This document shows, in pieces, positions 1 through 64,000 of a DNA stretch of 64,000 nt; the first letter of the stretch is position 1; every line of letters begins with the position of its first letter. The stretch is from Unio delphinus. Its lineage: Eukaryota; Mollusca; Bivalvia; Unionida; Unionidae. The DNA lies in NCBI GenBank assembly GCA_029339505.1, contig JAQISU010000033.1, positions 1,916,001 to 1,980,000 on the forward strand, given 5' to 3'. The translations under genes were made by a program, and so were the position numbers. The notes beneath the pieces were generated by a model, which worked only from the letters and a program-made list of their open reading frames with translations, was not told the origin of the DNA and did no database searches.

Positions 1-370
1 AGCTTGGTGATATCTCTTACAAAGGACACTTGAATTCCAGAAGCAATATTTTATTGCTATCTATTAAGTAACTATATGTAGTGTATCTTAAGCTGTCTAT
101 ATTTCTGATGCAGATATCTCTGAAAATAATGGTCTGACTAGCAATGATTTCAGTATAGTTTCTGAGCTCAATAATATTTCCCACAGACAAGGCCATGTTA
201 CATATGCTTGCTGATGTCAAGCGTTTTGCTTTCTCTGGCTCATCTTCAGACGACGCAAGTTGGGAGATACCAAGAACTGTGGCCAAATTAGAGACACTTA
301 CTGGTTGACATAATCGAGTATCATTCTGCTGACTTCTGTTTTATCTGAGGTGACTATACAAAATTGTATA

Positions 371-527
371 CGGCCAATGTGAGTATGTAAGAAAGCTTGC
401 CAATAGCTTCTCGTGGTTCGGTGGTTCTTTCCAGGGGTTTTCTTTGCTCCATCCTCCACCGTTAATACTGGCCCCCATGTATAGCATATCGTGTGCTGAA
501 AACCGGCGTTTAAACAAAAAAACAACA
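371..527 (+). mobile_element. SINE family A, 5'-truncated, with 13-bp TSD
   Basis: Body and 3' part of the tRNA-headed family (ggtggttctttccagg, ...tgtatagc...gtgctgaaaa) ending in an (AAC)n-like tail. The 13-bp direct repeat acaaaattgtata flanks it at 358-370 and 528-540. Confidence 0.85.
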
Positions 528-540
528 ACAAAATTGTATA

Positions 541-1849
541 AGATGGCGCTCAGATTCGTTATAATATACCATTTTCTTAAATTCAGTATAAAAATGGTAG
601 GATATAAAGAAAGCGGCTAGTATATCCTCATATTCCGCAAAAAATAAATTTGACAAAATCCTGTCTCGGATTGAGAGCTGGCCCTGTTGAATCTTTTAGT
701 TCGTCAGGGACATCGGAATCGCTATAATACTGCAATAGGTGTGAATTTCTTTTGGAACTAGTGTATAGCCTATATTACCTTGAAAACGTCCAGCACCGTT
801 TTTGTTGATACACCTAGCTGTCGCTTAGTCTCAATATCAAAAGAGTGGCCTACGCAATGAGATACCAGACCATGCAATACAAGTAACTTCATGTTTGATA
901 CAAATCGGTACGATACTCTGTTTCCTATCAAATGTTTGGCAAATTTGTATATTTTATGTTGCTAAAAACAAACGATTGCTCACAAGGGACATTACTCTTG
1001 GTTGAAGGCGCGCAGGGGACCTAACTCTTCTTGCTTTAACTATACATCCCAGCAAGGAAGGCAACTCTTTTGTGCCGGTCATTAGTTTGTCAAAATTGAA
1101 ATTAGGTGTCATCAAATTAGCTATCACCAGCCAATCTTTTGTAGAAAATAATCGTGTACGATAATATCAGCAGGAAATGTCGTTTTTATGCCATCTGCCA
1201 TTGGTTTATATCGAACTAAGAATATTGGAAACTAAATGGTAGTACACGTAAAGGAGAGTACTGGGATCACCCCGTGCGTTGTCACCAAAGCTAGAGCAAA
1301 GTTTTTTCCGATAACAACATTTTTCAGACAAAATTCATTTCGTGTTATGACCCCGTGGCAGCGCTATGATCTCTCGATCGTGGTTTGCTATGTCGGAAAA
1401 AAGTGCGCTGTGCTCTTATAATAACGTACATGTGTCAGCGTAATCTCCATTAGCTACCATATTGACGTGCCGTTGAACCATATGCATGTATGCACACTAT
1501 TTAGTACGTAATTTCTTGATGATAAAATAAATATTAACATTATTCATGCTAATAAAGGTCAAAAGGTCAAAACCAAATACTTGAACGTAGATGTCTACAT
1601 AAGCGACCTAAACACATTCTCAATATGACTGTGTATTTATTTCAGATCCTTGGGTTGGATATGATCATGTGGTAAATAATAGTAATTCAGTACATTGCAG
1701 GAGCAGATTTCTTGTTAGAATCTTGAAATTCCGTTTACATTTTCCTGAAAATTTTCAAAATACTCACCAGCAACGCAGAATGAAGGTGATCACACCTCTG
1801 CGCAAGAAAGGTTTATACACCGTATAACTTAAAATGGTATATTTTCCAG
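541..1849. other. No supported gene; upstream flank or intron of the RTK gene
   Basis: AT-rich sequence. A stretch open from 1646 to 1828 after a cag was considered as an ectodomain exon, but its phase and donor do not fit the exon at 1850. Confidence 0.5.
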
Positions 1850-14198
<12,349 letters not shown>

Positions 14199-14785
14199 GA
14201 ATGGTGGTTCTGAAAGGTCATAAAAAGTGACCCTTTGCTCAGGAGGGGAATTGGCATTAATTGCAGCCATTTGTTTATAAGGTGTAAGTCACGGCGAATT
14301 CCTCCTCTGTAGAAATTCATTGACATAATGATAATTTGTGTACATTTACAACTAATCTAGATTTTTGTCATTTATCCAATGAACGCCATCGTGTGAACTG
14401 TACATTAATGTTTTTCAATATTTTTAAAAGCTGATTTTTACTTGCTTCCCGATGGAACTGAGAAAACTCAAATTAAGTTGATTCTAGCTCCAAATGCATT
14501 GAATTTATCTGATAAATTTTCAAAAATTTCTGAATTATTTGTGGTCTCATGTCGTTAAACTTGTAAACGGGAATCAGGGAAAGGCAGTACTAAAAATACT
14601 TCTTTTTAAAAAAAATTGATGTAATGGTGTGATTGTTTACGAACAATTTAGGGTTAACTAACGTGTACTTACCCACCGGTTTATGAATTTCATCAGAATT
14701 TCATCAAAGACAAAAGTTAAACTTAGTGTACATACGGAAAAAGACACCTTAAATGTCCATATTTTACATATCAGTGGAGAAAAAG

Positions 14786-14850
<65 letters not shown>
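14786..14850. repeat. (AAT)n microsatellite
   Basis: About 21 AAT units in the presumed RTK 3' UTR or flank. Confidence 0.97.
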
Positions 14851-14851
<1 letters not shown>

Positions 14852-14874
14852 TATAAAATATCTGTTATTTAACT

Positions 14875-15100
14875 GGGTCCCCAGGGTGACTGCATGATCT
14901 ACGGCGCTCACTAGCAAATCTCACCTCTGTCTGCGTGGGTTCGAGTCTCGGCTCGACCAACGTGGGTACGTGCGAAAGCTTGCCAATATATTCCCGTAGG
15001 TCGGTATTTCTTTCCAGGGCCTTCACGGATTCTTCCAACATTAAATATACTTACCGTTATGTATAACCTATCATGTGCTAAAACTGCGTTAAACAGACCA
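14875..15100 (+). mobile_element. SINE family A, diverged copy
   Basis: Head includes gtctgcgtgggttcgagtct (B-box-like) and the body gaaagcttgccaata...ggtcggtatttctttcc, ending tgtgctaaaactgcgttaaa. The A-box part differs (gatctacggcgctcac), as in the copy at 38525, suggesting a subfamily. A (CATA)n tract follows. Confidence 0.85.
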
Positions 15101-15104
15101 TATA

Positions 15105-15187
15105 TACATACATACATACATACATACATACATACATACATACATACATACATACATACATACATACATACATACATACATACATAC
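15105..15187. repeat. (CATA)n microsatellite at the 3' end of a SINE
   Basis: About 20 CATA units directly after the SINE body. Confidence 0.97.
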
Positions 15188-15376
15188 CATATATGACCAG
15201 TTTGTAATAATACGTTTTGGATTTTAGTGTTAATCTATATCACAAGTCTTGGTGTGTTTTTTTTTAATTTACTGTTTATGTTTTAATGTTGTTGTATAGT
15301 CCTCAGTTATACACATTTTCAATATTTGTTTTAATTTTCATTATTTATCCAGCGATTTTCTACGTTTTTTGTCGAG

Positions 15377-15382
15377 AATAAA
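15377..15382 (+). terminator. Candidate poly(A) signal AATAAA for the RTK gene
   Basis: First AATAAA noticed downstream of the RTK stop, about 1.2 kb away. The implied 3' UTR would include an (AAT)n tract, a SINE and a (CATA)n tract. No transcript evidence is available. Confidence 0.3.
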
Positions 15383-15436
15383 CTTGTATGAATATTTTTT
15401 CATCTTTAACATGTGATGTAAGCTTAATTGTTGTTG

Positions 15437-15520
15437 TTGTTGTAAGGTTTAGCGCCATTTTTCAGCACAAGATAGGCTATACATGGCAGCCAGTATTAAA
15501 GGTGGAGGCAGAACCCTGGT
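15437..15520 (-). mobile_element. SINE family A, 3' fragment
   Basis: Starts with (TTG)n, then ggtttagcgccatttttcag and the conserved 3' block up to ggtggaggcagaaccc; the head and most of the body are missing. Confidence 0.85.
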
Positions 15521-16518
15521 TTAAGCTTTAAGTTTCCTTTTGATTGAAATGGTTCAATCGTGAGACAATGAACCTTATAGGGCGACGCCTAAAATTTCAC
15601 ACGTCTGTATGAAGTATAAGCATTCAAAAAGAACGATTTTTTTGTACAAATGAAGTCTTCGCTCATTATTATCGGGTGTCTTTTCTTGATATATTTATCA
15701 AAATTGCATGTAAGTGGCTTCACAGCCTCTTGATTTCCCCACCCACAGCCCCTGTTTAATTTCATATCTAAATCTCGTTTTATATGCCCATGTCATATCT
15801 CTGCAGGAAGCATAAGAGTTACCCACATTTGGAACACCTCGTGGCTTTTCTACAAAGATTCGTACTGAGGATACACCATATCAAGTACGATATCATGGGA
15901 AAATCAAGGAGATCACGGTGACGTTAAAGTATGCGAGGAAAAGTGTTAATAGCACTTTGACAATTTATGGAATTATTTGCAAAAATTATGTAAAACTTAC
16001 CTTTTTATTGCGCACACGCTTAAAAAAGGAACTTGGGAATGATTCAACCAAACATATGTTATCTCAGTCGAGTCAGCGTAATGAACGCCTTGACTATCTG
16101 AGATTTGCACATGATGTCATTTGGTAAATAAGATACAGATGATCTCAGATGGTTAATGATTTGATATCGAATTTATGAAAGGAGTTTAATAATGTCCAGC
16201 TTTAACATTATTCAGCGAGTTCCATAAATTTAATATTAAGTAATTACCAAGTTGAGATTTTACTTATCAGTTTTTATTTTATTTTAATAGGAATAGTTTA
16301 GAGATATAGAAGAAGAAATAAAAGAATAATAGTCTTAAATGCGAGCTGAATTTATTATGAGCAGTTCTCTAACCTGGAAATGTTATGTTTTTTAATATTT
16401 GTTTTAAACGAATTATAATTCAAAGAGTAACTGTCTTTCCAAATCAAAAGATCAATTGAGACAGGCAGACTAATTTTCCAACACTTGATTTAGGATGGAA
16501 ATTCTGGCATGATGTAGG

Positions 16519-16774
16519 TGGCCCCGAGTGGCCGAGTGTTCTAAAGCGCTTTCCGTTACGGATCACTGCCATCTCACCTCTGTCTGCGTGGGTTCGAGTC
16601 TAAGATTCTACTAATGTAGCTATGTGAGAAAGTTACCAGGAGCTTCTCGTGGGTCGGTGGTTCTTACCGGGGGTTTTCCCGGGTTCTTCCTCCACCAATA
16701 ATACTGGCCGCCATGTATAGCCTATATTGTGCTGAAAAATAGCGTCAAACCCTACAACAGCAACAACAACAACT
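16519..16774 (+). mobile_element. SINE family A, near full length
   Basis: tRNA-like head with A-box-like gagtggccgagtgttctaaa and B-box-like gggttcgagtct separated by a long arm, as in Leu/Ser-type tRNAs, then the conserved body and an (AAC)n tail. Flanks ctggcatgatgt and ctggtaagatgt look like a decayed TSD. Confidence 0.92.
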
Positions 16775-17543
16775 GGTAAGATGTCACATTAATTCACTTG
16801 TTATCTTAGATGAGACAAATACATCGATTTTGATGAGAATGTTTATAATGCTACATCTTCAGTGTGTCATGTTCACTACTACGCATTCCATTTGTTTGAT
16901 ACTCGTGTGAAGGAATAATTACTGGATGCAGAAATTCCAGAATTACTGTAATATATTTGTTACCGGATATGGCATTATTTGATTTGGAATAGCAGACATA
17001 GTTTAAGCAGAGTCAGAATTGCATCAAATAATACAAATTAAAATAAAAACATTAGCTCGTTGGAACTATTTTATCGCGTAATGTGATTTTCTGTCAGCTG
17101 ATAGAGCTCCATATGCAAACGTTCATCTCTAAACTGAGTTGAGTTTATTTACTCCTATAAGTCATCATTTGAATCACGCTTCTTATAAGCTGAAGTCCAT
17201 GTTGCAGGCCCACCCCCACCCTTCGTTATACTGAATGATACTCTTAAGTTTTATTTATAATGAGTCCCGTGGGGTAAATTGGCCATATTCCGACAGACGT
17301 GACAATTTTTCCAATGATTTGTAAGACACTCGATTCGAAACTAAGCAGTCAGAATGCTGATAGTAATGGGAAAACTTTTTAAAATATTCCAGAACTCGGG
17401 GAAATTAAAATTCCTTTAGTCGCATCCAATCAGTATAGGGATTACTTGCAGTAATTGTTGGGGTCTTTTTGGATCAATCAGAAACACATAAAGCAATATG
17501 TTAACATGTTGTCGTATGAAAAATATTAAACTACACACTATAT

Positions 17544-18090
17544 GTAAATGTACCAAATACCGAATCATCTTTAGAGTACTACGATCGGAGCACACCTCCC
17601 CACTGCTCTGCACCCTGTACTGGCTATTCATTCGATCCATAATCAAACACACAATTTGTTCTGTTGTACGTTTCACTGATGGACTCCAGTCCAGCATACA
17701 TATCCGGCCTCACCCATGTATACACACCAGCAAGATGATTACGCTCCTCTTCTGACAATTGTATACTCATTATTCCAACTATGAAAAAAAGTCATGTGGA
17801 CTACGTTATTTCTCATACCAGGGCCCAGCAACGTGGAATGAATTGCCCATTGAAATTAGACACAAAGACAAAGTGATCCCTTTCAAGAGTGCTCTTAAAA
17901 TTGACCTTTTTCGACTGCAAGAACAAACTTAAAGACCTAAAAATGTTTCCTACCTTAAATATTTTCAGCTTTTTTTGTTTTCCAATTTCAAGGGGTTTAT
18001 TTTGTTTTGTATTCAGATCATTATAGATGTTTTAAAGCGCTTTAAGCTTCTATAGATTAGCCGCTATACAAAGTCCTCACTATTACTATG

Positions 18091-18135
<45 letters not shown>

Positions 18136-18136
18136 T
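17544..18136 (+). mobile_element. L2/CR1-type LINE, 3' end of RT ORF, UTR and (ATT)n tail
   Basis: Broken coding sequence with the conserved C-terminal RT pattern: HTSPLLCTLYWLFIRS..., GPATWNELPIEIR, FKSALKIDLFR. Then a UTR with tttaaagcgctttaagc...gccgctatacaaag and a terminal (ATT)n. The order matches the 3' end of L2/CR1-type elements, which end in short tandem repeats. 5' truncated; the same segment recurs at 49498-50257. Confidence 0.85.
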
Positions 18137-18139
18137 TGT

Positions 18140-21100
18140 GACGAATATATATCTTCTACTGTACATAATTATTTCCATTGTGTGTTCCAATCATTGCTCG
18201 ATTGCCTGTTAGTTCTATCTCTCACACCACGTCCCGCTATATAATTAATTGTCGCGAATTTCACTACCGTACAAACACCTTTATGGACTTAGAGATTTAG
18301 TATAAGGCTATATACATCAAGAAGATATTGGTCACATTCAGAAGTTACTATTTTCCTGCAAACTTTAATTGAATTGTGTCCCTGTTTTACATAAAATTCT
18401 TTCTTACATTTCAACACTGCGGGAGCATCCGTCTAATATTAAGACCGTTCTAGTCTTATAAATATGGTATCATTCTTAGTTCTTACATATTATCATACCA
18501 CGATTAGTTTCCTTTTATGTCATTAATCATTAACTATTACAAATATGTTACCATAACTAGCAGAACATTTTACGTTTCTGCACATACTAACATTGGCGTA
18601 CTAAATACGGATACTATAATGAAGGTTTGACTTGTATGTACTGATTCAAGGGAGATGTCTCTAAACTACCCGAATGGCGTCGACTGTATAACACTTCGCG
18701 TATTACCGTGCCCACAATTTTAACAATCTTTGGAGTTTTTGTAAACGTTTTTAAATCTGCCAGTTTTTCACGTCACAGAATTTAACGTTTGAAAACAGGT
18801 CAGTATGGAACCCATCGCGCTCGGTACTATGTTGTTTCCAGAATATGTACGTTTTTGGTCCACCTCAGTGAGAAATAATTGTGGCATGATACCAAATTAT
18901 TTCTTTTTGTTATGTCATGCAGGCAAAAAACAAAACCATTAGAAATTCAGCATAGTCTATATTTTGATGGCTATTTGTGGGTTAAAAGCAAGTCACTCTT
19001 GGCCATGCACTTTTAGTGCAAAAATTGAGGTCAAAGGTTAAATAAATGCAAAGTCGACGCATAAGGGTTAATATTTTTTTTTAAATGTTATAACCTAGAG
19101 GAATAAAAATGCCAGCACGTACATAAAATCATTTAATTAATCATGGGAAGAGTCGAATATCAAATTCGTATACTTTTAATTTTTACTGATACGGCTCCAT
19201 TCCTTATCATAATCAATAATTATTCTTGACCTATATAGTCAGTGATATTGGATATTTTTGTGCTTTAATTTTTAAACAAAGTCTAAATTTTACTTCTTTA
19301 CTCTTGTCATCGTTTGCAGTAATAACACGAAAATATTGATTAAATGGATGGATGTATTAACTCGGTTGAGCGCCCGGCTGGCCATCCGAGGGTGGCGGAA
19401 TTTATACTTGCACAGGACAGTCCAGACCGGCTGTCATGTTGTGTCGTTTTCAAAGTCTCTTAGAACCAGGCTCTTGTGTATTATATAGCTAGTGAATGAA
19501 TGAAATTTGAGTTAAAAACAAACCAAGCATGGAAGGAATGGGAAAAATATGTTATTGACATTTATGTTATTTGTTTTAAAATTAAAATATTTGCTAACTG
19601 CTTTATATAAATCCTTTACATAATTATGGATGTAAAATAATCTGTATTATTTTGTGTATAAGAAGAAAAATAGGGCATGATGTATTAAGGCCGTTAAGAA
19701 TTTATTTTCTTATCCGTGATGCTACAAGAGAGAGTACAAGACATATGCTTTGAACAACAAATGTGTTTAGTTTCTGAGAGAAAAACGGAACTTTATAATA
19801 ATTTAAGTATATGGTTACATGCATGCATAAACTTATTTACATTTGTTTCTGAATATTGGAATATCTCAGAGAGCCATTGTTTTGGTTTTCAATGCCATGA
19901 TTCATCATTGACGCATTCTAAGACATCAAGTGAAGAATAAAGAGATGCACTATGTTGGTTATCAGGATTTTTGTTATGTCTGTCAGTTCTTGTGATAATA
20001 GACTTTAACATGAATGATGTTATGAGAAGTATATAGAGTAGATACCTTTAAAATCTGATGTTCTTATTAAATTTGCTCTTTGTATATTGTTTCAAAATAA
20101 AAAATATACTAATAATTTGTATAGCATAATTAATTTTAATTAGCTTTAAAACTTATTGAACAACCCAAAAATATTCTAAATGTTGTTTTCAACAGAGATG
20201 AGACCGATCTAACAAATATAGTACTACAGTTGGACATGCATCACAACTAATTTCACTATATGTTCTCGACATATATTTCTCGGTACTGACCTTTCCACTG
20301 TATGACAATCAATACAAATCTTATGTTAATCTACCATACCTCCAAAGATGACTTCACGGCGAAGTTCTTGTCAATTGTTCACCGGCATCTTTTTGAGAGG
20401 CTGCACTGTAAACAAACCAGCATGTAAAGAGAACACAGATTTCACTTCCGGATCATCACCAAGGCCTTATTACTCAATGTGCACTGTCGCCGAAATATAC
20501 ACAGACAACCACTCTCTGAACTCATATTCTCAAGAATAAACATTTACCTCTAAATTCCTACCAACAATGCATCAATATAACTCTTCTATCACCAACAAAA
20601 TGAGAGAGGAAAAAATGTTCTGAAAATAGACTAGAACTACATTCGTCTGAACTGGAAATACTAATTGTAATGCGATTCTAGTTGGATTGGAGCTCGTGCT
20701 TTTGTTGCTATGCTTTCCCAACTAGCAAAGCGTTCGGCATTCTCCGTTAATATTATATCTGGTCAAAATTGCTTACGAGGATAAAGGTAAAATAGAAGAA
20801 TCTATTTTGTAGATGTATGTACTCATGCGTGTCCTCAAACTAAGGAAATAGATTCAGGTTTCCAGTTGCTTACGCATAACAAAATAATAATTCCAATAAT
20901 GCCCCCTAAAGTCCCACCCATTTCATTTAGGTAGAAATACCTGACGTATTGCACAAAACTGTAAAATTGTAAATATGTGTTGCTTCTCATGAAATAAGCT
21001 AACTTCAAAATTTGAGCTGGGTCCAGTCGATACGTTTAGAATTATCAAAGCTCAAAGTTGCAATATATACTCTACGTACGGAACCAAGACTTTTTAAGGG

Positions 21101-21278
21101 GGATGGGGGTCGTATTTTAAAGTGATGGTTCTTTTTTATGCTTAAAAGGGCCAGCCATCACTTTTTAACACGATCAAAATTAAACAATTTTACTGGAAAA
21201 AGACGATTGGTAAAATATCCATACACCTCTCGAAATCAGCCCCAGATTCTCTACGTTTTAGGTCATTTGGGGAAAGGG
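18140..21278. other. Intergenic, no supported gene
   Basis: AT-rich sequence with only short unsupported ORFs, including an ATG-started one of 63 codons at 20348-20539 that I do not recognise. Confidence 0.5.
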
Positions 21279-21294
21279 GTTGGTTGTTTTATGT

Positions 21295-21600
21295 TTGTTT
21301 GCTTGTTTGATTAGGAATTTTAACGTAGCTTTAACACGTTTTCAGTCATATCGCTACGATGTCTGCAAGTGAGGCAGTTTATAGTGATGTCTAGCACTGG
21401 GACATACATGATGTCCCACCCATTCACATTATCCTGACACCAGACCGACCAGTCATAACACTAACCTCTTAATTCTGAACGCCAAGCGATGCAGCTATTA
21501 GTACCATTTTTGTAAGTTTTTGGTACGACTCGGCCGGAGATGGAACCCACGACCTCCCGCTACCGTAGCGGACGCTCTAAACCACTAGACCACCGGAGCG
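21295..21600 (-). mobile_element. SINE family B, full length, 16-bp TSD
   Basis: Minus-strand tRNA-like head (accgctccggtggtctagtg, B-box-like gggttccatct) followed by the family body (ctgacaccagaccgacc read on plus) and a 3' tail near aacaaacataaaac. The perfect 16-bp repeat gttggttgttttatgt flanks it at 21279-21294 and 21601-21616. Confidence 0.95.
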
Positions 21601-21616
21601 GTTGGTTGTTTTATGT

Positions 21617-23087
21617 AATGTTATACAATCACTCACGTCATGCAGCAGTTACTGGTCATATGTAAGGAGATAGGGGAGGTGATAAGTAAGGCTGATTGAC
21701 ATAATGGGCATATTAGTTCTATATACGCACCCGAATGCACACATAACATTGTAGGCAACATTTTAAATCGTCATTGCTTTTTATCAAGACTACATATTCA
21801 CAATGCACCACGGGGAAAAATACACCTTGTTACATTTTACATTCATAATGTAATACTTAACTGTGGCAGACAAAAACATATTTAACAGATGGTCTTTGGC
21901 ATATGTGAGTATGTAACTTCAGTGCAGAATACAAAACACGTCTGTCGAGTAATAGTGACCATTTTGTTATTCGATGCACCCCTTCTTCAATTTTATTATC
22001 TTCGGATATAAAATGGTGTTGTGCTGAGATTATAGATGTAATGGAAAGGAAGTGGGAAATGAGTATCGTGATAGCAGATTTCCCATAAATGTAATGAAAA
22101 GGGAAGGCGTGGAGGGTGTTGTAAGTGGACTTAAACAAAAACAAAACAAAAGCGAGCAAAACCATATAAAGTTGGTAACACCTAACAAATAAATAAAATC
22201 TCTAAGTTATACAGTTTAAATTTCAGTGGAACATACAGTATTATGCATTAACTCAAAAAATAATAATAAATGTTCTATGACGAGTCTAAACAAATGTAGT
22301 TATTCGGTTCTTTTAAAACCGGATGCGCATGATGTTTCATGGTTAACTATTTCAGTTTGATTTATGTCTTAATTGACATGATAGCACTGATTTTATATGT
22401 TATACTGTACTTGCCCTGAATACGTCAAACACAATGAGTATATCTCATTTGAATCGCCGCTTTTTCATGTAATGTCACCGGAATAATATATAGTAAATAA
22501 CGCATTGTTACACAGACCATCTTGTTTGCCACAAAAAAAAAGGTTTTCACCTTTGCATACTACTCTATTGAACACGAATTCTTTTTTTAATAAGTCACCA
22601 ACTAACTAGCAACAATAAGACAGTATCTATACTGCACATTCTTTATTTCTCTTGTTTCACTATAAAGTAGTTTTACAGACGGAGGCAGTAAAAACAAAAA
22701 GACTTCTAGTTAATTCCATGCAGTTTCTGGAACGAAAATGGTCAAGGCTGGATAAGGATTTGAAACCAAACCTAGAAGTCTTACGTTAATTCTTAATATT
22801 CATAAAAAGAAATGTGGTGGCAGCCAATATCTAACATCTTTTTATAAACATGTCTAAATGTATTTCTCGCAGAACAATAAAAAAAAAATTACTATCCTGA
22901 TATTTGGTTAATAAGTTTTATGAACCTTAATACAACGAAGAAACAGTATAGAAACTAACGCATAAAAATAGACCAGCAAATATGGCTTGCTATGTTCGCG
23001 GTTAATTGCACGAGCATATACAGTAAAGTAAACCTACACATCTGATTTGATATATGATCTCGAGAACAAATCACAAAACAAACAGTT
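21617..23087. other. Intergenic, nothing recognised
   Basis: AT-rich; no coding signal above background on either strand. Confidence 0.5.
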
Positions 23088-23102
23088 TCACACACACGCA
23101 CG

Positions 23103-23181
<79 letters not shown>
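23088..23181. repeat. (CA)n then (GA)n microsatellite
   Basis: Short CA/CG-interrupted tract, then about 34 GA units. Confidence 0.97.
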
Positions 23182-23184
<3 letters not shown>

Positions 23185-23469
23185 TCCTGCCAAGTAGTAA
23201 TTGAACGCATGATAGCGAGTAATGGAACCTATCGTCTAGCTCTTGTGGACCAGCAGCCCAACCCCCAAACGGTTATTTACATACAATATATGGGACAATC
23301 AAACATGTCCGAATATTAGTGTGTTGTAAGGTTCGTTTTAGTGAATGGTCAGTGTATCCTACTAAAGTATTCCCATGAACACCTGCACACCTTCTCTGTC
23401 TGGATATCCAATTTTTAAATGTCATTATTCTCTTCTTGGTATGTTGTTCATTCATTAGATAAATGAACT

Positions 23470-23870
23470 TCAAAACCGTATGGCTGCTTCAAATCGCCTT
23501 CCATTCAGCGGATCTTTGATAACACGTTTTTAGCCAAAAGTCATCTTGGAACTAAATCATGGATGTATGGAGGATGTGGCAAAGTTTGAATGATGTACTC
23601 CTTCAGGAAGTCTGCGGCGACGACAAATGTGTGGTCGAGGGTACCGGTCTGCAACTTTTGGCAACACTTTTGAAGCATAGAAAAGTCTAGTGACATTAGC
23701 ACACTTATTTAGAAATCCCGTTTCTCTGATCCAAACTGTATTATTTTATCTTTACGTCGGTTGAAAACAGTAAATCACGTTTCATCGCATTTGACAAGCT
23801 CATTCAACGTTCACTCTAATCATAAGTGGTGTGTAGCTGTTTGGTGATGGCATCAGCTGCTAACAAATGC
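23470..23870 (-). mobile_element. Mariner-like transposase remnant (copy 1)
   Basis: Reading the minus strand across several frameshifts gives KEYIIQTLPHPPYIHDLVP, the mariner signature around LPHPPYSPDLAP, preceded by a segment starting VKCDETWF. Stops and frame changes show it is inactive. Related copies lie at 40700-41215 and 42930-43550. Confidence 0.75.
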
Positions 23871-25375
23871 TGGAACTATCTTGCTCAAATATTTGTGAAC
23901 TGTAATGATTATTTAATATATTAATAACGGTTGTAGAATTAATGTCTGTGAGAATAGAACTATTATTTACTGTGTATCCTGCATCTTCATTACTTGAGCC
24001 GTAATATCAGGCATATATCCCCCACCAATTGCAGACAGTATTCCAAATAAAACCACCTCAAAATTGTAAGATATAACAGAGAACTACATCCGTAAACATT
24101 GTTCAAATCGGCTTTGATTACGGTGGTAGAGTACCCTAAGAGCGTCAGGATATTACAGCTCGTTTACTCCTTAGTAGCAGAATTGTTCTCCTATTCTGAT
24201 ATTATGAGGTTAGTCGTTTATCTATATCACATCTCATGCATATATATGCACGCGTCCGTCGTGGTGCATGTGCATTTGCTGGTCATTTTATATAATGTTA
24301 TTTTGTATATAGATAGTGACAGGTTGAAAAAATTCATAATGCAGCAAACTATTCAGAACTTTTCAAATATGATATATATTTAAGGTTATAAACAGATCTT
24401 AGCACAAAAGTATGTACTTTCAGCATATTAAAGGTATTTGTAAACAAAAACACAAAATGGCTCGGAACAAACTTGATATAATTGTATTTGGTTGTTACTA
24501 ATTTCTCCACATGCTTATGTGTTTGGTCGCATGCGAAAAACTCTATGACGATGATAATTACTAAATATTATTTATGCGCATGTAGCCATTTTTCAGTCTG
24601 CGCCGGTATTCGAGTGCAAGCATGTATCCACAGTACTGCAATTTCTGCAATCCTCAGATTTACTTTGTTTCCATGTTTTTGTCATTTACTTATTTAGTAC
24701 TCAATTCTGTGAAACTATTTTGTAATAAAACAGTACGGAATTAGTGTTGGCCATGTAACGTCCATGTTCCTTAAGAATAAATTAAAAGGTTACAAAAAAG
24801 CCAAATGGACTTGTTGACTTTTGCAGAGAGCGGATCGTCTGATCTGTAGGGACCTGTGTCGTTCTTTTTATAATCTGGTGCAAGTTTGCATTCCTGCATG
24901 TTCCTCCTTTATAACGTAGCACATCAAATAAATCAAGCGAGTCAAAGAGTACGCACGAGGTCCAAGTTAGAGTCTTGACTGCATATAACGCTCATCGATC
25001 TGAGAAAAACATAGAAGCATATCTGCCGTTTCATGCTGCACAAAATAATCAAGTGTACATTATTTGTTCTATTTGTGATGTAAAGCAAACAGTGAAAACC
25101 CTGGTCTACCGGTGCATTAAGAGACATCATTTATTGATGCACCGTATTTGCGTTTGGATGCGAGTTATATACAGACAAGTATTGTAAAGTTTGATCACAC
25201 ATTAAAATACTGCCTTTATCAGCCAAGACAGAGCGTGAGCTAGATCTAAAGATCCTTTCAAAACATATGGCTGTATGTCATCTTCAAATTTGTTAATAAG
25301 TCAAACATTGTAACAGTTTTCAATTTCCGACTGAAAAAAGAAGAATGCCCAGAACATTATTTTATTTCATACAAG

Positions 25376-25435
<60 letters not shown>

Positions 25436-26450
25436 CATACAAACATTGCACAATATCGAAGAACTGAATCGTTTATAAATTGTTCAATTTTTTTAATATT
25501 TAGACACTTAAATTCTTTCCGGAATGTCAAATAGACAGTTAAAAAGTTTTAATTTATTCTTTTACTCTCATAACGTGGTTCATAACATTGGGTTACAAAA
25601 TAAACTGCTATGTTGGGTTCTTTCCATTATCTACCATTAAATAAGTTATTGCGATAGATAAAAAGCACCTAATGTATTAAGCTAAATGTATTTTATATTT
25701 TATATTTTATATACATGATCAACATATTTTGTTGATATACTGGTTGCAACAGACTCACAAAAACCTGCGATTTTACGTCTCTAACAGTAAAAACATTTTG
25801 TCCTTCAAGAGGGCCGCACCAGACAAAAAAGACAGAAATGTGAAGGACTGAACGAAGGCCAAGTGCCATATGAAAATTCTCTGATTTATGACTTATTTTC
25901 TTATCGTCACTAGATTATTACTAACTGGTGGCCATGATGTCTATGTTTTATATTAAGACTCTTAGCGATAGATATTATCTTTTATCATGAATATATTTTC
26001 ACTCTGTATCTAGGCAGAAAGTATGGTGATGGAACTCAATAAATTATTGGTGTTGCATAAATAAAAGAACTAATTGTAAGACTGACATTTTTGTCATTAT
26101 AAAAGTGAATGAAAGCGCACACCATCGGTAAATATCACTACCATATAAATGTTTCTAAAAACCGCAACGTTTGAGGTAGCCAATTCAGTGAGACTATGTC
26201 TAGGACGAACTGCCATCTTGGAAACGAAACTTTCTCCAGATGGAGATCTAGCTGGCTTAGTGGCATTGGTTTACTGCTGAATGTTGGCACATGATGTGTC
26301 ACCTATCCGTGTTTATTTGCAATAGATATATATTAATTAAACTGCAGCTTCACGAAAGTCAAAATTTCAATCGAAGACGTGTTAGTTTTCTATCACCTTT
26401 CGTATTGCCACTAAATACATAACCTCCGTTTACTTGACCCAGCTCATGTG
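23871..26450. other. Intergenic, (CT)n tract only
   Basis: AT-rich, no supported gene; holds a (CT)n tract at 25381-25430. Confidence 0.5.
25381..25430. repeat. (CT)n microsatellite
   Basis: About 25 uninterrupted TC units. Confidence 0.97.
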
Positions 26451-26451
26451 C

Positions 26452-26520
26452 AACAAACCTATATACCTATTTTAACAAACCTATATACATATTTTAACAA
26501 ACTTATATACCTATTTTAAC
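26452..26520. repeat. 22-bp tandem repeat, three copies
   Basis: Unit aacaaacctatatacctatttt repeated with single-base changes. Confidence 0.9.
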
Positions 26521-26883
26521 TTAACCGGCTAGTTTACAAAATGAACATTTAAATGGTGTCATGAGAAATGTCACCAGATCTTCAATGGAAACAAAAATAA
26601 AATTCGTCCGCATGCTCCTCACTCTTCAAACATCAGTGATAAGAGTCAAGACGAATGACATCAGAAATGACATAAATGTTTGTTCAAATTTACTCATCAA
26701 CAACTCAGAAATTAGTTTCAGAACTTAAGTATGCATTAGAATACAACAAGTTAAAAAATTATGTGAAGACTCATAAATCACACACACATTACTCAAACAC
26801 ACCCTTACTTCTACATAAAAAACAACACTTGAACATTACTACGCGAAAAATAAAATATTGATAGGAATAATAGCGCGCGCGCG

Positions 26884-27148
26884 CCTACAACACTTCCCTT
26901 ACTACTGCATAACAATCTCTGAAACACTTTCCATTACTATTGCATATAAACATATAAATATACTAAAACACGCCTTAGTATTTATATTGCATATAAGCAT
27001 ATAAATATACTAAAACACGCCTTAGTATTTATATTGCACACATTTTAGGACTGCAATATATTATCAGACAACAAACAATTGCAGATTAGATTATTTCTGC
27101 TGACATTACTAGTATAGTTCTGTTCAATACCACTTGCAGTATAAAAAA
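26884..27148. repeat. Dispersed repeat R, copy 1
   Basis: Shares long, clearly homologous stretches with 37472-37695 (ctacaacacttcc, ctgaaacactttcc, acacgccttagtat, ttttaggactgcaa, cagacaacaaacaattgcag). This copy has an extra internal tandem duplication of about 51 bp (near 26943-27040). It is followed by (GT)n and an inverted SINE B, as in copy 2. Confidence 0.9.
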
Positions 27149-27175
27149 GTGTGTGTGTGTGTGTGTGTGTGTGTG
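27149..27175. repeat. (GT)n tract at the 3' tail of an inverted SINE B
   Basis: About 13 GT units between repeat R and the minus-strand SINE. Confidence 0.95.
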
Positions 27176-27478
27176 ATTTGGATTTTTAACATAGCTTTAA
27201 AACAAATTGAGTCATATCGCTACGATGTTTACAGTGTATCAGTTTATAGTGATGTCTAACATTGGTGCATCATGCTTAGACATGATTTCCCACCCAGTCA
27301 CATTATCCTGACCCCAGGCCGACCAATCCGAACACTACCCTCTTGATGCTGAGCGCCTAGTGAGAGAACTGTTAGTACCAGTTTTTTTTTGTATGACTTG
27401 GACATGGTTCGAACCCGCTACCTCCCGCATCAGAAGCGTCAGAGACGGACGCTCAAACCACTAGGCCACCGGAGCGGT
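27176..27478 (-). mobile_element. SINE family B, full length
   Basis: Same body as the copy at 43155, with the tRNA-like head at the right end (ccactaggccaccggagcgg read on plus). Its tail borders the (GT)n tract. Confidence 0.93.
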
Positions 27479-27479
27479 C

Positions 27480-30360
27480 CGACAAAGTTTGAAGCCCAGT
27501 CTATGCAGCAATACATAGTACGATATAACGACAGCTGTTTCCAGTGTTGTGCGATATACGACACTCAACCATCATCTGGATGCTAAATTTGTTAAGACAT
27601 ATTTCTACATAATGTATGTATCATATACATCGCAGAATACCTTACCCAGAAAGGTGACACTTAGCAGTATGCATCATTTTGACCAGTTTTTGACGAAATT
27701 GCTTCTTTTTTTTTTATTACACACGCAATTAATCTTGGATGCTTGACATAACATTCGATACGGCTGTTCAACCTGTGTTTCGGCATCGCATACCCTTATA
27801 CGGACTACTTTGATTATTGAATGTCCACGCGTAGATAATTTTAGACACAGTGAATCGTACAGTTCATTTTCAATTTCTTTCATACAATAAAGCTAATATT
27901 ATTTATTAAGGGTATATGATAAATACAAAACCGCATTGGAATCATGTACTGAGTGGGGGATTTCTTTAACATGGCGGATGAATATGTCTCGACTTGACGG
28001 ACTCAACATATTCCTACGCCATATAAAACTCGTTCTTAATCCTACTCGGGACAAAATATGCATGCAGTTTAGAGCACGTGTCAGCTTGTATCATAGCAGA
28101 AAATCATACGCAGTCACAGCTTTAGGAGAATCGAATTTATACACTATTTGAATGAAACCTCACAACGAATCGCAGTCTGTTTGCAAGACGTCAAAAGATG
28201 TAACCATTGTAACAAGGGTTTTAGAAATAAATGGAGTTTATAAGCACAATGCAATATGTGCTAGTGCAAGCCACACTCCAATCATACTAATCGTTTTGTC
28301 TTCACTGTGTTTTGTAAATGCACTTTGAACATGATTTGGTACATCTCGCTTTTTATGATACCAATAAGCAGCAACAAGTCTGTGATAGACAGCGCACAAC
28401 AGGAAATACTTTCCTCTGTTTCTTTAGCTGTCAATTTTAAGAAACAATGCATTATATATATTTAAGCGAATTGTTATTAAAATATTTGTCATTTTCTTAA
28501 ACAAACTGGGACTGTTTACGAGTTGGTTATCTCATATGTGACCTTTCCTAAAGCATACCAAAATATTGGAGTTTATCTGAGATCAAGGTAAAATAAGTTT
28601 TATATATTACAAGGCATATAACTTTTCAAAGGAAAGCAAAATAAATTTCAATGTATATAATTAAGTAAATAAGCAATTAATGAGAGATACATATGGAGGG
28701 AACAAAGAGAAAAGACGAGGAAGAAAACCATTGTAGTGGTTGCAACCACTTTGGACCATTATGTTAATTTCATGGATCAAGTAGTTAGAATATAACTGTA
28801 AGCACTAAAAACGTCATGTTTCATGAATATAATTCTGAATATTTAGGAATAATACATAGTTTGGATCTTTATATAGTTATGCCTCACTTCAAAAAACAAT
28901 TATAGAGTTACACAACAACTGTGTTAAAATACAGAGCGAAAAGCTGGGATCTTTGTGTATTAACTTTGGGTAGAAAAAATAGTGCCCAACATCTTCTTTA
29001 TCATAACCACAGGAGTTAACTAAATTCAAACTATAAAGATCGGACTGAGGGACTTCGTGCGTGGCAAAGTTCAGTTAGTAGACCTTTTTTCCGTTGCAGT
29101 TTACCTTTATCGCATGTTAGCTGGAAAAGATAGAAGTATTTTACACAAAAAAAATTTGGAAAATTTCGGATATTGCCAAAAATGTCCAATGACCAGTCGA
29201 ACATGGAGAAAACAACGTCTGAAAAATCTGAAATCTGGTAGGGATTGGTGAGTGCTTTGATATTTACGTAGACGGTAATGAGATGCATCATTTAGCCCTG
29301 TACATGCTGAATGAATAGCAAGGTGCGTGATTATTTATAATCGAATACATTATGCATAATCTCTTCTTTTGCTTCCATTGTTCAAGAACTTCCGCAACTG
29401 TTTCAACATAAAGATACTCTCGAACTATAAATGTGTAGGTAGACCTGTAATGATTCGCGTATCTTCCATTTGAATATTGAAACTTAAGCTGATAAGTTAT
29501 CCTAGACTTAATATGTATATATAGTATTCGAAAATGGGACGTGTGAATAGTATATGGAATAAAATTATTTTGTGAACGAGTTTTTCGTTGCTTGCAAGAT
29601 AGATAAATACTTAGATGCGTTCTGAATAATCATTATTAGTCAATTAAACGTCAGACAATAACGCTAGTCCTTGAAGTGTGTCATTTTTACAGGTAGCAAA
29701 TTCATAACGAAAGAACTTTAGACTGAAAATTCAGTTTGGCTGTTTGTAAACATTTTATATATCAATAAACGGATGTTTTCGAAGTATTCAAAGAAACAAG
29801 ACATTCGTTTAACTATGTAAAAAGTTTTTAACGAACATAGTTTATACCCCATAATCCATTTTACTTTTAAATTTAACTCCGAAAAAAACAAGAACAACAC
29901 AAAAGTAAATATCCTCGCAAGTGAGTTAAACTGAATGATATACTCTAAGAAATGGTAACGGACACAGCATGGAAACTTGGGTAACCCAGCAAATATATTT
30001 TATTGAAACTAACTTTGGAAATAATATTCTCTAGGAGCGCTTTATTAAGCAGACTTCCAGTCATGACAAACGTTTACAAGCATATTCATGCTATCAGTTG
30101 GTTTGGTTTATAAACTGGTATTGTATCAAACTTTTTATTTACACCATGGAACGTTAATAAACTGATTTAATTCGAATCAAGAGAATTGTTGTTGTTGTTG
30201 TTGTTGTTAAAGTTACACTAGTTGATGAGTTGTCGAACGGCCAGGAAGAATTACAGATTGACATTTATATACCAACTCATTATGTGCCAGAAATCATTAT
30301 CGAGGTTGGAATAGAGTTTTTGTCACATTTTTACCTGTGGGGTTAGCAGAAGTAATGCAA
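27480..30360. other. Intergenic, no supported gene
   Basis: AT-rich. Short ORFs on both strands lack family resemblance or splice context. A (GTT)n run lies at about 30186-30209. Confidence 0.5.
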
Positions 30361-31560
30361 TCGTAGGGTAAGTATTTCAGTTTAGTTGATATTTTGTGTT
30401 GTTGTTGTTTTCATTCAGTTGAACAGGTCTGTTTCAGTAGTAAGGTATGGGTATATGGGATGCTTTCTTTTTATACAGTAGTAAGGAAAGCGTTTTCGTT
30501 ATAGAGTTGTTTCTACACAGTAGCAAGGGGTGCGAGTTATTGAGTGCCTTCTTTATTGTTGTTTTCACGCAGTAGTATGGAAAGTGATTTAATATTATTA
30601 TTATTTTTTTGCATTTAGTTTTCTTCGTTGATTTTTCTTTTTTCTTTTTGCAGTTGTAAGAAAAATCTTTAAGTATAGTTTGCTTTTATACATTAGTAAG
30701 TTTTGTTTCAGTGCCTTCGTTTGCATGCATTTGTAAATGGTTGTTTCATTGTGTTGCTTTATTATGCTGTAGTAAGTAGGATGTTTCAGTGTTTTTGTTT
30801 GTATGCAGTAGTAAGTCGGGTGATTCATTGTTGTTGTGTTTTGATGCTGTTATAAGTGGGATGTTTCAGTGTTTTTGTTTTGTATTGATTAGTAAGTGGG
30901 GTGTTTTTTGTTTGTATGCTGTCAAAAATGGGGTGTTTCATTGTTTTAGGTTTCTATGCAGTAGTAGTGCGGTGTCTCAGTGTTTTTGGTTTTATGTATG
31001 CAGTAGTCAGAGGGGTGTTTCATTGTTTTTGTTTTGTATGTTGTAGTAAGTAGGGTGTTTTGCTGTTTTAGTTTGGGTACATTAGTAATTGAGGTGTTTC
31101 AGTGTTTTTTTTTGTATGCTGTAGTAAATGGGGTATTTCATTGTTTTATTTTGTATGCATTAGTAAGTGGGGTGTTTTAGTGTTTTGGTTGTATGCATTA
31201 GTAAGTGGGGTGTTTCAGTTTCTTGTTTGTTTGTATGCTGTAGTAAGTGGGGTCTTTCAGTGTTTTTGTTTGTATGATGTAGTAAATGGGGTATTTCATT
31301 GTTTTATTTTGTATGCTGAAGTAAGTGGGGTGTTTTAGTGTTTTGGTTGTATGCATTAGTAAGTGGGGTGTTTCAGTTTCTTGTTTGTTTGTATGCTGTA
31401 GTAAGTGGGGTGTTTCAGTGTTTTTGTTTGTATGCTGTAGTAAGTGGGGTGTTTCAGTGTTTTTGTTTGTATGCTGTAGTAAGTGGGTGTTTCAGTGTTT
31501 GCGGTTGTATGCAGTAGTAAATAGGGTGTTTCAGTGTTGGCTATTTTTACAGAAGTTTGA
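30360..31560. repeat. 39-bp minisatellite, clear core 30770-31545, decaying to the left
   Basis: Unit of the form gtatgctgtagtaagtgggg tgtttcagtgtttttgttt (39 bp), about 20 clear copies plus degenerate ones to about 30360. The multiple-of-3 period gives open frames (for example 31325-31567) that are by-products. Each unit holds a pyrimidine/T-rich run ending in (t)gcag or ctgtag, next to GTAAGT, so it resembles an acceptor and a donor a few bases apart. Confidence 0.95.
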
Positions 31561-32330
31561 AAAGTGAGTTGTTTTGTTGGCGAGGGGGGGGGGTGTATAA
31601 ACGCAATATTAATGGAAACTGTTCAGCATTTAGTTTGGTTTTGCTGTTTTGTTGGGGTGTTTTGTTACTGAGGGTGTTAGTTGTTTTGGCTTTGCTTGGG
31701 TTTTTTGGGTGGGGTGCATGCAGTAGTAAAGAAAGTTATAACCGTTATTTTTGGGAGGGGAGTGGTGGATCAGAAGTAGCAAGAAAAGTGTTTCACTATA
31801 TATGTTTCTATACAATAACTCGAAATAGTAAGGGAAGTGGGTCAGCGGGATTTTGTTTCTTTCGTAAAGCTGTATGCCTTTCTTGAAAAGGTCTCTACTA
31901 GGTTTAATTTAACTATGCTTCAGCTTTCTCATACTGCCTCTACTAAAGATTTAATGATAATTTCAACAAGCAAGAAATCCCACTGGGTATAAGTTCTTAT
32001 CAGGATGGCATACTTTTCCTGAATGGATAGTCCAGGTGATACCATTTGTCTGATTTGCTGTAATTGATATTAGATACAAAGTCAAGTTAATTAAACAGAT
32101 CGCTCGCAAGTAGAGCTCTCGCTCAACTGATTACTTCACCGCCTGCACAGAATTTCTTTTGAAAAACGTTTAGAAATTCTTTATTTTGTTCTTTTCGATA
32201 TTATCAAAAGTATTCTTACCTCTGGAAATAAGATATATGTGTACAGAACTGATATTGCTTAACGACTCCATATTGGAAGCAAAGTAGTAACTGAGTGCGC
32301 ATGCATGATTCGTCACTCATGGATGACCAA

Positions 32331-32340
32331 TCATATATAG
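32331..32340 (+). promoter_or_regulatory. TATA-like element, candidate promoter of the repeat-protein gene
   Basis: A ccaatcatatatag stretch about 90 bp before a candidate signal-peptide ATG at 32429. Spacing would suit a TATA box with a short 5' UTR. No start-site evidence. Confidence 0.3.
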
Positions 32341-32428
32341 TCGTTCACAGAGTAATGGAGATAGTCAACCTCGCGGTATGTTAAGACAGCACGAGCTGTC
32401 AAGATACTTAAATACTGCAAAATCTTCG

Positions 32429-32460
32429 ATGACGTTAATAGGACTGATGCTGGTGTCAAC
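32429..32460 (+). CDS. Candidate first coding exon (signal peptide) of the repeat protein
   Basis: ATG at 32429 opens MTLIGLMLVS, a hydrophobic start, then a good donor AAC|GTATGT after 32460, leaving two bases. An acceptor at 32951-32952 (CAG|T) would restore frame into VNYVNISKP. The stronger pyrimidine-rich acceptor at 32936 does not match this phase, so the model is tentative. Confidence 0.35.
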
Positions 32461-32936
32461 GTATGTTGAATTGTAAACTCTTTGCCTCAGTCATACAATA
32501 ATAGTAGTGATAGTTTAGTTGCGAAAATTTTCATGAATTTGTGGTCAAAACAAACAATAAAACTTAAAACTTACAATAAAATGCTTGAATTTTCTTGTAC
32601 AAAAACAGAACATTTACATTCATCATCGCGTAAGAGCCATATAAGTAATTTATACTTTGAAAAAGCCCATCATTTGGGTAGAGTGTATTTTTTTTATATA
32701 AAAATGTGATTACTTGTAACCTAATTTCATATACATTTAATTTTGTTTGCTAAAACTGATGCCACACCTGAAAAGAACCGAAGATCTGCATGGTTTTAAA
32801 TTTATTCAGGTCATCTTTAGAGCTTGACCAAACTTTTCATATGTTAAACCCGTACTAAATGTTTCTTGCATAAAAGACTTTTGGGGTTGAAGACTCTATC
32901 TTATGTATTTAATGTATCATTATTCTTTTTTTGCAG

Positions 32937-34696
32937 TGTTCACCTTAGTCAGTGTTAACTACGTGAACATTTCTAAACCCAGACCTATATGGACCAATTT
33001 CGACTCCCAGTCTGCCCATGAAGACAAACTGCTAAGTATAATCTCTAAGCACACACCTGTTGTCATGACGACGATTATTTGGTCCCCTGGGTTCTCCGAT
33101 TCCATTCCAGTATCTACATTGAGAAAGAACAACAGTGGCGTAATTTCGAAGTCTATCTCAAGCACCATCGTCTCGTGGCCTACGTACAAGTCTCTCGCAG
33201 ACCTTGAGATTGGGTATCCAGTATCAATGGAAGTCTTCCTAAACGAAGGATCTAACGGCGAAGACAGGAGAGCAGATGATGGTGTCCGTAATGAACTTAA
33301 TATCTTCCAAAAGGATGGAGTCAGTAATGGCATCCATGAATTAAGAAACGACAGTTTGATCAGTGGTGTACATGACTTACGAAATGGCAGTGTGAGAGTT
33401 GCCCTCCGTGATTTACGAAATGGAAGCATCAGTAATGGCACCCATGACTTGCAAAACGTTAGTTTGATTAGCGCTGTACATTACTTACGAAAAGCTAGTT
33501 TGAGTAGTGGCATCAATAGCTTTCAAAACGGCAGTATTAGTAATAGTATCAGCGACTTCCGAAACGGTAGTATCAGTACTAGCGTACATAACGTACAAAA
33601 CGGTGCCGTCAGTAATGGCATTCTTCATCTACGAAACGGCAGTGTCAGTACAAGCATACAAGAATTACGAAACGGCAGTGTCAGTAATGACGTCCATGAT
33701 ATACGAAATGGAAGTGCCAGTAATGGAGTCCTTAACTTTAGAAACGGCAGTATCAGTAAGAGTATAACTTACTTACGAAACGATAGCAACAGCAATGGTG
33801 TCAGTGACCTACGAAACAGGAGTGTCAGTAATGGCGTCAGGGACCTACGAAACGGCAGTGTCAGTAAGAGTGTAACTTACTTACGAAACGACAGCAACAA
33901 CAATGGCGTCAGTGACCTACGAAACAAAAGCAACAGCGTTGGTGACCTACGAAACGGGAGTGTCAGTACAAGCTTACAAGAATTTCGAAACGGCAGTGTC
34001 AGTAATGGCGTCCTTGAAATACAAAATGGAAGCATCAGTAATGGAGTCCTCAACTTTAGAAATGGCAATGCCAGTAAGAGCGTAACTTACTTACGAAACA
34101 ACAGCGACAGTAATGGAGATAGTGACCCTAGAAACAACAGCAACAGCAATGGCATCAATGACCTTCGAAACGGCCGCGTCAGTAATGGCGTCAGGGACCT
34201 ACGAAACGGCAGTGTCAGTAAGAGTGTAACTCACTTACGAAACAACAGTGACAGTAATGGCGTCAGTCACCCACGAAACAACAGCAACAGTAATGTCATC
34301 AGTGACCTTCGAAACGTCCGTGTCAGTAATGGTGTCAGGGACTTACCAAATGGCAGTGTCAGTAAGAGTGTAACTAACTTACGAAACAACAGTGACAGTA
34401 ATGCCGTGAGTGGTCTACGAAACGGTGGTGTCAGTAATGGCTTCAATGACCTACGAAACGGCAGTGTTATTAACGGAGTGAGTGACCTACGAAAGGGCGA
34501 TGTCAGTGACGGTGTCATTAACCAACGAATCAGAATTGCCAGTACTAGCGTCCTTGGCTTACAACATGGCAATACCAGCAATGGCGTCCATGATTTACGA
34601 AATTTTAGTGTCATTAATGGGATTCGTGACTTAAGAAACAAGAGTGCCAGTAATGGTGTCCATGACTTACGAAATGATAGTGTCATTAACGGCTAA
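32937..34696 (+). CDS. Secreted-type N-glycosylated 12-residue tandem-repeat protein
   Basis: No family recognised. About 120 residues of unique N-terminal sequence lead into about 38 repeats of 12 residues with consensus LRNGSVSNGVxD, running to the TAA at 34694-34696. Nearly every unit carries an N-x-S/T sequon (NGS, NDS, NNS, NKS, NVS, NFS). No cysteine occurs in this exon. Regularly spaced L/V/I positions would suit a beta-solenoid (inference). A 48-residue higher-order unit (NGSVSKSVTxLRNNSDSNGV...) repeats near 34050-34400. The left edge follows tattctttttttgcag; alternatively an unspliced ATG at 32903 gives a hydrophobic leader MYLMYHYSFFAVFTLVSV, or the exon begins at 32953. Extracellular or shell/mantle-matrix-like roles are possible but unproven. 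Long minus-strand frames here are by-products of the period. Confidence 0.75.
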
Positions 34697-34891
34697 TAGA
34701 TTCTACATGGCATGAAACTGCCATACTCACCATTCATATGTGTCTCGATCGAATATTACTGTAGACGCTCATAAATTAAGAAAACATTTTAGGATGATTT
34801 TGGATTTCAACAGTATTGAATTACTCTTAAGTTGAATACCACTATTTTTTAAGCAAATACTATTAGAAACTTGTTAACTTTGTTAAGGTAA

Positions 34892-34897
34892 AATAAA
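34892..34897 (+). terminator. Poly(A) signal AATAAA for the repeat-protein gene
   Basis: 196 nt after the stop, followed by a T/G-rich stretch (ttttgtttttaaaactctag). Confidence 0.6.
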
Positions 34898-34899
34898 CC

Positions 34900-36275
34900 A
34901 ATTTTGTTTTTAAAACTCTAGTCCGTAGTGTTTAATCTTTGACAGCTTCTTGTACGAACATTTCAGCCTTTTTGTTGTCTCTTGCCAGATACTATACCAG
35001 AATAAAAATTACTGACAGTATCTTTTAATTTGTGAATCCAATGTGCGTCGTATTTTGAGCAAAAATTCTGACACGAATAAAATGCACTTCAAAGCTGAAT
35101 TACAATATTTGCTCACTCGTTATGTTCAAAACTTTGGTTATAGCAATGCTCTGCGTCCTGTGCGCAATGTGTCAACAAATGCATTTTGTCAATTTCTTCT
35201 ATATAAAAATAAGTATACACACACAACCCAGTTTGTAATAAAGTTGCTGGGAACATTTTGGCGTCAAAGGCTTTCGATTTTATAAAGTAATGCGTATCAT
35301 CCATCAATGATCAAACCCTTTTACTGAAAGCAAACAAGTAACGACCAAGATCTCTTCATAGCACATGAATGCATCTTGCATAAAGCAATCGCTCATCAAG
35401 GTCTTCCAGGTTTTTCAGAAATTATGCTCATTTGATTTCAATAATGGCCACTATTTTTAATCCCATAGATGGGAAAATATTAAAACTATTTCTTAAAAGC
35501 CTTTTAAATAATTTGAGAAATTTCTTTGAATTCATCTTGGTATCAAAGTGTTAATATAGCTGTGGTTACCAAAACCAGAACAAGCTCAAAAGTTGTTCGA
35601 TTAAATATAACGGAACTTGATGTAAAGCATTCAGGTACCAGAAACATTCGAATTATTCTTAATGATGCCGACCCACAAACAAAAAAGGTCGTAATCATTA
35701 AAACTAGAATAACATTTAAAGCTAATTCTTCTATAGAGCCTATCATCAAAAATAGAAACATAATTGGGGAAAGGAATTCTAACAGGAATATCTTTCAACA
35801 TTCATAAATTACTGAACGAAACAGTTTTCCACAGATATCAAAAGTATTTAACAGAAAGCATCATGCAGTCTTGATTCCGTACGTTGTAAATGTATCCAAA
35901 TGGTGTTTATTTGCTATCAAATATGACAGAATTACTTAGATTAGAACTAGATTTGTTATATTTGTTTGGGGCATGGCTGGTGCACCAAAACTTACGCTGC
36001 ATGACTGCATGCAAAAAAAAATGTCAAACTGAACAAGAAAAAGAAAACAAAACAACTTGCACGATTTATCTGAGCTGCAAAACAATTTAACGTGGTCATC
36101 TAATATGCAGTTAATCACGTCTACCATATTTTATTTAATTTCCATAGTCTGCAATGCAAATCTTAAAAATTGCAACAAAAAGTAAAATATAATGTATTTA
36201 TGTTGGTGTTTTCTGACATATTACTATATAAAATAATACCTAGTGCCGAGGCTCTGTGTGTGTGCGGGTGGTGGT
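34900..36275. other. Intergenic; one unrecognised open frame
   Basis: An open frame at 35526-35807 (about 93 codons, no initiating ATG) has alternating hydrophobic/polar residues and two N-x-S/T sequons, but no family resemblance or clear splice sites. I do not call it a gene. Confidence 0.4.
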
Positions 36276-37165
36276 CAATGTTCCCTCTAAGATGAGCGCC
36301 TGAGCGATCGCTCACTATTTTCATTGGCGGCGCTCATAACTTTTCTCGTGTCGCTCAGTAAAATACACGGAGCGGTTTTAAAATTGCGCTATAACAATCT
36401 TGTGCTATAAAAGTTCTAGTCACAGCAACTTACTCGACAGTCATTATATTGAATTTAGTTACTTTAAATATCAAGGAATTCATTATTTTTACATGTGGCC
36501 CATGTCTAAGCGGCGAGCTGAGGAAAGTTTATGTAACTCAGGCAAGAAGAGGTGCTTGGGTTTTAAAACAGAGTGGTTGACTGAATGCTATGTTGAAACG
36601 GATTTACCGCATGGCACCGGACAGCACGTGCTACTTGAGGAAATTTTTAATTACTCAGAAACTGATGGTGTTAAGTGCAAAATTTGCATGAAAGTGGAAT
36701 ACAAAAGAGACTGGACATCAGGAAACAAGTGGACCAATTGGAAAGTTGATCATTTAAAACGGCATTTGAGCCAAAATCGCACATTGAAGCAGTCACGAAA
36801 CTGAAAAACAAAAGCAGAGGTCTTTTGAAAAACATGCTGATGGAATCGAAAAAAGATCGTGAAAACAGAAAAGAATTAGTTAATCGGCAACAAGCGACTC
36901 CTGATGAGGTAAAGATACTCATTGATAACTTTCTGCTTGCTGTTAAAATAAATTCTTCAATGCTATCGGTGCAGGCTATTCATGACCATGTTGCGAAATA
37001 TGTAAAGATACCAGAAAGCTGACGAAGCAAGAATTATGCTTTTGAATTTATTGAGTGTATAAATTCAACCATTAGGTCGGAAATATTATTGGAGATTAAA
37101 AATGCAGCTTATCATACCTTGGTGGTGGTGATTTCTTGATTCATAACGCAGCGTTAACACATTTT
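36276..37165 (+). pseudogene. hAT (Tip100/KIAA1586-like) transposon remnant with N-terminal transposase
   Basis: Begins with a terminal-repeat-like CAATGTTCCCTCTAAGATG. From about 36490 it encodes a basic N-terminus (MSKRRAEESL), KTEWLTECYVETDL and a BED-like zinc-finger pattern, Cys-x2-Cys (CKICM) with a later HLKRHL. A frameshift near 36783 moves it to another frame (RGLLKNMLMESKKDRENRKE, then VQAIHDHVAKYV). A stop at 37020 is followed by NYAFEFIECINSTIRSEIL and HTLVVV, as at the start of hAT catalytic cores. It is truncated where a SINE B begins. Family placement is by motif reading. Confidence 0.7.
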
Positions 37166-37424
37166 AATTTATAGTGGATTCCCGGTCAAGTCATATCAAA
37201 GACTTACAAAAATGATACTAACAGCTGCCTCGCAAGGCGCTCAGCATTAAGAGGTTAGTGTTAGGACTGGTTGGCCTGGTGTCAGGATAATGTGACTGGG
37301 TGGGACATCATACTACATGTCTGTGGCATGATGACACAGTGATAGACATCACTATAAACTGCCACACTGCAAACATTTTAGTAATTTGACTGAAAACATC
37401 TTAAAGCTACGTTAAAAATCTAAA

Positions 37425-37425
<1 letters not shown>
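37166..37425 (+). mobile_element. SINE family B, 5'-truncated
   Basis: Lacks most of the tRNA-like head; body ggcctggtgtcaggataatg and tail ttaaaaatctaaatc pass directly into (AC)n. Confidence 0.9.

Positions 37426-37471
<46 letters not shown>
37426..37471. repeat. (AC)n tract at a SINE B tail
   Basis: About 23 AC units between the plus-strand SINE B and repeat R copy 2. Confidence 0.97.
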
Positions 37472-37472
<1 letters not shown>

Positions 37473-37695
37473 CTCTACAACACTTCCTATATTACTGCAT
37501 TGCAATCTCTGAAACACTTTCCGTTACTATTGCATACAAACACATAAATATACTCAAACACGCCTTAGTATATCTATTGCACACATTTTAGGACTGCAAA
37601 ATATTATCAGACAACAAACAATTGCAGATTAACTTATTTTTGATGACATCACTAGTACAGTTCTGTTCAATAGCTCTTGTAGAAGGAACACATAA
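37472..37695. repeat. Dispersed repeat R, copy 2
   Basis: Homologous to 26884-27148 but with a single copy of the 51-bp segment. Flanked on both sides by SINE B tails through CA/GT tracts. Confidence 0.9.
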
Positions 37696-37847
<152 letters not shown>

Positions 37848-38138
37848 TTGGATTTTTAACGTAGCTTAAAACATTTCAGTTGTCTGCAGTGTATCAGTGT
37901 ATCAGTGTATAATGATGTCTAGCACTGTGGCTAGCACTGTGGCATCATGTCCCACCCAATCACATTATCCTGAAACCAGACTAACCAGTTCTAACTCTAA
38001 CCTCTTAAGCGCTGAGCGCCACGCGAGGCAGCTGTTAGTACCATTTTAATATTTTTGATATGACTCGGCCGGGCGTCGAACCCACGACCTCCCACATCCT
38101 AAGCAGTCGCTCTAACCACTTAGACTACCGTAGCGGTC
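37848..38138 (-). mobile_element. SINE family B, full length, inverted
   Basis: Same body as other copies, head at right (ccacttagactaccgtagcg read on plus). Contains small internal duplications (gtatcagt; ctagcactgtgg). Confidence 0.92.
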
Positions 38139-38277
38139 CAGATGCAATGTGGATAAAGTATCTTGCCCAGAGACACAAAACAGCAACCGATCTGACCTAA
38201 TCTGGCCAGGATTCGAATCTGCGACCTTAGGCTTGCGAGTCCAACATGCCAACCACTGAGATTGCGTGGCTCCCAAT
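38139..38277 (-). mobile_element. Third SINE-like element with tRNA-like head
   Basis: On minus: gggagccacgcaatctcagt with A-box-like cagtggttggc and B-box-like agattcgaatcc. On plus the body reads tatcttgcccagagacacaa, a phrase common in metazoan tRNA-SINEs. Single copy in the window, so family limits are uncertain. Confidence 0.6.
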
Positions 38278-38301
38278 AAAAATATAAAAGTTCTCCAAGC
38301 A

Positions 38302-38405
38302 GCATGAAAACATAATCGGGTCATCTACCCAAATAGCATGAAAACATAATATGGTCATCTACCCAAATAGCATGAAAACATAATCTGGTCATCTGCCTAA
38401 ATAGC
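38302..38405. repeat. 34-bp tandem repeat, about three copies
   Basis: Unit agcatgaaaacataat...gtcatctacccaaat repeats with small changes; the last copy is shortened. Confidence 0.9.
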
Positions 38406-38524
38406 ATGGTCATCTACATTTCTATCTAAACACAACTACTAAATTTCGATCGTTTACATCGCGGATTTTCTCTATAGTCACGTTCAACTCGATTCGGATG
38501 TTCATTTGCAGAAGAAAGGTCTTG

Positions 38525-38770
38525 TGTGGGATCCCTAGTGACAGAGTGATCTACAGCGCTCACCCTTACGGATCACTGCTATCTCAACTCTCTCGGCATG
38601 GGTTCGAGTCTGTGTTTTAGTCATTATGGATACGTGAGAAAGCTTGCCATTAACTTTCCGTGTGTCGGTGGTACTTTCCGGATTTTTCGAGGATTATTCT
38701 TCCATTAGGTATTCAGACAGGCATGTATATCCTAACTTGTGCTGAAAAATGGCGCTAAACCCGATATAAA
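38525..38770 (+). mobile_element. SINE family A, diverged subfamily copy
   Basis: Head atccctagtgacagagtgat resembles the 14875 copy rather than the gagtggccgag type. B-box-like gggttcgagtctg, conserved body and gtgctgaaaaatggcgctaa are present. Confidence 0.85.
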
Positions 38771-40354
38771 AACTAAAACGGTCTTCTGGATTTACGGGCG
38801 TAAGGCAAGACTGCAGCAAAACATATGCTCTCTCTCAGAATAACAATAGCAATAATATACATACTCTGAAACGAGGCGCCTAACATAATTTGACAAAATA
38901 TAAGAAAACCCTTGCTGATATATAAGCTTTTCCAGTATGCTCAAATGGTACAGAAGTACATAAGTAGGACCGACGTCACTAATAATTTTAAAAAATTCTT
39001 TGAACTGATTCACACCATACACAATAGAAAAGAATTTAAATAAATTTGGCAGAAGGCAAAATGGCATTAAGACGTCAGCTTTATATAAACGATACCGACC
39101 TCCATTCAAAATATACCATCTTTAACCAACGACAGAAAGTATTACTTTCAAGTGACTGATAAATAACTAACGAAAGTTAGACCGAAAATGACAGAAAATA
39201 TGGTACTAGTCTAGAAGTTTTGCATACTTTGGGTTATGTGGATGATGTCAGCTGGCAGAAAGATCTCATACCCTCTTAAATCCTCTAGTTTTTATCCGCA
39301 AGCTAAAGGTACCCTCCGTATCCTCATCCTATTTCCAGTCAATCCGTTAACAGCGCTTATCCTCAGAAACTGCTAAATTGAGATTAATTCAACAGCTGAA
39401 AGATCTTACCCATTTATATTGTTTCCGCCCATGATTTATCTCTAAAACGGTAAAAATCAAATATATAAAAACTAACCTTCAAGATCTCATGTTCATTGTG
39501 ATCAGTCAAATAGAGTCTAGGTATTTTTCTTCCAATTCCTTTTTTCCCAATTCAATTTTTTTCAATTGTATTAAAGAAAAATAAAATAGTATAAAATGCC
39601 TCAGATTTGGTAGCAAGAGTAATATGCTTACTACGCATGCGTAGGAGTGATAGCACCAATCGCATACTTATTATTGATGGACTATAGTGATAACAGCTAG
39701 TTGGCATTAGTTTATACCGTATCATGTTAGCTTGACTATGAATCAACAGCTAATCACATTGAACTTATAGGCTACTTGAGTTTGACCTGTGGTCATCCAG
39801 GTCTTTCAATCAAAGGCTTTTGTTATTGTTACGGCCAACACGTGCTAGATTCAAAGATGCTACTACAAGACCAACCGTCAAACCCACATGGTTATCTGCA
39901 TTTAACACATCGACAAGCAAAGATTTATCAACTGTTAACAAGATCGCAGGTGTTGCACGAAATATGTGCATTTTACGTTTGTTTCATTTACACAAACCTC
40001 GCAATTCTTTAAAGCTTCATCTTTCCCCCATCAAAGTTAGAACAATACTTACGAATTTTCAGAAATTGCAAAAAAAAAAAGTCTCTGCAAGACTAATATA
40101 TTATGTAAATTGACTGTAAGCTGCACTAATTTAAAATGTCAAAATTTGAAGGAATGGAATTAACTTTATGCTCTGAAAAGAGTTAGGACACACTCTGTGC
40201 AACGTTATTTGCTCCGACTAGATCTTTGGTGCTGTTCGAAGCAAGCTGCGATTCCAATGGAAAGAAAACGTTGAAAAACCTTTTCTCACAGCTACAGCGT
40301 TTTTTTATTTACAACCGGCTGCCAGCATTCGTGTTTCAATTTATTAGGCTCACA

Positions 40355-40403
<49 letters not shown>

Positions 40404-40690
40404 CACATTGATTCCGGTCATTGATTGCCCAAAACGTGCCTTTCCATCAATATATTGCTTTTCTGCCGCTTATAAGATGTGTATTGAAAAAATAAAAATA
40501 AACTCTGAATATTATCACATTGTATATAAAAAATCTTTATTAGTGAACATCATGTCAGTGCAACTCCTCCCCTTCCCCCCCCCCCATTCTATCCATGCAA
40601 CTATGCACTCCTTTTCAATCTGATTGTCCAATTATTAATTGTAATTTTGTATTAACCTTTTGATATATTGTATATTTACTAAACAAAACT
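38771..40690. other. Intergenic, no supported gene
   Basis: Only short unsupported ORFs; a (GT)n tract lies at 40356-40402. Confidence 0.5.
40356..40402. repeat. (GT)n microsatellite
   Basis: About 23 GT units. Confidence 0.97.
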
Positions 40691-40699
40691 ACACTGCAC

Positions 40700-41215
40700 T
40701 ACACTTGGACAGTTAAAAAAAATCAGTTGGAGCTAAATCAGGAATGTATAATTGTTGTAGTAGGGTTTAACGCCATTTTTCAGCACAAGATAGGCTATAC
40801 ATGGCGACCAGTATTAATGGTGGAGGAAGAACTCGGGAAAACCCCCGGAAAGAACCACCGACCCACGAGAAGCAACTGGCAAGCTTTCTCACATACTCGC
40901 ATTGGCCGAATCCGAGACGCTAACCCACGCAGACAGAGGTGAGATGGCAGTGATCCTTAACGGATAGCGCTTTAGACCACTCAGCCACTCGGGGCCCCAG
41001 GAATGTATGAAAAGTATGGCAGAGTTTTTAATATTATCAAAGAGATGATTAGCACGTCGAGTACCGTTACTCGGACGGCTGGTTCGACAGTTCCCGCAAC
41101 TTTTAGCAACGTTGTGGAAGCATACTAAATGCTTAGTGACACCAGCAGATTTATGCACAGTGTAATGGTGCAACATTTTTGTAGATGCTTTGTCGCAACA
41201 CATTTTGTCGTGATC
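40700..41215 (-). mobile_element. Mariner-like remnant (copy 2), interrupted by SINE A
   Basis: ttggagctaaatcaggaatg before the SINE and gaaaagtatggcagagtttt after it align with the continuous 23548-23595 sequence of copy 1. Right of the SINE, ggtgtcactaagc...gctaaaagttgc (minus) also matches copy 1. No intact frame. Confidence 0.7.
40750..40997 (-). mobile_element. SINE family A, full length, 11-bp TSD
   Basis: Reads as (TTG)-like tail, ggtttaacgccatttttcag, conserved body, B-box and A-box at the right end (accactcagccactcggggc read on plus). The direct repeat caggaatgtat flanks it at 40739-40749 and 40998-41008. Confidence 0.97.
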
Positions 41216-42405
41216 AGGGTAACGCGTAATAATTAAACTTGGCTAGGCTCGCAATAAACTAGTTGCTTACGATGGTTAGCCTCTCTTGTTGGGTAGCATG
41301 ATTGAGTTTTTATTAGGAACCGCTATGATAACGATTAGAAATATAATACGTAAAGTAAAATAGCGGAAGATGACAAAGTTGAGACAAGCCATAAAATGTT
41401 TGGGTTATTGAAATATGTGTCGCACAATGAAATTGTCCATGAATAGTTATTAATAAAGGCGGACTAGAGGGAATTATTCTGATTTTGATGGGCGTGTTAA
41501 AAGTTTGGCGGTTTAGAGAAATATAATCTTGATTGGCAAGTTTTAAAGACGGAGTAGAATTGTTTCCCATCCGAAATTCAATTTTTTTTAATGAAATTTT
41601 CCTTGAGATATTTTGCTGTGTAAGCTTTTCCGTAGAAAGGGGAGATCTTCACTCCGAAATTAGTAAAAAGTGCTTCTTTCGTTAATATTTTCCAAGTGAC
41701 GAGATCTGAAAGAAGTTCTTGAAGGACAAGAAAAGGGAGATTCGGCTGCTTAGAAGAAAGAGCTATTTATGAAGACACAAAGGAAGTGCCTCAATTACAT
41801 ACAATATGCTTATTGATGTAAGTTTGTAATTTGTTGCTGAATTTATTCGTTTTAAATTTTATACTATACTTTTTCACTGAGCTCAGAAATCAAGTGTGCA
41901 TTCATTGATCTCGAATGTTATGATATTCATGTATTGTATGAATACTAATCAATATTTCATTGATATGAACGTAATCGGATATATTGGCTTGTATGCAAAA
42001 GAAACGAATTGTAGGAATTTCATGCATTACTCTGTCAGGAGGTGTGAAAATTAATTTGTCTTTCTTAAATGATATGTATCATGTTCGCTAAGAATTTGTT
42101 TTCCTGTGTCTATGTCCGTGAATCGCTAGTCAGCAAGTAGTTAAGACAGGGCCTCAAGTCCATTAATTTATCTGTGCAATTAAGTTATAAATTCTCTTAG
42201 ACAATGAAACCGGTGTGTGTCGACCGAATTCGACATCGTTCAGCTAGTAAATTACAGCCCAGTAAGACCTAATTGTTTATATAAGAGGACTAATTATGTC
42301 ATGGTTCCAGTTAGTTAGTGGTAACTAGAGAAACATTACATTTATAGTAAATAGTGTTGTGCAAGGCACTTACCACGTTATGTTGAATTACGATACGACG
42401 ATTTC

Positions 42406-42460
<55 letters not shown>

Positions 42461-42924
42461 GAGAAGATGGAAGGAAGGCGGGAAGGACGGGACATACGGG
42501 AACGCTGATTCGTCCCCCAACAGTGAGTTGAAAGGATCGGAAGCAATCAGGTTATGCTAACATGCCGGCAATTGGAGTTCAATCAGTCACTCGATTACAT
42601 GCCATTTGCTTTATCGGTTTAACAGAACAGCTAATGGCATTTCTACTAAATGATTAAGTCTATTTTTAAGAGTAACTGTATCATTTGAATGTCATGTTTA
42701 ATTTCATTTGTTACGTTGTTATATTTTACATAAGAGGACTCGTGTTGTTCTAATCTACATTTTTGCACAAATCTATGTTATTTCATTCATCAATTTCATA
42801 TTTTATGTTATTAATTATTCTATCGGGGCAATAACGCCGTGATCGATCATCTCCTATATAACGATAAGCAACGCACTATAACATGGAGGGATCATACCAT
42901 ATCATGTCACACCTTCCTCCCTTC
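41216..42924. other. Intergenic, small microsatellite only
   Basis: No gene recognised. Holds a short (GT)n(GA)n(GACA)n tract at about 42408-42462. Confidence 0.5.
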
Positions 42925-42929
42925 CTCAC

Positions 42930-43550
42930 AGGTATGGGACCTTTGCATCAATAAATAAATATGTCCAGAAATCCTTCATAACAGTCCGGCTTTGGCGATC
43001 GATTTTGTAGTCTTTGCTTGATTTCTCTGATCCAAATTTTATTATTTTCTCCGACCCGGGTCCAAACGAAAATCTGTATTTCATCTCCCACGACAATCTC
43101 ATTATAACTGTTTGCCGATATCAATCCGAGTCTGATTTTGATCAGCCGTCAACAACCGCTCCGGTGGTCTAGTGGTTAGAGCGTACGCCGAGGAAGCGGG
43201 AGGTCGTGGATTCGGTCCCTGGCCGAGTCATACTTACAAAATGGTAATAACAGCTGGCTCGCTTGGCGCTCAGCATTAGGAGGTTATTGTTAGGACTGGT
43301 CGGCCTGGTGTCAGGATAATGTGACTGGGTGGGACATCATGCTACGTGTCTGCAGCATGATGCACCAGTGCTAGACATCACTATAAACTGCCTCACTGCA
43401 GACATCGTAGCGATATGACTGATTTTTTTTTTTTATAGCTACGTTAAAAATCCTAATCAAACAAACAAACAAAAAATCAGCCGTCAACATGTGAAAGACC
43501 CATTGTGCACACACCTTCTGAACTTCTAATAGTTCTTTCGTATATTAAAA
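42930..43550 (-). mobile_element. Mariner-like remnant (copy 3), interrupted by SINE B
   Basis: On minus the pieces EIVVGDEIQIFVWTRVGE and NKIWIRE read like the segment preceding the second Asp of mariner transposases. The phrase gatttctctgatccaaa is shared with copy 1 (tttctctgatccaaact). Split by a SINE with a perfect TSD. Confidence 0.6.
43155..43475 (+). mobile_element. SINE family B, full length, 14-bp TSD (reference copy)
   Basis: tRNA-like head accgctccggtggtctagtg with A-box-like ggtctagtggttagagcg and B-box-like ggattcggtccc, body about 200 bp, T-run, and (CAAA)n tail. The direct repeat atcagccgtcaaca flanks it at 43141-43154 and 43476-43489. Confidence 0.97.
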
Positions 43551-43706
43551 CAGCTAACAATGAATGACCTTGCTATGTTCATGACCTTTCAACATTCCCT
43601 CAGTGACATCGGTATATGTGAGATATCACACTAGTTAAATTAAACGATCTTAGTAGATCGCAGTATCTCGTTACCACATAAGATAATATACAGTATAACA
43701 CACTAA

Positions 43707-43708
<2 letters not shown>

Positions 43709-43779
<71 letters not shown>
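43709..43779. repeat. (CA)n microsatellite
   Basis: About 35 CA units. Confidence 0.98.
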
Positions 43780-43780
<1 letters not shown>

Positions 43781-44194
43781 ACGTAAAGATATGTATTTAA
43801 AAAAAAAACATTTGTTCACTCATGAAACTACAGTTTTTGATTTCTGCGCGTCCAGTAATACTCGCCATCTTTCTGAGCATACGATTAATGCTAAGTAGAA
43901 ATCATTCTCTGCAACATTCTAAAACATGTTATATGAAATATAAGATGACGTTTAAGTACCAAAATACGGATAAATTGGCGTGGAGGTGGGGGGGGGTGCA
44001 AGGGCGGGGGTAGCTAACTTGAAAATAAATTTGCTCATATTTAATTGAGGTGCTCCCATGCCATTATTAAAAGTTCCGTTTTTTTATACATTTGTTATTT
44101 GTTTCCTATGAATTTGAGAGTGTACATTGTAGACTGCCGAGATTTGTGAAGGATAGTTATTTCTAATTGAAGTTCTGATATATATACAATTTTT

Positions 44195-44422
44195 CGGTAA
44201 AGCGCTGTCCGTTACGGATCACTGCCATCTCACCTCTGCGTGGGTTCGAGTCTAAGATTCGGCTAATGTAGTTATGTGAGAAAGCTTGCCAGTAGCTTCT
44301 CCTGGATCGGTGGTTCTTTCCGGGATTTTTCCGGGTTCTTCTTCCACCATTAATATTGGCCGCCATGTATAGTATATATTGTGCTGAAAAATGGTGTTAA
44401 ACCATAAAAAACAAACAAACAA
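44195..44422 (+). mobile_element. SINE family A, slightly 5'-truncated, 8-bp TSD
   Basis: Starts within the head (gtaaagcgctgtccgttacg), full body, (AAAC)n tail. acaatttt repeats on both sides (about 44186 and 44423). Confidence 0.92.
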
Positions 44423-44430
44423 ACAATTTT

Positions 44431-45505
44431 GGGGTCACATCAGGGCACTTTAGTTATCGGGCCTTTAATATTTGTTACTTCACTGAAGCGAAACCAGTAC
44501 AGTGTAATGTTAATCTTAGGAATGAATTCACATTGAATCCAAAATGCGTCTCACAACTAAGTAAGTTAGCCTGGTTAAAAGCAAGGTTTTTTATGTACAT
44601 GAAGCGTGAAACTCCTAAAGTTAAAACATTTACAACACAACAAAGATTCAAGGAGAAATTCGCACTTTTCTTTTCTTCACGTGTTTCTGTTTGTAACATT
44701 TTAGACTTTTTTATTCGTTTCTTTTTATGCATGGACTTTGTCGACCTTGTAAATACATTTTCTTCATCCATGATGAGTGTTGTTCTCGAAGGTCATTTAC
44801 CTCTATAACCTCAATCTGTAAGAATGTATTCGTTGTATAATGAACGCAATATAGCTGCGGAGAAAATCTAATCATTCGGCTCTAATATGAAGAAACCGAT
44901 CAAACGACACTCGGAAAAATGGAAAATTATCCACCGACTCATTTGTCAATATATTTCTTTTAAAGCTGCTTTGTTTGTTTTGAGAAAAAGTACAGGATAT
45001 ATTCGATTGAAGTTAGGTCCAACTGCAAGCAACGTAGCCCATTATTTGTCTTAGAAACAATGCACAGGCAAATCAGGCTGTATGTTTCTTGTACTGATGA
45101 TTCATACAAAATAGAATAGATCCAGATCAATAAAGAACGACACATCTGGATTTTTGTTGATGGCAGTCGGTTCGAACTAATACTCGAGTATGGTTCCAGA
45201 GATTGAAACGAGATTCCTTCCTTATTCATTTATGAAAATGTCATCCATATTTCATGAAAAATATCGAAGTTTAGACACGGCTTAAAATGTCAATGAACGC
45301 AACCTTCGCGGTCTTTTATCAACTCATTTGGGATAGTTCTTGGCGGAACAATAGAACATGTCACGATTCGCACATGGACATTGAACTGGTCAACTTTCTA
45401 TTGAAGTACATGCTTTGCGATACCAAAATTGAAAATGGTTACCTCTGACGAGGGTTCGTGTACAGTGACGTCATTTCAATTTTTCGGGGTGGGTGGGGGT
45501 AGGGG
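44431..45505. other. Intergenic, nothing recognised
   Basis: Two overlapping opposite-strand ORFs near 44475-44808 have no family resemblance or splice context. Confidence 0.45.
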
Positions 45506-45860
45506 CAACGTTCCCTCTAAGCTGCGGGCGCGCGCAGCTACTCAGGCATCCCCGCGCAGCTGAATTGTCAATTTTTGCTCAATCCAACGTAAAAATTTGC
45601 TCGTCTCCGTACATCTTGCGCAGTGCAGCGAGCACTGCGCGCACATCTACCATTCGCTTAGATGAAACGTTGGGTGGGGGTGCAAAGCATGGCAAAATAT
45701 GACGGGCTTGTTAATTTCGTATATAGGCTACAGCAGTTTTACAGCACATGCAAAGTATGAGAGAGAACAAAAATCTGCCGTGAAAAAGTGTGCACCTAAA
45801 ACAAGACCATTTATTTCACCTATCGATAACAAACTTCGGAGTGAGGATTGGAGGAAAGGT
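45506..45860 (+). mobile_element. hAT-type 5' end (second copy)
   Basis: CAACGTTCCCTCTAAGCTG matches the terminal sequence at 36276 in 16 of 19 positions and is followed by GC-rich gcgcgcagc stretches typical of this end. A short open piece (GYSSFTAHAKYERE...) follows near 45728 but is not clearly assignable. The right end is not seen. Confidence 0.6.
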
Positions 45861-46130
45861 TAAAAGCGAGAATTGGAGCTTTGATTGACGTGTGTGTGTG
45901 TGTGTGTGTGTGTGTAATTGTAACATCCTATCTTGGAAAATAGGGCCTTACCTCCATTGCTCTTTTGAAGAAAGACAGACACACACAAAATCGGAAAAGA
46001 GCTGACGAGACATGTAAAACATCCATTTCGTAACTTCGGTTCCAAAGAAAATCAATTAATGTCGTTAGAAATGTCACCGCCGCCCCCCACCCCCATATCC
46101 CCTCTCTCTGTATGTGAGACACAGAAATAA

Positions 46131-47328
<1,198 letters not shown>

Positions 47329-48056
47329 ATGATCAACCTACCAAACATGTACACTAAACATAAATGTAAGAGCATAGAGTGGGATTCGATCCTGTGTCAT
47401 TTGCGTGGTAGGTAGGTAGATTTCTACTCGACTCCTGGGATAGACATTTTAATACTTGTATTACTGATAACACAATTTCGGACTATTAAAGCAATTTTAA
47501 TTATCCTCTTTTTCAATTGGGGAAAACAATTAATTAATTCACGGGTATGTCTGTAAGTGTTTTCATACTATAGCATGACTATTCTAATCCAAACTGAGAC
47601 AGACAATGGTCGAGTAAGAATATCGTGAGTGAACTGCAGCCTTGCAAAATTTAATGTACGGCCGCCATGCGAAATAGTTAAAATGGAACAATTCCCTTTT
47701 TTGATGGTGTTTATAGTCCGATAAATCACTCACTAAACCTTTAACGGCATTTAATGCATTTTTGTTGTTGTTGTTGTTGTTTTTGTTGTTGCTGAGTTTA
47801 CACCATTCCGAATAATTTGCTTACTCGTTCCAAATACATTGCCGTGCGTATGACACTTGTTTTTATCGTCATACAGTGTAGTCATTTGCAAAGAGATAGG
47901 GTTCTTGGTGGAAGCAGGATACAATGAGGGGAAATATTATACAAAAGTCTTATATATTGTACATTTTGCACCGAGTCCATTTTTAAGATACTAAGAAAGT
48001 GGCGGTTCAAACTCAAGATTCATTAGTTGAGAAAGGTGAGAAAACGGAGTTACCAC

Positions 48057-48137
<81 letters not shown>
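48057..48137. repeat. (GT)n then (GA)n microsatellite
   Basis: About 9 GT units, then about 31 GA units. Confidence 0.97.
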
Positions 48138-48140
<3 letters not shown>

Positions 48141-48225
48141 GGGGATTAGGTAGGTAGGCAGACGTGCAGATAGATAGACGAGCAGAGAATATAAAAATAT
48201 TACAGACTTCATTTTGCGGAGCATC

Positions 48226-48266
48226 GTATTATTATTATTATTAAATTATTATTATTATTATTATTA

Positions 48267-48300
<34 letters not shown>
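48226..48300. repeat. (ATT)n microsatellite
   Basis: About 24 ATT units with two small interruptions. Confidence 0.96.
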
Positions 48301-48303
<3 letters not shown>

Positions 48304-48844
48304 AAAAAACGTGGAGAACTGTGTTTCTGTTTTCATCATATAATGCTGCTTATGGCAAGTAAAGGCCTTCGTACCTATTTATTGGAACGACTGTCAGGGT
48401 TTTTCTGAACTGACTAGAATCCAGTTTATTTGCAAACAGTTTGTGGAGGAACACAGCTAAGATCCAATTTCTCCAAGTTGTATACAATATCCACCTCTCC
48501 TGCCACTAAATGTAGTATGCTTAAGTGTCACTGGCATATCATTTTCACTTCTTACAAAATCCATCTTGCAGTACACTGGATCAAAGGAGAGGTACGGATT
48601 TTGTTTTAAATTATAAGTTATTCTTTCACACAGTCACTACTAAATGTTGAAGGATACTTAACTGACATCACTATTACCATAAGTTTCTTTTACCATTTGT
48701 TCACAATCAGGGTACAGTCCTCTAGTACCCCTACCCACGTGTACTATATTGTGCTTTGTCAATAGCCCACAAGATTACGTCTTTTAAGAGCCACATATGT
48801 AATTATTGTTTGAATCTCATTCTGTTATATCCTCTTGAAATAAA

Positions 48845-48847
<3 letters not shown>

Positions 48848-48895
<48 letters not shown>
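48848..48895. repeat. (ATT)n microsatellite
   Basis: About 16 ATT units. Confidence 0.96.
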
Positions 48896-49497
48896 GTTGT
48901 ATCACCTTTCAACACAGATTTTTAAAATACTTTTTGTAACGTTTTTTTAAGCCTAACAGAAAGTATAACTCTTACATAATACACAAATCACAGCTAGTGT
49001 TGTTTTTTTCTTCTGAATACAATGTTCCCTACACCTTAACCTCCGCCCACCTGGGGTTGTTCAATTGTTACCGTTATACCATTACTGTAAATCTGGAATA
49101 TCTGCATCCATACTAATCCCTTCACATGTCCAACATTTATCTAACCTAACGAAAACTATGTGACGCTGATACTGAACTTGCATATACCAATCTGTGTGGA
49201 AACATTATGTTCGAGTCCAGCATTTATTCTGAAGAGCAGTTTGCTCTTTGAATTATAATTGTTAAAAATGAAACTAATACATTTTACTAGTTATAGAACA
49301 GAGCAAACAAATTTCAGGGACTATATTTTACGCGCAACAAATCGAGAAATCAGTTTTTAATGATGTCGACACATGGTGAGGCCAGATAGGTACGTGTCAG
49401 AATGAATGAAATTAAAACTATGCGATAAACATAATCTCATATAGGTATCGATTTATCTTGTTTGATAAACATTATTTATGATTTATACTTATCTTGA

Positions 49498-50175
49498 GCT
49501 GAGACGTATCAGCTCCATTCGCAAATATCTTTCAGCTGATGCCACTAAAACACGTGTGTGTTCATTAGTACTTTCAAGACTGGACTACTGTAACTCGGTT
49601 ATGTCTGGTTCGTCTCAATATCTACTCCAGAAACTTCAATAAGTTCAAAACACAGCTGCTCGGATCATCATTGGAGTACCACGATGAGGGCACACATCCC
49701 CGCTGCTCTGTACCCTACACTGGCTATTCATTCGATCCAGAATCAAATACAAAATTTGTTCTCTATGCTACTTGTCACTGACGTTTTCCAGTCCAACAAA
49801 ACCATATGGCCTCACCCATGTGTACACTCCAGCATGTTACTGACAATCGTATACTCGTTATTTCCACTATGAAAAGAAATTAATATGGACAACGTTCTTT
49901 TGCATACGAGGCCCAGCAGCGTGGAATGAATTGCCCATTGAATTAGAAACAAAGACATGGTGATATCTTTTCTTTCAAGAGTGCTCTTGAACTCACCTTT
50001 ATCGACCGCAGGAACAAATTTAAAGACATAATAATGTTTCCTACCTATATTCAGCATATTTTTGGTCTAATGTCATGGTGTTTTGTATTTTGTATTCATA
50101 TCATTATAGATGTTGTAAAGCGCTTAGAGCTTTTAAAGATTAGGCGCTATCAAAAGTCCTAATTATTATTATTAT

Positions 50176-50212
<37 letters not shown>

Positions 50213-50226
50213 TTTATTATTATTGC

Positions 50227-50257
<31 letters not shown>
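49498..50257 (+). mobile_element. L2/CR1-type LINE, 3' end (second copy)
   Basis: Starts further upstream than the 17.5-kb copy: RRISSIRKYLSADATKTRV, SRLDYCNSVMSG, NTAARIIIGVPR, HTSPLLCTLHWLFIRSRIKY, then GPAAWNELPIELET-like and FKSALELTFI-like pieces with frame breaks. UTR tgtaaagcgcttagagc...aggcgctatcaaaag, then ATT/AGT repeats. Inactive fragment. Confidence 0.88.
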
Positions 50258-50261
<4 letters not shown>

Positions 50262-50454
50262 AATTTAAGAAACCCATTAAGTAATGTCCAAATAAAGCTG
50301 GGCATTGCTTAACTTAATTTCATAAATTGAGTATTAAATTTGAGATCTTTATACATAAAACTACCAATTAAACACCACATCCCCAACTTTTTAAATGCAT
50401 TATGAGTTGTATAATTTTACCATAACTTTGGTTTTGTATATTCCGTTGTTTTGT

Positions 50455-50684
50455 AAATTTTAACGTCATATTTCACCACACCTATACATGGCGGCCAGTA
50501 TTAATGCTGGAGGAAGAACCCGGGAAAACCCCCGGAAAGAACCAAGGACCCACGAGAAGCTACTGGCAATCTTTATCACATACCCACATTGGCCGCTTCT
50601 GAGACTCGAACCCACGCAGACAGAGGTGAGATGGCAGTGATCGGTAACGGAGAGTGCTTTAAACCACTCGGCCCCTCGTATATT
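50455..50684 (-). mobile_element. SINE family A, near full length
   Basis: Tail at left (ttgttttgtaaattttaacg), body ggcggccagtattaatgctg...gaacccgggaaaacccccgg, head at right (taaaccactcggcccctcg read on plus). Decayed TSD gtatattc / gtatatttc. Confidence 0.92.
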
Positions 50685-51101
50685 TCGTACCCAACACTTG
50701 TTTAAAAGTACACATAAATATCATACACGACTTCAAAAAGTACTCACCACCACCATATACATGTATATATCTTTCTCGTCTTTTGACTAATTCATCAAGA
50801 ACATATTTTATGAATATAAGCGTTTCGACAGTACGATTGCTTTTTTCCAGCGTAAAGCCACTGTAGCTGATGCTTATGTACAATCTGTTCTCAACCTGAC
50901 GTTGATATTTACAAACAGTACCGTGACAGCGTTACTTAATTCATTTCGAGCAAAACTTGCCGCATTTGGACACTGTACTTGGGCCGATCGCAATCAAAAC
51001 ATTTAAGTCATTCGTATTTTTTTCTCTGTAAAACCCCATATATTTTTTTACATAGTACCAAAATCGGTATCTCAGTCTATAATATTGGCATGTGTAGCAT
51101 G

Positions 51102-51147
51102 TGTTAGAATGGTTATCTGACGATCCTTACATCAATAGCAGCAGCAA
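51102..51147 (+). pseudogene. 46-bp partial copy of the deaminase-like exon
   Basis: Matches 51701-51746 at 45 of 46 positions (tgttagaatggttatctgac, then gatccttac[a/g]tcaatagc). Homology stops abruptly on both sides. No longer copy was found between 51148 and 51454. Confidence 0.9.
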
Positions 51148-51373
51148 CATCATCCGCTTCACGTTACACGATAACAGCTGTCGATAGGGCAAAACAAACA
51201 CATAGTTCCATGCGAGATTTTATACTGCCCGTATAGTCCTAACTGTACATTAAGTACACAGATTCCTTCCGAACATGTTCGACGTTGTTGTCATTACATA
51301 GGCTAAATTTTCGCTTACAGTGATGGTAGTGGTGTTACTTTAATTTAATAACTATGACTTCACTGGTGACACT

Positions 51374-51374
51374 A

Positions 51375-51450
<76 letters not shown>
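51374..51450. repeat. (ATT)n tract before the deaminase-like exon
   Basis: About 25 ATT units with one interruption, ending ...attacag at 51454, where an open exon begins. Confidence 0.96.
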
Positions 51451-51452
<2 letters not shown>

Positions 51453-51507
51453 AGACTGCCTTGAAATATTTGTAACACAGTTGAGGATCCATAAAGTAGA
51501 AGCCAAG

Positions 51508-52215
51508 ATGGATGAATCACCAGTGGATGAATATAAATTATACAAGAAGGAATTCTATATCCTATGGTTTACTGGTATAAACGAGGATTTTCCACAAGAA
51601 ACTGTTGCAGTTTGTTCCATAGATATTGATGATGGTTCTACAAGCCTCATCAGGGTGTTTCATTCTGAAGCAGACGATGTTCAACGGGCGGAAGACAAAC
51701 TGTTAGAATGGTTATCTGACGATCCTTACGTCAATAGCAGCAGCAAGATGGATATAGAAATATTTCTAAACCATTCGCCCACGGCCTCGTTCTCGCACGC
51801 TTTTGTTGGATTGAAAGAAGTATTCGATGACCAGGAAAAAGATGTAACTATATTCATTCGCATTGTCAGGGTCTCAAACGTTGATGACGAAGACAGTATA
51901 GAGACTATGGAAAATAGAGAAGGTTTATGCCTTTTAAATGAAAACAACATCACGCTTTCGCCTGTTTCGGGTAAGGATTGGACATATCTAAGAGAGGTTC
52001 TTCGAGAAAACAGAGGACTTCGAGTTCAGAATGAAACCAGCGTGTTGACACGAACGAAACTAGCTAATATTCTTAACAGACGACAGTCTGTAGCAGTAAG
52101 AGTGGAACCAATAGTTGTAGAAGCGGAAATACAGACGGATGCAACGGGTGAGGAACCTAGCCAGAAACCAAATAAGAGACACTCCTCTTCGTCTTCATCT
52201 GATGAAGATAACTGA
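51508..52215 (+). CDS. AID/APOBEC-like deaminase-fold protein with lost zinc cysteines (predicted pseudo-deaminase)
   Basis: Open for 235 codons from ATG 51508 (context aagATGg) to TGA. The same frame is open back to a possible acceptor attacag at 51454, so upstream codons may also be coding. Residues 15-50 give FYILWFTG and ETVAVCSIDI (first strands). HSE at 52-54 matches the catalytic H-[AS]-E. IEIFLNHSP at 83-91 matches the strand before PCxxC, but the motif reads P91-T-A-S-F95, with both cysteines replaced at exact spacing. VTIFIRIVRV (113-122), REGLCLLNENNITLSPVSGK and DWTYLREVL follow in the family's order (GL..L...gi.l......W). The C-terminus is acidic and Ser-rich. Active members use His and two Cys to bind zinc, so this one should not be catalytic by the usual chemistry. 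The intact frame argues against simple decay. Family assignment is by motif reading. Confidence 0.7.
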   Translation: MDESPVDEYKLYKKEFYILWFTGINEDFPQETVAVCSIDIDDGSTSLIRVFHSEADDVQRAEDKLLEWLSDDPYVNSSSKMDIEIFLNHSPTASFSHAFVGLKEVFDDQEKDVTIFIRIVRVSNVDDEDSIETMENREGLCLLNENNITLSPVSGKDWTYLREVLRENRGLRVQNETSVLTRTKLANILNRRQSVAVRVEPIVVEAEIQTDATGEEPSQKPNKRHSSSSSSDEDN

Positions 52216-52218
52216 GCA

Positions 52219-52817
52219 AAATATACTATCTACTTCAACGAGTAGAACATTTTTTTCACTTTTAATTCTGAACACGTTAGCTCTCAGTTTATTCTCTGTC
52301 TCCGTTGCCTGATGGAACATATAGCTTTTCTCTTGAAGATAACGCACCTGATATTCCATTGTTTGAGCATACAAGACTGGAATTGTTTAAACTGTTAGAC
52401 TTTAGGTTTAAGTTTATTAGATTTATTTGTGAATGAACAGCTGTATCGTCTATTTGAAAGTAGAAATGACAAAGTGAACAATGTGGATGAATTTACTGAG
52501 TCACAAATGAAGCTTTCGAACAAGCAAATGACTGAACGTGATATTCCCCATCTCCACAACAAACGTGAGAGAAGCAGACTTAAAAATTACCATTCTGATC
52601 ATCGAAACTGTTATTTTAGAAATGTTTGTAACGTTTTCTTAATGGAATCGTTCAAACTACGACCATTGCTCTCTGGGGTATATAACAATAGCAATTTATT
52701 TGAGAATACAACATACATTTATTTACTTTGCTTATTGGCGTGTATTTTATATATAATTATGTCTAGACTAGAATAAGAAAATGAGCTTATAATATAAAGG
52801 TTACTGCAACTGTATGT
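52219..52817. other. Downstream flank or 3' UTR of the deaminase-like gene
   Basis: A frame open at 52429-52776 has no initiating ATG at its start and ends in a hydrophobic stretch (YLLCLLACILYIIMSRLE). It could be chance or a second exon; no family recognised. Confidence 0.35.
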
Positions 52818-52903
52818 GAAAATATGAACTCGTTTTGTCGGATGGATACTGTACTCCACAAGGTCGTGCGGTATCCATCCGAAAAAAGCTCGTTCATATT
52901 TTC
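52818..52903. other. Near-perfect hairpin (32-33 nt arms, 21-nt loop)
   Basis: Arm 52818-52849 (gaaaatatgaac...cggatggatac) pairs with 52871-52903 (gtatccatccg...gttcatattttc) with only a few mismatches, and weaker pairing extends outward (tgtatgtg / catataca). Could be a MITE-like fold-back or a pre-miRNA-like hairpin. A (TATC)n tract follows. Confidence 0.85.
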
Positions 52904-52919
52904 CCATATACATGTAATA

Positions 52920-52920
<1 letters not shown>

Positions 52921-52971
<51 letters not shown>
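52921..52971. repeat. (TATC)n microsatellite
   Basis: About 12 units, followed by a short (GTTC)n run. Confidence 0.97.
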
Positions 52972-52999
52972 CGGTCGTTCGTTCGTTCGTCGAGTTCAA

Positions 53000-54998
53000 A
53001 CAGTTGACTATCGCTAAATCTTATCAATATACCTCGGTATGATCTTAGGTTATCATTTTTTGTAATTTCTTAACATTTTTCTGTAATACTGTACATGTTT
53101 GAAATATTTTCCTTTAGTGAATATATTTTTCGATCGCTTGGTGCTCATATATTACTCCATTTTCATATTCTGATTTGTGGCTCCATTCTTAACTATTTAT
53201 GATGATATTGTGTTATCAGCAATCACCAGTCGGTATTATTTTTCGATGTCAAAAAAGGACATTTCACTCAAATAGCAATGCCATTATTTGTATTGTAAGA
53301 ACAACAATTTTCCCACTAAGATATATTATGGAGCACACTCATTCTTAGAACCTTGCGCAGCAATGCCATAAATCAGCATGCACATCAACTACCGTCTGTG
53401 CTCGTTTATAAGTCGAGTCCAACTAGAAACTGCACAGTCCTAGATCAGCGGTCGCATAATGGGCCTGGACATATCGGTCTGTGCAGTTTGTTAGGAGTAA
53501 TCAGTAGAACAAGTAACATAAACCCTGATATGTAGGCGCATTATGATACGGCAGATCATGGTCTTTTTTGGTTGCAGTTTGACTCGTTTAATAAGCTAGT
53601 ACAAATGGTTTACTGTAATACAAGATGGTAACGCTAGCTTAATTGGTCGTAAATATTTGGGCAATACGTCATGGTAATATTTTGTGACGTATATCAGTGA
53701 ACAGGCGTTACCAAATACATGCAGAAATCAATTCTTATATCATCGTTCAGGAAATATTTTAATACCATATTATTGTCTTTTTTGTTTATTGTGTATGTAA
53801 GTTCTTGGCGATCGAACAGGAAATACAATAGTGCCTTAAATGGTCAAAATGAGTTGTAGCTTTTTTGAAGCATTGTAGTTCTACTGCTTGCTAATTGGAT
53901 ATAACGAACTATAAATAAAGGTTATGATTCAGTTTTAATCTCTTTTTTTCTTGCTGCAAATGAATAAGAAAAAACGACCAATAAATCGTCAATTATAGTC
54001 TGCACAGTATATGATGGATTGAGCACGTGCTTCTTGACGATGGTAATTGAGGCAGAGGTGCTGCAAAGCAATTAATCGGGGCATTTCTGGCCAATCGGGG
54101 CCGCCATATTAGAACGGGAATATAATTCCACAGACCTGTCAGTCATGTATGTCACCTTGGAATCAATCAGTAACTACATCAGCATTCCGACAGCATTATT
54201 TTTGTTGTTGATGGTGGCATTGGCATAGACGTCAAAAATATGAAATTTCGCTTTGAACACTTTATTGTTTTTTTTTTTCCCTCGTACAATCAATGATACA
54301 GTTGTGTGACTGCATTCATTTTAAAACTTACTATTAGGCCAAAATGGTTTAAAGACTCCGGCTATTGTCCCACTACTGGCTTTCAGTTAGTTGTTATAAC
54401 TTTACCAAAAGTGCTTTTATCAGCATTCGCTAAGCCAGGCATGTCACAAATTTTCAACGCTTCGCAAAAATACTTATTTTTCTTCCATGGGCTGCTTAAT
54501 ACCATAAACAAGTATCCGGATATGTATTCTGTTGGGTTCCAATGATTTTACGTTCAAACGTTCCAAATGTATCTCAAAATATGCCGTAACAGCAGACCAC
54601 TGTTCTGGAACCAAAGCGGCATCTGAAAACGGGAAGCCAGAAACGGTTATTTCCCCTGTCAGTCCTATACCTAAGCATGAGCAGTTTCATTCAGGACGAG
54701 GGACGGATATGCGTTTTTTTATTTTTAAAAGAACAAGCCCTGTGATACAAATAAGCAGATAAAACCAGGTCGCTGGAAATAGAATGCACATGCATGTACT
54801 TAGCAACACCAAGGATGTTGCCGCTGTGAGATGCAACCATATGGTCCCATTAAGGTGTGATATTTTGATCATATTGACCTAACCTTCGTTAAACATCTAT
54901 GGTTCAAGAAAACCGAATTTGTATAACCTGAATTCCGTATCGGAGCTTCTGCTATACTACTGATTTTTGGCCCATTTGTCAGCATCTGTCTAACCACG

Positions 54999-55002
<4 letters not shown>
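53000..55002. other. Intergenic, nothing firm
   Basis: No gene recognised. An 11-bp inverted repeat (aaactgcacag 53427-53437 / ctgtgcagttt 53479-53489) is present. Two overlapping frames at 54306-54762 have no family resemblance. An AATAAA at 53914 is a distant poly(A) candidate. Confidence 0.45.

Positions 55003-55088
<86 letters not shown>
55003..55088. repeat. (TA)n microsatellite
   Basis: About 42 TA units. Confidence 0.98.
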
Positions 55089-55096
<8 letters not shown>

Positions 55097-55324
55097 GTTA
55101 ATCAGCTTTCATATGAATACAAATTGATTAAAAATAGTGGACTAGATAGACTATGAGAACAGTTTTCGAACAGAATTTTAATTGTATGTATTAAAAACTA
55201 TATATAAATAATTTTAGAGATTTGTTCAGTTGACAGGTAATAGGACTATTTCGCGAGTTTAACATCCATGAAATATAGTCGGTACCTTAAGATAACATAT
55301 GTTTACAGATTTAAATGTGTTTAA

Positions 55325-56435
55325 AGTATGATCAAAGCTATATTGTTACAAGTCTGAATAGGCTAAACAAATGGTCAAAGCCATCCGTGAAAGTACGGTC
55401 AAAGATAGAATTGTTACATGTCTGAATAGGCTAAAAGTATGGTCAAAGCCATCCGTGAAAGTACGGTCAAAGATAGAAGTGTTACAGGTCTGAATAGGCT
55501 AAAAGTATGGTCAAAAAGCCATCAGTGAAAGTACGGTCAAAGATAGAAATGTTACAGGTCTGAAAAGGCTAAACGTACGGTCAAGGATATCATGTTACAA
55601 ACCTGAATGGGTTAAACGTATGGTCAAAGATAGCAGTGCCACAAGTCTAGGTTAAAAGCATTGTTAAAGATTACAGTGTTTAAAGTTTGAATGGGTCAAA
55701 AGTATGATCAAAGATAGCAGTTTTTACAACTATATATCAAAGACAGCAGTGCCACAGGTCTGAATGTGTTGAAAGTAAGGTCAAAGCTAGAAGTCTGAAT
55801 GGGGTAAAGAATGGCTAAAGCTATAAGTGCCCCAATTCTGAATGGGTTGAAAAGATGGTTAAAACTCAACGCTACAAGTCTAAATGGGTTAAATTATGGG
55901 CAAAGATAGTAGTGTTACAAGTCTGAATGGGCTAACAAATTGCCACAAATAGCACTGCTACAAGTCTAAATTGGTTAAATTATGGTCAAAGCTAGAAGAG
56001 CTACAAGTCTGAATGGGTTAAAAGTATGGTCAAAGATAGTGTTACATGTCTGAATGTGCTAACAAATTGCCACAACTAGCACTGCTATAAGTCTAAATGG
56101 GGTAAAGTATGGGCAAAGATAAATGTGTTACAGATCTGAATGGGTCATCAGTACGATCAAAAGTAGCAGTGCTTCAACTCTGAATGGGTTAAAAGTACGA
56201 TCAATGATAGCATGCTACAACTCTGAATGGGTTAAAAGTACGATCAAAGATAGCAGTGCTCCAGCTCTGAATGGGTTAAAAAAACAATCAAAAATAGCAG
56301 TGCAACGAGTTTGAATGTGTTGAAAATATGGACAATGCTAGCAGTACCACAAGTCTGAATGGGTTGAAAGTATTATCAAAGATAGCAGTGCAACAAGTCT
56401 GAATGGGTTACATGTATGGTCAAAGATATTACTGC
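55325..56435. repeat. 44-bp minisatellite, about 25 degenerate copies
   Basis: Unit of the form gtctgaatgggttaaaagta tggtcaaagatagcagtgtt acaa. Copies vary in length by a few bases and in sequence; the leftmost ones (aggctaaaagtatggtcaaa) form a local subfamily. Confidence 0.95.
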
Positions 56436-56439
56436 TGTA

Positions 56440-57065
56440 AAAATAGTAGTAAAGAGAATTGAAGTAATTATATTTTATGTTATATATTAACATATTTACT
56501 TAACCTGTTTTAAAGCAAAGATGCATATTTACAGGTGAAATTGAATTATAGCTTTGATAGCTAGGTACGTATACTGTGTAGTATGAAAAAGAACAAAGTA
56601 TGTAGTAGATAAATGCACAAGTGTTTATCCTGTTTAAGTCCGATTTGGAACAAAATATGCTGATTCGGCATATGAAAGTCGTAATTACGACTCGACAATA
56701 GAAAGTTAAATTGGACATAAATCTAAACTCAGTCATACGTTTATTATGATGATGTAAAATTGCTGACAATATAAGACACTTGTTTTAGACGGTCGTCCAG
56801 TTGGCTTGTTAATTAAACCTTACAGTTTATCAAGCATAACTTTCTGGATGATTTTGAACGTTTCGTATAACCAACAAAAAAAATTGTACACAAATTTTGT
56901 TATTAGGATCCAACAAGTTCAGTTATTTACACAGAAATCAATATAATAAAAAGCGAATATATTTAACTAAAAAATTAAACAGGAAAACAGATCAACGTTT
57001 TATCAGTTTAATTCATGATTTCAATTACATTAACTACGAAAATATAGATTTGACTCCATGGAACT
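56440..57065. other. Intergenic, nothing recognised
   Basis: AT-rich, short ORFs only. Confidence 0.5.
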
Positions 57066-57069
57066 ATTT

Positions 57070-57200
57070 AACCTCAGGCAAGTAAAGTGATGATGAGCTT
57101 GCCACTTTAGTGAAGAACCTGGATGAAACATCTTCCAGATTTGACATGTAGATAAGTGTGGAGAAGACAAAGCTAATGACAAATTGTGGCAAACAAACCT
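57070..57200 (+). mobile_element. Fragment of the same RTE-like LINE as at 2955-5610
   Basis: Plus-strand reading DDELATLVKNLDETSSRFDM matches EDELATLEKNLDETSSRFYM of the minus-strand element near 3650-3710, followed by VEKTKLMTN. Only about 130 bp survive. Confidence 0.85.
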
Positions 57201-57924
57201 CAACCAAGATTTGATGGGTTAATGGTGATGGACTTTGGTTGGGTGTAGAATCTCTTGGTCTTGATTCTGGCTCACTCATGTCATCTTTCAAATCTCTGGC
57301 ATGAATTTGTGCCAAGACTTAAGCTACTGTGTGGGGCGATAAATCACGTCTTTGCCTCTTGCTTTCCTCTTCTTTCTCTTCGAAATAATGCGATAGTTCA
57401 ATCTTGACTGCAAAACGTCAAATGACTACATTTTAAACGTCATGGGACCCTTTATATCCATGTCAGACTAGTGTCATGTTTTTCATTATTCATTTCACTT
57501 TCAAACCGACCAGAAAGACGGGAGAGCCAACACAGATTGAACTTCTGTTTAGAGCTTTGTGAGAACTCATACGAACGTTTCCTTACGACTAGCCAACACA
57601 CTACTCCCCCTCCTCTCGAGATAAAAGTCAAGATACTTGCTATATATGTAAGAAGAAATCACATTGGTCTTTAGAATGTCCTGAAAGTCAAGAAAACAAG
57701 AGAGATGTCAGAAGAGATATACATCAAGATACCTGTTATCATTATCAAGAGGAAGGACATTGGTGTTCATAATAAGCTTAGAAACAATAGGAGCAATAGA
57801 AAGAGGGGTTCTGTGAACAGGAAGAAGAGGTACCCTTTCCAAAGAAAGAACCCGAATACGTACCGAAAGAGAAAAACGATAAGAAAAGACGATGAGACGA
57901 CGCGTCAGTGGACAGTACATTTGG

Positions 57925-58555
57925 GTTTTTTTCCCTTATCGTGCGTGAATAATAGAAATTTTGTGTTGTCTTCCCTTGTGTGGATAGTAGATTTGAGTTG
58001 GGTCGTCTTCCCGTGTGTTGATAGTAGATTTGAGGTTTGTTTTTTATCCTCTTCCTTTGTGTAGATAGTAGATTGTGTGGGGTATTTTTTCGTCTTCCCG
58101 TGTGTGAATAGTAGATTTGGTTGAGTTTTTTTTCTTTCTCCTCTTACTGTGTGCGAATAGTGTATTTGTGTGGCTTTTTCGTCTATTCTTCCCTTGTGTG
58201 GATAGTGTGGATGTGTATGTATTATGTTACGTTGTGTGAATATTATATTTGGAATTTGTTGCTTGTTTGTTTGATTTTTTTCTATTCCAATGTGTGGAAA
58301 ATATATTTAGGGTTTATATGCATTCGCGTACGTTTGTGTGGATATTGGATATTTGTCTTTGTTTTCTCCTCTTCCCGTCTGTGGATATTATATTTGTGGT
58401 TTGTTTATTTACTCCTTCCCGTGTATGGATATTAAATATTGTTTCTGGGTTTTTTCTTCTTCCCGTGTGTGGATAGTATATATGGAGTTTGTTCTTTACC
58501 TCTCCCCTCTGTGTGGATAGTATAAATTGGATCTTTTTCTTCTTCCCTCAGTGTG
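57925..58555. repeat. Degenerate tandem array, period about 50-60 bp
   Basis: Repeats the phrase cttcccgtgtgtggatagta followed by a T-rich spacer roughly 11 times; spacer length varies. It passes into (GT)n at 58555-58577 and then (TA)n. Confidence 0.85.
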
Positions 58556-58622
58556 GGTGTGTGTGTGTGTGTGTGTGCGCGAGTTTTCGTGCGTTGTGTT
58601 CATATTATATTTGTGGGTTTTT

Positions 58623-58731
<109 letters not shown>

Positions 58732-60597
58732 CACTGGTTACCACGAATTTGACTGTAAAAGTATCTCAAGTGGAAAAACAAAGTTGAGATCAGGGGCAGG
58801 CAAAAGAAAGTTGGTGATGGCATAATTTTCCGTGTATGAAAAAACACGTTAGGAATTACAATCGCTTTCCAAAGACAAAAACAAATTTAAAAAATAATTC
58901 ACCACTATATCCTTGCTTTTTTAACTTTTTTAAAAATATTTTTCTTTTAAATTTTGAAAGAGAAAACATTCATTTTTACTGGAATACGATTTAATTCTTC
59001 AGAATAAATTACACAATCATTTAATACTGTTAAAAAAAACAAGACAAACCACAATCCAGAATCGTTTACAACTCAGCAATTTAAATATGTCGCTGTGAAG
59101 TGCCAAATTTCAGTTGATCTATTAATAAACCATTAGGTGGGACCAGATAGCCATTAGTTAGATTTATGAGACACGTCGTGCCAAAGAGACGGATCTGTAT
59201 AATAGGATGTGACCGTTGTACTAATTAAACGTTGTTGATTCTGCAGCCGACTAACTGCTGGCGACCTTTTAAAGTTTAATTTCTCACAAAAAGTGTCAGA
59301 ATTGAGAAAATGCAGAGATCCTGTTACTTAAAAACCAAGCATGTCATATTGACCATGACGTAAGCGACTATTAGAGGACAGCGGAAGAAAATACATTTGA
59401 TTCTAATTGGTCACGGTTAAATAAGGGGTGTGTTTCCACACGAATTCGTAGAACATAATACTGGCCTAGTGAAATTAAAGGTTACTCTTGAAATTTCTCT
59501 GCAAGAGAGGAAGCCACAGTTAGAATTATTTAGTAAGACTCCGGATGCTATTTGAGAGAAATACATTCGTAAGGAAGCTTGGTCGAAAACCGCCAGAACC
59601 GACGGTTGAGTGACACAGCAAAAACACACAAAGGTACTGCCACAATTCCATGTATATTGTTGATGCAATTTATATGATGTTTGCTTAGTTTACAGGTCTG
59701 CATGATTTCGTTTGATACATTTGTATAATTGATTTAATTTGATACATTTGTATAATAATGTGTTTGTATTATGAATCAGAAGTCCTTGCATGAATTCATT
59801 TGATACATTTATTTAATAATGTGCTTTTGAATTATGAACTGGAATTCTTACCTTAATTCTTAGTTAAGAATGACGTAGTGTTAATTTATGTCGTAAAAAC
59901 ACTATGCTGAGTATGAATAGGAAGTGTTACGTTAATTCTTGAACTTATCATATTGTTTGGATCATGATTGTGCTCTAAGAATTAAATGTATTACGTTAGT
60001 AAGGGATTTACAAGAATACATGTATACGATTTATGTACTGTGGAAAATTAAGGCAGAGCCATAATTCAACGCCTCGACATTGAATTTAACAGTGAACGAG
60101 GATCAAGGGTTAGCAGGTTATGCAAAATCGAACAAAACACTGACTTCGATTGTACCACTCGATCAAATGATGATTTAAACTATCAGTAATAGAAAGGCTA
60201 ATTTGTTTAATTCTATTTCAAATCAAATTGTAATTCGGTGAAAGTTATATTTCTAAACCGCGTGTATTCCTAATGAAAGGAAGTTTCATAATTGTGTATG
60301 TAATTGATTAAATTGTTTATTAATCTTTACGGGGGCTCGGAGTTGTTTTGTTCAATATATCTGTTCAGTTTATCATCTTTACTATTCTCCTACTCGAACC
60401 GGGCAATTATATCGAGGGCGGTCATCTCTTAGATAACGAATATCAAAAGGGAGTGGGTTATAGTTATTATTGTTATATGTTGTACAATACCCCTTGTCAA
60501 GTGGGACTTAACACTTACCCTTTGACAAGTGGGGCTTATACAATATTACACGAATAACACTCATAACCCGCGAGTAACCTGACACTGTCCGTAAGAC

Positions 60598-60599
<2 letters not shown>

Positions 60600-60692
<93 letters not shown>

Positions 60693-60770
60693 CAGACAGA
60701 CAGAGAGACAGAGACAGATACAGTGACACAGACAGAGACAGAGAAACAGAAAGAGAGACAGAGCAAAACA
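60600..60770. repeat. (GT)n, (GA)n, then degenerate (GACA)n
   Basis: About 23 GT units, about 17 GA units, then imperfect GACA/GAGACA repeats. Confidence 0.96.
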
Positions 60771-61152
60771 AGGATGAAATCAACTTCTTCTCCATGAAAT
60801 TCTGCATGTAAATGTAAAAGAGATACATAATTTGATAACATGTAAAGTGTGAGAACAGTTTTAGCATTCGTAACTTCGCACAATCTAATTAACATTATCA
60901 GGCTTTGTTTGGGTTTGTATAAAAGAGCATGAGGTTTTACCAATACATTTATTTTCTTAATTGTTTTATTCCTAATGTGAATTGGCAAACTACATATAAT
61001 TTTCTCCCAATTTGAAATTAGATATAGTTTGTGTCAAATTCCAACATACGGGATGTGACAGTCATACAAATAAAACTTAAAACATACATGGAAGGTCCCA
61101 GCTCAATATCCTGTGTTTTTAAAAAGGTTGTCAACATTACAAATATTTAAAT

Positions 61153-61153
<1 letters not shown>

Positions 61154-61206
<53 letters not shown>
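61154..61206. repeat. (CT)n microsatellite
   Basis: About 26 CT units. Confidence 0.97.
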
Positions 61207-61209
<3 letters not shown>

Positions 61210-62340
61210 ATATATTAATGCTGTGTGAGAGGATTAAAAGAGAATTATAATATATTAAATATAAACATAGTTATGTGCTAAATATTGAGAGGCAGTTTAT
61301 AATAAAACTATTTTAAAATATTAATATACCGTTTTGTCAAACGCGAATAGTTTCAGCTCATAGTCATACACATTTGCGTAAAAATTAACTGATGGATCTC
61401 AACCTACTGAGGGCATATACAAATATATGAGAAGGGTGACAAATTTTGTGGCCGATACAATGGCAGTTGCAATTATTTTATTCCGAAATGTAAGGTCACT
61501 ATCCCATAATAGTACAGAAACGTCAAGCGAACAATACATTACAAAAGCATCCGTGTAAAAAAAAAATCATGATATTTAAGCCGACAATTATCACCTTGAA
61601 CAACATTGGGGTTTATCAAGTTGAAACATCTAACCCTTCACACCATGTTTACTAAACCACATAATTACCAAACATATGTATTATTCTACGTTGTATCGGC
61701 AAATAAAATTTATGAAATTAGATCATGAAATATATGTCTATTTCAGTTTTGACAAATAATATGAAATATAATTTACTGTTATTATCCAGGTCTTCTTGTA
61801 CGGATACACCTATAGGATATTCCATTCCATCCATAATGTTTATCACATATGTCACATACAGGGAAGAAACCGATCAGAAGTCCACGCTATTTCATTTGAA
61901 GAGTTGATTGATTCGGTGTTTATTTCTACAGCCGCTCAAATGTAAATGAGCAATACAAACGTGGAACATCACGGTTTTTATTTAGAAGAAATATTGTCAC
62001 GAAAAGTATGAAAACGTGTGTTTGTAGTTTGAAAAATAAATATTCTTTGCAGCACATTTAATATTTAGACGAATAGAGATCACCATAATCCTTTTATGTA
62101 AAAAAAAACCTGGACAAGAAATCAGATGATAGAGTTTAAATATGTTCTTAACAGGATTCGAACCTGTTCAGTAATTTGTATGGCTGATAGGGACAATCTT
62201 CTGTTTGGTACATAGATATCATGCATGCATACAGGTAAACACAAATCTGAAAATTTGACTTTAAAGTTCCACTTACACTGTGAAGGTTTAAAACTACAAT
62301 ATTGCCTTATATTAATTATCGTTCATACTCCATCTAACTA

Positions 62341-62595
62341 TGGGGCCCTGAGTGGCCGAGTGGTCTAAAGCGCTTTCCGTTACGGATCACTGCCATCTCA
62401 CCTCTGTCTGCGTGGATTCGAGTCTCATATTCGGCTAACGTAGTTATGTGAGAAAGCTTGCCAGTAGCTTCTAGTGGGTCGGTGGTTCTTTCCGGGGGTT
62501 TTCCCCGTTTTCTTCCTCCACCAATAATACTGGCCGCCATGTATAGCCTATCGTGTGCTGAAAAATGGCGTTAAACCTAACAACAACAACAACAA
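62341..62595 (+). mobile_element. SINE family A, full length, 11-bp TSD (reference copy)
   Basis: Head gggccctgagtggccgagtg with A-box and long-arm spacing, B-box-like ggattcgagtctc, body ggtcggtggttctttccggg, 3' block gtgctgaaaaatggcgttaa and (AAC)n tail. The direct repeat ccatctaacta flanks it at 62330-62340 and 62596-62606. Confidence 0.97.
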
Positions 62596-62606
62596 CCATC
62601 TAACTA

Positions 62607-64000
62607 CTGATATACACACAACACAGTAATACTATTAGAGTAGTTTAAATGAGTAAGTAATAGATTGCCATGGATACCAGTATAGCAACCTGCAGCGATA
62701 TATTAATCAAACCCTAACACGCGCCGATACATATGCATTTTAGAGGAGTAATCGAACCTTGCCACAGATTTAAGCTTAACATGTTCTTTTCCTAGCTAAA
62801 TGACACTATGCAATATATACAAATTCAAATCGATATGACTTCAAAACCTTTGTCAACCGTTTTTCATGCAATTTTTAGTAGACAGTACTGGTCACGAAAA
62901 TATATTCCCACTAATTTACATGGATTAAGTGTCAACAAAAGACAATACTTCATTTTCACATGTGGCTGCCATCAATAATATTTCCTAGTTTTTAATGAAT
63001 ATGCATAAATACAAGTACGCCATCAACAACACGACGACACGAGCTGTTTATTACACATATACTAAATCGTATTTATCAATCGATTAGTAGATGTATTTGT
63101 AAAAAGAAACTTTCGACTGACTGATTCAAACAGCATGAAAGGTTGTGTTGGGTTAACTTTCCAGAAAACCTTTACCAGGTCGCAACGATTGGCTAAACAG
63201 GTTCGTGCATATATTCATTAGAAACGAGAAAATATAACCAGAGGCAGCCACAGGTGACAAATGAGCGTAGATGCGCTACTGACTTGGGAAGGTGGAACTA
63301 TTTATTTTGCTTATTATGTTCATTTCCTGGGGCAGTATATTATGGGTTACACAGGTTGCGGTTTTGATAGATGGGTTTTAGAGGCAGCATCCTTAATTTA
63401 AAAGATCATATCAATTTTGTCTCAGAAGCTCTCCAAGGTTACTGTCTGAAGGAATTTAAATAACGTTAAGCCAAGAGATATTCAATTAAATAACACTAAA
63501 GTTTCCTTTGCTAGTTATGTAACACAGACAGGCAACATAATGGTAGCATTACACATGGTCAGATAACATGAATTGCGACTGGTCGAAATTAACAGTAGGC
63601 GTAGGCATCTGATTGGTGTATTGTACATGAAAATTAACTATGATCATTCAAAGACGAAGAATAACTGAATATCCATATAGTTTTGCAATTAATGCAAAGC
63701 TGTTTCAGAATCTAAGTAAGCTTGTCCCACTCGTTGAACATGAGTAGCTTTAGCATAGAGGAAAATAACGATTTCATAGAGTAATGTTACCAGCTTTGAC
63801 TTTTCCCTTTTCTATTGTGCTATTTTGTCCCTACTGTTGGATTTTGCCATCGATATCATTTTTCTTTCCTCTGTCATATTTTCTATCAGTATCATTCTTT
63901 TCGTCGTCATCATTTAACTCGTTGGCATCAATCACTGATGTCACTTTTAGTGTTACTGTTAATTGTCCTTATGTGTTTGTTTTCAAGTGTGACATCGTCA
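62607..64000. other. Intergenic, nothing recognised
   Basis: AT-rich, no ORF with family resemblance. Confidence 0.5.

Follow-up and report, generated by a model that had tools for sequence, protein, structure and literature searches.

In the genome of the mussel Unio delphinus we identified a gene for what we regard, with moderate confidence, as a conserved metal-free pseudo-deaminase of the AID/APOBEC family. It lies in a window of 64,000 nucleotides, the whole stretch of DNA that was analysed. The mussel protein probably belongs to an immune-type enzyme family as a preserved member without enzymatic activity: all three residues that should hold the catalytic zinc are replaced, and the domain that carried them appears to be under constraint.

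An open frame with AID/APOBEC kinship

The pseudo-deaminase open reading frame (51508..52215, + strand) runs from ATG to stop without interruption and encodes 235 amino acids, as the first-pass annotation of this DNA had described. There is no broken frame of the kind expected of a pseudogene (235 codons without a stop), and shuffling the frame's bases 2000 times gave no stop-free run as long as 235 codons, the longest being 175. The start Met of the mussel protein (P0001) coincides with that of a relative from Sinanodonta woodiana, a bivalve of the family Unionidae (P0002, 95% identity), and by inspection the context of the start codon (CCAAGATGG) is favorable for translation. A candidate splice acceptor (TTATTACAG) is found upstream of the frame, ending at ~51454, so the gene may possibly have a 5' untranslated exon. 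On inspection, the N-terminus (MDESPVDEYKLYKK) carries charge and lacks a hydrophobic run, which makes a signal peptide, as in the secreted AID/APOBEC proteins (SNAD), unlikely. Searched with the protein, the whole 2.5-Gb genome gave one place only, the window's own locus (13 candidates scored).

Elsewhere in the window, 12-residue repeats (36-nt unit) with abundant RNGS/NGV make up most of a 601-codon open frame (32891-34696), which matches no Pfam family at E 0.1. A protein-kinase exon (10742-11089; PK_Tyr_Ser-Thr, E 2.1e-6, above its cut-off) lies on the same strand as a probable transmembrane exon (1828-2193; TM_ErbB1, E 4e-4, below its cut-off), and the two perhaps belong to one receptor kinase gene.

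The protein had been called AID/APOBEC-like from its letters, and profile matches and fold comparison place this homology well above chance. Membership is indicated by significant similarity to three profiles, each matched above its curated cut-off in hmmscan: NAD1 (PF18778; 37.2 bits, E 4.2e-9), SNAD4 (31.5 bits, E 2e-7) and APOBEC_N (PF08210; 28.2 bits, E 2.3e-6). The score against the APOBEC4 model equals the curated cut-off as printed (27.2). Among 14 control genomes, NAD1 and APOBEC_N had matches in none and SNAD4 in two, both below its cut-off. Searches of the mussel genome with NAD1 and SNAD4 each listed the window's gene; the APOBEC_N search at E 0.001 listed three paralogues and not this gene, so its relation to the APOBEC_N model is weak.

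We found ten relatives in the protein database, eight of them from 258 candidates and all ten (the same eight included) from 5529 candidates. As database proteins, their frames are open by construction. All alignment counts below refer to 11 proteins, the mussel protein and these ten (P0002-P0011); the first residue of P0011 is not Met, so that its start Met is absent. Every relative carries the precomputed database label PF18785, which we take to denote an invertebrate AID/APOBEC clade, and the family is therefore probably already catalogued by sequence under that accession. The clade was likely defined in a 2018 PNAS survey that covered AID/APOBECs of metazoans. The hmmscan library did not return PF18785 for the six of the 11 members that were scanned (P0001, P0002, P0004, P0006, P0010 and P0011), for P0001 even at E 10, and NCBIfam had no family for three of three proteins.

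The AID/APOBEC-fold domain spans residues 12-192 (51541..52083, + strand). The predicted models and the fold comparison give a sheet of five strands, with helices and strands following one another as in AID/APOBECs, and the fold of the mussel protein is thus predicted to be like that of AID/APOBEC enzymes. REGLCLL and DWTYL, two C-terminal patterns pointed out earlier, are both present in the translation. The latter is part of the strongly conserved GKDWTYLRE (51970..51996, + strand), which the alignment makes the counterpart of the APOBEC3F motif YKDFKYCWE. The alignment with APOBEC3F marks the WxxDDP and GKDWxYLRE blocks as family-typical, and on this comparison of sequences their conservation by itself is no mark of a new interface. 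The same alignment came from a profile search of solved structures, for which a single sequence was insufficient: searched alone against the PDB, the protein gave no APOBEC and four rows of designed barrels and a 'hub' protein (best E 0.0031). This result, and an identity to solved APOBECs of merely 11-18% among the 50 matches listed, would suit a protein without AID/APOBEC kinship that resembles the family by chance. We reject this explanation, which has next to no probability given the profile matches and the fold comparison.

Loss of the zinc ligands

The known deaminases of this superfamily need zinc bound by a His and two Cys. In AID/APOBECs the HxE motif stands at the start of helix alpha2 and PCxxC at the start of helix alpha3; in the model of the mussel protein, residue 61 begins helix alpha2 and residue 93 begins helix alpha3. 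The zinc-site motif of deaminases is given in passages of two papers (PMC5956068, PMC11004436). A joint MAFFT alignment of the 11 members and the three paralogues places HAE over R60-A61-E62 (51685..51693, + strand) and PCxxC over P91-T92-A93-S94-F95 (51778..51792, + strand). The family profile aligned with APOBEC3F (E 0.01) in the same register, pairing HAE with KAE, SPCPEC with sPlatF, and YKDFKYCWE with GKDWxYLRE. Comparison of the family with the paralogues by hhalign covered the PCxxC half alone (probability 61%), and of the three paralogues only one was reached in the HAE region by the family-profile alignment (score -1.4). Given this limited coverage, the HAE match rests on the MAFFT alignment, APOBEC3F and the model.

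The three zinc ligands are absent from ten of ten relatives as well as from the mussel protein. Residue 60, the position of the zinc-binding His of HxE, is Arg in four and Lys in seven of the 11 proteins. The first Cys of PCxxC (residue 92) is replaced by Thr (two proteins), Leu (four) or Met (five), and the second (residue 95) by Phe in all 11. Residue 62, the Glu of HxE that serves as proton shuttle, is Glu in 11 of 11.

The first-pass annotation had read the protein as keeping HSE and as having IEIFLNHSP followed by PTASF where PCxxC is expected. Both of the latter strings are present, and the metal site is erased with the loss of both Cys, as it had proposed. The retention of the His did not hold: by the alignments with the paralogues and APOBEC3F, the catalytic HxE position is R60-A61-E62, so that the zinc-binding His has gone as well, and it is the catalytic Glu that remains. 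FHSE does occur at residues 51-54 (51658..51669, + strand), at the end of strand beta2 in the model and outside the metal site, and residue 52 is His in only three of the 11 proteins, with full HSE in two. We therefore rejected FHSE as the catalytic motif, on its place in the model, the alignments with the paralogues and APOBEC3F, and its poor conservation. Its distance to the Pro of PTASF is 36 residues, compared with 28 for R60, and just fits the range x(24-36) given for the HxE-to-PCxxC spacing in part of PMC5956068, which may explain the misreading.

Probable constraint on the domain, and paralogues in the same genome

Within the domain (residues 12-192), the mussel protein and its Sinanodonta relative differ at three of 181 positions, compared with 12 of the 54 remaining positions (Fisher 2e-6); when two gap columns are left out, the counts are 3 of 181 and 10 of 52 (Fisher 2.4e-5). 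Ten of the 15 differences, two of them gaps, fall within the tail (residues 193-235; 52084..52212, + strand), which is modelled with low confidence (pLDDT <50) and whose end combines a basic patch with a run of serines and with acidic residues. Across the 11 proteins, 54 of 235 positions are invariant. At the protein level and for one species pair, these comparisons point to purifying selection acting on a domain that lacks its metal site.

The claim that this metal-less protein is kept and is not decaying gains from these counts and from the absence of the ligands in all ten relatives. The lost metal site would also suit a decaying gene copy without function, and the locus has been rearranged, given a 49-nt fragment of the gene's own coding bases (51102..51150, + strand; 96% identity to 51701-51749) located ~360 bases 5' of the start codon. 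The codon for residue 75 specifies Ile in this fragment and in Sinanodonta, and Val in the gene itself. Against decay stand the open frame with its 95% identical Sinanodonta relative, the loss of the same three ligands in 11 of 11 proteins and the concentration of conservation in the domain. On the family counts and the domain-focused conservation we disfavor a decaying copy, which we judge very improbable.

The first-pass annotation had also proposed a search of the same genome for paralogues with intact PCxxC, and three AID/APOBEC-like frames were found, all with HAE too (L002, L006 and L004, within ~130 kb on contig C3, ~22.56-22.69 Mb). L002 and L004 are matched by the NAD1, APOBEC_N and SNAD4 profiles, L006 by APOBEC_N alone. 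HAE and PCxxC lie in the open piece of each; L006 has a stop inside the matched stretch. The N-terminal region of L004 is long and repeat-like. A tree of 14 rows splits the family from the paralogues with full support (100/100). Very long branches separate the groups (with long-row flags on L004, P0011 and L002) and the root was drawn at the midpoint, so the tree speaks for distinctness, not for the order of events. The P0001/P0002, P0003-P0009, P0010 and P0011 branches share the three losses, and the losses of His, Cys and Cys would therefore most simply be older than the split of these branches. Of 233 candidates in a homologue search with L002, none reached E 0.01 or better, and the outside proteins with PCxxC in the comparison were APOBEC3F rows only.

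Proposed role and known systems

Without the His and both Cys, the zinc that activates water should go unheld, which makes cytosine deamination very unlikely; judged from its residues, the mussel protein is very probably non-catalytic. Residue 90 of human AID is presumably its second Cys. The C90F form of human AID serves as an inactive mutant in a portion of PMC9795746, and changing His to Arg, Glu to Gln and both Cys left a sea-urchin deaminase with almost no activity in assays described in part of PMC5956068. The sea-urchin double mutant with His-to-Arg and Glu-to-Gln was reduced only modestly in activity in the same part of that paper, and loss of the His alone is thus indecisive.

Retention of the Glu in all 11 proteins exceeds the need of a dead site, which raises the possibility of residual or different chemistry. 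In such an enzyme, the Glu and the Arg/Lys might serve metal-free or other-metal chemistry, or the hydrolysis of a small molecule. The constancy of Glu62 and of Arg or Lys at residue 60 (each 11 of 11) speaks for it, but known superfamily deaminases need zinc on His and two Cys (motif in PMC5956068 and PMC11004436) and a bulky Phe stands in for the second Cys in all 11 proteins, so that we consider it improbable. In the non-catalytic protein that we favor, the vacated site would be packed by Arg/Lys 60 and Phe 95, and the kept Glu62 might, as a guess, form a structural salt bridge with Arg/Lys 60.

The net charge of the domain is -9 to -15 in 11 of 11 members; the aligned pieces of the three paralogues, two of them partial, have net charges of -1, -1 and +9. 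In APOBECs the loops L1, L3 and L7 line the site. Placed from the model, these loops are acidic in most members, with P0010 departing from this in L1 and L3, and neither L1 nor L3 contains a residue that is invariant among the 11.

These properties bear on a non-catalytic nucleic-acid binder, which would block the copying of virus or retroelement single-stranded DNA or RNA without editing. APOBEC3 restriction can be deaminase-independent, APOBECs that bind nucleic acids have the fold predicted here, and the tails of P0001 and P0002 have a basic patch. The acidic domain and loops, two of them without an invariant residue, argue against such a binder, and we regard it as unlikely. Nucleic-acid binding, an earlier suggestion for this protein, is unsupported so far because of the charge of the domain.

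The acidic domain and loops lead us to rank a protein-binding regulator or scaffold above the nucleic-acid binder. The domain would bind protein partners and thereby serve, most likely, as a regulatory or scaffold subunit; possible partners are the active-type paralogues in this genome or another innate-immune factor. We propose this protein-binding or regulatory role tentatively. A bolder and rather doubtful extension is an entire family of animal proteins with a fixed metal-free site (Arg/Lys, Glu, Phe), in which a former editor now acts as an acidic regulator or decoy of the active mussel deaminases.

Known AID/APOBEC members without shown activity (APOBEC2, APOBEC4) are, to our knowledge, described as keeping the zinc site, and the absence of the whole zinc triad from the 11 members examined may be new. 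We found no paper for 'Inv-AAD', 'PF18785' or a zinc/APOBEC cytidine deaminase pseudoenzyme; the mussel family is unreported as far as we found, and prior mention, for example in the 2018 PNAS survey, is possible. If our reading is true, a family that lacks the triad yet stays under constraint would set the chemistry of the fold apart from its structural role and its part in binding partners, and invertebrate deaminase repertoires would hold dedicated non-editors together with active-type paralogues within a single genome.

ADAT3 keeps its zinc ligands and has lost the Glu, the reverse of the mussel case. As the pseudo-catalytic partner of ADAT2, it is a pseudo-deaminase and sets a precedent for regulating an active deaminase through such a partner (part of PMC10354150), although it belongs to a separate deaminase family. 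Sea-urchin SpAIDL and brachiopod LaAIDL are likewise invertebrate AID/APOBEC-like proteins, a group in which some are without measurable activity in bacterial assays, but their active-site residues are described as conserved (passages of PMC5956068). The mussel protein resembles NAD1 and APOBEC_N proteins in profile match, predicted fold, order of elements and a KDFxY-type motif, and differs from them in that His, Cys and Cys are all replaced and the domain is acidic. Its three paralogues share the AID/APOBEC profile matches in the same genome, whereas they have HAE and PCxxC and are less acidic.
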